A stretch of 64,000 nt of DNA from Asanoa ferruginea (GTDB lineage Bacteria > Actinomycetota > Actinomycetes > Mycobacteriales > Micromonosporaceae), in contig NZ_QUMQ01000001.1 of the NCBI RefSeq assembly GCF_003387075.1, forward strand, positions 2,604,001 through 2,668,000. Direction: 5' to 3'. The first letter of the stretch is position 1, and each line of letters starts with the position of its first letter. Made by a program: the position numbers and the translations under genes. This document shows positions 1 to 64,000 of the stretch, one piece after another. The notes below the pieces were generated by a model, which was not told the DNA's origin, ran no database searches, and saw only the letters and a list, made by a program, of their open reading frames with translations.

Positions 1-1799
1 TCGTGGGCGCGGTCACCGCGGTGTTCTCGCTCATCGGCGTCAACCTGGGCGGCTTCTTCCTGGGCCTGGTCCTCGGCATCGTGGGTGCCGGGTTGGTCTT
101 CGGTTGGACTCCCCTCGCGACGCCGCCGGTTGCAACGACGCCGGCCGGGGGTCCGCTGATCCCAGCGCAGCCTGGGCCGGTCGACGCGGAGCCGGCGGTT
201 GACGAGACGGCCGGGCAGCCGGTGACTTCGGACAGCCTGATTCCCGGGCTGTCCGATCCGGACGCGCCGGAGCGGCCGTCGGAGAGGGTCGGGTCGGTGC
301 CCGACGAGCGCTCCCTGCCCGATGGACCCGGGCGCTCGGGCGACGCCGCCGGGTCGTTCCCTGACGGGTCCGGCGACGCGGTCGCGTCGGCGCCCGACGG
401 GCCCGAGCGGTCGAGCGGCGAGGTTCGCTGGTTCCCTGACGCTGGCGCGCAGCCAGCAGAGCCGATCGGGTCGGCACCCGCCGGGTCTGGTCGGTCGGAC
501 GGCGAGGTTGGGTCGTTCGCTGACGGGTCCGGGCACTCCGGAGGCTCCGTTGGGTCTACCTCTGACGGATCCGGGCGGTCGTCCGACACGGTTGGGTCGA
601 CGCCTGACGCATCCGGGCAGTCGGATGGTGAGGTCCGGTGGTTCCCCGACGGTGCCGGTGGATCAACGGACCCGACTGGGTGGGTCCCTGGCGAGCCCGC
701 GCGGTCAACGGAGCCGGCCGGGCTGGCGTCCGACTTACCTGGGCGGTCCAGCGAGTCGGCTGGGCTGGTGTCCCACGGACCCGGGCGGTCCGCGGACGGG
801 CACGGGGCGGAGGCCGGCGTGCCGGCGCAGTCCGGCGGGGACCCCGGATCGGCCAAGGATGCGCCCGCCGAGGATCCGCAGGTGTTGCCGCGGCGGGAGA
901 GTCCGCGGTTCTACACGGTGATCGGTTTCCTGATCGTGCTCGGGATGACCGCGGTTTTCGGTCTTCGCACGAGCACACCGGCCTACGCCGCGCCGTGTCC
1001 GAAGGCGCCGCCCGTCACGGCGTCGAAGCCGGCGGGGGAGAAGCCGGCCGTTCCCGTCGTTCCGCCGGCCGCGACGCCGACGCCCACGCCGGACGCCGGT
1101 GGGTCGGAAGGGGACGACCCCGGGATCATCGGCCGGATCGTCGACGGCATCACCGGGCTCTTCGATGGCGACTCGGCGAAGGACACGGCGACGAAGGAGG
1201 GTGCGGCCGACCCGACGCCCGCACCTGCCACCATCGCGAAGCCGGCGCCGTCGAAGAACAGCACAGCGACGACGAAGCCGAAGCCCAAGCCGGGCTGCGC
1301 GCGTTCGTCGGGCTCAGCGCCGTCGGACGAGGAGCAGCCGACGCTGGCTCTGCTCGGCGACGAGGGCCTGCCGGACGTCAACCGCAGCCCGTCGGTGCTG
1401 ACCGGGTCGAAGCTGACCATGTGGGACCTGACCATCGCCGGTATCGCCACGCTGCACACCTCGAGCGGCGACATCCAGGCGTTGAAGTTCACGATGAGCC
1501 GGTCGCGGGTTGACGACTTCGCCCTGCGGGTGCCCCAGGGCGAAGGCCGGCCGCTGCTCATCAAGAGCGACCCGCTGGTGGTGAGAGGGGACGTCGCGTT
1601 CTACGCGACGCGCTTTGTCGGCCGGTTTCTCGGCGTCAAGCTCACCCTGACCCCCGAGTCGCCGATACCTCCGGACGGGATTCCGCTGACCGTGCCGAAG
1701 ATCGAGTTCACCGATCCGAACATCCAGCTCGCCTACGTAGCGTGCGACACCCTCGAGGCGCCCACGCTCGACGAGTCCTTCCCCCCGGCATCCACGTAG
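1..1799 (+). CDS. DUF6114-like membrane protein with long repetitive linker (5' end outside window)
   Basis: The reading frame is open to the left edge, and position 3 is an internal Val codon rather than a convincing start, so the N-terminus is missing. The first 40 residues are a Gly-rich hydrophobic segment (VNLGGFFLGLVLGIVGAGL) resembling the end of actinobacterial DUF6114 membrane proteins. A low-complexity Gly/Ser/Pro/Asp tract follows to about residue 290, with degenerate units such as GRSDGEVGSF and GRSSDTVGST. A second hydrophobic segment (FYTVIGFLIVLGMTAVFGL) lies near residues 302-320, then a Pro/Thr linker, then a folded-looking C-terminal domain of about 145 residues that probably sits outside the membrane. 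The biochemical role is unknown. The DUF6114 assignment rests on a short segment and is moderate; the coding call is firm because the C-terminal part has normal codon use. Confidence 0.7.
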   Translation, partial: VGAVTAVFSLIGVNLGGFFLGLVLGIVGAGLVFGWTPLATPPVATTPAGGPLIPAQPGPVDAEPAVDETAGQPVTSDSLIPGLSDPDAPERPSERVGSVPDERSLPDGPGRSGDAAGSFPDGSGDAVASAPDGPERSSGEVRWFPDAGAQPAEPIGSAPAGSGRSDGEVGSFADGSGHSGGSVGSTSDGSGRSSDTVGSTPDASGQSDGEVRWFPDGAGGSTDPTGWVPGEPARSTEPAGLASDLPGRSSESAGLVSHGPGRSADGHGAEAGVPAQSGGDPGSAKDAPAEDPQVLPRRESPRFYTVIGFLIVLGMTAVFGLRTSTPAYAAPCPKAPPVTASKPAGEKPAVPVVPPAATPTPTPDAGGSEGDDPGIIGRIVDGITGLFDGDSAKDTATKEGAADPTPAPATIAKPAPSKNSTATTKPKPKPGCARSSGSAPSDEEQPTLALLGDEGLPDVNRSPSVLTGSKLTMWDLTIAGIATLHTSSGDIQALKFTMSRSRVDDFALRVPQGEGRPLLIKSDPLVVRGDVAFYATRFVGRFLGVKLTLTPESPIPPDGIPLTVPKIEFTDPNIQLAYVACDTLEAPTLDESFPPAST

Positions 1800-1811
1800 C
1801 CACGCCTGGCG

Positions 1812-1837
1812 GTGCCGGCCGTGCAAGCGGCCGGCAC
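1812..1837. terminator. Bidirectional hairpin between convergent genes
   Basis: A perfect 10-bp stem (GTGCCGGCCG) with a 6-nt loop lies in the 53-bp gap between two convergent genes. There is no clear U-tract, as is common in high-GC actinobacteria. Confidence 0.6.
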
Positions 1838-1852
1838 CAGCCGATGGCAAAC

Positions 1853-3523
1853 CTAGAGGCGGGCCAGAGCTGCCTTCAGCGGGTCGAGGCCGATGGAGCC
1901 CAGGTCGAGCGCCTGGCGGTGGAACTCCTTGAGGTTGAAGTCGGCGCCCTTGCGGGCCCGGGCGTCGTCGCGGGCCTGTAGCCAGATGCGCTCGCCGACC
2001 TTGTAGGACGGGGCCTGTCCCGGCCAGCCGAGGTAGCGGTTGAGCTCGAAGCGGAGCACGTCGTCTTGCACGCGGCATTGTGCGCGCATGAACTCCCAGC
2101 CCAGCTCCGGGGTCCAGCGCTCGCCCGGGTGGAAGCCGAAGGCGTTGTCGCGCGGGATCTCCAGCTCGAGGTGCATGCCGATGTCGACGATCACCCGGGC
2201 GGCGCGGAAGGCCTGTGCGTCGAGCATGCCGAGGCGGTCGCCGGGGTCGGACAGGTAGCCGAGGTCATCCATCAGGCGCTCGGCATAGAGGGCCCAGCCC
2301 TCGCCGTGGCCGGAGACCCACAGCAGCAGCCGCTGGTAGCGGTTGAGCAACTCGGTGCGGACCGCCGTCTGCGCGACCTGGAGGTGGTGACCGGGCACGC
2401 CCTCGTGGTAGACGGTCGTGACCTCTTTCCACGTCGCGAAGTCGGTCATGCCGGCGGGCACGGCCCACCACATGCGGCCCGGGCGGCTGAAGTCTTCGCT
2501 CGGGCCCGTGTAGTAGATGCCGCCGTCGCTGGTCGGCGCCAGCATGCACTCGATGCGGCGGACCTGCTCGGGGATGTCGAAGTGGGTGCCGTGCAGCTCG
2601 GCGATGGCTTTGTCGGCCAGGCTCTGCATCCAGTCGCGGAACGCTTCCTTGCCCTCGATGCGCCGGGCCGGGTCGGAGTCGAGCGCGTGGACAGCGTCGT
2701 CGATCGACGCGCCCGAGCCGGCGATCCGCGCCGCGACGGTGCGCATCTCGGACTCGAGGCGGGCCAGCTCCTCGAAGCCCCACGCGTAGGTCTCGTCGAG
2801 GTCGACCTTGGCGCCCAGGAAGTATTGCGAGGCGAGCTGGTAGCGCTCACGACCGGCGGCCTGCTTGTCCCGGCCGAATTGGGCGAGCTCGTCGCGGAGG
2901 AACAGGCCGAACGCCTGGGTGGCGGCGGTGGACGCGGCCGCGCCCTGCTCGAGCTTGGCGCGCAGCGCGCCGTCGGCATCGAGCCGGTCGGCGAGCGCGT
3001 GGAAGAAGTTGTCGCGGGCCGGGTCGGTCCAGATGTCGCACTGCTTGGCCACCTCGAGCATCTGGTGGCGGGAGCTGGCGTGCCCCTGTGCGGCGGCCTC
3101 GCGGAGGGTGACCTGGAGCTGCTCGACCGCGCGCGGGAACGCGTTGAGGCGGGACGCGATGTTGCCGACCGCCTCGGCGCCGTCGGTCGGCATCAGGTCG
3201 AACGCGCCGCGCAGCCCGTGCAGGGCGCTGGAGATCACGTTGAGCTCGCTGGTGACCTCGCCGGCGTCGTAACGCGCCAGCTCGAGGCCCAGCCGCTCCT
3301 GCATCGCGTCTTTGGCGACCCGCTCGGACTCGGTTTCGGGCTCGGTCGTGGCGAGCTCGGCCAGCGTGCGCCGGGTCAGCTCGGCGCCGGCCGTGAAGCC
3401 TTCGGGTGACAGGTCTTCGAACTGGTCGTCAAAGCCCTGGATGCCGACGAACGTGGCACCCGCCGGGTTGAGCGGTGCCCAGTCGTCGACGTAACGGTTG
3501 GCGAGGTCATCGATTCGTCCCAC
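1853..3523 (-). CDS. DUF885 family protein (putative metallopeptidase-like)
   Basis: The product is 556 residues, the usual size of DUF885 proteins, which are widespread in actinobacteria. The hallmark motif YHEGVPGHHLQ is present near residues 375-385 and resembles a metal-binding HExxH-type site; peptidase activity is inferred from the family and not proven. No signal peptide is seen, so the protein is probably cytoplasmic. The GTG start has no Shine-Dalgarno sequence, but a TAGGGT -10 box (complement of 3531-3536) ends 7 nt upstream, which fits a leaderless mRNA. It is divergent from the DMT transporter and convergent with the upstream DUF6114-like gene. Confidence 0.85.
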   Translation of the reverse strand: MGRIDDLANRYVDDWAPLNPAGATFVGIQGFDDQFEDLSPEGFTAGAELTRRTLAELATTEPETESERVAKDAMQERLGLELARYDAGEVTSELNVISSALHGLRGAFDLMPTDGAEAVGNIASRLNAFPRAVEQLQVTLREAAAQGHASSRHQMLEVAKQCDIWTDPARDNFFHALADRLDADGALRAKLEQGAAASTAATQAFGLFLRDELAQFGRDKQAAGRERYQLASQYFLGAKVDLDETYAWGFEELARLESEMRTVAARIAGSGASIDDAVHALDSDPARRIEGKEAFRDWMQSLADKAIAELHGTHFDIPEQVRRIECMLAPTSDGGIYYTGPSEDFSRPGRMWWAVPAGMTDFATWKEVTTVYHEGVPGHHLQVAQTAVRTELLNRYQRLLLWVSGHGEGWALYAERLMDDLGYLSDPGDRLGMLDAQAFRAARVIVDIGMHLELEIPRDNAFGFHPGERWTPELGWEFMRAQCRVQDDVLRFELNRYLGWPGQAPSYKVGERIWLQARDDARARKGADFNLKEFHRQALDLGSIGLDPLKAALARL

Positions 3524-3637
3524 GCGTTTGACCCTAAGGCATGGGTCCGACGATTTTTGGGCTGCGGGAGGGGTGTAGGGAAGGGTCGAGGGCCGGGTCC
3601 GAAAAGCGCGCGATTCTTGTCGTACCCATAAGGCAGA

Positions 3638-4621
3638 GTGTCATGGGTGACCACCGCAACCAGTCCTGACAGGGCCGACCAGCGCACCTGGCTTCCGGGC
3701 TTCCTGCTGCTCGGCGTGATCTGGGGCTCGAGCTTCCTCTTCATCAAGGTCGGCGTCGCCGAGCTGCACCCGCTCTACGTGACGCTCGGTCGGGTGCTCG
3801 CGGGCGTGCTGACCCTGCTCGTCGTGATCGTCGTGACGCGCGACAGGTTGCCCCGCGACCCGCGCCTCTGGTTGCACCTCACGGTCACCGGCGTGGTGGG
3901 CACGGCCATGCCCTTCACCCTTTTCGGGTACGGGGAGGAGCGCGTCTCGTCGTCCCTGGCCGGCATCTGGAACGCCACGACGGCCCTGCTGGTGCTGCCG
4001 CTCGCGGTCTACCTGTTCCGCACCGAGCGGATGACCGCGCGCCGAGCGGTCGGCCTGCTGATCGGCTTCGCCGGCGTGCTGGTCGTGCTCGGCGTCTGGG
4101 AGGGCCTGGGCGGCGCCCAGTTCACCGGCCAGCTCATGTGCATCGCGGCGGCGGCCTGCTACGCGATCGCGATCCCCTACACGAAGCGCTTCGTGAGCGA
4201 CCGCAGCGAGTCCGGCATCTCGCTGGCCGCCGGCCAACTCATCACGGCGACGGTGGCCCTGGCCATCGTGGCGCCGCTGACCGTCGGTGCGCCGCCCCCG
4301 GTCAACGACCTGTCCCTCAAGGCGATCGCGAGCATCCTGACGCTCGGCGCGATCGGCACCGGCCTCGCCTTCGTCCTCAACATGCGCAACATCAAAATCG
4401 TCGGCGCCACCACGGCGTCGATGGTCACCTACCTGATCCCGGTCTTCGCCGTGGTGATCGGCGTGCTGGCGCTCGACGAGCACATCACCTGGCACCAGCC
4501 CGTCGGCGCCCTGATCGTCCTGTTCGGCGTGGCCGTCGCGCAGGGCCTGATCGGCCCACGCAAGCGCGTTCAACCCGCCCCCGTCACGCCAGCAACCGAG
4601 CTGGCCGTCGAACGCGCCTAG
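3638..4621 (+). CDS. DMT-superfamily (EamA) transporter
   Basis: This 327-residue polytopic membrane protein shows about ten hydrophobic helices in two EamA halves, the typical drug/metabolite transporter fold. The first half carries GVIWGSSFLFIKVGV, a recognisable EamA N-terminal pattern, and the second half ends in TTASMVTYLIPVFAVVIG with the conserved Pro. The substrate cannot be inferred. The GTG at 3638 gives the longest form; an in-frame GTG at 3647 is equally possible because no strong ribosome binding site decides between them. Its 3' end runs into a tandem repeat array. Confidence 0.85.
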   Translation: MSWVTTATSPDRADQRTWLPGFLLLGVIWGSSFLFIKVGVAELHPLYVTLGRVLAGVLTLLVVIVVTRDRLPRDPRLWLHLTVTGVVGTAMPFTLFGYGEERVSSSLAGIWNATTALLVLPLAVYLFRTERMTARRAVGLLIGFAGVLVVLGVWEGLGGAQFTGQLMCIAAAACYAIAIPYTKRFVSDRSESGISLAAGQLITATVALAIVAPLTVGAPPPVNDLSLKAIASILTLGAIGTGLAFVLNMRNIKIVGATTASMVTYLIPVFAVVIGVLALDEHITWHQPVGALIVLFGVAVAQGLIGPRKRVQPAPVTPATELAVERA

Positions 4622-4658
4622 CGCAAGGCCGCGCCGCCACCCGTCGCGGGCGGTGCCG

Positions 4659-5010
4659 GCCGAGGTGCGGCCGGTCTTCATGGCCAAAGGCCGCGGGGGC
4701 CGTCCGTTGGCGGGGGTATCGGCCGAGGTGCGACCGGTCTCTATGGCCGAGGTCGCGCCGCCGCCGGTCGCCGGTGGCCCGGCCGAGGTGCGGCCGGTCT
4801 TCACGGCCAAAGGCCGCGGGGTCGTCCGTTGCCGGGGGTGTTGGCCGAGGTGCGGCCGGTCTTTCACGGCCGAAGGCCGCGGGGTCGTCCGTTGCCGGGG
4901 GTGTTGGCCGAGGTGCGGCCGGTCTTTCACGGCCGAAGGCCGCGGGGTCGTCCGTTGCCGGGGGTGTTGGCCGAGGTGCGGCTGGCTTCACGGCCAAGGC
5001 CGCCGCAACC
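4659..5010. repeat. Tandem repeat array, 60-63 bp period, six copies
   Basis: Units beginning GCCGAGGTGCGGCCGGTCT start at 4659, 4722, 4782, 4844, 4907 and 4970. The units starting at 4844 and 4907 are virtually identical, and the earlier ones are diverged. Each unit carries a short hairpin, GGCCGAAGGCC. The array fills the 400-bp gap between the convergent DMT transporter and PHP genes. The 63-bp period keeps several Pro/Arg-rich frames open on both strands, but none has a ribosome binding site or a family match, so I treat the array as noncoding. Confidence 0.85.
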
Positions 5011-5021
5011 GACAAAGGCGG

Positions 5022-6098
5022 CTAGCGGTCGTGGCTGGCCGACCAGTCGACGAGTTGGTCGGCCTTCCAGGTGTTGACCACGCGATCGGCGGTGACGCCG
5101 CACAGGGCGGCGCGTTCGCAGCCGAAGCGTTGCCAGTCGAGTTGACCCGGCGCGTGTGCGTCGGTGCTGATGGTGAAGACGCAGCCGGCCTCGAGGGCCT
5201 GGCGCATCAGGCGCTTCGGCGGGTCCTGGCGTTCCGGGCGCGAGTTGATCTCGACGGCTTTGCCGTGTTCGGCGCAGGCGGCGAAGACGGCCGCCGCGTC
5301 GAAGTCCGACGGTGGGCGCAGCCGCTTGCGGTGGCCGCGGTCGCCGGGGCCCTCGGCGCCGGCCGGGCGGTTGGCGACCATCCGGCCGGTGCAGTGGCCG
5401 AGCACGTCCATGTGCGGGTTTTCGATCGCCCGCAGCATCCGGCGGGTCATCCGGGCGCTCTCGTCGCGCAGGCCGCTGTGCGCCGACGCGACCACCACGT
5501 CGAGCCTGGCCAGCAACTCGTCTTCCTGATCGAGCGAGCCGTCGGCGAGGATGTCGACCTCGATGCCGGTCAGGATCCGGAAGCCCGCCGGCAACGCCTC
5601 GTTGACCGCCGCCACATAGTCGAGTTGCCGCTTCAAGCGGTCGGCGGTCAAGCCCCGCGCCACCTTGAGCGACGGGGAATGGTCGGTGAGCACGACGTAT
5701 TCGTGGCCCAGCTCGACCGCCGCCAGCGCCATCTCCTCGATCGGGGAGCCGCCGTCTGACCAGTCGGAGTGGGTGTGGCAGTCACCCCGCAACGCGGCGC
5801 GCAGCGCGGCGGCCGCGTCGTCCAGGTCGACGCCCTCGGTGGCGTTGAGCCGGCGCAGGTAGACCGGCTCCTCGCCGGCCAGCGACTCGGCGACGCAGCG
5901 GGCGGTCACGTCGCCGACGCCGGTCAGCTCGGTCAGCGTGCCGGCCGCGGCGCGTTGCGCGACCTCGGCGGCGGGCAGGGCGCTCAGCGTCTTCGCGGCC
6001 GAGCGGAACGCCCGGACCCGGTAGGTCGCCTCGTTGGCCCGTTCGAGCAGGAACGCGATGCGCCGAAGATCGGCGACGGGGTCACGCGCGGTGGTCAC
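5022..6098 (-). CDS. PHP-domain phosphoesterase with N-terminal helix-hairpin-helix (PolX C-terminus-like)
   Basis: Residues 1-100 form a helical, DNA-binding-like region with a helix-hairpin-helix signature (ELTGVGDVTARCVAESL). From about residue 104 a PHP domain begins with motif HTHSDWSDG (His108 and His110) and LTDHSP (Asp139, His140); later HCTGRM, EINSRPERQDPP and STDAHAP supply the remaining metal ligands. The layout resembles family-X polymerases that have lost the polymerase core, or YcdX-type phosphatases. The likely activity is metal-dependent phosphoesterase or nuclease; the substrate is unknown. GTG starts at 6098 with a TAGGTT -10 box (complement of 6105-6110) 6 nt upstream and no Shine-Dalgarno, suggesting a leaderless mRNA divergent from mtnA. 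Confidence 0.85.
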   Translation of the reverse strand: MTTARDPVADLRRIAFLLERANEATYRVRAFRSAAKTLSALPAAEVAQRAAAGTLTELTGVGDVTARCVAESLAGEEPVYLRRLNATEGVDLDDAAAALRAALRGDCHTHSDWSDGGSPIEEMALAAVELGHEYVVLTDHSPSLKVARGLTADRLKRQLDYVAAVNEALPAGFRILTGIEVDILADGSLDQEDELLARLDVVVASAHSGLRDESARMTRRMLRAIENPHMDVLGHCTGRMVANRPAGAEGPGDRGHRKRLRPPSDFDAAAVFAACAEHGKAVEINSRPERQDPPKRLMRQALEAGCVFTISTDAHAPGQLDWQRFGCERAALCGVTADRVVNTWKADQLVDWSASHDR

Positions 6099-6104
6099 GC
6101 TCCG

Positions 6105-6156
6105 AACCTACTTGGCCGCGGCCCCGACCACCGCCCCCGCGCCGCTTGGTTAGCGT
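6105..6156. promoter_or_regulatory. Divergent leaderless promoters for PHP gene and mtnA
   Basis: On the minus strand TAGGTT (6105-6110) ends 6 nt before the GTG of the PHP gene. On the plus strand TAGCGT (6151-6156) ends 6 nt before the ATG of mtnA. Neither gene has a Shine-Dalgarno sequence, so transcription probably begins at the start codons. Confidence 0.55.
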
Positions 6157-6162
6157 GGGGTC

Positions 6163-7125
6163 ATGCGCACGATCGACTGGGTCGACGGGAATGTCGAGAT
6201 CATCGACCAGACATTGCTGCCCGGCCGGCTGGAGCTGCGCCGGATCGCGACGGTCGAAGACCTGATCAACGCCATTCAATCGCTCGCCGTACGCGGTGCA
6301 CCCGCGCTCGGCGTCGCCGGTGCCTACGGTGTCGCGCTGGCGGCCAGGCAGCACGGTGGCGACGAGAAGCTGCTCCTGGACGCCGTACACCGGATAACGA
6401 CGGCGCGGCCGACGGCGGTCAACCTGGCCCGCGGTGCCGAACGGGTCGCGGCGCTGTTGCCGAAGGGATTCGACGCCGTGCTGGCCGAGGCCGACGCGTT
6501 GCGTGACGAGGAGATCGCCGCGTCGGCCGCGATGGCGATCCGGGGTGCCGACCTGTTGACCGAACTCTGCGGTCCGGCGCCGCGGGTGCTGACGCACTGC
6601 AACACCGGTGCGCTCGCCGCGGTTGTCGGTGGCACGGCCCTGGGCGCCGTCGCCGAGTTGCACCGGCGTGGCCACCTCGATTCGGTGATCGCCAGTGAGA
6701 CCCGGCCGCTGCTCCAGGGCGCCCGGCTGACCTCCTGGGAGCTGGGCCAGCTCGGCATCGACTTCCGGGTCGCGGTCGACAGCGCCGGGCCGTTCCTGAT
6801 GGCGCGCGGCGAGGTGGACGCGGTGGTGTTGGGCGCCGACCGGATCTGCGGCAACGGTGACACGGTCAACAAGGTGGGCACCTACGCGCACGCGCTGGGC
6901 GCCCGCCGGGCCGGCATCCCGTTCGTCGTGGTCGCGCCGGAGTCCACCGTGGACCACGACACGGCCAGTGGCGCTGACGTCGAGATCGAGGACCGCGACG
7001 GTGCCGAGGTGGTGACCGGGGTGCCGGCGGTCAACCCGGCGTTCGACGTGACACCGCACGACCTGGTGACGGCGATCGTCACAGATCGTCGAGTGGTCCG
7101 CCTTGATCGCGGGGAGCGGGTCTGA
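6163..7125 (+). CDS. mtnA: S-methyl-5-thioribose-1-phosphate isomerase
   Basis: The 320-residue product converts 5-methylthioribose-1-phosphate to 5-methylthioribulose-1-phosphate in methionine salvage. It shows the family motif RGAPALGVAGAYG (residues 44-56), the catalytic Cys146 in LTHCNTGALA and the catalytic Asp226 in LGADRICGNGDTVNKVGTY, all as expected for MtnA rather than eIF2B subunits. The length is slightly short of the usual 340-350. The start is set by a TAGCGT -10 box 6 nt upstream of ATG with no Shine-Dalgarno. Its last 47 bp overlap the convergent tyrA. No other methionine-salvage genes lie nearby. Confidence 0.93.
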   Translation: MRTIDWVDGNVEIIDQTLLPGRLELRRIATVEDLINAIQSLAVRGAPALGVAGAYGVALAARQHGGDEKLLLDAVHRITTARPTAVNLARGAERVAALLPKGFDAVLAEADALRDEEIAASAAMAIRGADLLTELCGPAPRVLTHCNTGALAAVVGGTALGAVAELHRRGHLDSVIASETRPLLQGARLTSWELGQLGIDFRVAVDSAGPFLMARGEVDAVVLGADRICGNGDTVNKVGTYAHALGARRAGIPFVVVAPESTVDHDTASGADVEIEDRDGAEVVTGVPAVNPAFDVTPHDLVTAIVTDRRVVRLDRGERV

Positions 7126-8098
7126 CGACGGTCACCGTCGACCGGTCCGCCGACACCGCCTTGACCCAACCGCCGGCGCGGCCCAACCGGATCAGGGCGT
7201 CGGGGCGGGCCGGGATGTCGAGCGGCGCGGCGAGCGCGGGCGGCCAACCGGCCCGCATCGCGTGACCCGGTGCGAGCCAGGGGAGCAGCGCGGTCATCGG
7301 GTCGGCCGCGTCGAGGGCGGCGCGCGCGTCCTGGAGCGCCGCGATGATCCCGTCGAGGGCGGGCCCGACCGCCGGTGCGTTGCCGCCGCACATCGCCGCG
7401 ATCAGCTCCGGCCGGGTCGCCGCGACCCGGGTGCCATCGCGGAACGACCCGGCCGCCAGGGCACTCGCCAGCGGGTCGGCCGCCGCGGCGGCAAGAGCGG
7501 TCGCGAGCAGATGGGGTACGTGGCTCACGGTCGCCACCGCCCGGTCGTGCTCCTCGGCCGTGGCCGGCACCACCCGGGCGCCCAGCCCGATGACCAACTC
7601 GGCGAGGTCGAGCCAGTCACCGAGCGAGGTGCTGCCGGGCTCGATGCAGAGCACCCAGGCGCAGTCGTGGAAGAGGTCGGCGTCGGACGCGGCGAACCCG
7701 GAACTCTCCTTGCCGGCCATCGGATGGCCGCCGACGTAGCCCGCCAGCCGCTGGTGCCGGCCCTGCAACCGCTGTTCGACCAGCATCCGCACCGGCGTCT
7801 TGACCGAGGTGACGTCGGTGACCAGGCCGGTGTAGCCGGCGGCGCCGATCTCGTCGAGCACCCGCGGCACGGCGGGCAGCGGGACGGCGACGATCACCAG
7901 GCCGGCGCTCGCGACCGCGTCCCGGATCGTGCCGGTGACCTGCCAACGGCCGTTCTGTGGGGCACGCGCGGCGGCGGTGCGGGCGGTTGCCCGGGTGGCC
8001 GGATCGGCGTCGTAGCCGAGCACCTGGTGTCCCCGGGCGGCGAGGGCGCGCAGCGCCGATCCGCCGATGAGACCCAACCCGATCACCGCGATGTCCAC
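7079..8098 (-). CDS. tyrA: Prephenate dehydrogenase
   Basis: The 339-residue enzyme oxidatively decarboxylates prephenate to 4-hydroxyphenylpyruvate in tyrosine synthesis. The N-terminal Rossmann motif is VIGLGLIGGS (residues 5-14), and family motifs VTDVTSVK and GGHPMAGKESSGF are present; the latter contains the His that contacts substrate. The open frame runs further upstream to 8680, but that extension has no dehydrogenase similarity and overlaps the neighbouring gene, so I place the start at the GTG directly before the Rossmann fold. The 3' end overlaps mtnA by 47 bp, tail to tail. Confidence 0.93.
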   Translation of the reverse strand: MDIAVIGLGLIGGSALRALAARGHQVLGYDADPATRATARTAAARAPQNGRWQVTGTIRDAVASAGLVIVAVPLPAVPRVLDEIGAAGYTGLVTDVTSVKTPVRMLVEQRLQGRHQRLAGYVGGHPMAGKESSGFAASDADLFHDCAWVLCIEPGSTSLGDWLDLAELVIGLGARVVPATAEEHDRAVATVSHVPHLLATALAAAAADPLASALAAGSFRDGTRVAATRPELIAAMCGGNAPAVGPALDGIIAALQDARAALDAADPMTALLPWLAPGHAMRAGWPPALAAPLDIPARPDALIRLGRAGGWVKAVSADRSTVTVVRPAPRDQGGPLDDL

Positions 8099-8216
8099 GC
8101 GAGCGACTCTCGCACACCGCGAGGCCCTGCGGCGCGTGGTGCGGGTGCGTCGGCGCCGTCGCGTTTCGCGGGTCGGATCAGCCAAATCGGACAGTGGCCC
8201 GGTTACGGTGTCTCCC

Positions 8217-9368
8217 GTGACATTTCGGGGCAAACTTGCCGGACTTTTTACCGCGGCCGCCGCCACCACCGCTGCGGTGCTGCTGTCGGCTTCGCCGGCC
8301 TGGGCGACGGTGGTCTCCGCGACGCCTGACCCGCTGCCGACTTTCAACGGTTTGGTGCTCGCGACGGCGTACTCCGGAAACACGCTCTTCGTGGGTGGCG
8401 ATTTCACCAGTGTGACCGCCGGCGGCCGGACCGTCGCGCGGAGCCGGCTGGCCGCGGTCAACGCGCGCACCGGTGCGTTGCTGCCCTGGGCACCGGCTGC
8501 CGACAGCACGGTCCGCGCGATCACGGTCTCCGGCAGCGCGGTCTTCGTCGGCGGTGCGTTCACCGCGATCAGTGGCGCCCGCCGCGACGGGCTGGCCCGC
8601 CTCGACGGCGGCAGCGGCGCGGTGCACAACTCCTTCAAGCAGTCGCTGACCGGCATGCCGTACGGGCTCGCGGTCGCCAATGGTCGGCTCTACGCCGGTG
8701 GGTCGATGACCAGCCTCAACGGCCAGGCGATCGGACGGCTCGCGGCATTCGACCCGGCCACCGGCGCGGTGGTGGGGGGCTTTCGGCCGCGCGCCGACAG
8801 CACGGTCGAGTCGGTTGTCGCGGCCGGCAGCCGGATCTACGTCGGCGGAAAGTTCGGCTCGATCAACGGGGCCGGCGGCACCCGGCACCTGGCCGCGCTG
8901 ACCTCCACCGGTGCGGTCGACACCCGATTCACCTCGCGGGCCAGCGACGTGGTGCACGCGGTCGCGGTCGGCGCCTCCGGCGTCTACGCGGCGATGGGCG
9001 GGCCGGGCGGCCGGCTGGGCGCGTTCACCACCACCGGCGTCGGGCGCTGGACGTTGACCATGGACGGCGACGCGCAGGCGGTGACCGTGCTCGACAAGGT
9101 GGTCTACATCGGCGGCCACTTCGACGCCGTGTGCAAGTCGGCGCGCACCGGCGACCACGGCAACTGCATCGACGGCAACACCCGCCGGATCAAGTTGGCC
9201 GCGGCCAACGAGGCGGGTGGCGCACTGCTGCCCTGGGCCGCCGACGGCAACGGGTCGAGCGGGGTGTTCACGATGGCGGCCAGCGCGAGCCTGCACAAGA
9301 TGGTCGCGGGCGGGGCGTTCACCACGATCCGCGGCGCGGCCCGGGCCCGGCTGGCCCAGTTCGGCTGA
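8217..9368 (+). CDS. Exported delta-60/beta-propeller repeat protein
   Basis: The 383-residue product has a Sec signal peptide (about residues 1-29, cleaved near PAWA). The rest is built from repeated blades containing LFVGGDFTSV, VFVGGAFTAI, LYAGGSMTSL, IYVGGKFGSI, VYIGGHFDAV and MVAGGAFTTI, the pattern of actinobacterial delta-60-type propellers. The function is unknown; such proteins are secreted or cell-wall associated. GTG at 8217 is preferred because a TACGGT -10 box (8204-8209) lies 7 nt upstream and the signal peptide starts there; the longer frame from 8067 runs over the tyrA start. Confidence 0.85.
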   Translation: MTFRGKLAGLFTAAAATTAAVLLSASPAWATVVSATPDPLPTFNGLVLATAYSGNTLFVGGDFTSVTAGGRTVARSRLAAVNARTGALLPWAPAADSTVRAITVSGSAVFVGGAFTAISGARRDGLARLDGGSGAVHNSFKQSLTGMPYGLAVANGRLYAGGSMTSLNGQAIGRLAAFDPATGAVVGGFRPRADSTVESVVAAGSRIYVGGKFGSINGAGGTRHLAALTSTGAVDTRFTSRASDVVHAVAVGASGVYAAMGGPGGRLGAFTTTGVGRWTLTMDGDAQAVTVLDKVVYIGGHFDAVCKSARTGDHGNCIDGNTRRIKLAAANEAGGALLPWAADGNGSSGVFTMAASASLHKMVAGGAFTTIRGAARARLAQFG

Positions 9369-9427
9369 CGCCGCCGGCCGGTCGAAACGCTCGGTACGCT
9401 AGCCGCAAGGTTCGAGAGGGGATGACC

Positions 9428-9796
9428 GTGGCGCAACCAGCGATGCCGCCCGCGGGCGCACCCCGCACCCCGCCATCTGGTTTGTTCCCAGCGGCCCGGA
9501 CCCGGCCCACCTATCGCGAGCCGCACGCCGTGCGGGGCAGCGCGGTGGCCGCCGGGGCCGGCGCTGGTGCGGTCTGGCTGCTCGCCTTCGGCGTGGTCGA
9601 CTCGAGCGTCCGGGGCTATGCCTACTGGACGCTGTTGGCCGGCGCCATCGCCTGGCTCGTGTCGGCACTGTTGGTCCGGGCCGGCGACCGCGGCGTGGCG
9701 GTCGGCGTCGCGGCCGCCACCGGGCTCGGCTGGAGCATCGCGGCGGTGGTGGTCGGTGTCACCTGGGCGACCCACGGCAACTGGCCACTGTGGTGA
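9428..9796 (+). CDS. Small membrane protein of unknown function
   Basis: The product is about 122 residues. A Pro-rich cytoplasmic N-terminus of about 40 residues precedes three hydrophobic segments (AVAAGAGAGAVWLLAFGVV, YWTLLAGAIAWLVSALLV, GVAAATGLGWSIAAVVVGV). GAGAGGGG at 9415-9421 is spaced correctly for GTG at 9428; the ATG at 9422 abuts that site and is less likely, though it would add only two residues. No family is recognised. Confidence 0.7.
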   Translation: MAQPAMPPAGAPRTPPSGLFPAARTRPTYREPHAVRGSAVAAGAGAGAVWLLAFGVVDSSVRGYAYWTLLAGAIAWLVSALLVRAGDRGVAVGVAAATGLGWSIAAVVVGVTWATHGNWPLW

Positions 9797-9812
9797 CCAG
9801 ACGTGTTCGTTC

Positions 9813-9832
9813 CGCGACCTCACGTGGTCGCG
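9813..9832. terminator. Hairpin downstream of the small membrane protein
   Basis: A perfect 7-bp stem CGCGACC/GGTCGCG with a 6-nt loop begins 17 bp after the stop codon. It is plausible as a weak terminator; there is no U-tract. Confidence 0.35.
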
Positions 9833-9911
9833 ATGCCTCGCTACGTAAGGGATTCGCTGCACTGTGCGACCGGCCTTGACTAACCGCTCGAGCATCGGAG
9901 ACGCTGCCGCC

Positions 9912-10079
9912 ATGGCTTGGAAAGTGCAGCGGCTGGATCCTGAGCGCAGCCGCCGCCGGATGCAGCTACTGGCCGAACTCGCGGGAGCGAAGTCGGTCCG
10001 GGAGCGCACCCAGCCGCGACGACTTCAGGGCGACCGGCTCCGTGAGTTGATCGCAACCCGGCGCCGTCTGGCCAGCTGA
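9912..10079 (+). CDS. Possible small basic protein
   Basis: A 55-residue frame starts at ATG 9912, with GGAG 10-13 nt upstream. The product is Arg-rich and helical (KVQRLDPERSRRRMQLLAEL). It sits alone in the 400-bp gap before the tadA operon. Codon use is compatible with coding, but no family is recognised, and the frame could start at GTG 9864 or be noncoding. Confidence 0.35.
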   Translation: MAWKVQRLDPERSRRRMQLLAELAGAKSVRERTQPRRLQGDRLRELIATRRRLAS

Positions 10080-10160
10080 CCCGTCCCTCCTCGGGGAGTT
10101 GGTCGAGCCACTGGCGACCTGACCGACTACCGTCACGTTCACACCGAAAACGCCGGTGCA

Positions 10161-10182
10161 CGGCGGCGGTTGCGCGCCGCCG
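10161..10182 (+). other. GC hairpin just upstream of the tadA-associated gene
   Basis: A perfect 8-bp stem CGGCGGCG/CGCCGCCG with a 6-nt loop ends 11 nt before the GGGGGA ribosome binding site. It could modulate translation; there is no further support. Confidence 0.3.
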
Positions 10183-10205
10183 GGGGTCAATTGGGGGAAT
10201 CCGCC

Positions 10206-10721
10206 GTGTCCTACTTTGCTGGAGCCGCTCTCCGCGGTTCGGCCGGCTGGACCGCTGCCGAGGTCAGCCTGCACGGTGTTGTCGACGTCGAAGAGGTCGC
10301 CGACCGCCTGCGCGATGCCGATCTCGACGCCGACATCTCACTGCTCTTCATCGAGTCTGACGACACCTATCTCGTCGTGATGCGCCTCGACGAGGGCGAA
10401 GACCTGCGGATTTTCGGTTCCGACTCGGCCTTCGCCGACGAGTCGCGGCTCGGTGCCATCCTGGTCGGCGACATCAAGGTGCCGGCGATCGAGATCGACG
10501 AGGTGGTCGAGCGGAGCGCCGACGCCGATCCCGACAAGCCCGCCGCCGATCCCGACGCCGACCCGGTCGGTGACGCCGATCTGCTCGCCGACCTCGGTGT
10601 CTCGGCCCGGCGGCTGCTGGAGTTGTGCGGCCACGAGGGCCTGTTGCCCGCCGATGTCACCGCGGAGATCTGCCAGACGATCGGCTGCGGTGACGAGGTC
10701 GAGGAGCTTCGGGAGGCGTGA
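10206..10721 (+). CDS. tRNA adenosine deaminase-associated protein
   Basis: The product is 171 residues and matches the actinobacterial family named for its constant position next to tadA. The N-terminal domain starts SYFAGAALRGSAGWTAAEV and carries DLRIFGSDSAF. An acidic Asp/Pro linker (about residues 100-125) leads to a C-terminal helical domain ending GCGDEVEELREA. The biochemical role is unknown; partnership with TadA is inferred from linkage. GTG at 10206 is favoured by GGGGGA at 10193-10198. The stop overlaps the tadA start by 4 bp (GTGA), indicating translational coupling. Confidence 0.87.
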   Translation: MSYFAGAALRGSAGWTAAEVSLHGVVDVEEVADRLRDADLDADISLLFIESDDTYLVVMRLDEGEDLRIFGSDSAFADESRLGAILVGDIKVPAIEIDEVVERSADADPDKPAADPDADPVGDADLLADLGVSARRLLELCGHEGLLPADVTAEICQTIGCGDEVEELREA

Positions 10722-11188
10722 CGTCGGCCCGGCGCGACCGCCACGAGGAGTGGATGCGGCGGGCGTTGACCGTCGCGGCCGGTGCGGCCGCCGGCGACGC
10801 GGCTGACGTGCCGGTCGGCGCGGTGCTGCTCGACGCGTCCGGCAACGAACTCGCGGTCGGGCACAACGAGCGCGAGTTGACCGGCGACCCGACCGCACAC
10901 GCGGAGATCGTGGCGATGCGGCGGGCCGCGGCGACGCTGGGCACCTGGCGGCTCGAAGGGTGCACGCTGGTCGTCACCCTCGAACCGTGCACGATGTGCG
11001 CCGGCGCGCTGGTGCTGGCTCGGGTGTCCACGGTGGTGTTCGGCGCCTGGGAGCCGAAGACCGGCGCGATCGGCTCGCTCTGGGACGTCGTGCGCGATCG
11101 GCGGTTGACGCACCGGCCCGAGGTGTATGGCGGGGTGCTCGCGGCCGAGGCCGCCGACCTGCTACGCGGTTTCTTCCGGCCCCGCTAG
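10718..11188 (+). CDS. tadA: tRNA-specific adenosine(34) deaminase
   Basis: The 156-residue zinc enzyme converts A34 to inosine in the tRNA-Arg(ACG) anticodon. The deaminase motif HAE (His61, Glu63) and the zinc-binding PCTMC (Cys91, Cys94) are intact, and the downstream GAIGSLWDVVRD region matches TadA. It is the second gene of a two-gene operon, coupled by a 4-bp overlap to its upstream partner. The last 27 bp overlap the convergent thioesterase gene. Confidence 0.93.
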   Translation: MTSARRDRHEEWMRRALTVAAGAAAGDAADVPVGAVLLDASGNELAVGHNERELTGDPTAHAEIVAMRRAAATLGTWRLEGCTLVVTLEPCTMCAGALVLARVSTVVFGAWEPKTGAIGSLWDVVRDRRLTHRPEVYGGVLAAEAADLLRGFFRPR

Positions 11189-11623
11189 TGCCGGCTTCAT
11201 CAGGTCAGCGGCGACGTCGCGGGCGGGCTGGGTCCACGGTGTCGGGCGCATGCTCTCCGGGTCGAGCCGGACGATCGTGCGGCGGCCCTCGGCGTGGGTG
11301 GTCGTGCCGTCGGCCGACGTGATCCGGAAGCCGTAAACCCCGCTGGTGCGGCCGAACGAGTCGAGCCAGAAGTGGATCGCGACATCGCCGGTGCCGCGGA
11401 TCGGCGTGCGGTAGTTGATGGTGAACTCGACGACCGCGTGGAAGCTGTCGGGCAGGGTCGGGCGGCCGTCGGCGAAGCTGAAGCCGCGCTGTTCCCAGTA
11501 GGCGGTCAGCGCGCGCTCGAGGAGCAGGGCGTAGCGGGCGTTGTGCACGATGCCCATCGCGTCGAGGTCGTCGTAGTGGATGCGGATGCGCTCGAGGTGG
11601 CCGTACTCCAGAACGGTTGTCAT
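11162..11623 (-). CDS. Acyl-CoA thioesterase, hotdog fold (4-hydroxybenzoyl-CoA/YbgC-like)
   Basis: The 153-residue hotdog protein carries the family's active-site signature near the N-terminus, YDDLDAMGIVHNARY (residues 17-31) with the expected Asp and His, followed by ERALTAYWEQRGF. It probably hydrolyses an acyl-CoA thioester in the cytoplasm; the acyl group is unknown. The start is supported by GGAGGG 7 nt upstream, which lies inside the end of the TetR gene, so the two are probably one transcript. The TetR product may control it. Confidence 0.85.
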   Translation of the reverse strand: MTTVLEYGHLERIRIHYDDLDAMGIVHNARYALLLERALTAYWEQRGFSFADGRPTLPDSFHAVVEFTINYRTPIRGTGDVAIHFWLDSFGRTSGVYGFRITSADGTTTHAEGRRTIVRLDPESMRPTPWTQPARDVAADLMKPALAGPEETA

Positions 11624-11626
11624 CTT

Positions 11627-12259
11627 TCAGCCCTCCGGCAGCAGGTCGGGATCGGTCGCGAGGGTGCGCAGGCGGTCACCGGCGGCCCGGCGCGCGTAGT
11701 GGTAGGTCGGTTCGGGCGACTTGATGCGGGAAAGCAGCACCGCGCTGAGAGCGAACGACTCGAGTTCGTACGCCAGTTGGTGTGTGTCTGTGTCGTTGAG
11801 CAGCTCGCCGGATTGCACGGCCTCCCGCGCGAGGCGCTCGACCAGCTCGGACCAGGTCGCGAAGTGCTCGGTCAGCCGGTCGCGGACCAGGCCGGGGCGG
11901 ACGCTGAACTCGAACTGGACCTTCGCGAAGAAGCAGCCGCCGGGCAGGTGGCGGTCTTCGTAGAAGCGGATGCGGTGGTCGTGCAGCGCCCAGAGGCGGC
12001 GGATGCCGCGGGGCGCTTGGAGGGCGGGGCGCACGACGTGCTCGAGGAACTGCTCGCGGGCCTGCTCGATGGTGGCGAGTTGGAGCTCTTCCTTGGATCG
12101 CCAGTGTGCGAAGAGGCCGGACTTGCTGACGCCCAGATCGGTGGCGAGTTGCCCGAGCGAGAGGCCGTCGAGGCCGTCTTCGGTGGCGCGGGCGACCGCG
12201 CGGTCGAGCACAGCAGCTCGGGTGCGGTCGCCACGCGCGATCCGGCCGTCGATGGTCAC
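11627..12259 (-). CDS. TetR/AcrR family transcriptional regulator
   Basis: The 210-residue protein has a TetR-type helix-turn-helix at residues 33-58 (LSLGQLATDLGVSKSGLFAH). A longer C-terminal ligand-binding domain follows. The GTG start lacks a Shine-Dalgarno but has a TAGGTT -10 box (complement of 12266-12271) ending 6 nt upstream, so the mRNA is likely leaderless. A perfect palindrome at 12285-12296 overlaps the expected -35 position and is a good autoregulatory operator candidate. The thioesterase gene follows 3 bp downstream and is the obvious co-regulated gene. The ligand is unknown; an acyl-CoA is a guess from context. Confidence 0.88.
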   Translation of the reverse strand: MTIDGRIARGDRTRAAVLDRAVARATEDGLDGLSLGQLATDLGVSKSGLFAHWRSKEELQLATIEQAREQFLEHVVRPALQAPRGIRRLWALHDHRIRFYEDRHLPGGCFFAKVQFEFSVRPGLVRDRLTEHFATWSELVERLAREAVQSGELLNDTDTHQLAYELESFALSAVLLSRIKSPEPTYHYARRAAGDRLRTLATDPDLLPEG

Positions 12260-12284
12260 CCGGTCAACCTAGCGGGTTAACCGA

Positions 12285-12296
12285 ACGACCGGTCGT
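12285..12296. promoter_or_regulatory. Putative TetR operator
   Basis: ACGACCGGTCGT is a perfect 12-bp palindrome, a form common among TetR-family operators. It is centred about 20 bp upstream of the TAGGTT -10 box of the tetR gene, so bound protein would block the promoter. Confidence 0.5.
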
Positions 12297-12333
12297 AAAG
12301 TTTGTTGTGGCGCTTGTCTCTTTGTGTTGAGGC

Positions 12334-13041
12334 TCAGGCGATGGCCGTGTCCAGGGCGATCTCCACCATCTGGCCGAAGGTCTGCTCGCGCTCCTGCGAC
12401 GTGGTCTTCTCGCCGGTCTTGATGTGGTCGGAGACGGTGAGCAGGGTCAACGCGCGGGCCTTGAAGCGCATCGCGATCGTGTAGAGCGCGGCGGACTCCA
12501 TCTCGACCGCCAGGACGCCGTAGTCGGCCAGGGTGTCGAAGAGGTCGGGCCGGTCGGTGTAGAAGGCGTCGGCGGCCAGGATCGGGCCGACCCGCATCGA
12601 GATGCCGCGCCGCTCGGCGATGTCGACCGCGTTGCGCAACAGGCTGAAGTCGGCGACCGGGGCATAGTCGATCAGGCCGTCGAAGCGGGCGCGGTTCATG
12701 TAGGAGTCGGTCGACGCGCCACTCGCGGCGATCACGTCGCGGAGTTGCAGGTCTTCGGTCAGGGCGCCACAGGAGCCGACCCGGATCAGCGTCTTCACGC
12801 CGTAGTCGTTGATCAGCTCGTGCGTGTAGATCGAAGCCGAGGGCATGCCCATGCCGGAGCCCTGCACCGAGACCTCGACACCCTGCCAGCGCCCGGTGTA
12901 GCCGAGCATGCCGCGCACCTGGGTGTAGCACTTGGCGTCGTCGAGGTAGGTCTCGGCGATCCACTTCGCCCGCAGCGGGTCGCCGGGCATGAGGACGCGT
13001 TCCGCGATGTCGCCGGGCTCCGCCCCGATGTGAATACTCAT
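12334..13041 (-). CDS. deoD: Purine-nucleoside phosphorylase, DeoD type
   Basis: The 235-residue enzyme phosphorolyses purine (deoxy)ribonucleosides for nucleotide salvage. Motifs match hexameric DeoD: His4 near the N-terminus, [13 protein letters not shown] (residues 18-30), [16 protein letters not shown] (61-76), IRVGSCGAL and [10 protein letters not shown] near residue 180. The length is standard. ATG at 13041 is preceded by AGGA and begins the conserved sequence; the longer frame from 13128 runs toward the tRNA gene and adds low-similarity residues. It is divergent from tRNA-Ser(CGA). Confidence 0.94.
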
Positions 13042-13132
13042 GGCGGCGATCCTGCCAGGTCGGTGTGGGTGCCGTCCGCCGGCGGTGGTGCCCGCGCGGG
13101 GTTCGCCTCGGGGGTCGGGTAATCTCATCGGC

Positions 13133-13222
13133 GGTGGCGTGTCCGAGTGGCCTAAGGAGCACGCCTCGAAAGCGTGTGAGGGTTTACGCCCTCCGCGGGT
13201 TCAAATCCCGCCGCCACCGCCA
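13133..13222 (+). tRNA. tRNA-Ser (CGA), CCA encoded
   Basis: The acceptor stem GGTGGCG pairs with CGCCACC, followed by discriminator G and encoded CCA. The anticodon arm CACGC-CTCGAAA-GCGTG gives anticodon CGA (reads UCG). A long variable arm (GAGGG...CCCTC) confirms type II tRNA-Ser. TAATCT at 13120-13125 is a suitable -10 box, 7 nt before the mature 5' end. Confidence 0.97.
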
Positions 13223-13224
13223 TT

Positions 13225-13254
13225 GACGCCGGGTCCCTCGCGGGGCCCGGCGTC
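13225..13254 (+). terminator. Terminator of tRNA-Ser(CGA)
   Basis: A 13-bp near-perfect stem GACGCCGGGTCCC/GGGGCCCGGCGTC with a 4-nt loop starts 2 nt after the tRNA CCA end. Confidence 0.7.
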
Positions 13255-13282
13255 GCTTTGTGTGGTCTGAATCGCCGCCGCC

Positions 13283-13738
13283 TCAGCCGAGCCGCTCCGA
13301 AAGCTCGATCATGTTGCCCCACGGGTCGCCGATGAGGGCCAGGCGGCTGTTGATCTCTTTGAGGTCGAACGGCCTGCCGAAGATGGTGACGCCGCGGCGG
13401 TCGAGTTCGGCGAGCGCGTCGTCGACACTGTCGACGTGTAGGGCGAAATGGTGATAGCTGGGGCGTTCCAGGCTGTCGATGACGTTGGTGTAGTAGGTGC
13501 CCGGATCCGGATTGCCGCCGCCGAAGAGCTCGACGTAGAAGTCATCGTCATTCGGCGGTGCCAGGTAGGCGAGTTCGAGACCCGCCCAGGTCCATTCGGC
13601 GAGGACGCGGAAATCGAGCTTCTCGGTATACCAGCCCTTGGCCTCGGCGTAGTCGGGCACACGCACGGCGACGTGGTGGCCGCGGGCCGAGGCGAACGGG
13701 CTGGACGGGTTTCTCGCGGGTGCTGCCTGGTCGGCCAT
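13283..13738 (-). CDS. VOC-family (glyoxalase/bleomycin-resistance fold) protein
   Basis: The 151-residue protein has two beta-alpha-beta-beta-beta modules: GHHVAVRVPDYAEAKGWYTEKL at the start, and YHHFALHVDSVDDALAELDRRG in the second half, closing with DPWGNMIEL. The His and Glu positions fit VOC metal ligands. Substrate and reaction are unknown; lactoylglutathione lyase is possible but not shown. ATG at 13738 is chosen because GGAGGGG sits 6 nt upstream; the frame runs 10 codons further up without such a site. Confidence 0.82.
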   Translation of the reverse strand: MADQAAPARNPSSPFASARGHHVAVRVPDYAEAKGWYTEKLDFRVLAEWTWAGLELAYLAPPNDDDFYVELFGGGNPDPGTYYTNVIDSLERPSYHHFALHVDSVDDALAELDRRGVTIFGRPFDLKEINSRLALIGDPWGNMIELSERLG

Positions 13739-13997
13739 GACACTCCCCTCCGACACCTCAAAAGCCACGTTAATGGGCTGGCGGACACCGTTTCCCGGAA
13801 ACGGGTGGTCCCGCCGCGTCGACGGATCCGATCAGCAACACCGTCCACACCTATCCCGCTTTTGGCCGAGCGTTCATCGATCTTGGCCGAGTGACATCTG
13901 TTCATGTCTTCGCGTGCCGCATAGCCTCACGTTCGGTCTGCGGGCGGCGATGTCACGAACGGGGCGTCCGGCCGTCGACCGGAAGGGGAGGAGGGAG

Positions 13998-15857
13998 ATG
14001 AATCTCCCGCGTAAGTCCATTTTGGTCGGAGTCAGCGCCCTGACGGTGTTCGCATTCGCGGCGCCGGGTGCCGCGGCCGAGCCATCTGGGACCATTCGCA
14101 GGGCCGGCGGTCCAACCGCTGTCGCCGGCAGCTACATCGTCGTGTTGAAGGATGGCGTCGCCGCCACGGCGGTCGACGGCACCGCCAAGAAGCTGACCGC
14201 GCGGGTCGCCGGCAGGGTGGTTCGCACCTTCCGCACCGCGCTGCGGGGCTTCGAGCTTCAGGCCAGCGCGGCGCAGGCGGCGAAGATCGCGGCCGACCCG
14301 AACGTCGCGTATGTCGAGCAGAACCACAAAGTGCGCGCGTCGGGCACGCAGACCAACCCGCCGTCGTGGGGCCTGGACCGGATCGACCAGCGCAACCTGC
14401 CGCTGAACCAGTCCTTCACCTACCCGAACACGGCGTCCAATGTGCACGCTTACATCATCGACACCGGCATCCGCACGACCCACCAGGACTTCGGTGGGCG
14501 GGCGACCAGCGGCTTCGACGCCGTCGACGCTGGCGCCGCCGATGACTGCAACGGGCACGGCACGCACGTGGCCGGCACGGTCGGCGGCAACACGTACGGC
14601 GTGGCCAAGGGTGTTTCGCTCGTCGCTGTTCGGGTCTTGAACTGCGCCGGCGAGGGCACCGACGCGCAGGTGGTGGCGGGCATCAACTGGGTCGCGGAGA
14701 ACGCGATCAAGCCGGCGGTGGCCAACATGAGCCTCGGCGGAGACCTCAGCACGTCGCTCGACGCCGCGGTCACCAACGCGATCAACTCGGGCATCACGTT
14801 CGCTGTGGCGGCGGGCAACGGCAACGCCATCGGTGTGCGGCAGAATGCGTGTAACTACTCGCCCGCCCGGGTGCCTAACGCGATCACCGTCGGTGCTACC
14901 CAGATCAGTGACGCGGCTGCCTCGTTCTCGAACTTCGGCACCTGCGTCGACATCATCGGACCGGGCGTGAACATCACCTCGTCCTGGTCGACCAGCGACA
15001 CCGCGACCAAAGCCATCAGCGGTACGTCGATGGCGGCGCCGCACGTCGCCGGTGCGGCTGCCCTGGTGCTCGCGAACAACCCGAGCTGGAGCAACCAGCA
15101 GGTCCGGGACTACCTGGTCAACAACTCGACACCCAACGTGGTGACCAACCCGGGCACCGGCACCCCCAACCGGCTGCTGTTCGTCAACGAGGCCCCGCCG
15201 GCCAGCAACTTCACGGTGTCGGTCGCGCCGAACTCCGGCGGTGTCGTGATCGGCGGCTCGGCCACGGCCACGGTCAGCACCAGCAACACCGGGCCGACCC
15301 AGTCGGTGTCGTTGGCGGCGAGCGGCCTGCCGGCCGGCGCGACGGCCAGCTTCGCTCCGGCGACGGTCACCTCGGGCGGTTCGTCGACGTTGACGATCGC
15401 CACCTCGGCATCGACCCCGGCGGGCACCTACCCGGTGACCGTGACGGGCACCGGCACCTCGGGCACCCGCTCGGCGTCCTACACGCTGACGGTCATTGAC
15501 GGTCCCGGCGGCTGCTCCGGCAGCAACGGCGGCGACGTGCCGATCCAGGACGTCGGACCGGCGGCGCTGAGCACGATCACGATCGTTGGTTGTGACCGCG
15601 CGCCGTCGACCTCGACGAAGGTGGCCGTCACCATCGTGCACAGCTTCCGCGGCGACCTGCTGCTCGACCTGGTGGCTCCGGACGGCACGGCTTACCGGTT
15701 GAAGGCGGCCAGCCCTTACGACAGCGCCGACAACGTCAACTCGACCTACACGGTCAACGTGTCGGGTGAGTCGGCGAACGGCAACTGGAAGTTGCGGGCG
15801 CAGGACCTGTTCGCGCAGGACACGGGCTACATCAACACCTGGACGCTGACGCTCTAG
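13998..15857 (+). CDS. Secreted subtilisin-like serine protease with I9 prodomain and P domain
   Basis: The 619-residue pre-pro-enzyme has a Sec signal peptide (residues 1-27, AAPGAAA). An I9 inhibitor prodomain spans about 45-112 (SYIVVLKDG...NVAYVEQNH). The S8A catalytic domain covers about 120-397 with Asp155 (AYIIDTGI), His187 (NGHGTHVAG), oxyanion Asn274 (AAGNGN) and Ser344 (GTSMAAPH). An Ig-like linker (about 405-500) and a C-terminal proprotein-convertase P domain (about 515-619, ending NTWTLTL) follow. It is proteinase K/kexin-like and should act extracellularly after self-cleavage. The start is set by GGAGGAGGGAG directly upstream; the longer frame from 13737 adds no signal peptide. 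Confidence 0.93.
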
Positions 15858-15869
15858 GTCTGGTTTGGC

Positions 15870-15900
15870 AAAACGGCCCCGTCTCCGACGGGGCCGTTTT
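15870..15900. terminator. Bidirectional rho-independent terminator
   Basis: A perfect 14-bp stem AAAACGGCCCCGTC/GACGGGGCCGTTTT with a 3-nt loop lies between convergent genes. The A and T runs at its base act as U-tracts on both strands. Confidence 0.9.
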
Positions 15901-15906
15901 CCGTTC

Positions 15907-16440
15907 TCAGCAGTTGCCGATCCCATGGGTGAAGAGCCGCTCGGCGGGCGCGGTAAAACCGACGACGACCTTCCGCACGGTCTGCCCGTCGTGCATGAAG
16001 AGATAGGCCCGGTCGCCGCTGGTGACCAGCAGACCGTCGAACTGGTAGCTCCCGGCCGGTGCGGTCATCGCCGTGGCCCGCGGATAGGTCGCCCGCGCGG
16101 TCGTGAGCGGCGTGCCTTCGCCGATGCCTTCCGGCGTGGTGAGCGGGGGGTGCACCCAGAGGAGCACCAGTCGCCCGTCGGCGAAGACCGGGTTGGCCGC
16201 GCTGGTGGCGGTGAGGGTCGGGCCGCAGGCGGCGGCGGGGTGGCTCAGGGCACCTTGCCGGGTGAGGTCGGTGTCGCGCTGGCCGAGGCGCACGTCGCCC
16301 ACGCCGTTGAAGTCGACCGTGTTGGCCGAGGCCGTGTTGGTCGCGTAGGCCGGCGACGGCGACCGGTTGACCGCGTAACCGGCGAGGAGCGCGAAGAGGG
16401 CGAGCGCGACGATGATCAGCGGGACCAGCCGTGGCTTCAT
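15907..16440 (-). CDS. Exported or membrane-anchored protein of unknown function
   Basis: The 177-residue product begins with a Lys/Arg pair and a hydrophobic segment (LVPLIIVALALFALLAGYAV), a signal peptide or anchor. The mature part contains two Cys (ACGPTLT and the terminal GIGNC) that could form a disulfide. No family is recognised. GGGGAGG, 5 nt before ATG 16440, fixes the start and makes the 16 additional upstream codons of the frame unlikely. Confidence 0.75.
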   Translation of the reverse strand: MKPRLVPLIIVALALFALLAGYAVNRSPSPAYATNTASANTVDFNGVGDVRLGQRDTDLTRQGALSHPAAACGPTLTATSAANPVFADGRLVLLWVHPPLTTPEGIGEGTPLTTARATYPRATAMTAPAGSYQFDGLLVTSGDRAYLFMHDGQTVRKVVVGFTAPAERLFTHGIGNC

Positions 16441-16536
16441 GTAACCTCCCCAGCACACAACGTAGCCGTTATCCACAGGTTTATCCACAGCGTGTGGATA
16501 GAACGTGTGTACGAGCGAGAGCGCTGTGACCTGGTC

Positions 16537-17232
16537 TTATGCGCCGCTGTGCGGTCGCGGGAGCCGTTGGTCGACCAGTTTGGGCGCGGCGAAGTCGCGG
16601 TTGTCGACAACCAGTTGCGCGCGTTCACGTGGCCGCACGTCGTCGAGGTAGCGGCGCTCGCCGGGCACGTATTTGGTGCGATATCGCCGCTCCGCCTCCT
16701 CGGCGGACACCATCCACACTTGGTCGCGGGCGACGCCCCGGCGCACGACGTCGTCGAACGAGACGTCGACGAAGATCCGCAGATCCCAGTGGTCGTCGAG
16801 TTCGGGCCGCTGAAGGAAACAGCCGTCGGCGATCATGATCGCGTCGGCCTCCGCGCCCCGGATCGGCCCGTCGAGCACGGTGACGGCGGCGAGGTCCATC
16901 AGCTCGCTGCGATAGCGGCGGCTGCCGCCCGGGCCGAGCGGCAACAGCAGCTCGTCGCGGATCCCGTCGTTGTCCCACGAGTCCAGGTAGTAGCTCTCCG
17001 GAGAGTCGAAGGGAAACCGGGTGCGGGCCGTGACCGCGCGCTTGAAGTGGTCGATGCCGACCCGGATCACGTGGCGGGCCGTGCGCGCCCGCACCGTCTC
17101 GGCGAGCTCGTCGCCGAGCGTCGTCTTACCGGCCGCGGAGCAGCCGTCGATCGCCACCCGCACCGGGTGTGGCCGGTCGACCTCGAGCACCGCCGCCGCC
17201 AACGCCGCCAGCACGTCGCCCCGCTGCCCCAC
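16537..17232 (-). CDS. Uridine kinase-like P-loop NTPase
   Basis: The 231-residue protein has Walker A GCSAAGKT (residues 30-37) preceded by VRVAIDG. Later it shows IRVGIDHFKRAV and the substrate-loop-like region FPFDSPESYYLDSWD, as in the phosphoribulokinase/uridine kinase family. FLQRPELDDHWDLRIFVDVS resembles the kinase core downstream of Walker B. The likely reaction is ATP-dependent phosphorylation of a nucleoside or similar small molecule; uridine itself is not proven. GTG at 17232 is supported by GGGGGAGG upstream. Confidence 0.82.
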   Translation of the reverse strand: MGQRGDVLAALAAAVLEVDRPHPVRVAIDGCSAAGKTTLGDELAETVRARTARHVIRVGIDHFKRAVTARTRFPFDSPESYYLDSWDNDGIRDELLLPLGPGGSRRYRSELMDLAAVTVLDGPIRGAEADAIMIADGCFLQRPELDDHWDLRIFVDVSFDDVVRRGVARDQVWMVSAEEAERRYRTKYVPGERRYLDDVRPRERAQLVVDNRDFAAPKLVDQRLPRPHSGA

Positions 17233-17324
17233 GATTCCTCCCCCGACTGACCCGCCCGGGAATGAAAGTAGGGCCGGCCCGCAACGGACCGACCCTACTG
17301 AGAAGTTCGCGACTGAGAAACGCG

Positions 17325-17409
17325 CGGAGGATACGAGATTCGAACTCGTGAGGGTGTAAACCCAACACGCTTTCCAAGCGTGCGCCCTAGGCCTCTAGGC
17401 GAATCCTCC
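17325..17409 (-). tRNA. tRNA-Ser (GGA), CCA not encoded
   Basis: Read on the minus strand, the acceptor stem GGAGGAT pairs with ATCCTCC followed by G. The anticodon arm CACGC-TTGGAAA-GCGTG gives GGA (reads UCC/UCU). A long variable arm is present. Unlike tRNA-Ser(CGA) and tRNA-Pro here, CCA is not encoded. A TATCCT -10 box (complement of 17417-17422) ends 7 nt upstream of the mature 5' end. Confidence 0.96.
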
Positions 17410-17489
17410 GTCGCACAGGATACAGGTCGTCTCGGAGCGATCCAGGCCACCCCAAACCCGGCGATGGGCCGCTCCAGGTAGGCTAGGGG

Positions 17490-17577
17490 CACCCCTCGTG
17501 CGGCGTGCAACCTGTGAACCTCCCCAGGGCCGGAAGGCAGCAAGGATAAGCGGGCTCTGACGGGTGCACGAGGGGCC
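17490..17577 (+). ncRNA. ffs: Signal recognition particle RNA, small bacterial type (4.5S)
   Basis: The conserved SRP domain IV core is present: GTGAACC, then CCAGGGCCGGAAGGCAGCAA with the GGAA tetraloop and internal-loop AGCA signature. The ends pair (CCCCTCGTGC with GCACGAGGGG), and a short T-run follows. TAGGCT at 17479-17484 is a likely -10 box. The ends are accurate to a few nucleotides. The RNA binds Ffh for co-translational targeting of membrane and secreted proteins; location near dnaX is common in actinobacteria. Confidence 0.93.
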
Positions 17578-17597
17578 TTTCTCTATCTGGCCCCGGC

Positions 17598-18584
17598 TTA
17601 CGACCACTCCGCTTGGGCGGCGTGCCAGCCCAGTTGCATGCGGGTGCGTACCCCCGCCAGTTCCATCATTCGTTGCACCCGGCGCTGCACGGTGCGCATC
17701 GACATGCCGAGCTGGGACGCGATGGCGCGGTCGGTCAGGCCCGCGAGGAGCAGCGAAAGCACCTGGTGGTCGAGGGGGAGCAAGGCGTCGGCCGGGCGTT
17801 GGTCGGCCAGGGCGCCGTCCGGGCCGAGACAGAGCGGCCAGGCGCGCTCCCAGGTGGCGTCGAACAGGGCCTGCAACGCGTCGAGCAGACCGCTGGGTTG
17901 GACCACCACTGCGGCGGGCAGGTCAGCCGCGTCTTCGGCCATCGGCAGGATGGCCAGCGAGCGGTCGGCGATCACGAGTTTGATCGGGACCTGTTCGGCG
18001 ACCCGCACCTCTTCGCCGGCGGTCAGTGCCGCGGTGGCGTTGGGCACTCCGCCGTCCTGTTCCAGGAGCGCCCGCTCGACGACCACCCGGTAGCTGACGC
18101 CGCGCCCCACCGCGTCGGCCTCCGCCGCGTTGTCGGCGCTCTTGACGGCCAGCGTGGTCGCGGTGACCAGGGCCTGCACCTCGGTGGTGGCGGTGAGCTG
18201 GAGCTGCTCGAAGCGTTGCCGGATGACCTCGACACCGGTCACCACCTCGACCAGGTCGCCGGAGGCGCGGTCGGCCACCGTCGCCCGGTAGCGCGCGGCC
18301 AGCGTGGCGAGTTCCTGCTCCGCGCGGCGGAGTTGGTCGCGGCGCTGGGTGACCAGCGGGGTCAGCGCGAGCGTGGGCGAGCTGGCGATGTGCCGACCGC
18401 CGGACCGGGCGGCCAGGCCCAGGTCACGCAGGCTGGTCAGGGCGGCGTCGGCCGCGGGCAGGCTGGTGTCCAGGGCCGCGGCCAGCTCGGCCGTCGTCGC
18501 GGCGGGTCGGGCGACCAGCTCGCGGTAGGTGGCCTCCTCGATCGGGCGCAGCCCGAGCGCGGCAAGCGGTGAGGTTTCGGTCAC
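17598..18584 (-). CDS. Helix-turn-helix regulator (TrmB-like N-terminus, LuxR-type C-terminal HTH)
   Basis: The 328-residue protein begins with a winged-helix-like region (about residues 12-75; TTAELAAALDTSLPAADAAL). A central domain of about 170 residues follows. The C-terminal LuxR-type HTH is LLAGLTDRAIASQLGMSMRT near residue 280, followed by VQRRVQRMM. This architecture is frequent in actinobacteria, with unknown signals. GTG at 18584 is chosen because GGGGGAAG lies 5 nt upstream; the open frame extends 43 codons further without a ribosome binding site. It is divergent from dnaX. Confidence 0.85.
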   Translation of the reverse strand: MTETSPLAALGLRPIEEATYRELVARPAATTAELAAALDTSLPAADAALTSLRDLGLAARSGGRHIASSPTLALTPLVTQRRDQLRRAEQELATLAARYRATVADRASGDLVEVVTGVEVIRQRFEQLQLTATTEVQALVTATTLAVKSADNAAEADAVGRGVSYRVVVERALLEQDGGVPNATAALTAGEEVRVAEQVPIKLVIADRSLAILPMAEDAADLPAAVVVQPSGLLDALQALFDATWERAWPLCLGPDGALADQRPADALLPLDHQVLSLLLAGLTDRAIASQLGMSMRTVQRRVQRMMELAGVRTRMQLGWHAAQAEWS

Positions 18585-18838
18585 TGTTACTTCCCCCAGG
18601 TCAAGCGCTGGCGAGTATGCGCCATGACCTAAATACGACGCAAGCGGAGCGTCCCGTCCGTGTCGTGGGTGTGCCAATGTGTGCGCAGTCGGCGCAGACC
18701 CCTCACCCCCCAACTGCGCCGGCTACCTCTTCCGATGTCCGGGCGTTGCCAAGCAGTTGGTGGCGCCCGGATCACCGTCATGGGGCGGGCAACCTGTCGG
18801 ACCGGCGTGAGAGGCTAGACGCCGTTGGGAGGGGACTC

Positions 18839-21800
18839 GTGGCGCTCGCGCTCTACCGCAAATACCGGCCCCGGACATTCGCCGAGGTGATCGGCCAGGA
18901 CCATGTGACAGAGCCGCTTTCGCAGGCCCTGCGCAGCGGCCGGCTCAACCACGCCTACCTCTTCTCCGGGCCGCGCGGCTGCGGCAAGACCTCCAGCGCG
19001 CGCATCCTCGCCCGCTCGCTCAACTGCGAGCGCGGCCCCACTCCTGAGCCCTGTGGGGTCTGCGACTCGTGCCGGGCGCTCGCACCCGACGGCTCCGGCT
19101 CGATCGACGTGATCGAGATCGACGCGGCCAGCCACGGCGGCGTCGACGACGCCCGCGAGCTGCGCGAACGCGCCTTCTTCGCCCCGGCCGCCAGCCGCTT
19201 CAAGATCTACGTGATCGACGAGGCGCACATGGTGTCGACCCAGGGCTTCAACGCGCTGCTCAAGCTGGTCGAAGAGCCACCCGACTACGTCAAGTTCATC
19301 TTCGCGACGACCGAGCCCGACAAGGTCCTCGGCACGATCAAGTCGCGCACCCACCATTACCCCTTCCGGCTGATTCCGCCGGGCATTTTGCGGCCCTACC
19401 TCGAGCAGCTCGCCGACGCCGAAAACGCGAAGGTCGATCCCGCGGTCTTCCCGCTGGTCGTCCGGGCCGGCGCAGGCAGCGCCCGCGACTCCCTGTCGGT
19501 GCTCGACCAGCTCATCGCCGGCGCCGGCCCCGAGGGTGTGAGCTACTCACGGGCGGTGGCCCTGCTCGGCGTGACCGACGCCGCCCTGATCGACGAGATG
19601 TGCGACGCGCTGGCCGCCGGCGACGGCGCTGCGGCTTACGCGACGATCGACCGGGTCGCCGAGGCCGGCCACGACCCCCGCCGCTTCGCTTCCGACTTGC
19701 TGGAGCGTCTGCGCGACCTGATCGTCATGCAGCAGGTCCCCGAGGCGGCGGCCAAGGGCCTGATCGACGGTCCGGCCGACCAGCTCGAGCGGATGAGCGC
19801 CCAGACCCAGCGGCTGGGCCCGGCTACCCTGTCCCGCAGCGCCGACATCGTGCACAACGGCTTGATCGAAATGCGCGGCACCACCGCGCCGCGGCTCCTG
19901 CTCGAGCTGATCACCGCCCGGATGCTGCTGCCGACGGCCGACAAGGGCGAGAGCGGGTTGCTCCAGCGGGTCGAGCGGATGGAACGCCGGCTGTCGCTCG
20001 GCGGTGATTTCGAATCCGGCGAGCCGGATGACGACTACTCCGGTCCCGCCGTGCTCGCCGGGCGTGGGTCTTCTTCGGGCAACCGGCCGCAGGCCGGACC
20101 GGGCGCCGGTGCCGGTTCGGCGGCTGCTGATGGCGGGGTCGAATCCGGCGGTGGCGGTTCGAGGTCGGCCGGTGGCGGCGCGGCCGCGGCGCGGGCGGCC
20201 GCCGCTGCGGCGGCGAGCCGCTCGGGCGGTGCGCGTCGCGGAGATGCCGGATCCACGGATAACGCGGCTGGCAACGGCGGTGATCCGGGGTTGGCGGCGG
20301 GTCGCGCGGGTGGCGCGCGCCGCGGAGATGCCGGATCCACGGACAACTCGGCCGGCAACGGCGGTGCTCCGGGGTTGGCGGCGGGTCGCGCGGGTGGTGC
20401 GCGCCGCACCGAGGTTGTTCCCGCGGATGACGTGGCTGGCAGCGGCGGTGACCCGGGGTTGGCGGATGGTGCGCGCCGCACCGAGGTTGTTCCCGCGGAT
20501 GACGTGGCTGGCAGCGGCGGTGATCCGGGGTTGGCGGCGGGTCGCGCAGGTGGTGCGCGCCGCGCTGAGGTCGTTGCTGCGGATGACGTGGTTGGCAGCA
20601 GCGGTGATCCGGGGTTGGCGGCGGTTGGTGCGCGCCGCACTGAGGTCGTTCCTGCGGATGACTTGGCTGGCAACGGCGGTGGTCCGGTGCCGAGTGACTT
20701 GCCTGGTGATGATCTTGCAGCTGCGGGCGACGTGGCCGGCAGTGGGGAGTGGCCCTCCCAAGCGGATCGCGCCGGTGAAGATGTCGGCTCTGCCGACGAT
20801 GCACCCGGTCGTGGCGGTGATCCGCGTTCGGCGGCACCACAAGCCGACCTTGGCCCAGCATCAAGCGCCGAAAGCGTTGCGCGGGCGAACGGCAGAGCGG
20901 CCGAGGACAGCGACGAAACGGCCGACGGCGACAGTCGCCCGCCACGGCGGGTTCCGCCTCAGGCGGTGATGGCCGACCCCGCCACCCCCGATCCAGTGAT
21001 TCCAGAAGCGGCCGCGCCAGGCGCGCTCGACGCGGCCGCGGTGCGCCGGGTCTGGGACGAGATCGTCGCCATGGTGCGGGTCAACAACAAGAGGATCGCG
21101 GCGTTGGCCAGCGAGGCGACCGTCCGCGACATCGACGGTGACACCCTCGTCCTTACTTTCCGCCATGCCTTCCACGCCCGCACGCTCGCCGAAAGCCCCG
21201 AACCTGTGGTCGACGCGATCTACGAGGTCCTCGGTGGGCGCTGGCAGATTCGCTGCGAGTTGGCCGGCGACCAGCGCGGAGCTGCGGGCCCACCGCCGGC
21301 ACGCCCGACCGCCGCACGCGAGCCGAGCGGCGGCAACGCCCCGGCCGCGGCCCGCGAGACCAACGTCAACGCCCCGGCGGCCAGCGGTTCTGCGCCGGGC
21401 CGGGAGCGGCGCGGTCGCGAGCACTCGTCGAATGGCCAGGGGGAGAGCGGCGCTTCCGGCGACCGCTCCGACGAAGACCACCCGGCCGTCCCTAGCGCCC
21501 GTGCGGTTCAGGATGCTGACCCACCCCCGAGTGAGCTCGCCGAGGAGCGGGTGGCCCCGGCCGACCCCGCCGTTCTTGGGGACGGGCCGGACGAGGCTGA
21601 TCGTGGGCCAGTAGGGAACGTCAGCGCGCAGGACCCGGGTCGTCCTGGGCCGGCCGCCGAACAGGCTCCGGCCCAGAACGGCCAAGGAGCCGGCGACGCG
21701 GCTCGAACCTCCGGACGTCAGGGCGAATCGGGGCCTTCGACCCCGACCGGCCCGGATCGCCGCGACACCGTGGCCAACGCGGATGACGAAGACGACTGGC

Positions 21801-22300
21801 CGGAGACCGCCCTACCCGGCGGCTTATCTGCGGATGCCGGCGACAGCGACTGGCCGGAAACACCGCCCACGACATTCGCCGTCCCGCAAGCCAGGAATGA
21901 ACCCGCCGAATCGCCCACTCCGGTTGTCGCCGCGGCCGCGACGGCGACGATCGGCGGCGCCGTCACCGCGACCAAGCCGGCCAAATCCGCACCCGGCAGC
22001 GTCGGCGCGGCGGCCGCCGCCCGCGCCGCGGCCCGGGCCGCGGCGGGCGGCCGGGCAAAGCCGGCAGCGGCACAGGCCGACGTCGAATTCGCTGGTGAGC
22101 CACCCTTCGACCCCGACTACGACGGCCCGGGCAAGGGCGCCGAGCGCAAGGCCAAATTCGAGGGCTTCGACCCCGGCGACGAGCCGACCGACGAGGTCAT
22201 CGACGAGCGGACCGCCCGGCAGAGCAGCGAACAACAGGCATTCGCCCTTCTCCACGAAGCTTTGGGCGCCGAACGGATCGGTGAGATCGACCTCAAGTAG
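18839..22300 (+). CDS. dnaX: DNA polymerase III subunits gamma and tau
   Basis: This is the clamp-loader ATPase of the replisome. The conserved AAA+ part occupies about residues 1-380: Walker A GPRGCGKT (44-51), zinc-binding Cys63, Cys72, Cys75, Cys78, DEAH-type Walker B (127-130) and the sensor region FIFATTEPDKVLGTIKSR. The total of 1153 residues is very long for DnaX. About residues 462-617 are tandem repeats (GGARR-x-EVVPADDVAGSGG-DPGLA units), followed by a tau-like domain (about 720-815, VRRVWDEIVAMVRVNNKRIA) and another disordered acidic/Ala region to the conserved end LLHEALGAERIGEIDLK. GTG at 18839 has GGGAGGGG upstream. No slippery A-run for frameshifting is visible. First gene of dnaX-ybaB-recR. 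Confidence 0.95.
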   Translation: MALALYRKYRPRTFAEVIGQDHVTEPLSQALRSGRLNHAYLFSGPRGCGKTSSARILARSLNCERGPTPEPCGVCDSCRALAPDGSGSIDVIEIDAASHGGVDDARELRERAFFAPAASRFKIYVIDEAHMVSTQGFNALLKLVEEPPDYVKFIFATTEPDKVLGTIKSRTHHYPFRLIPPGILRPYLEQLADAENAKVDPAVFPLVVRAGAGSARDSLSVLDQLIAGAGPEGVSYSRAVALLGVTDAALIDEMCDALAAGDGAAAYATIDRVAEAGHDPRRFASDLLERLRDLIVMQQVPEAAAKGLIDGPADQLERMSAQTQRLGPATLSRSADIVHNGLIEMRGTTAPRLLLELITARMLLPTADKGESGLLQRVERMERRLSLGGDFESGEPDDDYSGPAVLAGRGSSSGNRPQAGPGAGAGSAAADGGVESGGGGSRSAGGGAAAARAAAAAAASRSGGARRGDAGSTDNAAGNGGDPGLAAGRAGGARRGDAGSTDNSAGNGGAPGLAAGRAGGARRTEVVPADDVAGSGGDPGLADGARRTEVVPADDVAGSGGDPGLAAGRAGGARRAEVVAADDVVGSSGDPGLAAVGARRTEVVPADDLAGNGGGPVPSDLPGDDLAAAGDVAGSGEWPSQADRAGEDVGSADDAPGRGGDPRSAAPQADLGPASSAESVARANGRAAEDSDETADGDSRPPRRVPPQAVMADPATPDPVIPEAAAPGALDAAAVRRVWDEIVAMVRVNNKRIAALASEATVRDIDGDTLVLTFRHAFHARTLAESPEPVVDAIYEVLGGRWQIRCELAGDQRGAAGPPPARPTAAREPSGGNAPAAARETNVNAPAASGSAPGRERRGREHSSNGQGESGASGDRSDEDHPAVPSARAVQDADPPPSELAEERVAPADPAVLGDGPDEADRGPVGNVSAQDPGRPGPAAEQAPAQNGQGAGDAARTSGRQGESGPSTPTGPDRRDTVANADDEDDWPETALPGGLSADAGDSDWPETPPTTFAVPQARNEPAESPTPVVAAAATATIGGAVTATKPAKSAPGSVGAAAAARAAARAAAGGRAKPAAAQADVEFAGEPPFDPDYDGPGKGAERKAKFEGFDPGDEPTDEVIDERTARQSSEQQAFALLHEALGAERIGEIDLK
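20216..20700. repeat. In-frame tandem repeats inside dnaX
   Basis: Degenerate units of roughly 60-81 bp recur, each containing GTGCGCGCCGC, then GATGACGTGGCTGGCAG, then CCGGGGTTGGCGG. Two early units encode a GDAGSTDN variant and later ones EVVPADD. The reading frame is kept throughout, so the array lengthens the flexible linker between the AAA+ and tau regions. Confidence 0.85.
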
Positions 22301-22380
22301 GCGTACCTCAATAAGCGGTCTGCCGTGACAACAACAACCACAAGCGCACCTCGCCCGCGCCGGGTGCGATCACCCCACTA

Positions 22381-22394
22381 GTCTCTTAAGAGAC
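22381..22394. promoter_or_regulatory. Perfect palindrome upstream of ybaB
   Basis: GTCTCTTAAGAGAC is a perfect 14-bp palindrome with an AT core in a GC-rich region, 27 bp before the ybaB start codon. It is a candidate protein-binding site. Confidence 0.4.
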
Positions 22395-22421
22395 CGACGG
22401 TTTCGACGACAGGAGTCTCCC

Positions 22422-22754
22422 GTGCGCCCCGGTGGACAGCCCAACCTGCAGCAGCTCATGAAGCAGGCGCAGAAGATGCAGCAGCAGATCGCTGACGCGC
22501 AGGCCGAGCTGGCCGAGACCGAGGTGACCGGCACCGCCGGGGGCGGCCTGGTCACCGCCACGCTGGCCGGCACCGGCGAGGTGCTCGCGGTCAAGATCGA
22601 CCCCAAGGCGGTCGACCCCGACGATGTCGAGACGCTCGAAGACCTCGTGCTCGCCGCGCTGCGCAACGGCACCGAGGCGGTCCGGGCGCTCACCGAGGAG
22701 AAGATGGGCCCGGTCAGCGGCGGCATGGGCGGCCTCGGCCTGCCCGGCTTCTAA
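22422..22754 (+). CDS. YbaB/EbfC family nucleoid-associated protein
   Basis: The 110-residue DNA-binding protein has the family pattern [20 protein letters not shown] (coiled N-terminal helix) and [20 protein letters not shown]. Homologues form tweezer-like dimers that bind DNA and are almost always encoded between dnaX and recR, as here. AGGAG upstream of GTG 22422 supports the start. The Gly-rich tail after residue 95 is typical. It lies 121 bp from dnaX and 17 bp from recR. Confidence 0.93.
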
Positions 22755-22771
22755 GAGAACCAGGGCCAGAG

Positions 22772-23365
22772 ATGTACGAAGGCGCCATCCAGGACCTGAT
22801 CGACGAGCTGGGGCGCCTGCCCGGAGTGGGCCCGAAGAGCGCACAGCGGATCGCGTTCCACATCCTCGCCGCCGACCCGGCCGACGTCACCCGGCTGGCC
22901 AACGTGCTCAACCGGGTGAAAGACCAGGTGCGGTTCTGCACCGTCTGCTTCAACGTCGCCGAGTCCGAGCAGTGCCGGATCTGCCGCGACCCGCGCCGCA
23001 GCGGCGAATACCTCTGTGTCGTGGAGGAGCCCAAAGACGTCGTCGCGGTCGAGCGCACCGGTGAGTTCCGCGGCCGCTACCACGTGCTCGGCGGGGCGAT
23101 CAACCCGCTCGAGGGCATCGGCCCCGACCACCTGAAGGTCCGCGAGCTGATGAGCCGGCTCGGGTCGGGCGAGGTCAAGGAGCTGATCCTGGCGACCGAT
23201 CCGAATACCGAGGGTGAAGCCACCGCGACCTACATCGCCCTGCTGGTCAAGCCGATGGGCATCGCCGTAACCCGGCTGGCCAGCGGACTACCGGTTGGCG
23301 GCGACCTCGAATACGCCGACGAGATCACCTTGGGCCGTGCCTTTGAGGGCCGGCGTGCGGTCTGA
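22772..23365 (+). CDS. recR: Recombination mediator RecR
   Basis: The 197-residue protein acts with RecF and RecO to load RecA on gapped DNA. It shows an N-terminal helix-hairpin-helix ([18 protein letters not shown], residues 13-30), a C4 zinc finger (Cys56, Cys59, Cys68, Cys71) and a Toprim domain from about residue 80 ([10 protein letters not shown], then [13 protein letters not shown]). The length is standard. It is the last gene of the dnaX operon. Confidence 0.96.
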
Positions 23366-23845
23366 GTCACTGTCCGACCGACACAAGCCACAAATCTCCG
23401 CAACTTAGGCACTGCAAAAGCCGCTCATCGGGCATATGCGGGCAATCTGTCCGCTTCGATACCGGGGGCCGGTGTGACACTGGCCGTTACGTGTGCCAGC
23501 ATGACCGTCACACCGAAGACGTTCTCACGTCCGGGCACAGCGTTATCCCCCGATTACCCGAGGTTCCGAGTTGGCAGGTCACATTGTCATTACGGGCAGG
23601 CCTGAAGTTGGTTACGCCCACCGCCCGCCCTTGACGCTGAGCGACGACGCGAGAAATTGTTCGGTACGCAGCGGCACGACGTCGCTGTCGTTCGCGCGCC
23701 CGTTCGGCTCACCCCAGTCGGGCGGTCACCACGAACTCTCCACGTACGCGCCAACCGATCGGTTGTCGACGCGGCGGGGACCGGTCCGCCCTGCGGGCTT
23801 CACGGTCACCTGCGCGCGGCGACCGGGGAAAGGACCGGGCAACTG
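23366..23845. other. Gene-free 480-bp region between recR and the ABC operon
   Basis: No convincing gene is seen. An inverted repeat GGTGTGAC/GTCACACC flanks 23471-23514, with an inner pair CTGGC/GCCAG. The region is less GC-rich than its surroundings and presumably holds the recR terminator and the ABC-operon promoter. A TTG-started frame (23571-23846) ends with a TGATG overlap to the permease but has poor codon bias; I do not call it. Confidence 0.5.
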
Positions 23846-24850
23846 ATGGTCGTTGGCCCCGACGCGTCCATTTCCGATCAGGTCCCTGTCGGAGAGCCGC
23901 CGGCTGAAGCCGAGGGCTCCCAGAAGGCGATCGAAGGACGCTCCCTAGGCCAGATCGCCTGGCGCCGGCTCAAGCGGGACAAGGCCGCTATGGCTGGCGG
24001 CATCGTGATCATCCTGCTGATCCTCATCGCGATCTTCGCGCCGCTCATCGTGCACGCGTGGGGTTACCCACCGAACTCCTTCCACCAGGAGACGATGGAC
24101 CCGGCGACGCAGTCGCCCACCTCGACGTTCCCCTTCGGCCACTTCGACTCCAAGCACCTGATGGGTGTCGAGCCGCCGTTCGGACGCGACATCTTCAGCC
24201 GCGTGCTCTACGGCGCGCGCATCTCGCTGCTGATCGCGTTCCTGTCGACGCTGCTTTCCGTGGTCATCGGCGCGACGCTCGGCGTCATCGCCGGTTTCCT
24301 CGGTGGCTGGGCCGACTGGGTGATCAGCCGCGCGATGGACCTGTTCCTCGCGTTCCCGATCCTGGTGTTCGCGATCGCGTTGGCCGGTGTCATCCCCGAC
24401 AAGGCGTTCGGGTTGTCCGGCGACACGCTCCGAATAGTGCTGCTGATCTTCATCATCGGTTTCTTCAACTGGGGCTACATGGCCCGCATCGTCCGCGGAC
24501 AGACGCTCTCCCTGCGTGAGCGCGAGTTCGTCGACGCGGCCCGCAGCCTCGGTGCGCGCAACGGCTACATCCTCCGCAAGGAGCTGTTGCCCAACCTGCT
24601 GGCGCCGATCCTGATCTACGCCACTCTGCTGATCCCGACGAACATCCTGTTCGAAGCCGGCCTGTCCTTCCTCGGCGTCGGCATCAGGCCGCCGACGGCG
24701 ACCTGGGGCGGCATGCTCAGCGAGGCCGTGCACTACTACACGATCCCGCACTACATGTTCTGGCCGGGCTTGGCGATCTTCATCACCGTGCTGGCCTTCA
24801 ACCTCTTCGGAGACGGACTCCGCGACGCGCTTGACCCAAAGACGCGATGA
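23846..24850 (+). CDS. Peptide-type ABC transporter permease (DppC/OppC-like)
   Basis: The 334-residue inner-membrane subunit has a cytoplasmic N-terminus (about 50 residues), a first transmembrane helix GGIVIILLILIAIFAPLIV, an OppC-type extracytoplasmic segment, and five further helices. The coupling EAA loop is EFVDAARSLGARNGYILRKE. It begins a five-gene importer operon with the substrate-binding protein, the second permease and two ATPases. Placing DppC first, ahead of the binding protein, is unusual. The ATG is chosen for its position before the conserved N-terminus; the ribosome binding site (GGGAAAGGA) is somewhat distant. Confidence 0.88.
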   Translation: MVVGPDASISDQVPVGEPPAEAEGSQKAIEGRSLGQIAWRRLKRDKAAMAGGIVIILLILIAIFAPLIVHAWGYPPNSFHQETMDPATQSPTSTFPFGHFDSKHLMGVEPPFGRDIFSRVLYGARISLLIAFLSTLLSVVIGATLGVIAGFLGGWADWVISRAMDLFLAFPILVFAIALAGVIPDKAFGLSGDTLRIVLLIFIIGFFNWGYMARIVRGQTLSLREREFVDAARSLGARNGYILRKELLPNLLAPILIYATLLIPTNILFEAGLSFLGVGIRPPTATWGGMLSEAVHYYTIPHYMFWPGLAIFITVLAFNLFGDGLRDALDPKTR

Positions 24851-24905
24851 GCTCCGACCGGTTCCACCCGAAGCCCCACCACCTCTCAACGAAGGGGAGC
24901 AGTAG

Positions 24906-26666
24906 ATGAAGAGAAGGTTGGTGACTGGCGTCGCCGTTGGCGTCGCAGCCGCCCTCGCGCTCGCCGCCTGTGGCGGCGGGGGCACTGATTCCAACACCGA
25001 CAGCAGCGGTGGTGGCACCACCACCACTGCCGCGTTCGATGCCGCCAACGGCAAGGTGTTCAACCCGTCCGACAAAAAGGGCGGCACCTTGAAGATGGCG
25101 ATCTCGGACTCATGGGACTCGGTCGACCCCGGCGACACCTATTACGCGTTGTCGTGGAACCTCGCCCGCCTCTACACCCGTTCGCTGACCATGTTCAAGG
25201 TCGGCCCGGGCAAGACCAGCGCCGAGCTGACCGGTGACCTCGCCGAAGGCCTGGGCGTGCCCAGCGACGGTGGCAAGACCTGGACCTACAAGCTGCGTCC
25301 GGGCCTGAAGTTCGAAGACGGCACCCCGATCACGTCGAAGGACGTCGAATACGGTGTGTCGCGCTCGCTGGAGAAGCCGACGCTGGTCAACGGCCCGACC
25401 TACTTCAACGACTTCCTCGACCTCAAGGGCTACAAGGGCCCCTACACGAGCAAGGGCCAGGACAACCCGGCGATCGACACGCCGGACGACCTGACCGTGG
25501 TCTTCCACCTCAACAAGCCCTTCGGTGGCTTCGACTACTTCGCGCAGATCCCGGCCACCGCGCCGGTCCCGGCCGCGAAGGACACGGGTGCGAAGTACAA
25601 GGAGCACGTGGTTTCCTCGGGCCCCTACAAGTTCGCGAGCTACGAGGACGGTAAGCACTTCACGCTGGTCCGCAACGACCAGTGGGACCAGGCGACCGAC
25701 CCGAACCGCAAGGCTCTCCCGGACGGTTACGACGTGACGATCGGCGCTCAGGCCGACGACATCGACAACCAGATCATCGACGGGTCGCTCGACGTCGACC
25801 TCGCCGGCACCGGTGTGCAGCCCGCGGCTCTGTCCCGCGTGCTGGGTCAGCCCGACCTCAAGGCCCGCGCCGACAACCCGCTGGCCGCGCGGCTCAACTA
25901 CACCTCGATCAACCCGAACATCGCCCCGCTGAACAACATCGAGTGCCGCAAGGCAGTCGAGTACGCGGCGGACAAGACCAGCTACCAGACCGCTTACGGC
26001 GGCCCGGAGGCTGGCGGCGAGATCGCGACCGGCCTCATGCCGCCGCAGATCCCTGGCTTCCAGAAGCTCGACGTGTTCTCGTCGGGTGCGGACAACAAGG
26101 GTGACCTCGACAAGGCCAAGGCCGCTCTGCAGGCCTGCGGTCAGCCCAACGGCTTCGAGACGAACGTCGCGTTCCGCGCCGAGCGTCCGAAGGAGAAGGC
26201 GGCCGCCGAGGCGCTTCAGCAGTCCCTCGCCCGGGTTGGCATCAAGCTCACGCTCAAGGGCTTCCCGGTTGGTGACTACTTCGCGCTGTACGCCGGCAAG
26301 CCGAGCTACCGCAACGAGAACAACCTCGGCCTGATGATCAACAGCTGGGGCGCGGACTGGAACGACGGCTTCGGCTTCCTGTCGCAGATCGTCGACGGCC
26401 GGGTCATCCGGGACACCGGTGGCTCGTCCAACCTGAGCGTCAACATCCCCGAGGTCAACACCATGATCGACGGGGCCATCGCCGAGACCGACACCGCGAA
26501 GCGTGACGCCGACTGGGGCGCCATCGACAAGCGGGTCATGGAAGAGGCGGTCATCCTGCCGGGCGTCTGGGGCAAGGCGGTGACCTTGCGCAGCAAGAAC
26601 ACCACCAACGTCTTCGTCAACGACGCGTACGGCATGTACGACTACCTGTCGATGGGCGTTCAGTAA
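24906..26666 (+). CDS. Peptide-type ABC transporter substrate-binding lipoprotein (family 5)
   Basis: The 586-residue protein has a lipoprotein signal peptide with lipobox LALAAC (lipidated Cys22) and a Gly/Ser/Thr-rich tether. The SBP_bac_5 fold starts GGTLKMAISDSWDSVDPG and includes WTYKLRPGLKFEDGTPITSKDV, the family signature. It binds an oligopeptide or similar solute outside the membrane and delivers it to the two permeases. AGGGGAG upstream of ATG supports the start. Confidence 0.93.
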   Translation: MKRRLVTGVAVGVAAALALAACGGGGTDSNTDSSGGGTTTTAAFDAANGKVFNPSDKKGGTLKMAISDSWDSVDPGDTYYALSWNLARLYTRSLTMFKVGPGKTSAELTGDLAEGLGVPSDGGKTWTYKLRPGLKFEDGTPITSKDVEYGVSRSLEKPTLVNGPTYFNDFLDLKGYKGPYTSKGQDNPAIDTPDDLTVVFHLNKPFGGFDYFAQIPATAPVPAAKDTGAKYKEHVVSSGPYKFASYEDGKHFTLVRNDQWDQATDPNRKALPDGYDVTIGAQADDIDNQIIDGSLDVDLAGTGVQPAALSRVLGQPDLKARADNPLAARLNYTSINPNIAPLNNIECRKAVEYAADKTSYQTAYGGPEAGGEIATGLMPPQIPGFQKLDVFSSGADNKGDLDKAKAALQACGQPNGFETNVAFRAERPKEKAAAEALQQSLARVGIKLTLKGFPVGDYFALYAGKPSYRNENNLGLMINSWGADWNDGFGFLSQIVDGRVIRDTGGSSNLSVNIPEVNTMIDGAIAETDTAKRDADWGAIDKRVMEEAVILPGVWGKAVTLRSKNTTNVFVNDAYGMYDYLSMGVQ

Positions 26667-26789
26667 ATCCGTTTCAGCTACAGCTACACCTCTTGGTTAG
26701 CAAGCACCCCCAAGTGAGGTAGGTGAAGGCGCGCGGCGGTCGGCCCGCCCCGGTAACACGGGGCGGGCCGGTCGCCGGAGCCGAACTCC

Positions 26790-27803
26790 GTGGTCTCGTA
26801 CATCATCAGGCGTCTGTTCGGCGCCGTGCTGACGCTGGTGATTGTCAGCATGATCACCTTCGGCATCTTCTACCTGGTGCCGCGGTGGGCTGGCGGCACG
26901 CCGGAAAGCCTGGCGTCCCGCTATGTCGGCCGCACGGCCAACGCCCAGCAGGTCGCTGAGGCGGCCCACGGGCTCGGCCTCGACAAGCCGTTCTTCACGC
27001 AGTACTGGGACTGGTTCCAGGCCATCTTCGTGGGTCGCGACTTCTCGTTCGGCGCGACACAGGCCCACTGCCCGGCGCCCTGCCTCGGCTACTCGTTCAT
27101 CGGCCGCAACCCGGTGCTGCCGGACATCCTCGACCGGCTCCCGGTCACCGCGTCCCTCGCCTTCGGCGCGGCGATCATCTGGGTGATCTTCGGCGTTGCC
27201 ACCGGTGTGCTGTCGGCACTGCGCCGGGGCAGCATCTTCGACCGGATGGCGATGGGCGTCGCCCTGGGCGGTGTCTCGCTCCCGATCTTCTGGACCGGCC
27301 TCGTCTCGCTGGTCCTCTTCAGCTACACCCTGCACTGGACCGCGCCGGGTAGCTCCTACACACCGATCGAGCAAAATCCGGGGCAATGGGCGTACGACCT
27401 GATCCTCCCGTGGATCACTTTGGCCCTGTTGTTCTCCGCGGCCTACGCCCGGCTGACCCGTGCGGGCATGCTCGAGACGATGGGTGAGGACTACATCCGC
27501 ACCGCGCGGGCCAAGGGCCTGAAGGAACACACCGTGGTGACGCGCCACGGCCTGCGGGCCGCGCTCACCCCGATCGCCACCATCTTCGGCCTCGACGTCG
27601 GCCTCCTGCTGGGCGGTGCGGTGCTCACCGAGAGCACCTTCGGCCTCCAGGGCATCGGCAAGTACGCCATCGACGCCATCTCCGCCAACGACATGCCGAA
27701 GGTGATGGGCTTCGTGCTCTTCGCGGCCGGCTTCGTCGTCATCGCAAACCTGATCGTGGACGTGGTGTACGCGGTCATCGACCCGAGGGTGAGGCTGGCC
27801 TGA
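26790..27803 (+). CDS. Peptide-type ABC transporter permease (DppB/OppB-like)
   Basis: The 337-residue permease begins VSYIIRRLFGAVLTLVIVSM, the DppB N-terminal helix pattern. Six helices are predicted, and the EAA loop is EDYIRTARAKGLKEHTVVTR. It carries an insert of about 30 residues with two Cys (AHCPAPCLGYSF) in the extracytoplasmic loop, as in many actinobacterial homologues. GTG at 26790 has GGAG 10 nt upstream. Its stop overlaps the next start by 1 bp. Confidence 0.9.
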   Translation: MVSYIIRRLFGAVLTLVIVSMITFGIFYLVPRWAGGTPESLASRYVGRTANAQQVAEAAHGLGLDKPFFTQYWDWFQAIFVGRDFSFGATQAHCPAPCLGYSFIGRNPVLPDILDRLPVTASLAFGAAIIWVIFGVATGVLSALRRGSIFDRMAMGVALGGVSLPIFWTGLVSLVLFSYTLHWTAPGSSYTPIEQNPGQWAYDLILPWITLALLFSAAYARLTRAGMLETMGEDYIRTARAKGLKEHTVVTRHGLRAALTPIATIFGLDVGLLLGGAVLTESTFGLQGIGKYAIDAISANDMPKVMGFVLFAAGFVVIANLIVDVVYAVIDPRVRLA

Positions 27804-28843
27804 TGCCTGCTCCAGATGCCTTCCTCGATGTGCGGGACCTGCGCATCCACTTCCCAACCGACGACGGCCTGGTCAGGTCTGTCGACGGTCTGAACTTCTC
27901 GCTCCAGCGCGGCAAGACGCTGGGCATCGTCGGCGAGTCGGGCTCCGGCAAGTCGGTGACCAGCCTCGGCATCCTGGGGCTGCACAACAAGCGCAACGCC
28001 CGGGTGTCCGGCGAGATCGTGCTCGACGGCACCGACATCGTCAACGCCGACCCCGAGACGGTCCGCAAGATGCGCGGCCGCCGGATGGCAATGATCTTCC
28101 AGGATCCGCTGTCGGCGATGCACCCCTATTACACGGTGGGCACGCAGATCATCGAGGCCTACCGGGTGCACAACAACGTGTCGAAGGCGGTCGCCAAGAA
28201 GCACGCCATCGACATGCTCGGGCGGGTCGGCATCCCGCAGCCGAACCGGCGGGTCGACGACTACCCGCACCAGTTCTCCGGCGGCATGCGGCAGCGCGCG
28301 ATGATCGCGATGGCGCTGTCCTGCGACCCGGAGCTGCTGATCGCCGACGAGCCGACCACCGCGCTCGACGTGACGGTGCAGGCGCAGATCCTCGACCTGA
28401 TGCGTGACCTCCAGCAGGAGTTCAACTCCGCGCTGATCATCATCACCCACGACCTGGGTGTGGTCGCCGAGCTCGCCGACGACGTGCTGGTCATGTACGG
28501 CGGCAAGTGCATCGAGTACGGCTCCGCGGTGACCATCTTCGAGGAGCCGGAACACCCGTACACCTGGGGTCTGCTCGGTTCTATGCCCCGGCTCGACCGT
28601 GGCGTGACCAAGCGGCTGTTGCCGATCAAGGGCAACCCGCCGTCGCTGATCAACGTGCCGAGCGGCTGTGCGTTCCACCCCCGATGCGCCTATGAGGCGC
28701 AGACCGGTGGGCTGGGCTCGACGCAGGTCCCGGAGCTGGTCGAGGCCGGCCGGGGCCACCTGGTGCGCTGCCACCTTCCGGTGGCGGAGCGCAAGCGGAT
28801 CTGGCAGGAGCAGGTCCGCCCGAAGTTGGAGGCAGCATCATGA
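27803..28843 (+). CDS. Peptide-type ABC transporter ATP-binding protein (DppD/OppD-like)
   Basis: The 346-residue ATPase has Walker A GESGSGKS (residues 44-51), signature [15 protein letters not shown] and Walker [14 protein letters not shown]. The C-terminal oligopeptide-transporter domain carries Cys and Pro residues ([10 protein letters not shown]) typical of this subfamily, where they can hold an Fe-S cluster. It pairs with the following ATPase to power the importer. TGATG overlap upstream and ATGA overlap downstream show translational coupling. Confidence 0.94.
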
Positions 28844-29913
28844 CGGAGAGCACCGCGCGGGAAAGCGTCACGACGCAGGCCCCGCAGCAAGAGGCGCTGC
28901 TCTCGGTGACCGGGTTGCAGAAGCACTTCCCGATCACCAAGGGTCTCTTCAAGCGGCAGGTCGCGGCCGTCAAGGCCGTCGACGGCATCGACTTCGAGGT
29001 GTTCAAGGGCGAGACGCTCGGCCTGGTCGGCGAGTCCGGCTGCGGCAAGAGCACGACCGGCCGCCTGATCACCCGCCTGGCCGAGCCGACCGCTGGCAAG
29101 ATCATGTTCGACGGCAAGGACATCTCGCACCTGAGCACCGGCGCGATGCGACCCTTCCGCCGTGACATGCAGATGATCTTCCAGGACCCGTTCTCGTCGC
29201 TGAACCCGCGGCACACGGTCGGCTCGATCGTCGGCGCGCCGTTCCACATCCAGGGCGTCAAGACCGAGCACGGCACCAAGCGCGCGGTGCAAGACCTGCT
29301 CAAGCTGGTGGGCCTCAACCCGGAGCACTACAACCGCTACCCGCACGAGTTCTCCGGCGGCCAGCGGCAGCGCATCGGCATCGCCCGCACGCTCGCACTC
29401 AAGCCGAAGCTGATCGTCGCCGACGAGCCGGTCTCCGCGCTCGACGTGTCGATCCAGGCCCAGGTCGTCAACCTGCTCGAAGACCTGCAGACGGAACTCG
29501 GCCTGACCTACGTGGTGATCGCACACGACCTGTCGGTCGTGCGGCACATCTCCGACCGGGTCGCGGTCATGTACCTGGGCAAGATCGTCGAGGTCGCCGA
29601 CCGGGAGACGCTCTACGCGAACCCGCGGCACCCCTACACGGTCGCGCTCATGTCGGCGGTGCCGGTGCCCAACCCGCGCCGGCGCGAGGCCAACCAGCGC
29701 GAGCGAGTGCTGCTCACCGGCGACGTGCCGAGCCCGATCGACCCGCCGACCGGTTGCCGCTTCCGCACCCGCTGCTGGAAGGCACAGGACATCTGCGCCA
29801 CCGAAGAACCGCCGTTGGTCGTGCGCCCCGGCGACGCACCCGGTCACCAGACCGCGTGCCACTTCCCGGTCGCTGATGACGAGCAGGTCGTCGGCCGCAC
29901 TAAGGCAGCTTGA
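28840..29913 (+). CDS. Peptide-type ABC transporter ATP-binding protein (DppF/OppF-like)
   Basis: The 357-residue ATPase has Walker A GESGCGKS (residues 64-71), signature [15 protein letters not shown] and Walker [14 protein letters not shown]. The C-terminal [16 protein letters not shown] motif is characteristic of OppF/DppF. It is the last gene of the importer operon; after it lies an 800-bp gene-free tract. Confidence 0.94.
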
Positions 29914-30012
29914 TCAGATAGAGCATGTCCCGGGCCCGTCGGGGGCGCGACCGTCGCTCCCGCCGGGGATCGCTCCGCCTTCGCTTCGCTTGCCAGGTCC
30001 GCGGTTGGGTTT

Positions 30013-30065
30013 GGGGCTCTGCCCCTTTCGGGGCTTTGCCCCGGACCCCACCGGGGCGCTGCCCC
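30013..30065. repeat. Three GGGGC-N3-GCCCC mini-hairpins
   Basis: GGGGCTCTGCCCC, GGGGCTTTGCCCC and GGGGCGCTGCCCC follow each other with short spacers. Each forms a 5-bp G-C stem with a 3-nt loop, possibly a composite transcription stop after the ABC operon. Confidence 0.65.
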
Positions 30066-30096
30066 GGCCCCGGCCGCTCTAAAGAGATGCCGGGAA

Positions 30097-30237
30097 GGGC
30101 GGATCTCCTCGTCGGGCTTCGCTTAGGGCACCAGGATCTGCGCATGGGGACAAGGTCGTTCGTCCAGTAGGGCGCTCCACCTTGTCCCCATGCGCAGATC
30201 CTGGTTTGTGGGCTGCGCCCGACGAGGAGATCCGCCC
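30097..30237. repeat. Large double-stem inverted repeat
   Basis: The outer arms 30097-30116 and 30218-30237 (GGGCGGATCTCCTCGTCGGG and its complement) match over 20 bp. The inner arms 30131-30156 and 30179-30204 match perfectly over 26 bp, with a 22-nt loop (30157-30178). The 13-14 nt between outer and inner arms are unpaired. No terminal duplication or transposase is visible. Confidence 0.85.
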
Positions 30238-30297
30238 TGGGGTGCGGCTTTGTCGGTGGTCCTGCTCAATGCCACGGTGGGTGCGGTTCTATAAGCC

Positions 30298-30366
30298 GCT
30301 GCCACTGCCACTGCCGCTGCCGCTGCCGCTGCCGCTGCCGCTGCCGCTGCCGCTGCCGGCTGCCGG
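30298..30366. repeat. GCCGCT hexanucleotide microsatellite
   Basis: About ten consecutive copies of CTGCCG, with CTGCCA variants at the left and CTGCCGG variants at the right. It is outside any gene and is likely variable in length. Confidence 0.8.
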
Positions 30367-30419
30367 CTGCCGGCGTCGGGCCACCTCTCCGCGTGTCGCT
30401 TGCCGCCGCGCCGGTGGCG

Positions 30420-30473
30420 GGAGATCTAGGTAAAAGGATGTCGCTTGAGCAGCATTCTTTTTCCTAGATCTCC
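30420..30473. repeat. 54-bp imperfect hairpin
   Basis: The 21-bp arms start GGAGATCTAGG and CCTAGATCTCC on either side and differ at three positions; the loop is 12 nt. It is AT-richer than its surroundings. Confidence 0.7.
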
Positions 30474-30490
30474 TGGTTCTGGCGGTGCGG

Positions 30491-30599
30491 CTTGATCATG
30501 TGTGGCGGGTCTGCACGATTCGGGGCCCGCGGGTTGATCGTGTGTGTCTGGTCTGCACGACACGCCGCGCGACGTCTTGATGGGGTGCACATGATCAAG
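30491..30599. repeat. Inverted and direct repeat unit
   Basis: CTTGATCATGTG at 30491-30502 is exactly inverted at 30588-30599. Inside, TTGATC(A/G)TGTGTG...GGTCTGCACGA occurs twice as a direct repeat about 41 bp apart. Confidence 0.65.
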
Positions 30600-30710
30600 C
30601 GGACAGGACCTGCCGGTGCTGACCAGCTGCAAACGATCACCGGACGCCGGGCAGGAGCCAAACGCTGCTCCCCAACGGACACTCCCGCCGGGCCAAGCGC
30701 AACGCGTGAG

Positions 30711-30968
30711 TTAGCCCGACGGGCGGTTGAGTAGGCCCACCGCGATCGTGTGGACCGCGTCTAGGTCGGCTGGGTCCTTCAGGGCCGCTTTGGCGCCGGT
30801 CACCGCGTACCATTCGGCCGCGTCCTTGTATTGCACGCGGAGCACCACGTTGCCGCCGGTCAGCTCCGTGCGCAGCGTCAGGTCGCCGGTGATCACGCCG
30901 ACCTCGTCGGTCATCACTCCGCCGGGGCCGGCGGTCAGGTCGGATTGCTTTGCGCTTGGATCGGCCAT
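30711..30968 (-). CDS. Small protein of unknown function coupled to the HNH lipoprotein
   Basis: The 85-residue product lacks a signal peptide. After a flexible N-terminus it shows alternating beta-like segments (GVITGDLTLRTELTGGNVVLRVQ, then DAAEWYAVTGAKAAL). It starts with TGATG overlap to the stop of the HNH gene, so translation is coupled. No family is recognised. A partner or immunity role for the nuclease is possible but purely contextual. Confidence 0.65.
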   Translation of the reverse strand: MADPSAKQSDLTAGPGGVMTDEVGVITGDLTLRTELTGGNVVLRVQYKDAAEWYAVTGAKAALKDPADLDAVHTIAVGLLNRPSG

Positions 30969-31627
30969 CAGCAGGTCTCCAGCATGTCGGCGAGCGCGTC
31001 CTTCTCGGCGCTGGTCACCGTCAGCTTCCAGTAGTGCTTGACGGCGATCCAGTCTTGCGCGTATTCGCACCAGAAGTCGCGGTTGCTCGGCTTCCAGAGC
31101 GACGGATCCTGGTCACCCTTTGCCCGGTTGCTGTTGAGCGAAACCGCGAAGAGTTGGGGCCGGGTCAGGTCGTTGGCGAAGTCGCCGCGCTTCTTGTCGT
31201 CCCAGTCGTCGGCACCTGAGCGCCAGGCGTTGGCGAGCGGCACCATGTGGTCGATATCCAGATCGGCGGGGTCGGTCAGCGTCTTGTTGTCGTAGACGCT
31301 GTGCCACCGGCCACCGACCACGTTGCACCCGCTGAGTTCGACGCCGGTGCCATCGCGTTGCAGGACCGTGTCGCGTACGTCACAGTTCTTGCCGGCCTTG
31401 CGCCAGTGCGGGAAGTGCTCCCGGCTGTAGCCGCTCATCGACCCCGACCGGGCAATGGCCAACTGGTCGAGCAGACGGGTGGATTCGGTGGCAGAAGCGC
31501 TGCTTTCGCTGGTTCGTGGGGTGGCCGAGCTCCCGGTCGAACCGGGGTCAACCGGGACGCAACCGGCGACGCTCGTGAGGACCGCGACGGCGGCAAGAAC
31601 ATTGACGAAGATGCCAGGGGTACGCAC
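30968..31627 (-). CDS. HNH-family (DUF1524/GmrSD-type) nuclease-like lipoprotein
   Basis: The 219-residue protein has a lipoprotein signal (lipobox SVAGC, Cys23) and a Ser/Thr-rich tether. The nuclease-like core contains LDIDHMVPLANAWRSGA (the DHxxP motif of DUF1524), NDLTRPQLFAVSLNSNRAKG and PSNRDFWCEYAQDW, the full set of this HNH group. It should be anchored outside the membrane, where it may degrade extracellular DNA. The GTG start is the only one before the signal peptide. It is followed by a coupled small gene and is divergent from the MFS transporter. Confidence 0.87.
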   Translation of the reverse strand: MRTPGIFVNVLAAVAVLTSVAGCVPVDPGSTGSSATPRTSESSASATESTRLLDQLAIARSGSMSGYSREHFPHWRKAGKNCDVRDTVLQRDGTGVELSGCNVVGGRWHSVYDNKTLTDPADLDIDHMVPLANAWRSGADDWDDKKRGDFANDLTRPQLFAVSLNSNRAKGDQDPSLWKPSNRDFWCEYAQDWIAVKHYWKLTVTSAEKDALADMLETC

Positions 31628-31724
31628 GACCTAAGCGTGCGCCCTGCCGACCACAGTGGCCAGAACCGCCGATCCTTTCGGCGATTCAGTGGTAGTCCGG
31701 CACCGCGCGGGGCAGATTGGGCAG

Positions 31725-33212
31725 ATGACCATGCCCACCCCTCTCCGCTTGAAGTCGGCGGCCGGTCGAGGCGTGCTGTTCGCCACCATCCTCGCTTCCG
31801 GGATGGCGTTCCTGGACGGCACCATCGTCAACGTCGCGTTGCCGCACATCGGGGAAGACCTGGGCTCGACCGTCGCGGGTCTGCAATGGACGGTCAACGG
31901 CTATCTGCTCACCCTCGCGGCGTTTGTGCTGCTCGGCGGCTCGCTCGGCGACCGGCTCGGGCGCCGGAAGATCTTCGTGATCGGCATTGTCTGGTTCACC
32001 GTCGCGTCGGTGCTGTGCGCGGCGGCGCCGACCATCGGCGCGCTGATCGGCGCCCGTTTCCTCCAGGGCGCCGGCGCGGCCCTGCTCACGCCCGGCTCGC
32101 TCGCGATCATCCAGGCGTCGTTCCAACCCGACGACCGCGGCAAGGCGATCGGCATGTGGTCGGGCTTCTCCGGCATCTCCACCGCGCTCGGCCCATTCGT
32201 CGGTGGCTACCTGATCGACGCGCTCTCCTGGCGCTGGGCGTTCCTGATCAACGTGCCGCTCGCGGTGCTCGCCCTGCTCGCGGCGTTCCGCTGGATCCCG
32301 GAGAGCCGCGCGCCGAAGGAGGCCACCCGGTTCGACGCGACGGGCGCGGCCCTGGCCGCACTCGCGCTGGCGGGCATCACGTTCGCGCTGATCGAGGGGC
32401 CCGACGACGGCTGGGGCTCGCCGGTGGTGGTCGGCGCGATCGGCATCGGGGTGGCCTGCGCGATCGGCTTCGTGCTGGTCGAACGGCACAAGGGCGACGG
32501 CGCCATGACGCCGCCTTCGCTGTTCCGCAGCCGGATCTTCACGGTGCTCAACATCTACACCGTCCTGGTGTACGCCGCCCTCAGCGGCCAGAGCTTCTTC
32601 CTCGCCGTGACCCTGCAGAACGTCGCCGGCTACGACGCCCTGCAGACCGGACTCGCCACCCTGCCGGCCACCGGGCTGATGCTGTTGCTCTCGGCCCGCT
32701 CGGGCGCCCTGGCCACCCGGATCGGCGTGCGCTGGCAGCTCACCGTCGGCCCGGTGATCGCCGGGGTCGGGATGCTGCTGCTGCGCGGGATCGGCCCGAA
32801 CGCCGACTATGTCACCGACGTACTCCCTGGTGTGCTGCTCTTCGGTCTGGGCCTGACCACCCTGGTGGCGCCGCTGACCACCGCCGTGCTCGCCGCGGTC
32901 GACATGCGGCATTCCGGCATCGCCAGCGGAGTCAACAACGCGTCGGCCCGGGCCGGTGCGCTGGTCGCGATCGCCGCGCTGCCGCTGCTGGTCGGCCTGA
33001 CCGGCGAGGCCTACCAGGTGCCGGCCGAACTGACCTCGGCGTTCCGCTCGGCGATGCTCTGGTGCGCCGGCCTGATGGGTGCCGGCGCGCTCCTGGCGCT
33101 GGTCTTCTGCGTCGGGCTGCCCAAGGTGCTCTGGCACCGAGCGGTGACGACGATGACCACGGCAACGCATTCAGTGCACCCGGTGCACCCGGTGCGGGAG
33201 AGCGACGCCTGA
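31725..33212 (+). CDS. MFS exporter, DHA2 (EmrB/QacA) family
   Basis: The 495-residue membrane protein shows about 14 helices. Motif D1 is LDGTIVNVALP (residues 30-40) and motif A is GGSLGDRLGRRK (71-82), with GPFVGGYLI of motif C. These mark proton-driven drug exporters. The substrate is unknown. ATG at 31725 directly precedes the first helix region; the frame extends to 31656 without a ribosome binding site. No neighbouring regulator is seen. Confidence 0.88.
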   Translation: MTMPTPLRLKSAAGRGVLFATILASGMAFLDGTIVNVALPHIGEDLGSTVAGLQWTVNGYLLTLAAFVLLGGSLGDRLGRRKIFVIGIVWFTVASVLCAAAPTIGALIGARFLQGAGAALLTPGSLAIIQASFQPDDRGKAIGMWSGFSGISTALGPFVGGYLIDALSWRWAFLINVPLAVLALLAAFRWIPESRAPKEATRFDATGAALAALALAGITFALIEGPDDGWGSPVVVGAIGIGVACAIGFVLVERHKGDGAMTPPSLFRSRIFTVLNIYTVLVYAALSGQSFFLAVTLQNVAGYDALQTGLATLPATGLMLLLSARSGALATRIGVRWQLTVGPVIAGVGMLLLRGIGPNADYVTDVLPGVLLFGLGLTTLVAPLTTAVLAAVDMRHSGIASGVNNASARAGALVAIAALPLLVGLTGEAYQVPAELTSAFRSAMLWCAGLMGAGALLALVFCVGLPKVLWHRAVTTMTTATHSVHPVHPVRESDA

Positions 33213-33242
33213 ACAGGGGCTGCGCGTAGGTGATCTTCAAAC

Positions 33243-33248
33243 TATGCT
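33243..33248 (+). promoter_or_regulatory. Leaderless -10 box, first fascin-like gene
   Basis: TATGCT ends 6 nt before GTG 33255. GGTGATCTT starts 14 bp upstream of the box, as it does at the second paralogue. Confidence 0.55.
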
Positions 33249-33254
33249 CCGCCG

Positions 33255-34739
33255 GTGCGTCTGACTCGCAAACTCGCTGTGCTCGCCGCGGTCCTGGTCG
33301 TGACCGCCGGCACCGTTGCCGTGGCACCGCCGGCGCTGGCCGCCGTCGCGCCGACGATCGTCGCCACCGCGGTGTGTGACGAGGCCACCGCCACCTACAC
33401 GGTGACCTGGACCGTCACCAACGCAAAGGAGACGCCGGCGACCATCAACAGGGTGGTCGCCAACCCGCCGGCGCCGGTCGGCACCTTCACCGGCATCGCG
33501 GTCGGTGACGTCGTGCCGCCGGCATCGCAGGGATCGCTCACCGCGACCGCGACCGTGCACAGCTACCTGCGGCAGAACACGAACCTGCAGATTTACCTCG
33601 ACGGAGGCTCCCAGTACTCGAAGCTGGTGACCTTGCCGGTCTGTGGCAATCCGGTCCTGCCGATCGTCAGCTTCACCTCGGATTGCGACTACCTGACTCT
33701 CAGCGTTTCGATGCCTGCTGGCGGCTATCCGGTGCAGGTCCTGACCAGCCCGGCCAGTGACCCGGAGCTTGGGATCGTGCAGCCCGGCGCTCCCGCGCAG
33801 ACAGTCAAATGGCGTTCACCTGACGAAGAGATCTTCACGGTGCTGGCGTATGTCGGACAGCTTGCGCCAGGTCGGTGGGAGCCGGAGCCGTCCTGCGTGG
33901 CGCCGGTGTCGCTCGGGCAGTTCCAGCTCTTCGCCAGCGTCAACTTCCGCTACGTCGTGCCGTCGGCCTCCGCCAGCCCGGGTCGGGTCGACCAGGCGAT
34001 GGCCGACGAGGTTCGTTCGAACGAGGAAGCCAACACCAACTTCGAGTTTCTCGACGCCGGCGACGGCTATATCGCGATCCGCGAGCCGGAGCAGGACCTG
34101 CTGTTGACCTATTTCAGCGACGCCGCACCGCTGGGCTGGTCGTGGGACGGCCGCGTGGGCGACCCGCAGCGGTTCCGGCTGATCAAGAACGCCGACGGGA
34201 CGGTCAGCCTGAGCGCCAAACTCAACGGCAAATACGTCACCGCCGAGAAGGCCGGCGCGAAGCCGCTCTACGCCAACCGCACCGCGATCGGGCCCTGGGA
34301 GAAGTTCACCCGGTACGCGGCCAACAGCGGTCCGGGCACAATCAACGCGATCGTCAACAACCTGAACGTGACGGCCGAGTCGGCGGGTAAGAAGCCGCTG
34401 ATCGCCAACCGGATGGACCCCGCCCGGTGGGAGTTCTTCTACGTCGAGAACCTCGGCAACGACGAGGTCGCGCTGCGGTCCCTGGTCAACGGCAAGTACG
34501 TGTGCGCCGAGTCGGCCGGCAAGAAGGAACTGATCGCCAACCGCACCACCGTTGGACCGTGGGAGACCTTCAAGGTCATCCGGAACGGCGACGGGTCGGA
34601 AAGCCTCAAGGCCAAAGCCAACGGAAAATACGTCACCGCCGAGTCGGCCGGCCGCAAGCCGCTGATCGCCAACCGGACCGCGATCGGGTGGTGGGAGAAG
34701 TTCAACCTCTACGGCTACAACGGCGCGACAGGAGCCTGA
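33255..34739 (+). CDS. Secreted beta-trefoil (fascin-like) repeat protein, paralogue 1
   Basis: The 494-residue protein has a Sec signal peptide (residues 1-30, PPALAA) and an Ig-like N-terminal domain (about 35-130). A further beta domain with two Cys follows. The C-terminal region (about 215-494) has six trefoil-like motifs; the best are NGKYVTAEKAGAKPLYANRT, NGKYVCAESAGKKELIANRT and NGKYVTAESAGRKPLIANRT, each followed by PWEKF-type closures. The repeat pattern matches fascin-type beta-trefoils, which bind carbohydrate or actin in other organisms; the ligand here is unknown. First of three tandem paralogues; no Shine-Dalgarno, leaderless -10 present. Confidence 0.82.
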   Translation: MRLTRKLAVLAAVLVVTAGTVAVAPPALAAVAPTIVATAVCDEATATYTVTWTVTNAKETPATINRVVANPPAPVGTFTGIAVGDVVPPASQGSLTATATVHSYLRQNTNLQIYLDGGSQYSKLVTLPVCGNPVLPIVSFTSDCDYLTLSVSMPAGGYPVQVLTSPASDPELGIVQPGAPAQTVKWRSPDEEIFTVLAYVGQLAPGRWEPEPSCVAPVSLGQFQLFASVNFRYVVPSASASPGRVDQAMADEVRSNEEANTNFEFLDAGDGYIAIREPEQDLLLTYFSDAAPLGWSWDGRVGDPQRFRLIKNADGTVSLSAKLNGKYVTAEKAGAKPLYANRTAIGPWEKFTRYAANSGPGTINAIVNNLNVTAESAGKKPLIANRMDPARWEFFYVENLGNDEVALRSLVNGKYVCAESAGKKELIANRTTVGPWETFKVIRNGDGSESLKAKANGKYVTAESAGRKPLIANRTAIGWWEKFNLYGYNGATGA

Positions 34740-34788
34740 CCGCGACGGCACGGCCGAAAAGCGGACCCCGCGTCGGTGATCTTGGAAC

Positions 34789-34794
34789 TAGGCT
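34789..34794 (+). promoter_or_regulatory. Leaderless -10 box, second fascin-like gene
   Basis: TAGGCT ends 7 nt before GTG 34802, with GGTGATCTT 5 bp upstream of the box, matching the first paralogue. Confidence 0.55.
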
Positions 34795-34801
34795 GCGTGC
34801 C

Positions 34802-36301
34802 GTGCGTCTGAACTCCAAGATCGCCGTCGTCGTCGCGGCGCTGGTTGGCTCGGGTGGTGCCGTTTTCGTGGCATCACCGGCGCTGGCCGCGGTGCCCAAA
34901 CCGACGATCACCATGAACGCCGTCTGCGACGCGGCAACCGCTACCTACACCGTGACGATGGCCATCACCAACGCCACCGAGACTCCGCTGGCACTCACCG
35001 AGACCTCGGTCCTGCCGCCCGCACCGGTCAGCACCATCAGCGGCTTCGCGGTGGGCGACATCCTGCCGCCGGCGTCGCAGGGATCGCTCGTCGCGACCAT
35101 GACCATGCACAGCTACCGCAACAACCAGGTCCCGGACCTGTCATTCCGCCTCGAGGGGTCGACAACCCCCTACGGCGGCGGTCTGCTCCTGCCGCTGTGC
35201 GGTGAGCCGGTCCAGCCGACCGTCCAATTCACCTCGCACTGCGACGAGTTCGAAATCACCGTCGCGATGCCCGAGGGCGGTTATCCGGCGCCGATGTATG
35301 TCGATTACGACCACCTGCCGACGTTGGTGGTGGAACCCGGTGGTCCGGCGAAGACCTGGCGGTTCCCCTGGACCAAGGTGAACGCGCCGCTCGCGGTGTG
35401 GATCCAGAACGTCGGGCCGGTGGCGACCGGGCAGTGGGTCGAGCCCTCGTCGTGCGAGTCGACGCCACCACCCCCGCCTCCGCCGGCGTCGCTGGGCGTC
35501 TTCAACCTGTTCGCCCAGGCCAACTTCCGCTACCTCGTTCCGGCCGCGAGCGGCGTGAACAACCAGGGTCCGGTCGACTCGGTGCGGGCGATCGAGACCG
35601 CCCCGAAGGTCGACGCGACCAACCTCGAGTTCCTGGACGCCGGCAACGGCGATGTCGCGGTGCGGCAACCGGGCAACAAGACGCTGCTGACCGTCGCCGG
35701 CGACACGGTGCCGCTGCGGTGGACGTCGAGCCAGTCGATCCTCGACTCGCAACGGTTCCGGCTGCTCACCAACACCGACGGCACGGTGAGCCTGCGCGCC
35801 AACCTCAACGGCAAGTATGTGACCGCGGAGAAGGCCGGCGCTCAGCCCCTTTTCGCCAACCGGACCGCGATCGGCCCTTGGGAGAAGTTCACCCGGAATG
35901 CGAAGGGCACGGGCCCGGCCCCGATCAACGCGCTCATCAACAACAAGTTCGTGACCGCGGAAAAGGCCGGCGCTCAGCCGTTGATCGCCAACCGCGGCGT
36001 CGTCGGCCAGTGGGAGTTCTTCACCGTCGAGTCGCTCGGCAACGGCAACGTCGCGCTCAAGTCGCTCGTCAACGGCAAGTATGTGACCGCCGAGAAGGCC
36101 GGCGCGAAATCGCTGATCGCGAACCGCGCGGTGGTCGGCCCGTGGGAGACGTTCAAGGTGATCACCAACGCCGACGGGACCGAGAGCCTTCAGGCACAGA
36201 TCAACGGTAAATATGTCACTGCGGAGAAAGCCGGCAAGCAGGCGCTGATCGCCAACCGCACGGCGATCGGGCCGTGGGAAAAGTTCAATATTTTCGGCTG
36301 A
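34802..36301 (+). CDS. Secreted beta-trefoil (fascin-like) repeat protein, paralogue 2
   Basis: The 499-residue paralogue has the same layout: signal peptide (about residues 1-29, SPALAA), Ig-like domain, second beta domain, then a short poly-Pro hinge (PPPPPPPASLG) not present in paralogue 1. A trefoil follows with units NGKYVTAEKAGAQPLFANRT, NNKFVTAEKAGAQPLIANRG, NGKYVTAEKAGAKSLIANRA and NGKYVTAEKAGKQALIANRT. Its units are more alike than in paralogue 1, suggesting recent homogenisation. The start GTG follows a TAGGCT -10 box; the open frame further upstream to 34427 overlaps paralogue 1 and is spurious. Confidence 0.82.
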   Translation: MRLNSKIAVVVAALVGSGGAVFVASPALAAVPKPTITMNAVCDAATATYTVTMAITNATETPLALTETSVLPPAPVSTISGFAVGDILPPASQGSLVATMTMHSYRNNQVPDLSFRLEGSTTPYGGGLLLPLCGEPVQPTVQFTSHCDEFEITVAMPEGGYPAPMYVDYDHLPTLVVEPGGPAKTWRFPWTKVNAPLAVWIQNVGPVATGQWVEPSSCESTPPPPPPPASLGVFNLFAQANFRYLVPAASGVNNQGPVDSVRAIETAPKVDATNLEFLDAGNGDVAVRQPGNKTLLTVAGDTVPLRWTSSQSILDSQRFRLLTNTDGTVSLRANLNGKYVTAEKAGAQPLFANRTAIGPWEKFTRNAKGTGPAPINALINNKFVTAEKAGAQPLIANRGVVGQWEFFTVESLGNGNVALKSLVNGKYVTAEKAGAKSLIANRAVVGPWETFKVITNADGTESLQAQINGKYVTAEKAGKQALIANRTAIGPWEKFNIFG

Positions 36302-36335
36302 CGATAGGGGACAGCGAAAGCGGCCATCGTGGATT

Positions 36336-36341
36336 TAGGCT
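36336..36341 (+). promoter_or_regulatory. Leaderless -10 box, third fascin-like gene
   Basis: TAGGCT ends 6 nt before GTG 36348. The upstream GGTGATCTT element is only partly conserved. Confidence 0.5.
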
Positions 36342-36347
36342 GCGCCC

Positions 36348-37796
36348 GTGCGCCTGACCCGTAAGTTCGCCGTTCTCGTCGCCACCATCGTGGCAGCGGG
36401 TGGTGCCGTTGTGGCGGCACCACCCGCGCTCGCCGCCCCACCACTGACGACGACGGCTGTCGCCGTATGTGATGCGGCCAGCGCGACCTACACGATCACC
36501 TGGACGATCACCAACGCCGCCGAGACCCCGTTGACCATTGCCTCGGTGTGGCTTACCCCGGACGCTCCGATCAGCGCGCTGAGCGGGATCGCGCCCGGCT
36601 CCATCGTGCCGCCCGCGTCCGAGGGTCCCCTGATCGCGACCTCGACCGTGCACAGCTATTTCTTCTCCCGCGCGATTATCCGGATGACACTCGAGGGATC
36701 GCCCAACGTCTACGGTGGCGGCCCCAGCCTGCCGGTCTGCGGCAAGCCGGTGATGCCGCAGATCGGCTCCGTCTCGCGGTGCGACGCATTTGAGATCAGC
36801 GCCGAGATGCCGGCGAATGGCTATGCCGTTTCACTCAGCATCCGCGACCAGCCCACGCTGATTGTCGAGCCGGGGATGCCCGCGAAGAAGTGGACGTTGC
36901 CCGCCGAGCCCGGAGCTGTCTACGTCGAAATCCCGGGCCAAGGCTTCGTCGCCTCCCCCGAGTGGGTGCCACCGCGCTCGTGCGTGTCGCCGTCGCTGGG
37001 CGTTTCCCAGCTGTTCGCGCTGGTCAACTACCGCTACGTTTTGCCGACCAACGCGGGCCCCGGCACGCCGGTCGACACGGTGCGGGCCGACACGATCAGC
37101 CCGATCGAACAGACCAAACTCGAGTTTCTCGACGCCGGCGACGGATACATCGCGATCGAACAGCCCGCCAACAAGTCCTTGTTGTCTGTTGTCAGCGACA
37201 CCGAGCCGTTGCGGTGGCAGTTCCACGACTACGTCGGTGATGCCCAACGGTTCCGGCTGGTCACCAACGCCGACGGGTCGGTCAGCCTGCGGGCCAAGCT
37301 CAACGGGAAATATGTCACCGCCGAAAAGGCAGGGAAGCAGCCGTTGTATGCGAACCGGGCGGCGATCGGCCCCTGGGAGAAGTTCACCCGTTACGCCGTG
37401 GGCGCGGGGCCCGCACCGATCCTCGCACTGGTCAACAGCGGCTTCGTGACGGCGGAGTCGGCCGGCAAGAAGCCGCTGATCGCCAACCGCGGCGACGCAG
37501 CCCTGTGGGAGTTCTTCTTCGTCGAAGACCTCGGCAACGGCAAGGTGGCGCTGAAGTCCCTGGTCAACGGCAAGTACGTGACCGCGGAATCGGCCGGCAA
37601 GAAGCCGTTGATCGCCAACCGGGCGGCGGTCGGGCCGTGGGAGACGTTCACGCTGGTCAGCAACGCCGACCAGACGCAGAGCCTCCGGGCGCAGGTCAAC
37701 GGCAAGTATGTGACGGCCGAGAAGGCCGGTGCGCAGCCGCTGATCGCCAACCGGGCCGCGATCGGGCCCTGGGAGAAGTTCAACCTGCTCCGCTGA
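36348..37796 (+). CDS. Secreted beta-trefoil (fascin-like) repeat protein, paralogue 3
   Basis: The 482-residue paralogue has a signal peptide (about residues 1-28, PPALAA), Ig-like domain, second beta domain with paired Cys, and a trefoil with NGKYVTAEKAGKQPLYANRA, NSGFVTAESAGKKPLIANRG, NGKYVTAESAGKKPLIANRA and NGKYVTAEKAGAQPLIANRA. It lacks the poly-Pro hinge of paralogue 2. A strong terminator follows, so the three genes end at 37838. Function is unknown; a secreted surface-binding or lectin-like role is inferred. Confidence 0.82.
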   Translation: MRLTRKFAVLVATIVAAGGAVVAAPPALAAPPLTTTAVAVCDAASATYTITWTITNAAETPLTIASVWLTPDAPISALSGIAPGSIVPPASEGPLIATSTVHSYFFSRAIIRMTLEGSPNVYGGGPSLPVCGKPVMPQIGSVSRCDAFEISAEMPANGYAVSLSIRDQPTLIVEPGMPAKKWTLPAEPGAVYVEIPGQGFVASPEWVPPRSCVSPSLGVSQLFALVNYRYVLPTNAGPGTPVDTVRADTISPIEQTKLEFLDAGDGYIAIEQPANKSLLSVVSDTEPLRWQFHDYVGDAQRFRLVTNADGSVSLRAKLNGKYVTAEKAGKQPLYANRAAIGPWEKFTRYAVGAGPAPILALVNSGFVTAESAGKKPLIANRGDAALWEFFFVEDLGNGKVALKSLVNGKYVTAESAGKKPLIANRAAVGPWETFTLVSNADQTQSLRAQVNGKYVTAEKAGAQPLIANRAAIGPWEKFNLLR

Positions 37797-37802
37797 ACAG
37801 CC

Positions 37803-37838
37803 CGGAGCCCGGCACCCATGTTCGGGTGCCGGGCTCCG
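37803..37838. terminator. Bidirectional terminator between paralogue 3 and leuA
   Basis: A perfect 15-bp stem CGGAGCCCGGCACCC/GGGTGCCGGGCTCCG with a 6-nt loop, followed by a short T-rich stretch on the plus strand. Confidence 0.85.
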
Positions 37839-37857
37839 GTCTTTCCGGGATCGCCGG

Positions 37858-39762
<1,905 letters not shown>

Positions 39763-39764
39763 TC

Positions 39765-39795
39765 ACCCTACGTGACCTCGTGGGCGATTTGCCAA
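39765..39795 (-). promoter_or_regulatory. leuA leader promoter
   Basis: TAGGGT (complement of 39765-39770) as -10 and TTGGCA (complement of 39790-39795) as -35, spaced 19 bp, would start transcription just before the leader ATG. Confidence 0.45.
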
Positions 39796-39826
39796 GCACC
39801 TTCCGGACTCTGAGACAGAAGTCTCG

Positions 39827-40627
39827 TCAGGTTGCCGGTCGGGTACTCCCTGTCACGCTCGGCGTGGGGGTCGGCGGTGCGGCCATGCCCAACGGCTTGC
39901 CGTCGGTGACCGGGCCGGGCATCGCCACGGTGGCCGGTGCCGGGCCGGGTGGGCCGGCCAGCACGAGATCGCCGTAGTCGAGGCGGGCCGCGGTCAGCGT
40001 GCCATCGGCGTCGTAGCAGTAGATGCCCACGTCGAGAGCGGCGGTGACGGACGCCGTCGTGGTCTCGACCGCGAAGCAGGAGCCGCCGGCGCCGGGCACC
40101 CGGGCGGCCGTCGAGACCGCGAGCGGCGCGCCCTGGTCGGTCAGCACATGGCGAACGGTGACCAGCGGCCGCTGCACCTGCGGGTCGATCGCGTCGGGCA
40201 CATCGGCGTCGCTGTCGCCGATCTGCACGCACCGCGGCGTGATCGCCTCGTCGGCCGAGGGCAGCGCGCACTGGAAAAGGCCGATCTCGTTGTGCACGAT
40301 CGAGATGTCGACGGTGCCGCCCAATGCGAGATCGGGCACGTCGACCCGCCAACTGCCGTCCTTCGCGATCGTCACGGAGACGCTGCGCTCCCGGTTGTCG
40401 GCGCGGTAGGTGTAGATCGCGGTGAGCGTGCGGTCCTGCGCCGCGGCGGCTAGCGCGGCCAGTTGGTCACGCGCGGCGGCCTCAGCGGTGGGTGGCGGGC
40501 CGGTCGGGGTCGGCTCGTCGGACTCGGGCGCGGGATCTCCGCCACAGCCGGTGAGCAGGAGCACGCCGGTCAACGCGCCGGCGAACCACCGGCGCGGGCG
40601 CACCCCGTACCCCCACACGGGGTTCAT
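39827..40627 (-). CDS. Lipoprotein of unknown function
   Basis: The 266-residue product has a lipoprotein signal peptide (LTGVLLLTGCGG, lipidated Cys near residue 28) and a Pro/Thr tether. A domain resembling the outer-layer lipoproteins of actinobacteria follows (TLTAIYTYRADNRERSVSV, then GGSCFAVETT, a possible disulfide with CYDADG). A Pro-rich tail ends the protein. No named family is recognised with confidence. It sits upstream of the leuA leader and is divergent from lysC. Confidence 0.75.
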   Translation of the reverse strand: MNPVWGYGVRPRRWFAGALTGVLLLTGCGGDPAPESDEPTPTGPPPTAEAAARDQLAALAAAAQDRTLTAIYTYRADNRERSVSVTIAKDGSWRVDVPDLALGGTVDISIVHNEIGLFQCALPSADEAITPRCVQIGDSDADVPDAIDPQVQRPLVTVRHVLTDQGAPLAVSTAARVPGAGGSCFAVETTTASVTAALDVGIYCYDADGTLTAARLDYGDLVLAGPPGPAPATVAMPGPVTDGKPLGMAAPPTPTPSVTGSTRPAT

Positions 40628-40885
40628 TGTGGGGGTCTTGCCATGTAGACCGGTCCATGCGTGCCGGCGTGTCTTCGGTCGGCTGGAACTTCTGATCGTG
40701 AACGGTGCGTGACGGTCCGTCAGATGGTGGGATCGCGACTCCCCTCACACCTTGGCCGCCGGTACCCTGACGGGGGAAAATTGCGCGCCGCCGGCGGCCA
40801 ACCCGGCGGCGTTGGCACGTTCGCCTCGCGTGGCGCCGACCCGGCACCACAGGGGCGCGGAGTATGTGAAAGGGAGCGTTCCGCG

Positions 40886-42162
<1,277 letters not shown>

Positions 42163-42166
<4 letters not shown>

Positions 42167-43233
42167 GCCCCGTGTCCGGTCTGCCTTCCCTAGCCGTGGT
42201 CGGCGCGACCGGAGCCGTCGGCACCGTGATGTGCGAGTTGCTGTCGGCACGTAAGAACGTGTGGGGCGAGATCCGGCTGCTGGCGTCGGAGCGCTCGGCC
42301 GGCAAGAAGGTCTACTGCCGGGGCGAGGAGCTGACCGTTCAGCCGCTCTCCGAGGCGTCGCTGGCCGGCGTCGACGTGGCGATGTTCGACGTCCCCGACG
42401 AGGTCTCCGCGGCCTGGGCCCCGCGGGCGGCCGCGCTGGGCGCCGTGGCGGTCGACAACTCCGGCGCGTTCCGGATGGACCGCGACGTGCCCCTGGTGGT
42501 GCCGGAGATCAACCCGGAGCAGATCCGCAACCGTCCCAAGGGCATCATCGCCAACGCCAACTGCACGACGCTCGCGATGATCGTCGCGATCGCCCCGCTG
42601 CACCGCGAATATGGCCTGCGCGAGCTGGTGCTGGCCTCCTACCAGGCGGTGTCCGGAGCCGGGCAGATCGGCGTCGACACGCTGCACGACCAGCTGACGA
42701 AGATCGCCGGCGACCGCGCCCTGGGCTCGCGCTCCGGCAACGTCCGCCAGGCGATCGGCGACGACCTGGGCCCGTTCCCGGCCCCACTGGCGCTCAACGT
42801 GGTGCCGTGGGCGGGTTCGCTCAAAGACGGCGGCTGGTCGTCGGAGGAGCTCAAGCTCCGCAACGAGTCCCGCAAGATCCTCGGGCTGCCCGACCTGAAG
42901 GTGTCGGCCACCTGCGTGCGGGTCAGCGTGGTGACCGGCCACTCGGTGGCGGTGCACGCGGTCTTCGGCACCGAGGTCACCGCCGAGGGCGCCCGCGAGG
43001 CGCTACGCAACGCACCCGGCGTGATCCTGGTCGACGACCCGGCGGCAGGCGAGTTCCCGATGCCGATCGACGCGGTCGGCACCGACCCGTCGTGGGTCGG
43101 CCGCATCCGCCGGGCGATGGACGACCCACGGGCGCTCGACCTGTTCGTGACCGGCGACAACCTGCGTAAGGGTGCGGCGCTCAACACCGCCCAGATCGCG
43201 GAGTTGGTCGCCGCGGAGCTCACCAGCAAGTAG
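42163..43233 (+). CDS. asd: Aspartate-semialdehyde dehydrogenase
   Basis: The 356-residue enzyme reduces aspartyl phosphate to aspartate semialdehyde with NADPH. Nucleotide-binding GATGAVG (residues 14-20), catalytic Cys134 in NANCTT and the substrate-loop SGAGQIG pattern are present. GTG 42163 overlaps lysC by 4 bp (translational coupling); GTG 42172 is a possible alternative. The gene ends in an array of 53-bp repeats. Confidence 0.95.
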
Positions 43234-43744
43234 CGGATAACTCGCTGCTGACCGCATCGCGGCAACGCCCGCAGCGGCGGCAACACGGTGCTGCCGCAGC
43301 GGGTGCCGCCTCTGCGGCGCCCGCTGGTCGCTGGGCGTGTTGCGGCGGTGCCGCACGGTTCGCAAGCCCCGACGGGTCGAGGCTTGGGCGTGTTGCGGCG
43401 GTGCCGCATGGTTCGCAAGCCCCGACGGGTCGAGGCTTGGGCGTGTTGCGGCGGTGCCGCATGGTTCGCAAGCCCCGACGGGTCGAGGCTTGGGCGTGTT
43501 GCGGCGGTGCCGCATGGTTCGCAAGCCCCGACGGGTCGAGGCTTGGGCGTGTTGCGGCGGTGCCGCACGGTTCGCAAGCCCCGACGGGTCGAGGCTTGGG
43601 CGTGTTGCGGCGGTGCCGCACGGTTCGCAAGCCCCGACGGGTCGAGGCTTGGGCGTGTTGCGGCGGTGCCGCACGGTTCGCAAGCCCCGACGAGGCGAGC
43701 GCCTCCGCAGGGCTGTGCGCGTGAGATGACGAGCTAAGCGAGCC
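43234..43744. other. Gene-free region between asd and the YqeY gene
   Basis: This 510-bp gap between convergent genes holds an array of 53-bp repeats (43333-43703), preceded by about 100 bp of GC-rich hairpin-forming sequence. The frames inside are not coding: a 53-bp period shifts the reading frame at each unit. Confidence 0.75.
43333..43703. repeat. Tandem repeat array, 53-bp period, seven copies
   Basis: Units start GGGCGTGTTGCGGCGGTGCC at 43333, 43386, 43439, 43492, 43545, 43598 and 43651; the last is diverged and truncated. They differ mainly at one position (GCAC or GCAT). Each contains two potential hairpins: GCGGCGGTGCCGC, and CAAGCCCCGA with TCGAGGCTTG. Transcripts from asd would fold as a string of hairpins. 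Confidence 0.92.
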
Positions 43745-44200
43745 TTAGAGCCCGAGTTGCCGGCGGACCTCCGCAGCGACCCGGCCGCCTTCCGCGCGGC
43801 CGGCCACGGCGGCCTGTGCCGCCTTCATGGCCGGGCCCATCTGGGCTTTGCCGGTGAAGCCACCGTCGGCGAGGGCGCCGCTCACGATCTCGGCGATTTC
43901 CTCGTCGCTGAGCTGCTTGGGCAGGTAGCGGTCGAGGACCTCGCCCTCGGCCTGCTCCTTCGCCGCCTGCTCGGCGCGGCCGGCGTCGGCGAAGGCGGTC
44001 GCCGCCTCCCGGCGCTTCTTGGCCTCGCGGGTGAGCACGGCGAGGATCTCGTCGTCGCTGAGCTCGCGCTTCTCCTTGCCGGCCACCTCGGCGTTGCCGA
44101 TCGCGGCCAGCGCCAGCCGCAACGTCGACGTCGTCATCTCGTCGCGTGCCTTCAGCGCTGTCCGCATGTCGTTGGTGAGGACGTCCTTGAGCGTGCTCAT
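43745..44200 (-). CDS. GatB/YqeY domain-containing protein
   Basis: The 151-residue alpha-helical protein matches YqeY: start MSTLKDVLTNDMRTALKARD, then KKRREAATAFADAGRAEQA and LPKQLSDEEI, closing with GPAMKAAQAAVAGRAEGGRV. YqeY homologues resemble the tRNA-binding C-terminal domain of GatB; their role is undefined. ATG 44200 has no Shine-Dalgarno; a TAGTTT -10 box (complement of 44209-44214) lies 8 nt upstream, so the mRNA is likely leaderless. It is divergent from the metallophosphoesterase. Confidence 0.88.
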   Translation of the reverse strand: MSTLKDVLTNDMRTALKARDEMTTSTLRLALAAIGNAEVAGKEKRELSDDEILAVLTREAKKRREAATAFADAGRAEQAAKEQAEGEVLDRYLPKQLSDEEIAEIVSGALADGGFTGKAQMGPAMKAAQAAVAGRAEGGRVAAEVRRQLGL

Positions 44201-44208
44201 GAGGCCAC

Positions 44209-44218
44209 AAACTACCCT
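44209..44218. promoter_or_regulatory. Overlapping divergent leaderless promoters
   Basis: TAGTTT on the minus strand (44209-44214) and TACCCT on the plus strand (44213-44218) share 2 bp. Only 25 bp separate the two start codons, so the two -10 boxes cannot be occupied together. Confidence 0.6.
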
Positions 44219-44225
44219 GAGTCCC

Positions 44226-45119
44226 ATGCGAAAGCGCACGGTATACCGGCTCGCCGCCGGCACGGCTGCAGCGGGGGCGGCGACCTTCGCCTACGCCTCG
44301 CTCGTCGAACGCAACCTGTTCACCCTCCGGCGGGCCGAGGTGCCGGTGCTGGCCACCGACGCGGAGCCGTTGCGCATCCTGCATCTCTCGGACCTGCACA
44401 TGATGCCCGACCAGCGGCGCAAGCAGCGGTGGGTGGCCGCGCTCGCCGGCACCGATCCCGACCTGGTCGTGGTCACCGGTGACAACATGGCCAACCCGGG
44501 CGCGGTGCCGGGTGTGCTGCGGGCGTTGCAGCCGTTGCTCGACGTGCCGGGCGCGTTCGTGTTCGGGTCCAACGACTATCGCGGGCCGGTCTTCAAGAAC
44601 CCGCTGGGCTACTTCAACAAAGACCGCGACTACGTGCAGGGCGTTGAGCTGCCCACCGAAGAGCTCCGCGAGGTTCTGGTCGGTGCGGGGTGGACCGACC
44701 TCAACAACGCGCGTACGACGCTCAAGGCGGGCGGGCGGCTGATCGAGGTGGTCGGGGTCGACGACCCGCACGTGGAGCGCGACGACTACGCCTCGGTGGC
44801 CGGGCCGGCCTCGCCGGCCGCCGACCTGCGGCTCGCGCTGACCCACACGCCCGAGCCGCGGGTGCTCGACGAGATGGCCCGCGACGGCTTCGACCTGATG
44901 GTCGCCGGCCACACCCACGGCGGTCAGGTCTGCGTGCCGTTCGTCGGCGCGCTGGTGACCAACTGCGGCCTGCCCCGGTCGATGGCCAGCGGCCTGCACC
45001 GCTGGCCCGGCACGGCCGCCTGGCTGCACGTCTCGGCCGGCCTCGGCACCCACCCGACCGCGCCGATCCGGTTCGCCTGCCGACCCGAGGCGACGCTGCT
45101 CACGCTCATCCCCCGCTGA
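44226..45119 (+). CDS. Metallophosphoesterase (calcineurin-like), membrane-anchored
   Basis: The 297-residue protein has an N-terminal anchor or signal ([20 protein letters not shown]), then a calcineurin-like phosphoesterase domain. It starts [15 protein letters not shown], with [14 protein letters not shown] and [13 protein letters not shown] forming the dinuclear metal site. Homologues (YkuE-like) act on lipids or other phosphoesters; the substrate is unknown. ATG 44226 follows a TACCCT -10 box by 7 nt and has no Shine-Dalgarno; the frame extends into the divergent YqeY gene, which I reject. Confidence 0.88.
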
Positions 45120-45134
45120 GTCGGTATACCGAAT

Positions 45135-45162
45135 TTGACCCGGGTGGGCGCTGGGCTACTAT
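45135..45162 (+). promoter_or_regulatory. tRNA-Pro promoter
   Basis: TTGACC (-35) and TACTAT (-10) are separated by 16 bp; the -10 box ends 14 nt before the mature tRNA 5' end. The palindrome TCGGTATACCGA at 45121-45132 abuts the -35 box. Confidence 0.65.
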
Positions 45163-45176
45163 TGCTCGGCACGCCT

Positions 45177-45253
<77 letters not shown>

Positions 45254-45310
45254 GGTTTGCAGAGGGCACGGCGGGAAACCGCTCGTGCCCTCGTTCATTT
45301 CCAGGGCGGG

Positions 45311-46738
45311 TCAGGCGGCCAGCCGGGTGCCGTCGCGGCCGTCGCGCTTGACGCTGTAGAGCGCCGCGTCGGCCCGGCGCAGCGCGCGCTCCGGCGGCTC
45401 GTCGTCGTCGACCATCGCCACTCCGATACTCACTGTGCGGCCGATCGCGCGGGTCGCCTCGGCCAGCCGCTCGGCGATGTTCATCGCCTCGCTGGGGTTG
45501 CGCACCTCGAGGACCGCCACGAACTCGTCGCCGCCCAGGCGGAACAGCTCGTCGACGTGGCGCAGGCCGTTCTGAAGGGCGCGGGCGACCGCGACCAGGA
45601 CGGCGTCGCCCTCCTGGTGCCCGTAGGTGTCGTTGATGACCTTGAACTGGTCGATGTCGATGGCCAGCAGCGCCGTGCGGCCGGGGGTCGCGGTGCGGAT
45701 CCGCTCGCCGAACGGGACCTGGTGCCGCAACCCGGTCAGCGGGTCGGACATCGCCAATTCCTGGAGCTGAGACAGGGTACGCAGGCGGTCCAGGCAGGCC
45801 CACGCCTGTGCGGCGAGCAGTTCCATCAGGTTGACCGTCGACGGGTCCGGTTCGGTGTTGGTCTCGTCGGCGATCAGCATCACGCCGCCGGTGTCGGCCG
45901 GGCCGACCGGCACCGCGATGAGGGTCGCCACGCCGGCGTCGATCAGCGGGCGGTAGACGTGTGGCACCCGGTGCCCGGTCTCGCCGAGGGTGTAGGAGGA
46001 GCCGTGCGAGTGTGCGATGTCGACCAGTTCCTGCAGCGCCGACTCGGGGAACAGGGCCATCACGTCGCGCAGCTTGGCCTCGAACTCCTCGGGTAGGTAG
46101 GTCGGCATGCCCAGGCGCATCCGCTGGTCGTCGCGGACGACCAGGACGGCGGCCGACAGGCCGGAGACGTCGCGAGCGGCGTCGTTGGCGGCGGCCATCA
46201 ACTCCCACTCGCTGATCGCGGCGGTCAGCGCACCGGCGTGCCGGAGCAGCTTCTCGCTGCGGGTCTCGGCCGGTGGGCCGCCGAGTCGGGTGATCCGGTC
46301 GCCGAGGCATTCGGCGATCGCCTCGACGATGAGCCGGGCGGATTCGACGTCGGCCTCGGTGCGCCACTCGACGTTGAGCACACCGGTGGTCTGCCCGTCG
46401 TTGTCCATGAACGGAGCGCAGACCTCCAGGCGTACGTCCGGCGCGTTGAGCGGGATGTAGTCGGGGTCGTCCTCCGGGGAGGTGACGGTCTGGGTCTGGC
46501 CGGTGCGGAAGGCGCGACCGGACACACCGCGCCCTGGTTGCACGGTGGTGAAGACGTGCCAGGAACCGGCAGCGGCGACAGAACGTAGATGGTCACGCAC
46601 CGGTAGCAGAGCAGCCGTCATCGCGCCCGTGTGGGCACTGAGCGTGGTAACAGTCACCCGGCATGCTTCTTCGACAGACGAGGCCCGGGTCAGGCGCGCC
46701 GTCACGTCGCGGACGATGCGTTCGTGATCCAGTCGCAC
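45311..46738 (-). CDS. Diguanylate cyclase with GAF sensor domains
   Basis: The 475-residue protein has two GAF-like domains (about residues 15-160 and 180-310) and a C-terminal GGDEF domain (about 315-475). The active site is RLGGDEFVAVLE. Five residues before GGDEF lies RHVD, a canonical RxxD inhibitory site, so the enzyme should make c-di-GMP and be product-inhibited. No transmembrane segment is seen, so it is cytoplasmic. GTG start with GGAAAG 5 nt upstream. Confidence 0.9.
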   Translation of the reverse strand: MRLDHERIVRDVTARLTRASSVEEACRVTVTTLSAHTGAMTAALLPVRDHLRSVAAAGSWHVFTTVQPGRGVSGRAFRTGQTQTVTSPEDDPDYIPLNAPDVRLEVCAPFMDNDGQTTGVLNVEWRTEADVESARLIVEAIAECLGDRITRLGGPPAETRSEKLLRHAGALTAAISEWELMAAANDAARDVSGLSAAVLVVRDDQRMRLGMPTYLPEEFEAKLRDVMALFPESALQELVDIAHSHGSSYTLGETGHRVPHVYRPLIDAGVATLIAVPVGPADTGGVMLIADETNTEPDPSTVNLMELLAAQAWACLDRLRTLSQLQELAMSDPLTGLRHQVPFGERIRTATPGRTALLAIDIDQFKVINDTYGHQEGDAVLVAVARALQNGLRHVDELFRLGGDEFVAVLEVRNPSEAMNIAERLAEATRAIGRTVSIGVAMVDDDEPPERALRRADAALYSVKRDGRDGTRLAA

Positions 46739-46847
46739 GGTTCTTTCCGGTTAGGCGCAGTTATTCGCAGCACTGCAACTAAAGGCGAGTGACCTTCAGC
46801 AGCCTACCGACTGTATCCGGACCGTCACGACCCGGCCCAATCACGAC

Positions 46848-46881
46848 AACGGGCCCGCCGGACAATGCCGGCGGGCCCGTT
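46848..46881 (-). terminator. Terminator of the PBP gene
   Basis: A perfect 14-bp stem AACGGGCCCGCCGG/CCGGCGGGCCCGTT with a 6-nt loop, 14 bp downstream of the stop codon. Confidence 0.75.
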
Positions 46882-46894
46882 GACCTGCTGTTTG

Positions 46895-49369
46895 TCAGCC
46901 TCCTGGGCGCCGCGGTGGACCGGTGCCACCGGGGCCGTTGCCGGGACCGCCGGCACCCTTGCCGTTGCTCACTTGGATGACCACGACGCCGCCCTTGATC
47001 GTGCGGCCGTCGGGCGAGGTGCCCGCGGCGGTGCCCTCCGGGCACTTGGAGTCGATCGGCGTCGTGCGGTCGACGTCGACCTCGAAGCCGGCGCCCTCGA
47101 GCCTGGATCGGGCCGCGTCGACCGACTGGCACTCGACGTTGGGGATCGAACGCTGGTCGCCCTCGATCATCTTGGTGTTGCTGGGCGGGGTGAAGTTCTT
47201 CTTCGGCGCCTTCATCGCCTTCATGCCGTCGCGCAGCGTCTCGTAGACCGCCGGGTTGACGATGTCGTGCTCCATGTTGTGCGTCGTCTCGGCCCAGTCG
47301 GGGTCGGCCATGATGCCGGCGACGGCGAGCTGCTTGGTCATCGTGACCAGCGACGCGGTCTTCTCACTGTCGGTGGTGCCGGACTTGCCAGCCACCGGGT
47401 AGCCCACGATGTCGTGCACCGCCCGGGCGGTGGCGCCCCGGCAGCGTGACTTCGAGGAACTGTCGCCGAGCGGGCACCGGGCCGCGTCGACGGCCGCGCG
47501 GGCGACCTCCTGGTCAACAGCCTTGCGGCAGCGCGGTGCGGCGACGTCGAGCTTGGCGCCGTCTGGGGCGATGATCGCCTGCACCGGGTTGGGCTCGCAG
47601 TATCTGCCGTCGGCCGCCAGCGTCGCGTAGGCGTTGGCCAGGTCGAGCGGGGTCGTGGCCGAGACGCCCAGCGTGAAGGCGCCCCACTGGTCGGCGCCGT
47701 CCCTGTTGTTGGCGATCACGGCGTCGCTCTTGGCGCGGAACTTGATGCCCATCCGCTTGGCGGCGTCGACCACATTGGCCGCGCCGGCCGCCTGCTCGAG
47801 CGGCACGAAGAACGTGTTGACCGAGGCGCCGAAGCCGGACCACATGTCGTGCACGCCGGCCATGCTCGCGCTGGCGTTCTGTGGACAGTATTTGTTGGTG
47901 CCCGGACAGGCGCTCGGCCCATTGAATTCGACGATGTATTTCGACTTGAAGACCGGCTCCGCTTTGATCGTGTAGCTGAGCGGGAAGCCCTTCTCCAGCG
48001 CCGCGACCAGGGTGAAGATCTTGAACGTCGAGCCCGCCTGGTAGCCGGTGATGTCACCGCCACCGGTCAGCAGCGGGTTGGTGGTGTTGGGATAGGTGCC
48101 CCGGACCTTGCGCTTCTTCTTCGCCGGGTCGGTCGAGATCCCGTTCTGCGGCTTGTCGGTGGGGTCGAGCTTGTAGTTGCGGTTGACCGCCAGCGCCCGC
48201 ACGTAGCCGGTGCCGGGCTCGATCGCCGCGACCATCAGCGCATTGGGATGGTTTTTGCCAGTTTTGTAGTATTGCTCGACATTGGCCTTCGCGGCGTCCT
48301 GGACGCCGGCGTCGAGCGAGGTAATGATCTTGTAGCCGCCGCTCTTCAGCCGCCGCTCACGGTCATAGGTCGTCGCGCCGAACGACTCCTGATCCATCCA
48401 CCAGCGGTAGAAGAAGTCGCAGAAGAAGCCCCAGCTGTTTTTGGTGGTGGCCACGCAACCGTTGGGTGCCCGCTTGCCCTTGACGGTGAGCTTGACCGCC
48501 TTGGCCTTGTCGCGCTGCTCGGCGGTGATCGCGCCGATCTCGAACATGTTGTCGATGACGTAGTTGCGGCGCGCGACGGCCTGCGGGTAGCCGTCTTGGG
48601 TGGTCGGGTCGAACTCCGACGGCGCCTTCACCATGCCGGCCAGCAGTGCGGCCTCTTCAATGGTGAGGTTCTTGGGCTCCTTGGAGAAGTAGACCTGGCT
48701 CGCGGCGTAGACGCCGTAGGCGCCGGCACCGAACGGCGCGGTGTTGAGATAGCGCTCGAGGATCTCGGCCTTGCCCAGCTCTTTGTCGATCTGGAGGGCG
48801 TAGCGCATCTCGCGGATCTTGCGCTGCGGCGTGTCTTCCGTCGCGGCGACCACGTCCTGGGGGTCGGTCGCGGAGTAGGCGATCGCCAGCCGGACGTATT
48901 GCATGGTGAGCGTCGAGGCGCCCTGTGCGGTCTCGCCGGCCTGGTTGTTGGCCACGAACGCCCGGCCGATGCCCTTGATGTCGACGCCGTTGTGCTTGTA
49001 GAAGTTGTGGTCCTCGGCGGCGATGATCGCGTCCTGCATGAACTTGGACATGTCTTTGAGATCGACGTCGCGCCGGTTCTCGTCATACATCGTGGCCAGG
49101 GGCTTCTTGCCGTCGCTGGCGTAGATGTAGCTGATCTGCGGTGGGCGCTTGAGGGTCAGCTCGGTCGGCAGCTTGTCGAAGGTCTCGACGCCCGCCTTGG
49201 CCGCCAGGCCCGACATCGCGACAGCGGGGAACGCCGCGGCCGCCACGACCACCCCGGCCAGGACGCCACAGATGATCAGCGATGCCGCGTTGGCGAAAAT
49301 GTTGTGGTCACGCCGCCGCATCCAGCTTTTTTTGCGGGGCTTCCCAGGCTGCGCACTCCGCTCACTCAC
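46895..49369 (-). CDS. Class A penicillin-binding protein with PASTA domain (PonA2-like)
   Basis: The 824-residue bifunctional enzyme polymerises and cross-links peptidoglycan. A cytoplasmic N-terminus and one transmembrane helix (about 28-50) precede a GT51 transglycosylase domain with Glu119 in AAEDHNFYKHNGVD and GASTLTMQYVRL. The transpeptidase domain has Ser-x-x-Lys in AGSTFKIF, SVN, and KSGTTD. A PASTA domain (about 740-805) ends it, followed by a Gly/Pro tail. GTG 49369 has a TACCCT -10 box (complement of 49376-49381) 6 nt upstream and no Shine-Dalgarno. Gene order with wblA and the ArsA pair matches the M. tuberculosis ponA2-whiB4 locus and Streptomyces wblA locus. Confidence 0.93.
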   Translation of the reverse strand: MSERSAQPGKPRKKSWMRRRDHNIFANAASLIICGVLAGVVVAAAAFPAVAMSGLAAKAGVETFDKLPTELTLKRPPQISYIYASDGKKPLATMYDENRRDVDLKDMSKFMQDAIIAAEDHNFYKHNGVDIKGIGRAFVANNQAGETAQGASTLTMQYVRLAIAYSATDPQDVVAATEDTPQRKIREMRYALQIDKELGKAEILERYLNTAPFGAGAYGVYAASQVYFSKEPKNLTIEEAALLAGMVKAPSEFDPTTQDGYPQAVARRNYVIDNMFEIGAITAEQRDKAKAVKLTVKGKRAPNGCVATTKNSWGFFCDFFYRWWMDQESFGATTYDRERRLKSGGYKIITSLDAGVQDAAKANVEQYYKTGKNHPNALMVAAIEPGTGYVRALAVNRNYKLDPTDKPQNGISTDPAKKKRKVRGTYPNTTNPLLTGGGDITGYQAGSTFKIFTLVAALEKGFPLSYTIKAEPVFKSKYIVEFNGPSACPGTNKYCPQNASASMAGVHDMWSGFGASVNTFFVPLEQAAGAANVVDAAKRMGIKFRAKSDAVIANNRDGADQWGAFTLGVSATTPLDLANAYATLAADGRYCEPNPVQAIIAPDGAKLDVAAPRCRKAVDQEVARAAVDAARCPLGDSSSKSRCRGATARAVHDIVGYPVAGKSGTTDSEKTASLVTMTKQLAVAGIMADPDWAETTHNMEHDIVNPAVYETLRDGMKAMKAPKKNFTPPSNTKMIEGDQRSIPNVECQSVDAARSRLEGAGFEVDVDRTTPIDSKCPEGTAAGTSPDGRTIKGGVVVIQVSNGKGAGGPGNGPGGTGPPRRPGG

Positions 49370-49853
49370 CCCGACAGGGTACGGGAACGCACAACAATCT
49401 CGCGTCCCGCGTTTGGTGGGCAGACGTCGACACCGCACGCGCGAAGGTAAATCCGACGCGCCAGCACCAACGTCCTTCCGGGGCCGGCGTCGTTGTTGTG
49501 TTATGCGCACGCTCCGGCAGCCGGTGAGCACCAGCACCGACGATTCTGCCGGACTGCTGAGGTCTGTGTTGGCTTTTGACCGAATCCAGGCGAGATTTTC
49601 CGCGTACGGGGCATCTGAGCCGGCTCGCTATCCGACAGGCGAAGAGTGTCCCGGTTGTGATGTATTTATCTGACAACGTTGCGTAATCAGACGACTACGG
49701 AGCATGATGGTCCCGCGAGTATCGCGCGCCACCCGCCGCATCCCGGGGGAAACGGAGCGGTGGGTGACCGGGGGCAACACCTGCCGACTCGAGGTCGGGA
49801 GTCCGACTGGTGTGGAGAGTTCGGTAGCGGACTGCAAGGGGGGACGTGGACTG
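49370..49853. other. Long intergenic region upstream of wblA
   Basis: These 484 bp separate the divergent PBP and wblA. They are less GC-rich near 49650-49700. TTGCGT (49679-49684) and CATGAT (49703-49708), spaced 18 bp, are a weak promoter candidate that would give a 5' leader of about 140 nt, as seen for wblA in Streptomyces. Confidence 0.35.
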
Positions 49854-50150
49854 ATGGGCATGATCACAGACTGGCCGACGTTGGCGGCATGCCAGAACGG
49901 GGACCCGGACGCGCTTTTCGTGCAGGGCGCTGAGCAGAACGTGGCGAAGCGGATCTGCCGGAGTTGCCCGGTGCGGTATGAGTGCCTGGCCGACGCGCTG
50001 GACAACCGCATCGAGTTCGGCGTCTGGGGTGGCATGACCGAGCGCGAGCGCCGGGCCTTGCTGCGACGCCATCCGCAGGTGGCGAGCTGGCGCAAGATGT
50101 TCGAGGCCGCGCTGCGCAACAAGGACAAGTCGCTGGTCACGGCTGGCTGA
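49854..50150 (+). CDS. wblA: WhiB-family iron-sulfur transcriptional regulator, WblA/WhiB4-like
   Basis: The 98-residue protein has the four cluster-binding cysteines Cys13, Cys35, Cys38 and Cys44 and the WhiB turn GVWGG (56-60), followed by a basic helix (TERERRALLRRH) for DNA contact. WblA controls sporulation and secondary metabolism in Streptomyces; WhiB4 responds to oxidation in mycobacteria. Assignment to this orthologue group relies on position between a PASTA PBP and two ArsA-type ATPases, the same order as in Streptomyces and Mycobacterium. ATG 49854 and ATG 49860 are both possible starts. The 3' end overlaps the ArsA gene by 14 bp. Confidence 0.88.
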   Translation: MGMITDWPTLAACQNGDPDALFVQGAEQNVAKRICRSCPVRYECLADALDNRIEFGVWGGMTERERRALLRRHPQVASWRKMFEAALRNKDKSLVTAG

Positions 50151-51282
50151 TAGCCGAGCCGATCATCCGCAGCCCGTCGATGTCGTGGACATCGGCGGGC
50201 TGTGCGGTTACGGAGACCGTGGCGACCTCGGGGAACTCGGCCGCGAAGCCGGCCGTCACCGCGCGTTCCCGGTCGGCCAGCGCCGCCAGCGCGGCGTGGA
50301 TGCGCAACGCGTCGGCGGTGGGTGCCTGCTCGCCGGCGTCGGCGAAGGCGGCCGCGGCGGCGAGGCTGGCCTCGGCGCTCAGTTGCGGCACCTGGGTGCC
50401 GTGCACCCGGTTGACCACGAGCCCGGCCAGCGGCATCCGCTCCTCGCCGAGCCGGCGGGCGAAGTAGGCCGCCTCCCGGATGGCGTCCTTCTCCGGCGTG
50501 GCCACGACGAGGAACGCCGTCTCGGGCGCCTGGAGGATCTGGAAGGTCTGCTCGGCGCGCTGCCGGAAGCCGCCGAACATCGAGTCGAGCGCGGCGACAA
50601 AGCCTGACAAATCAGTCAAAAGCTGCGCGCCAAGCACTTTTTGTACGACCCGTGAGAACACCCCGAACGACGCTGTGACCAGGCCGAACACGCTGCGCCC
50701 GCCGGCCCGGGCCGGTGCCAGCAGCAGGCGCAGCATCCGACCGTCGAGAAACCGGCCCAGCCGGGCCGGAGCGTCGAGAAAGTCGAGCGCCGACCGTGAC
50801 GGTGGGGTGTCGACCACGATCAGGTCCCACTCGCCCTGTGCGTGCAGGTGGCCCAGCTTCTCCATCGCCATGTATTCCTGCGTGCCCGAGAAGGTCGAGC
50901 TCATCGCCTGGTAGAAGGGGTTGGCGAAGATCTCCGCCGCCTTCGCCGGGTCGGTGTGCGCGAGCACCACCTCGTCGAAGGTGCGCTTCATGTCGAGCAT
51001 CATCGCGTGCAGCGAGCCGTCGGTGCCCTCGCCGACGCCCTTGACCGGGCGAGGGGTGTTGTCGAGCTCGGTCAGGCCGAGCGACTGGGCCAGCCTGCGG
51101 GCGGGGTCGATGGTGAGCACGACGGTGCGCCGGCCGTGCTGCTCAGCGGCCCGCAGGGCGAGGGCGGCAGCCGTCGTGGTCTTGCCGACTCCACCCGAGC
51201 CGCAACAGACCACGATGCGGACGCCCGGGTCGCTCAGGATCCGGTCGATGTCGAGCCGCGGCGGGTGTTGATCCGATGACAC
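50137..51282 (-). CDS. ArsA-family ATPase (second of pair)
   Basis: The 381-residue P-loop ATPase has deviant Walker A CGSGGVGKTT near residues 21-30 and the ArsA/Get3 signature VLTIDPARRLAQSLGL, then VVDTPPSRSALDFLDAP. It lacks the second ATPase half of true arsenite pumps, as do actinobacterial homologues next to wblA. Its role is unproven; mycobacterial orthologues (Rv3679/Rv3680) act as a complex in redox and cell-envelope stress. The gene lies 10 bp after the paired ATPase and overlaps wblA tail to tail. Confidence 0.88.
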   Translation of the reverse strand: MSSDQHPPRLDIDRILSDPGVRIVVCCGSGGVGKTTTAAALALRAAEQHGRRTVVLTIDPARRLAQSLGLTELDNTPRPVKGVGEGTDGSLHAMMLDMKRTFDEVVLAHTDPAKAAEIFANPFYQAMSSTFSGTQEYMAMEKLGHLHAQGEWDLIVVDTPPSRSALDFLDAPARLGRFLDGRMLRLLLAPARAGGRSVFGLVTASFGVFSRVVQKVLGAQLLTDLSGFVAALDSMFGGFRQRAEQTFQILQAPETAFLVVATPEKDAIREAAYFARRLGEERMPLAGLVVNRVHGTQVPQLSAEASLAAAAAFADAGEQAPTADALRIHAALAALADRERAVTAGFAAEFPEVATVSVTAQPADVHDIDGLRMIGSAISQP

Positions 51283-51292
51283 ATGCCCGAGT

Positions 51293-52273
51293 TTATGGGG
51301 TCGGAGCAGCCAACAGAGCAGCGGCGAGAACGTCGAGCCCCTCCCGGTCGACGCCAGCGCTCAACAGGGGCAGCTCCAGCACCGGCCGACCCAGCTCGAC
51401 GAGGTCGCCGCGGAGCGAATCTTCCAGCTCCTGACGGGTCAGATGGTTCTTCACCTCGGCGAAGAGGCCGGTGACCGTGGCCTTGTCGGTGGGCAGCCCG
51501 GCGGCCGTCAAACCGCGGCGCAGCTCGGCCTGCGACACCTTGCCGGCGGCCACCAGCGGTGTCTGAGCCTCGTTGACGATCACGTGCCCGACCGGGATGC
51601 GCAGCCGGTTGAGCTCGTCGATCGCGTCGACCGTCTCCTGGACCGGCATCTCCTCGAGAAGTGTGACCACATGCACAGCGGTCATCGGGGAGCGGAGCAG
51701 GGCCTGGACGCCGTCGCTCTGGGTCTTGATCGGCCCGACCTTGGCGAGCTTGGCGGTCTCCGCGGTCACGTTGAGGAATCGGCCGATCCGGCCCGTCGGT
51801 GGGGCGTCGACCACGACCGCGTCGTACACCCGATGCCCGCCGGAGGTTCTGGTTGTCGCCTCTTTGACCTTGCCGGTGAGCAGCACGTCGCGCAGGCCGG
51901 GCGCGATGGTCGTGGCGAAGTCGATCGCGCCCAACCGGCGCAGCGCCCGCCCGGCGGCGCCCAACCGGTAGAACATCTCGAGGTATTCGAGCAGCGCTTC
52001 CTCGGCGTCGATGGCCAGCACCCGCACCTCGCCGCCGCCGGCCGCCGCGGTGATCCGCCGCTCCTCGTAGGGCAGCGGCGGGGTGCCGAAAAGCTGGGCG
52101 ACGCCCTGGCGACCCTCGACCTCGACGAGCAACGTGCGGCGCCCACCGGCGGCCAGCGCCAGCGCGAGCGCGGCGGCCACGGTGGTCTTGCCGGTGCCAC
52201 CCTTCCCGGTCACCACATGCAGCCGCGCGGGCCACAGGTCAGCGCGTCGGCCGGTCGGGGCGGATCTGGTCAC
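51293..52273 (-). CDS. ArsA-related P-loop ATPase (first of pair)
   Basis: The 326-residue ATPase has Walker A TGKGGTGKTT near residues 22-31 and VVVDAPPTGRIGRFLNV, the ArsA-like switch region. It also contains LLVEVEGRQGVAQLFG, the position of the ArsA signature. It is shorter than its partner and probably forms a heteromer with it. GTG 52273 has a TACTCT -10 box (complement of 52280-52285) 6 nt upstream within the 16-bp gap after the preceding gene. Confidence 0.87.
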   Translation of the reverse strand: MTRSAPTGRRADLWPARLHVVTGKGGTGKTTVAAALALALAAGGRRTLLVEVEGRQGVAQLFGTPPLPYEERRITAAAGGGEVRVLAIDAEEALLEYLEMFYRLGAAGRALRRLGAIDFATTIAPGLRDVLLTGKVKEATTRTSGGHRVYDAVVVDAPPTGRIGRFLNVTAETAKLAKVGPIKTQSDGVQALLRSPMTAVHVVTLLEEMPVQETVDAIDELNRLRIPVGHVIVNEAQTPLVAAGKVSQAELRRGLTAAGLPTDKATVTGLFAEVKNHLTRQELEDSLRGDLVELGRPVLELPLLSAGVDREGLDVLAAALLAAPTP

Positions 52274-52289
52274 GCACCAAGAGTAAGCG

Positions 52290-53171
52290 TCAGCCGACGT
52301 CGCAGACCCACCAGCCGGTCGTGTGTACGACGGTGAAGCGGAGCTGCTCGGCGGTGCTGCGGTCGTCGGCCGTCAACACTGTCAACCGGGTCGACACCAG
52401 GGCCTTCTCGGCGTCCTGCTGTTCCACCTTCGGCGGGTCCCACTTGTAGCGGGGGTTCGGGTAGGTCCGCGCGTACCGCTGGATCTCGTCGACCTTGTCC
52501 TGGAGCGCGCCCACGTCGCGCGCGTCGCCACAGACCAGCGCGGCGGCCGCGGTCGCGTTCTGCTTCACATAGACGGCGTCGAGGAAGCTCTCCACCGCGG
52601 CGACCGGCTCGGCCGCGCCCTCGCCCGTCTCGACGTCGCGGAGCACGAGATAACCGGCTATCCCGCCGCCGCCGCACAACAGCAGAACCCCGGCCAGCAC
52701 GATTGCCGTGATCCACAGGCCGCGCCGGCGGCGCTTCGGTGCCGGAAAAGCCGGATAAGGGGGTACGGCGGGGCCCCACTGGGGTCCGCCGACGGGTGGC
52801 GCCGGTTGGGCGGTGGCCCAGTCGGTGGCGGCGGGCGGCACCGTCGGGGATTGCGGGCCGGTCCACGGCGGCGGCGTCCACAACGGGGTGGGCGGGGCGC
52901 TTGTGGCTGGAGTGATTTCCTGGGTCTGATCCGGGCCAGGCTCGGCCGGCGGCGGCGGCGGCGCGGGAGCCTCTGACGGGGCCTCGGCAGGGATTGCCAC
53001 GGCGGGGGCACGTTCGGGAGGGTGCGGCGCACTCGGCGGCCCCGGTGGCGGCGGTGGGGCGGGCGCTTCCTGCGGCGGAGGCGGCGGGGGCACCGCCGGG
53101 CGGGCGCCGCTGTCGTCGCCCGGCTCGGGGGCGTCGGTGGGCCGGGAGTCACCGGCGGGCGGCACGCTCAT
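52290..53171 (-). CDS. Proline-rich single-pass membrane protein
   Basis: The 293-residue protein has a Pro-rich, mostly uncharged cytoplasmic N-terminus of about 150 residues. A basic stop (KRRRRG) precedes a transmembrane helix (LWITAIVLAGVLLLCGGGGI). The extracytoplasmic domain of about 110 residues resembles the small NTF2-like (DUF4878-type) domains of actinobacterial membrane proteins (AVESFLDAVYVKQNATAAAAL). Function is unknown. ATG with GGGGAG upstream. Its tail lies 16 bp from the ArsA-type gene, and co-transcription is likely. Confidence 0.82.
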   Translation of the reverse strand: MSVPPAGDSRPTDAPEPGDDSGARPAVPPPPPPQEAPAPPPPPGPPSAPHPPERAPAVAIPAEAPSEAPAPPPPPAEPGPDQTQEITPATSAPPTPLWTPPPWTGPQSPTVPPAATDWATAQPAPPVGGPQWGPAVPPYPAFPAPKRRRRGLWITAIVLAGVLLLCGGGGIAGYLVLRDVETGEGAAEPVAAVESFLDAVYVKQNATAAAALVCGDARDVGALQDKVDEIQRYARTYPNPRYKWDPPKVEQQDAEKALVSTRLTVLTADDRSTAEQLRFTVVHTTGWWVCDVG

Positions 53172-53260
53172 GGTCTCCCCAGGTCTCGTCCGGACGAGCC
53201 GTCGCGGAGCAGGGTAGCCGACCTGGGGCCGCTGGTATCGCCACCGGTAACCTCGGCCGC

Positions 53261-53416
53261 ATGCAGAAATGGGAGTACGCGACCGTGCCTCTGCTGGTCC
53301 ACGCGACCAAGCAGATTCTGGACAACTGGGGTGACGACGGCTGGGAGCTCGTCAACGTCATTCCCGGTCCCAATCCGGAGCAGTTGGTCGCCTACATGAA
53401 GCGGCCCAAGTCGTGA
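53261..53416 (+). CDS. DUF4177 domain-containing small protein
   Basis: The 51-residue protein has the DUF4177 pattern KWEYATVPLL then ILDNWGDDGWELVNVIPG. Function is unknown. ATG 53261 follows a TAACCT -10 box (53248-53253) by 7 nt with no Shine-Dalgarno, so the mRNA is likely leaderless. Its stop overlaps the RidA start by 4 bp. Confidence 0.82.
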   Translation: MQKWEYATVPLLVHATKQILDNWGDDGWELVNVIPGPNPEQLVAYMKRPKS

Positions 53417-53877
53417 CCACCCCGCACGAGCGCCTCGCCGAGCTCGGGCTGACCCTGCCCGAGGTCGTGCCACCGGTGGCCGCCTACGTGCCGGCGGTCC
53501 AGTCGGGCAACTACGTCTACGTCTCCGGCCAGGTGCCGATCGTCGATGGCAAGCTGCTCGCCACCGGCAAGGTCGGTGCCGAGGTCACCGCCGAGCAGGC
53601 CCAGGACCTGGCCCGGCAGTGCGGCCTCAACGTGCTGGCCGCGATCGACGCCCTGGTCGGCCTCGAATATGTCGTCAAGGTCGTCAAGGTGGTCGGCTTC
53701 GTCGCCTCGGCGCCCGGTTTCACCGGCCAGCCGGTGGTCGTCAACGGCGCCTCCGAGCTGTTCGGCCAGGTGTTCGGCGAGGCCGGCCGGCACGCCCGCA
53801 GCGCGGTCGGCGTCGCGGAACTGCCGCTCGGCGCCCCGGTCGAGGTCGAGGCGATCGTCGAGGTCGCGGTCGCCTGA
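53413..53877 (+). CDS. RidA family protein
   Basis: The 154-residue protein matches the longer YjgF/RidA subgroup: VQSGNYVYVSGQVPIVDGK and QDLARQCGLNVLAAIDALVG, ending in VEVEAIVEVAVA. RidA proteins deaminate reactive enamine/imine intermediates. The catalytic Arg of archetypal RidA (near the C-terminal CVEA pattern) is not evident here, so activity is uncertain. The 4-bp overlap with DUF4177 indicates a coupled operon. Confidence 0.87.
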   Translation: MTTPHERLAELGLTLPEVVPPVAAYVPAVQSGNYVYVSGQVPIVDGKLLATGKVGAEVTAEQAQDLARQCGLNVLAAIDALVGLEYVVKVVKVVGFVASAPGFTGQPVVVNGASELFGQVFGEAGRHARSAVGVAELPLGAPVEVEAIVEVAVA

Positions 53878-53916
53878 CCGCCGGTCCTGTCGTAGCCCGG
53901 TAATACGATCGCACCC

Positions 53917-54696
53917 ATGACGGCCCACGTGACCACTCCGGCGGCGGCGCTAGCGGAACGCCTGCCGGAGTGGGCCACGTTGGTCCGGGCGCCCAACCCG
54001 GGCCCGATGACCCTCGACGGCACAAACACGTGGGTCCTGCGGGCCACCGCCGGCGCGCCCGCCGTGGTGATCGACCCCGGGCCGCTCGACGAGGGTCACC
54101 TGCGGGCGATCGCCGCACACGGCCCGATCGGCACCGTGTTGGCCACCCACGGCCACCCCGACCACGTCGAAGGCCTCGACCGCTTCGCCGAGCTGACCGG
54201 GGCGACCGTGCTCCGCGACCTCGGTGCGCACGACCTGGCCGGTGTCCAGATCACCGCGGTGGCCACGCCCGGCCACACCGCCGACTCGGTCTGTTTCGTG
54301 GCCGAGGGAGCTGTTTTCACCGGCGACACGATTCTCGGCCGGGGCACCACCGTGGTCGCCCATCCCGACGGCGACCTCGGCGACTACCTCGCCAGCCTCG
54401 AGTTGCTGACGGCCTACTCCGGCTTCCTGGCGCTGCCCGGCCACGGCCCGGCGCTGGCCGACTGCGCGGTGGCCGCGCGGTTCTATCTCGCACACCGGCA
54501 GGCCCGCCTCGAGCAGGTCCGGTCCGCTGTTGCAAATGGCGCCAAAACGGCCGACGAGGTTGTCGCCACCGTCTACGCCGACGTCGACCGCTCGCTCTGG
54601 CCCGCCGCCGAGTGGTCGGTCCGCGCCCAACTCGCATATCTCGGTGTGCCGTCCCGGGAATCGCGACGGGGGTCACAGGGGTTGGATGGACCGTGA
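53917..54696 (+). CDS. MBL-fold metallo-hydrolase
   Basis: The 259-residue protein has the metallo-beta-lactamase motif THGHPDH (His78, His80, Asp82, His83), TPGHTADSVCF and LPGHGPALADC, and a C-terminal winged helix as in LACTB2-like hydrolases. Substrate may be an RNA or thioester. ATG 53917 follows a TACGAT -10 box (53904-53909) by 7 nt with no Shine-Dalgarno. The stop overlaps the cyclase start by 4 bp. Confidence 0.88.
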   Translation: MTAHVTTPAAALAERLPEWATLVRAPNPGPMTLDGTNTWVLRATAGAPAVVIDPGPLDEGHLRAIAAHGPIGTVLATHGHPDHVEGLDRFAELTGATVLRDLGAHDLAGVQITAVATPGHTADSVCFVAEGAVFTGDTILGRGTTVVAHPDGDLGDYLASLELLTAYSGFLALPGHGPALADCAVAARFYLAHRQARLEQVRSAVANGAKTADEVVATVYADVDRSLWPAAEWSVRAQLAYLGVPSRESRRGSQGLDGP

Positions 54697-57600
54697 CGTG
54701 TCCTGTGTGCGGAACGGTCGCCATACCCGGCGCCCGCTTCTGCCACAACTGTGGCGCTGCCCTGCCCGCGGCGGCGTCGTTGCCCGCAGCCGAGCGCCGG
54801 GTGGTTACGGTCCTGTTCGGCGACCTGTCTGATTTCACCTCGTGGTCGGAGAATGTCGACCCCGAGCGGGTCGGTGCGGTGACCGACCGGGTGCTGGCCG
54901 CTCTCGCCGGCGCGGTGAAGACCTTCGGCGGTCACGTCGACAAGCTCACCGGCGACGGCATCATGGCCGTCTTCGGCGCGCCGGTCGCACACGAAGACGA
55001 CGCCGAGCGCGCGGTCCGGGCCGCCCTGTCGATGCAGCGCGCGGTGCGCCGGGTGCTCGACGACGAGCGCGGCGGCGGCGCGCCGCTGGGCCTGCGGGTC
55101 GGGCTCAACACCGGCAACGTGGTCGCCGGCATCCAGGCCGCGATCGAATACACGGTCATCGGCGACACGGTCAACACCGCCGCCCGGCTCGCCGACGCGG
55201 CCGCGGTCGGTGCCGTCTACGCCGGCGCCAGCACCTTCTCCGGCACCCGGCGGGTCGCGTCCTGGCGGCAGTTGCGCCCGCTGCGGCTCAAGGGCAAGCG
55301 CGACCCGGTCGAGGCCTACGAGCTGCTCGGCCTGCACGACGCACCCGGCACCCGGTCGGGCCTCGGCGACGAGGCGCCGTTCGTCGGCCGCGAGGCCGAG
55401 TTGGGCCGGATCGCCGGCCGCCTCTCCGAGGTCGTCGACCAGGGCCAGCCGACGGTCATGCTGATGACCGCCGAGGCCGGCATCGGCAAGACCCGGTTCG
55501 CCAGCGAGGCCGAGCGGCTGGCCGCCGGCTACGACGTGGCCGCCGGCCGGTTCGCCAACCGCACCGGCGCCCGGGTGCTCTCGGTGCGCTGTGCCGCCTT
55601 CGGTGAGCGGCGCCGCCTCGCACCTCTGGCCGACCTGGTCCGCATCGCGATCGGCGCGCCGACCGACAACGGCACGCCGCCCACCCGCGCGGTGGTCGAA
55701 GAGCGGCTCCGCCGGCTGACCAGCCGGCTGGCCCGCTTCCCCGACGCGCCGCCGGTCGCCTCCGACCAGCTGATCGCCCTGCTGGGCTACGGCGACCTGC
55801 CGACCGCATCCCAGGCGGTGCCCGGCGAGTGGACCGGCGACACCCCCGACGCCGACGCCGCCGCGCTGCCGGCCGCGGTCGCCGCCCTGCTCAGCGGTCT
55901 CGCGGCCGAGGCACCCCTGCTGATCATCGTCGACGACCTGCACGACGCCACGCCGGAGACGGTCGAGGCGCTCGGCGTCATGCTCTCCCGGCTGTCCGGC
56001 CCCGTCCTGGTGTTGCTGCTCGGCCGCCCGGAGCTGGTCCGCACCGCGGGCGCGCTGACCCGGCTCGCCGACGCCGAGGTGGCCACCCTCCCGCCGCTGC
56101 GCGGCGCCGACTCGTCGCGGCTCCTGTCGTCCTACCTCAGCGGCGGCCGGCTGCCCCAGCCCGACAGTGACGGCCTGCTGGCCACCGCGCAGGGCAACCC
56201 GTTCTACCTGGCCGAGCTGGTCACCCTGCTGATCGAGCGCGGCGCCCTGACCAAGGTGAGCGTCGACGGCGCGTCCGGCGAGAAGCGCTGGCGGCTCGCG
56301 CCCGGCTCGCTGACCAGCCGGCTGCTGTCCCGCGACCTGGCCGCCGTGCTCGCCGCCCGCATCGACGCGCTGCCCGCCGACGCCCGGGCCGTGCTGCGCG
56401 ACGCGGCCGTGATCGGCGACCTGGTGCCGCGCGGCACGCTCGAGGCGCTGCGCGAGCACTACGCGGGCCGGGCCGGCCGCCCGGCGGCCGTGGTCGCCGT
56501 CGAGCTCGAGCGGGCCGTCGACGAGTTGCTACAACGCCGGATGCTTCAGCGCACCCGCACCGGCTACGCGTTCACCACCCCGTTGATGCACGAGGCCGCC
56601 TACTCCGGCATGGGCAAGGCCGACCTGGCCGAGCGACACGCGTTCCTGGCCCGGTGGGCGGCGCCCACGACGGCGTCCGACGCGGTCACCGGCCGGCGTC
56701 CGGTGCCGGTCGAGCCGACCGCCGCCGACCCGGGAAGCTGGTCCGACGGAGACCGTGACACGTTCATCGCACACCACACCGAGCGCGCCGTCGCCCTCGC
56801 CGACAGCGTCGGCCTGCGCCCCGACGCGGTCGCCCGCAGCGTCGTCCCGTTCGGCATCGCCGCGCTGAGCCGGTCGGCCCGGCGCGCGGCCGCGGCCGGC
56901 GAGCCGGTCACCGCCGTCGAATACGCCGAGCGCGAGGCCGCACTGGCCGGCGACGCGCTGCCGGTCGCCGACCGCCTGGTGCACGCCCGCGCGCTGCAGC
57001 AGACCGGCCGGGCCAAAGACGCCCTCGCCTATGCGGAGAAGATCGCCGCCAACTCGGCCGAGCCCAGCGCCCGCGCCGGCGCCCTGCTGCTCGCCGGCCG
57101 CGCCCACCGCTCACTCGGCGACTTCGCGCGCGCCCAGGTGATGTGGCGCGACGCGCTCCAGGTGGCCACCGACGCCAACCTGCCCGGCCCCCGCGCCGAG
57201 GCGATGCGCCGGCTCGGCATGGCCGACTTCCTCCAGGGCAAGCTCGCGCAGGCCAGCAGCCGCTTCGCGGCCGCCTACCAGGTCAACGTCGCCGCCGGCG
57301 ACGAGCGCGGTCAGGCCTGGTCGCTGCAGAACCTGGCCTGGGTGACCACGACCCGCGGCGACTTCGCCGGCGCCGACGCGGTCCTGGCCCGCGCGGCCCG
57401 GCTGTTCGCCCAACTCGGCGACCCGGTCGGGCGGGCCTGGCTGCGCGGCACGACCGCCTACGCGCGGCTGCTCGCCGGCCGGCTCTCCGAGGCCCGCCGG
57501 CTCGCGCGGATCTTCCTGCCGTTCGGCGAGCGGGTCGGCGAGGCCTGGGCGGTCGGCACCCTCCGCGCGGTCGAGGCGTTCGCCGCGGCCGAGCTTGGCG

Positions 57601-58307
57601 ACCTGGCCGAGGCCGACCGCGAGGCGCGCCGCGCCTACCGCGACTTCGCCGCCGGTGCCGACGACTGGGGCCGCGGCTTCTCGCTGGTCGTCCGCGGGGT
57701 GATCGCCCGAGGGCTGGGCGAGCCGCAACACGCCAATGACCTGCTGACCGACGCCGTCTCCTACGCCAACCGGCTCGGGCATCCGCTGCTGATGGGAATG
57801 GCCGGCACGCTGCGCGGCTTCGTCGCCCTCGACCGCGGCGACGACGACGCCGCCGAAGCCGACGCTCGCGCGGTGATGATGGCGGTCGAGCCACACAACC
57901 CGCTGGCGCCGGCGCAGGTGGGTCCGCGGGTGCTGCTGTCGGCGGTGCGCGCCCGGGCCGGCGACACGACCACCGCGATCGGGCTGCTGGCCCCGATCGC
58001 CTCGGCTTCCGGCGCGCCGTCGTTGCTCTTCTCGCGGCAGCAGGCGCTGGCCACCTATGCCGGTGCGTTGCTCGCGGCGGGGCGGTGCGAGCAGGCTTTG
58101 GACTGGGCCCAGCGGGCGGCCGCGGTGCCGGCCGAGGATGTGCGCAGCCGGGTGATCGGCGCCGAGGTGCTGGCCCGAGCCCTCGACACGGCGGGGCGCC
58201 ACGCCGAGGCGCAGGCGGCGGCGGAGCGGGCGGTTGACCTGTCGTTCTCGACGGAGCAGACGAGCGAGCGGGCGCGGGCCAAGGAACTCCAGGCGCAGCT
58301 CGCCTAG
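54693..58307 (+). CDS. Class III adenylate/guanylate cyclase with AAA ATPase and TPR regions
   Basis: The 1204-residue protein has a zinc ribbon (Cys3, Cys6, Cys17, Cys20) and a class III cyclase domain (about residues 34-215). The latter has metal ligands Asp44 (FGDLSDFT) and Asp88 (GDGIMAVFG), Lys84, and Asn161/Arg165 (IGDTVNTAAR). The residue usually Asp for adenine recognition is Thr154, which defines class IIIb. An AAA-type ATPase follows (Walker A AEAGIGKT, about 260-267; LLIIVDDLHDA), then a long helical TPR-like region (about 700-1204). This is the layout of soluble adenylyl cyclase. It starts at GTG overlapping the MBL gene by 4 bp. Confidence 0.9.
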   Translation: MTCPVCGTVAIPGARFCHNCGAALPAAASLPAAERRVVTVLFGDLSDFTSWSENVDPERVGAVTDRVLAALAGAVKTFGGHVDKLTGDGIMAVFGAPVAHEDDAERAVRAALSMQRAVRRVLDDERGGGAPLGLRVGLNTGNVVAGIQAAIEYTVIGDTVNTAARLADAAAVGAVYAGASTFSGTRRVASWRQLRPLRLKGKRDPVEAYELLGLHDAPGTRSGLGDEAPFVGREAELGRIAGRLSEVVDQGQPTVMLMTAEAGIGKTRFASEAERLAAGYDVAAGRFANRTGARVLSVRCAAFGERRRLAPLADLVRIAIGAPTDNGTPPTRAVVEERLRRLTSRLARFPDAPPVASDQLIALLGYGDLPTASQAVPGEWTGDTPDADAAALPAAVAALLSGLAAEAPLLIIVDDLHDATPETVEALGVMLSRLSGPVLVLLLGRPELVRTAGALTRLADAEVATLPPLRGADSSRLLSSYLSGGRLPQPDSDGLLATAQGNPFYLAELVTLLIERGALTKVSVDGASGEKRWRLAPGSLTSRLLSRDLAAVLAARIDALPADARAVLRDAAVIGDLVPRGTLEALREHYAGRAGRPAAVVAVELERAVDELLQRRMLQRTRTGYAFTTPLMHEAAYSGMGKADLAERHAFLARWAAPTTASDAVTGRRPVPVEPTAADPGSWSDGDRDTFIAHHTERAVALADSVGLRPDAVARSVVPFGIAALSRSARRAAAAGEPVTAVEYAEREAALAGDALPVADRLVHARALQQTGRAKDALAYAEKIAANSAEPSARAGALLLAGRAHRSLGDFARAQVMWRDALQVATDANLPGPRAEAMRRLGMADFLQGKLAQASSRFAAAYQVNVAAGDERGQAWSLQNLAWVTTTRGDFAGADAVLARAARLFAQLGDPVGRAWLRGTTAYARLLAGRLSEARRLARIFLPFGERVGEAWAVGTLRAVEAFAAAELGDLAEADREARRAYRDFAAGADDWGRGFSLVVRGVIARGLGEPQHANDLLTDAVSYANRLGHPLLMGMAGTLRGFVALDRGDDDAAEADARAVMMAVEPHNPLAPAQVGPRVLLSAVRARAGDTTTAIGLLAPIASASGAPSLLFSRQQALATYAGALLAAGRCEQALDWAQRAAAVPAEDVRSRVIGAEVLARALDTAGRHAEAQAAAERAVDLSFSTEQTSERARAKELQAQLA

Positions 58308-59854
58308 CGCGACAAGGTTGGGCCGTTGAGGGCGTCGTCGCCTCGGCCGGCCAGGCAGCGGTAGGTGCGGTCGCCCGCGGCCAGGGCGGCCTGGTCGGGT
58401 GGCAGCACGTCGAACGTCCAGCCCTGGGTGCTCATCAACCGCGTCGCGACGGTGAAGCTGGCCGGGCCGCAGACCTGGCGCACGGCCGGGTCGGCTAGCA
58501 GGGTTCGCCGGTCGACCTCGTCGAGCGTCGCCGGTGCGTCGCCCACCGCGAACGCCTCCCAGGTGTGTGGGCCGGCGCACGGGACCCGCTCGGCCGGGCG
58601 GGCGTCGCCGTAGCACTCCAGGTTGTCGGGGCAGTGGCCGCCGGCCGGCAACGGGACCAGGCAGCCGGGCAGGGCCTGGCCCAACCCGACCGGGTGGGTC
58701 GGCTGCGGGGTGCTCTGGCCGACGGGGTCTCGGTCGGTGTCTGGCGAGTCAGCGGCATACCAGGCGGTCAGGCCGCCGATCGCGAGCAGCGCGATCATCC
58801 CGAGGCCACCGAGCCACCAGCGGCGGCGGACGCGGCCACGGCGGTCACCGGGCACGGTCGGGTGGTCGTCGGTCGGGCTGCTGGGCTGCGACGGCGCGGG
58901 CGGGGCGGGTGGCGCGGGCGGGGTGTAGGAGCGGGAGACGTAGACCGACGGGCCGCCGGACACCGGCTTGCTCGCCGGTGCGCCGCCGCTGACCGGTGGG
59001 GCCGACGTCGGGCGGGTCGAGCCGAAGCCTTCCATCGGCAGGTCGGCGAGGTGGTCGCGCAGTTCCTCGGCCGACGGGCGGGCCGCGGGATCGTTGGCCA
59101 TGCCCGCCCGGAGCAGATCGAGGTAGGCCGGTGGCACGCCGGGCAGGTCGGGGATCCGCTCGGTGAACATCTCCATCAACGTGACCAGGCTCGGGTCGCG
59201 GTCGTCGCGCCAGCGGGGTGGTTTGCCGCGCATGATCGCGTAGAGCGTGGCGCAGAGGGCGTAGACGTCGACCGCGGGGGACGGCTCGCTGTGCCGGAAC
59301 ATCTCGGGTGCGGCGTAGGCCGGGGTGAGGACTTCCAGGGTGACCGAGGAGTCGCGTACTTCCGCTAATACCGCCAGGCCGAAGTCGGCCAGGGCCGGCT
59401 CGTTGAACCTGGAGTAGAGGATGTTGGCCGGCTTCACGTCGCGGTGCAGCACGCCTAGCTGGTGTGCGTCGGCCAGGGCGTCGGCGATCTTGATGCCGAC
59501 GTCGCGGGCCTCGGCGGCCGACAGCGGGGAGTTCTTCATCCGTTCGGCGTAGGAGCCGTCGCAGAGCTCCATGATCAGGTAGGGGTGTTGGTCGCTCGTC
59601 ACGCCCGCGTCGAAGAGGTCGACGACGTGCGGGTGCGATGACATCCGCCCGGCGGCGCGGGCCTCGCGGAGGAAGCGGCGTTGGTCGCGTTCGGTGTCGA
59701 GGGTGCGATTTTCGACCTTGACGGCGACCTCGCGGCCGACCGAGCCCTGGGTCGCGCGGTAGACGGTTGCGTAGCCGCCGCGCGCGAACACTGACAAATC
59801 GGTTAAACCAGGCACAACTGGCGGTGGCAGGGCGCCAGGGGATGTGCCATTCAC
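58304..59854 (-). CDS. Membrane Ser/Thr protein kinase with extracellular domain
   Basis: The 516-residue kinase has Gly-rich loop FARGGYATVY, Lys46 (VAVK), catalytic HRDVKPANIL (Asp139) and DFG (157-159), all canonical. After a Pro-rich juxtamembrane stretch a transmembrane helix spans about 346-367. The extracellular part (about 390-516) has Cys pairs and the pattern PCAGPHTWEAFAVGD...TYRCLAG of septum-formation-like domains. The GTG overlaps the stop of the upstream membrane protein by 4 bp; a TACCTT -10 box also lies 7 nt upstream, so coupling and an internal promoter are both possible. It is convergent with the cyclase, overlapping 4 bp. Confidence 0.92.
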   Translation of the reverse strand: MNGTSPGALPPPVVPGLTDLSVFARGGYATVYRATQGSVGREVAVKVENRTLDTERDQRRFLREARAAGRMSSHPHVVDLFDAGVTSDQHPYLIMELCDGSYAERMKNSPLSAAEARDVGIKIADALADAHQLGVLHRDVKPANILYSRFNEPALADFGLAVLAEVRDSSVTLEVLTPAYAAPEMFRHSEPSPAVDVYALCATLYAIMRGKPPRWRDDRDPSLVTLMEMFTERIPDLPGVPPAYLDLLRAGMANDPAARPSAEELRDHLADLPMEGFGSTRPTSAPPVSGGAPASKPVSGGPSVYVSRSYTPPAPPAPPAPSQPSSPTDDHPTVPGDRRGRVRRRWWLGGLGMIALLAIGGLTAWYAADSPDTDRDPVGQSTPQPTHPVGLGQALPGCLVPLPAGGHCPDNLECYGDARPAERVPCAGPHTWEAFAVGDAPATLDEVDRRTLLADPAVRQVCGPASFTVATRLMSTQGWTFDVLPPDQAALAAGDRTYRCLAGRGDDALNGPTLSR

Positions 59855-60273
59855 GTGTTAGAAGGTACCGAAGTCCGCCGGTTTCTTTCGAACCACAATG
59901 CGACACCTGTGGCGACCGCGCCGAGTCCTTCCCAGGCCGCGACGCCGAAAAAGCGTGCCGGCGCGGCTTCGGTGAGCACCAGGATCGTGAAGACCGTGAA
60001 CGTCACGAGCCGGAAGATCACCGTGAAGAGGTAGAACGGCCGCCATTCGGTGGCGACCGCGACCAGGTAGTAGACGCCCATGTTGAGCGACGCCATCGAC
60101 GACGCGGCCATGAACGTCTTGGTGTAGTCGCCGGCCGCGCGGTCGCCGAGCACCTCGAAACCCAGCATTCTGAGCAGCGTGTCGGGGCTGACCAGGCCCA
60201 CGATGCCCAGGACGATCGCGAGCACGCCGAACACGGCCATGGTCCAGCCGGCCGGAGAACGAGGAAGTCTCAT
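59851..60273 (-). CDS. Small polytopic membrane protein of unknown function
   Basis: The 140-residue product has four hydrophobic segments (WTMAVFGVLAIVLGIVGLV; SSMASLNMGVYYLVAVA; FRLVTFTVFTILVL; WEGLGAVATGVALWF). No named family is certain. ATG 60273 is chosen because it starts the basic N-terminus; the frame could start up to eight codons earlier, inside a palindrome. It is translationally coupled to the kinase gene. Confidence 0.7.
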   Translation of the reverse strand: MRLPRSPAGWTMAVFGVLAIVLGIVGLVSPDTLLRMLGFEVLGDRAAGDYTKTFMAASSMASLNMGVYYLVAVATEWRPFYLFTVIFRLVTFTVFTILVLTEAAPARFFGVAAWEGLGAVATGVALWFERNRRTSVPSNT

Positions 60274-60274
60274 A

Positions 60275-60298
60275 TTTGGAGATCCAAGCATCTCCAAA
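60275..60298. promoter_or_regulatory. Perfect palindrome upstream of the small membrane protein
   Basis: TTTGGAGAT and ATCTCCAAA form a perfect 9-bp inverted repeat with a 6-bp spacer in the 44-bp gap after the acyl-CoA dehydrogenase gene. It sits immediately upstream of ATG 60273, as an operator or an RNA hairpin would. Confidence 0.5.
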
Positions 60299-60317
60299 CT
60301 TCGTGATCAACGATCAA

Positions 60318-61475
60318 TCAATAGGACTTCTCCTGGCCGAGTACGTGCTGGGAGACGAAGTTGAGGATCATTTCCCGGCTTACCGGTGCGATCCGGCCGG
60401 CGCGGACGGCACCGAGCAGTGTGGCGACGCCGTACTCCGTGGTCATTCCGTTGCCGCCGTGTGCCTGGATCGCCGTGTCGACCGCGAGCGCGGCGGCGTC
60501 GGCGGTCGCGTATTTGGCCATGTTGGCCGCCACCCCCGCCTCCAGGTCGCGACCCTGGTCGTAGAGCGTCGCCGCCTTGTAGACCATCAACCGGGCCAAC
60601 TCGACCTGGATCGCGGCGTGCGCCAGCGGGTGGGCCACGCCCTGGTGCGTCCCGATCGGACGGCCCCAGACCTGCCGGGTGGCGGTGTAGCGGGACGCGC
60701 GTTCGAGCGCGTAGCGGCCGGTGCCCGCGCTCATCGCCGCCACCGTGATCCGCTCCGGGTTGAGGCCCGCGAAGAGCGCCGGCAGGCCGGCGTCACCGTC
60801 GCCGACCAGCGCGTCGGCCGGCAACCGGACGTCGTCGAGGTAGAGCAGCCACTGGCTCTCCGGAGAGACGATCTCCATGTCGAGCTTGGACTTCGTCAAC
60901 CCGGCCGCGTCGGTCGGCACGAGGAACAGGGCCGGGACCAGCTTGCCGGTCGCCGCGTCGGCGGTGCGCGCCACCACCATCACGTAGTCGGCGTGGTCGA
61001 CGCCGGAGATGAAGCACTTGCGGCCGTTGAGCACCCACTCGTCGCCGTCGCGGCGGGCGACCGTGCCGAGCCGGTGGAAGTTGGAACCCGCCTCCGGCTC
61101 GGTGATCGCGAACGCGATGAGTAGCGAGCCGTCGGCCAGGCGGGGCAGGAACTCGACGCGCTGCGCCTCGGTGCCGTGCTTCGCCAGGATCGTCGCCACG
61201 ATCGCCGGCGAGACCACGAGGAGCAGCAGCGGCGAACCGGTCGCCGAGAGTTCCTCGCAGACGATGGTCAGGTCGGTGATGCCGCCACCGCCACCGCCGT
61301 ACTCCGTCGGGATGCTGACGCCGAGATAGCCCAGCTTGCCGGCCTCGGCCCAGAGTTCGGTGGTGTGCTCGCCGGCCTTGGCCTTGCCAATGAAGTAGTC
61401 GTGACCGTAGCGGCGGCCGAGGGCCGACACGGCGTCGCGCAGATCGCTCTGCTCCGGGGTCAGGTCGAAGTTCAT
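60318..61475 (-). CDS. Acyl-CoA dehydrogenase
   Basis: The 385-residue flavoenzyme has the family motifs LLIAFAITEPEAGSNF, WVLNGRKCFISG and, near the C-terminus, QVWGRPIGTHQGVAHPLA and IQAHGGNGMTTEYGV, with an active-site Glu expected in the latter region. It oxidises an acyl-CoA to the enoyl-CoA with FAD. Its position 27 bp after the carboxylase alpha gene suggests a branched-chain or isoprenoid-acyl pathway. ATG start; it is the third gene of a minus-strand operon. Confidence 0.9.
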   Translation of the reverse strand: MNFDLTPEQSDLRDAVSALGRRYGHDYFIGKAKAGEHTTELWAEAGKLGYLGVSIPTEYGGGGGGITDLTIVCEELSATGSPLLLLVVSPAIVATILAKHGTEAQRVEFLPRLADGSLLIAFAITEPEAGSNFHRLGTVARRDGDEWVLNGRKCFISGVDHADYVMVVARTADAATGKLVPALFLVPTDAAGLTKSKLDMEIVSPESQWLLYLDDVRLPADALVGDGDAGLPALFAGLNPERITVAAMSAGTGRYALERASRYTATRQVWGRPIGTHQGVAHPLAHAAIQVELARLMVYKAATLYDQGRDLEAGVAANMAKYATADAAALAVDTAIQAHGGNGMTTEYGVATLLGAVRAGRIAPVSREMILNFVSQHVLGQEKSY

Positions 61476-61502
61476 GAGGGGTGGCCTCCGACTCGTTAGG
61501 AG

Positions 61503-63527
61503 TTATTCGGGACTGAGCACCGCCAACACGGCACCCGTCTCCACCTGGGAGCCGGGACCGACCGGCAGCGCGGCGACGTAGCCGGCGGACGGTGCGTAGA
61601 CGGGGTGTTCGAGTTTCATCGCTTCCAGCGTCATCAGCAGTTCACCCGGGCGGACCCGCTGGCCGGGCACGACCATGACCCGGCTGACGTGCCCGGGCAG
61701 CGGCGCGACCAGCGAACCTTCGGCGAGCGCCGGCGACGGCAGCGGGAACCGCGGCAGTTCCTGAAGCGCGACCGAGCCCTCGGGACTGTCGACGTAGGAC
61801 ACGTCGCCGACCCGGCGCACCGTGAACATCAACCGGATGCCGTTGACGTCGAGCGCCACCGCGTCGGGGTCGGCCGAGACCACCTGCGCCGGCGGGTGGT
61901 CGTCGGTGACCGGGGGCTGGCCGAGACCGCCGAGGTCCGGGTCGTCGGGGTCGACCGCGCGGACCCACCAGTTGACCAGGTCACCGGCGCGGTCGAGCCG
62001 GTAGCCGACCTCGACCGGGCCGGCCGGGCCGTCGTACACCGTGGTCTGTGATCGGCTCGGCACGTTGCGCCAACCGGACGGGAGCGTGCCGAGCACCGGT
62101 GCCTCGCCCCGCCGGGAGGCGGCGCCGGCCAGCGCGGCCGCCAGGCAGGAGACCCGGACCGCGTCGACCGAGGAGAGCAGCGGCGCGAAGACCTCGGGGT
62201 GGCGCTCGAGGAACGCCGTGTCGAAGTCGCCGGCCCGGAAGGACGGGTGGCGCAAGGTGCGTACGAGCAGATCGCGGTTGGTCGTCACGCCGTGGATCTC
62301 GGCCCTGGCCAGCGCGCCCGCGAGCAGGCGGGCGGCCTCGGCCCGGGTCGGCGCCCAGGCGATCAGCTTGGCCAGCATCGAGTCGTAGTGGACGCCGACT
62401 ACCGACCCGTCGCGCACGCCCGAGTCGAGGCGCAGCCCGGGCGACGCGAGCGGCTTGAACTCGCCGCCGATCTGCGGGATGTGGAAGCGGTGCAGGGTGC
62501 CGGTGGACGGGAGCCAGTTGGCGGCCGGGTCTTCGGCGCAGAGCCGCACCTCGATCGCGTGGCCGCGCATCGGCGGTGCGGCGTTGACCGGCAACGGGTT
62601 GCCCTCGGCGACCAGCAACTGCATCCGGACCAGGTCGAAGCCGGCGATCAACTCGGTGACGCCGTGCTCGACCTGGAGGCGGGTGTTCATCTCGAGGAAG
62701 TAGAAGCCGCCGCCGACGGCGTCGACCAGGAACTCGACCGTGCCGGCGCCGATGTAGCCGACCGCCCGGGCCGCCATCGCCGCGGCCGCGCAGAGTTGCT
62801 CGCGCAGTTGCGGCGTCACGACCGGCGACGGCGCCTCTTCGAGGATCTTCTGGTAGCGCCGCTGGATCGAGCACTCCCGCTCCCCGAACGGCACCACGGT
62901 GCCCTGGTTGTCGGCGAATACCTGCACCTCGATGTGCCGGGCGTTCTCGACGTAGCGCTCCAGGAACACGGTGCCGTCGCCGAACGCCAGGGCCGCCTCG
63001 CGCCGGGCCGAGGCGATCGCGTCGGGCAGCGACTCGCGGTCGTGCACGATCCGCATGCCCCGGCCGCCACCGCCGGCCGACGCCTTGACCAGCACCGGGA
63101 ACTCGGTGACCCGGTCGGCGTCGAACCAGGTGGGCAGCATCGGGATGCCGGCGTCGGCGAGCAGCGTCTTGGCCTCGATCTTCGAGCCCATCGCGGCGAT
63201 CACCTTGGCCGGCGGGCCGACCCAGGTCAGACCCGCGTCCATGACCGCGGCGGCGAAGTCGGCGTTCTCCGACAGGAAGCCATAACCAGGGTGTACGGCG
63301 TCGGCGCCGGTCTTGCGCGCCGCGGCGATCATCAGGTCGCCACGCAGGTAGGTCGCGGTCGGCGCGTTGCCGGGCAGGTGGACGGCGTAGTCGGCCTCCG
63401 CCACGTGTGGCGAGTCGGCGTCGGCGTCGGAGTAGACGGCCACCGTCTCGATGCCGACCAGCCGGCACGAGGCGAAGACCCGGCGGGCGATCTCACCCCG
63501 GTTGGCCACCAGCAGTCTGCGGATCAT
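61503..63527 (-). CDS. Acyl-CoA carboxylase alpha subunit (biotin carboxylase plus biotin carrier)
   Basis: The 674-residue subunit has the biotin carboxylase domain at the N-terminus (MIRRLLVANRGEIARRVF; ATP-grasp GGGGRGMR near residue 165; FLEMNTRLQVEHGVTE). A middle domain follows, and the C-terminal biotinyl domain carries LEAMKLEHPV with the biotinylated Lys; the residue after Lys is Leu rather than the usual Met. Methylcrotonyl-CoA or geranyl-CoA carboxylase is the likely type, inferred from its beta-subunit neighbour. ATG 63527 starts the conserved sequence, 10 bp after the beta subunit stop; the frame to 63584 overlaps that gene. Confidence 0.92.
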   Translation of the reverse strand: MIRRLLVANRGEIARRVFASCRLVGIETVAVYSDADADSPHVAEADYAVHLPGNAPTATYLRGDLMIAAARKTGADAVHPGYGFLSENADFAAAVMDAGLTWVGPPAKVIAAMGSKIEAKTLLADAGIPMLPTWFDADRVTEFPVLVKASAGGGGRGMRIVHDRESLPDAIASARREAALAFGDGTVFLERYVENARHIEVQVFADNQGTVVPFGERECSIQRRYQKILEEAPSPVVTPQLREQLCAAAAMAARAVGYIGAGTVEFLVDAVGGGFYFLEMNTRLQVEHGVTELIAGFDLVRMQLLVAEGNPLPVNAAPPMRGHAIEVRLCAEDPAANWLPSTGTLHRFHIPQIGGEFKPLASPGLRLDSGVRDGSVVGVHYDSMLAKLIAWAPTRAEAARLLAGALARAEIHGVTTNRDLLVRTLRHPSFRAGDFDTAFLERHPEVFAPLLSSVDAVRVSCLAAALAGAASRRGEAPVLGTLPSGWRNVPSRSQTTVYDGPAGPVEVGYRLDRAGDLVNWWVRAVDPDDPDLGGLGQPPVTDDHPPAQVVSADPDAVALDVNGIRLMFTVRRVGDVSYVDSPEGSVALQELPRFPLPSPALAEGSLVAPLPGHVSRVMVVPGQRVRPGELLMTLEAMKLEHPVYAPSAGYVAALPVGPGSQVETGAVLAVLSPE

Positions 63528-63537
63528 CGCGAAGCCC

Positions 63538-64000
63538 TCACATCCGGAAGACGCCGAAGCCCTCGGCGCCCTTGATCGGTGCATTGTGGATAGCCGAAAG
63601 AGACAGCCCCAGGACGGTGCGGGTGTCGCGGGGATCGATGATCCCGTCGTCGTAGAGGCGGCCGGAGAGGAACAGGGCCGTCGACTGCGTGTCGATCTGC
63701 TGCTCCACCATCATCCGCATCGCCTGGTCGGAGTCTTCGTCGTAGTGCTGGCCCTTGGCCTCGGCCGCCTGCCGCGCCACGATCGAGAGGACCCCGGCGA
63801 GCTGTGCCGGGCCCATCACCGCCGACTTCGCGTTGGGCCAGGTGAACAGGAAGCGCGGCTCGTAGGCCCGGCCGCACATGCCGTAGTTGCCGGCACCGTA
63901 GGACGCGCCGAGGTTGATCGTGATGTGCGGGACCTTCGAGTTGGACACCGCGTTGATCATCAGGGCGCCGTGCTTGATGATGCCGCGCTGTTCATACTCG
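63538..64000 (-). CDS. Acyl-CoA carboxylase beta subunit (carboxyltransferase), truncated by window edge
   Basis: The C-terminal 153 residues of a carboxyltransferase are visible. From the edge the frame reads EYEQRGIIKHGALMINAV, then GASYGAGNYGMCGRAYEPRF and WPNAKSAVMGPAQLAGVL, typical of methylcrotonyl-/geranyl-CoA carboxylase beta subunits. The real start lies beyond position 64000. It is the first visible gene of the minus-strand operon with the alpha subunit and acyl-CoA dehydrogenase. Confidence 0.93.
   Translation of the reverse strand, partial: EYEQRGIIKHGALMINAVSNSKVPHITINLGASYGAGNYGMCGRAYEPRFLFTWPNAKSAVMGPAQLAGVLSIVARQAAEAKGQHYDEDSDQAMRMMVEQQIDTQSTALFLSGRLYDDGIIDPRDTRTVLGLSLSAIHNAPIKGAEGFGVFRM

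Follow-up and report, generated by a model that had tools for sequence, protein, structure and literature searches.

Predicted secreted proteins of a tandem gene triplet in Asanoa ferruginea join a wall-protein-type Ig-like pair to CBM92-type beta-trefoils

What might three adjacent, related genes, each apparently encoding an exported protein built of Ig-like domains and repeats, do for a filamentous soil actinobacterium? The genes, here W1, W2 and W3, lie in the 64,000-nucleotide stretch of Asanoa ferruginea DNA that we analyzed (the window), between an MFS transporter gene (ending at 33212) and a convergent leuA, both named by reading of their translations. An earlier note on this DNA took them for secreted, fascin-like proteins on one scaffold carrying different target-recognition parts. 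Coordinates and alignment bear out its outline: three genes of 482–499 aa, at 57–62% mutual identity, with a signal-peptide-like start that reads as ending in AxA, an Ig-like pair and repeats (Table 1). Four cysteines are invariant in the N-terminal part (C41, C130, C144 and C214 in W1 numbering), and the poly-Pro hinge described as private to the second paralogue is indeed absent from the other eight paralogues aligned with W2. The motif TGAACAG is present at either end of the triplet (33210–33216 and 37794–37800) and once in the empty site of the congener G002, which may reflect a short target duplication or mere coincidence. Elsewhere in the window lie a 53-base unit in 6.9 tandem copies with 98% matches (43332–43699), downstream of an ORF read as aspartate-semialdehyde-dehydrogenase-like; a 63-base unit in 5.6 copies with 85% matches (4658–5003); and, within a long ORF (20209–20687), tandem repeats with units of 72, 84 and 156 bases that overlap one another.

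Table 1. Features of the triplet, in window positions
Feature	Position	Strand	Description
W1	33255..34739	+	494 aa, GTG start; signal peptide, Ig-like pair, two trefoils
W1 promoter-like stretch	33218..33248	+	GGCTGC (33218-33223), N19, TATGCT (33243-33248), six bases before GTG
GGTGATCTT in W1 promoter spacer	33229..33237	+	
W1 Ig-like pair	33345..33896	+	aa 31-214; four invariant Cys
W1 trefoil 1	33909..34322	+	lobe 3 with WEKF; lobes 1-2 without WE site
W1 trefoil 2, CBM92-like	34323..34715	+	three R-x5-WE lobes
W2	34802..36301	+	499 aa, GTG start; W1-type architecture plus poly-Pro hinge
W2 promoter-like stretch	34775..34794	+	GGTGATCTT (34775-34783), TAGGCT (34789-34794)
W2 Ig-like pair	34892..35455	+	N-terminal
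W2 seven-proline hinge	35465..35485	+	
W2 trefoil 1	35489..35905	+	
W2 trefoil 2	35906..36298	+	
W3	36348..37796	+	482 aa, GTG start; W1-type architecture
W3 promoter-like stretch	36309..36341	+	GGACAGC (36309-36315), TAGGCT (36336-36341)
W3 Ig-like pair	36438..36983	+	N-terminal; modelled, pLDDT 69-92 by blocks of ten
W3 trefoil 1	36993..37400	+	
W3 trefoil 2, CBM92-like	37401..37793	+	
Terminator-like hairpin	37802..37839	.	between W3 and convergent leuA

The repeat part forms two trefoils, where a single one had been described. A one-lobe profile finds four lobes in each window protein at a spacing of 44 residues; the two preceding lobes have degenerated beyond its reach (it misses them in W1 and W2 and gives 0.9 bits in W3) and are backed by an alignment to double-trefoil proteins from other bacteria and by an AF2 model of W3 residues 214–482 from 11 aligned rows (pLDDT 89, pTM 0.80). 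Residues 1–139 and 141–269 of that model each match beta-trefoils, so the fold that structure prediction was to check is found twice.

Both the sequence of trefoil 2 and the residues of its binding sites place it with the carbohydrate-binding family CBM92. The best PDB match of W1 by sequence is the CBM92 structure 7zoh, and trefoil 2 has the CBM92 form, a beta-trefoil of about 125–150 aa with three subdomains; its identity is 39% to 7zoh_A and 32% to 7zoi, and excerpts of PMC11039641 put identity within the family at 37% or above. Across the nine intact proteins of this family in the genome, R-x5-WE occurs in all 27 lobes of trefoil 2, supplying the Trp, Glu and supporting Arg of CBM92 sites, and WExF in 26 of them (WEFW in the remaining lobe). 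Counting along the alignment, the Arg probably corresponds to the cleft Arg of the CBM92 crystal structure. In trefoil 1, WExF is present in lobe 3 of seven proteins and in none of the 18 lobes 1 and 2.

The N-terminal pair (the head), whose Ig-like fold is seen in the W3 model, matched no Pfam family above cut-off and no NCBIfam family. A profile of its own (A2, built from the nine paralogue heads) was searched in 354 family genomes with nine candidates scored per genome: it matches the host genome at nine loci with E <1e-69, its best match elsewhere is 4.6e-19, and 224 of the 354 genomes match at E 0.01 or better. Of 19 loci retrieved from other genomes, 17 contain an ORF with LPxTG, a hydrophobic stretch and basic residues at its end. 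When the heads are compared with nine LPxTG proteins by hhalign, 186 columns align with a probability of 99.2 and E 1.4e-19. By these comparisons the heads are homologous to sortase-anchored wall proteins, of which the host genome has at least one of this kind, near 4.0095 Mb. None of the nine proteins itself contains LPxTG; in each, the last trefoil lobe reaches to the C-terminus or nearly so, with no sortase motif, membrane span or basic tail there.

CwpA (337 aa, Cys 44, 146, 213 and 292) is a remote member of this group; it is described with CwpB (436 aa) from A. missouriensis in excerpts of PMC13251363 (mBio 2026), which report no significant homologues in A. missouriensis itself. We took genome G046 as A. 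missouriensis because it holds adjacent genes of 337 aa, with the cysteine positions of CwpA, and 436 aa. Since the head profile scores CwpA and CwpB directly at only 20.9 and 11.3 bits (best shuffle 7.2, with 966 of 1200 shuffles reported), and pairwise comparison of the heads reaches E 0.025 and 1.4e-4 at best, the heads are linked to CwpA by way of intermediates. One such is the LPxTG protein L053, which shows 59% identity to CwpA over its residues 145–299 and 36% over 3–167, and matches the paralogue heads at a best E of 1.7e-11. The cwpA/cwpB locus (L156, G046) lies within a broad LPxTG family of Micromonosporaceae, and positions of head-profile matches suggest neighbouring pairs of such genes in several genomes.

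The host genome holds about ten copies of the family. Its 18 search matches comprise nine intact genes, two halves of a copy in which a frameshift separates the head from the trefoils (L014, G000 1870305–1871746), and seven matches in five enzyme-like ORFs; stops within two matches reflect matches running past the gene, and all nine genes translate without stops. Besides the window triplet, two intact copies and the broken one lie within 1.870–1.894 Mb, and four are solitary. With W3 as query and four candidates scored in each genome, 29 of the 354 reach E 1e-50 or better, and the only end-to-end match is in the host; the other genomes among the matches listed cover the trefoil part. Among the candidates scored in this sample, the search for the full architecture proposed in the note returns the host alone. 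In an overlapping class-wide sample, one of 394 genomes, again the host, matches the head profile at E 1e-9 (eight candidates scored per genome).

The full architecture was found in none of five congeners. In four (G001–G004) the aligned ends of the MFS gene and leuA lie 75–97 bases apart, with the terminator-like hairpin kept between them; the locus in G002 (L021) has all 3344 of its 40-base words in common with the Asanoa iriomotensis locus L085. The fifth, G005, carries one 308-aa gene there, with a W-type promoter stretch, a signal peptide and two trefoils but no Ig pair. In a tree of the trefoil part (16 rows) this gene groups with W1–W3 (99/98) within the host-genome family (100/99), the order of branching inside the group being unresolved. 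The head is retained by the other paralogues, so that its loss in G005 is the more economical explanation.

Each gene has the look of a separate leaderless transcription unit, with transcription presumably starting at the GTG. A TANNNT box precedes the GTG by six, seven and six bases in W1, W2 and W3, in accordance with the −10 box that had been noted for each gene, and among the nine intact genes, the broken copy and the G005 gene this gap is six bases in ten and seven in one. Just upstream of the box, W1 and W2 have in common the element GGTGATCTT, likewise seen earlier; three other copies have TGATCATC there. The pattern GGACAGC-N18-21-TANNNT-N6-GTG has five matches in the genome, four of them at family starts, and its reversed control none. 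The sole fifth match is at G000:C1:6683722-6683762. In contrast, AGGAG precedes the start in nine of the 11 LPxTG-type relatives shown, and TGGAG in one; the cwpB stretch among them lies away from the likely start.

With moderate confidence, we interpret these genes as encoding secreted proteins that bind glycans without catalysis, a family restricted to one lineage and most likely serving in adhesion to, or a coat on, glucan. The signal peptide would direct Sec export, and the tandem trefoils, with three or four Arg/Trp/Glu sites per protein, would hold glucosyl units, most likely of a beta-1,6-linked or beta-1,6-branched glucan. The head, related to wall proteins but lacking their sortase signal, may act at the hyphal surface, so that head and trefoils together would cover hyphae or make them stick to surfaces rich in glucan (the walls of fungi or lichens, or a matrix of glucan), by multivalent attachment without a covalent anchor. 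This interpretation is weakened by the low direct CwpA/CwpB scores, by the dispensability of the N-terminal part at this locus in G005, by the siteless lobes 1 and 2 of trefoil 1 in all nine proteins and by the five of nine intact copies that do not match the strict promoter pattern. CBM92 domains, moreover, almost always have a hydrolase or lyase alongside in excerpts of PMC11039641, whereas a Pfam scan of W1–W3 found neither; and since one CBM92 subgroup binds carrageenan, the ligand may differ. More tentatively still, the family could be a case of sortase-free re-anchoring, in which a CwpA-kind head fused to tandem CBM92 trefoils, encoded by about ten genes with leaderless promoters, makes, in one lineage of Asanoa, a redundant glucan-bound coat that tunes hyphal adhesion or spreading on glucan of fungi or of the bacterium itself; we hold this to be possible but doubtful.

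It is rather unlikely that the proteins instead form a developmental coat, with trefoils bound to the bacterium's own extracellular glucan (a hyphal or spore sheath) and a head that modifies surface hydrophobicity. Such an effect on hydrophobicity is proposed for CwpA and CwpB in excerpts of PMC13251363, where deletion of cwpA or cwpB alters colony growth mode in A. missouriensis, and both the homology of the head to LPxTG wall proteins and a common promoter layout, which suggests co-expression, fit this idea. However, the homology to CwpA/CwpB is remote, and a core developmental function is made unlikely by the four of five congeners that have no such gene at the locus and by the failure to find the full architecture in any of the five.

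Capture of fungal or algal glucans, held near the cell for separate secreted hydrolases, seems to us less probable again. CBM92 is tied to glucan use in soil bacteria, and in this genome CBM92-like trefoils also occur on GH25, GH95-like, ThuA and glucose/sorbosone dehydrogenase proteins and, below cut-off, on a GH99-like protein. Yet of ten neighbouring proteins scanned at five loci, the six with Pfam families include no glucanase or sugar transporter (the other four have no family at E 1e-5), and a wall-protein head would be superfluous for such a role.

That diverged heads recognize different target organisms, in antagonism or recognition, as the scaffold idea implied, is improbable. The N-terminal domains do evolve faster than trefoil 2: mean pairwise identity among the nine proteins is 0.52 for the signal, 0.48 for Ig1, 0.41 for Ig2, the fastest-evolving part, and 0.49 and 0.70 for trefoils 1 and 2, and the expansion is seen in one genome only. 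However, for each of the three W1–W3 pairs dN/dS stays below 1 in every one of the four domains (Nei-Gojobori, with partial saturation of synonymous sites), at 0.33–0.74 for Ig2 and 0.27–0.36 for trefoil 2, so the heads diverge faster yet are constrained; the syntenic G005 gene goes without them, and W1–W3 match no domain of a toxin, enzyme or effector above cut-off. A fascin-like cytoskeletal cross-linker is least credible of all, to the point of being negligible, even though fascin heads the Foldseek rows of the whole trefoil pair (E 1.5e-15, TMq 0.55, CBM92 from rank 30) and W2 and W3 narrowly pass the Pfam Fascin cut-off of 23.1 bits (W1, W2 and W3 score 21.0, 25.0 and 24.9), since those rows have rmsd 6.6–14 against 1.3 for trefoil 2 on CBM92, and signal peptides and cysteine pairs are present.

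What stands of the earlier interpretation is the trefoil, the Ig-like pair and the leaderless-type promoters; fascin survives as a fold only, and the target-recognition scaffold is improbable. As for the claim that no such system had been described, both halves have described relatives, while their combination was not found in the literature searched. CBM92, described almost only as an enzyme accessory, would here be the working part of stand-alone, predicted-secreted proteins, joined to a surface module whose remote relatives control exploratory growth. The family offers a handle on how filamentous actinobacteria may grip surfaces of glucan independently of sortase, and on the way in which a family of surface proteins can expand in one lineage while sister species go without.

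Fascin consists of four trefoils; the W proteins have tandem beta-trefoils of related fold, but only two of them, with an apparent export signal and glycan-site residues. The GH25 protein of the same genome (L015) also has tandem CBM92-like trefoils, but carries a catalytic domain. CpCBM92A and CpCBM92B of Chitinophaga pinensis (PDB 7zoi/7zoh) resemble trefoil 2 in fold (rmsd 1.3–1.5), at 32–39% identity, and in the WExF and equally spaced Arg of its lobes; unlike them, the W proteins have tandem trefoils, siteless lobes 1 and 2 and a wall-protein-type head in place of an attached hydrolase or lyase. With the LPxTG surface proteins of Micromonosporaceae they have in common a signal peptide and, over the aligned profile columns, tandem Ig-like domains each bracketed by a Cys pair, and they differ in carrying trefoils where those proteins have the LPxTG and transmembrane tail.
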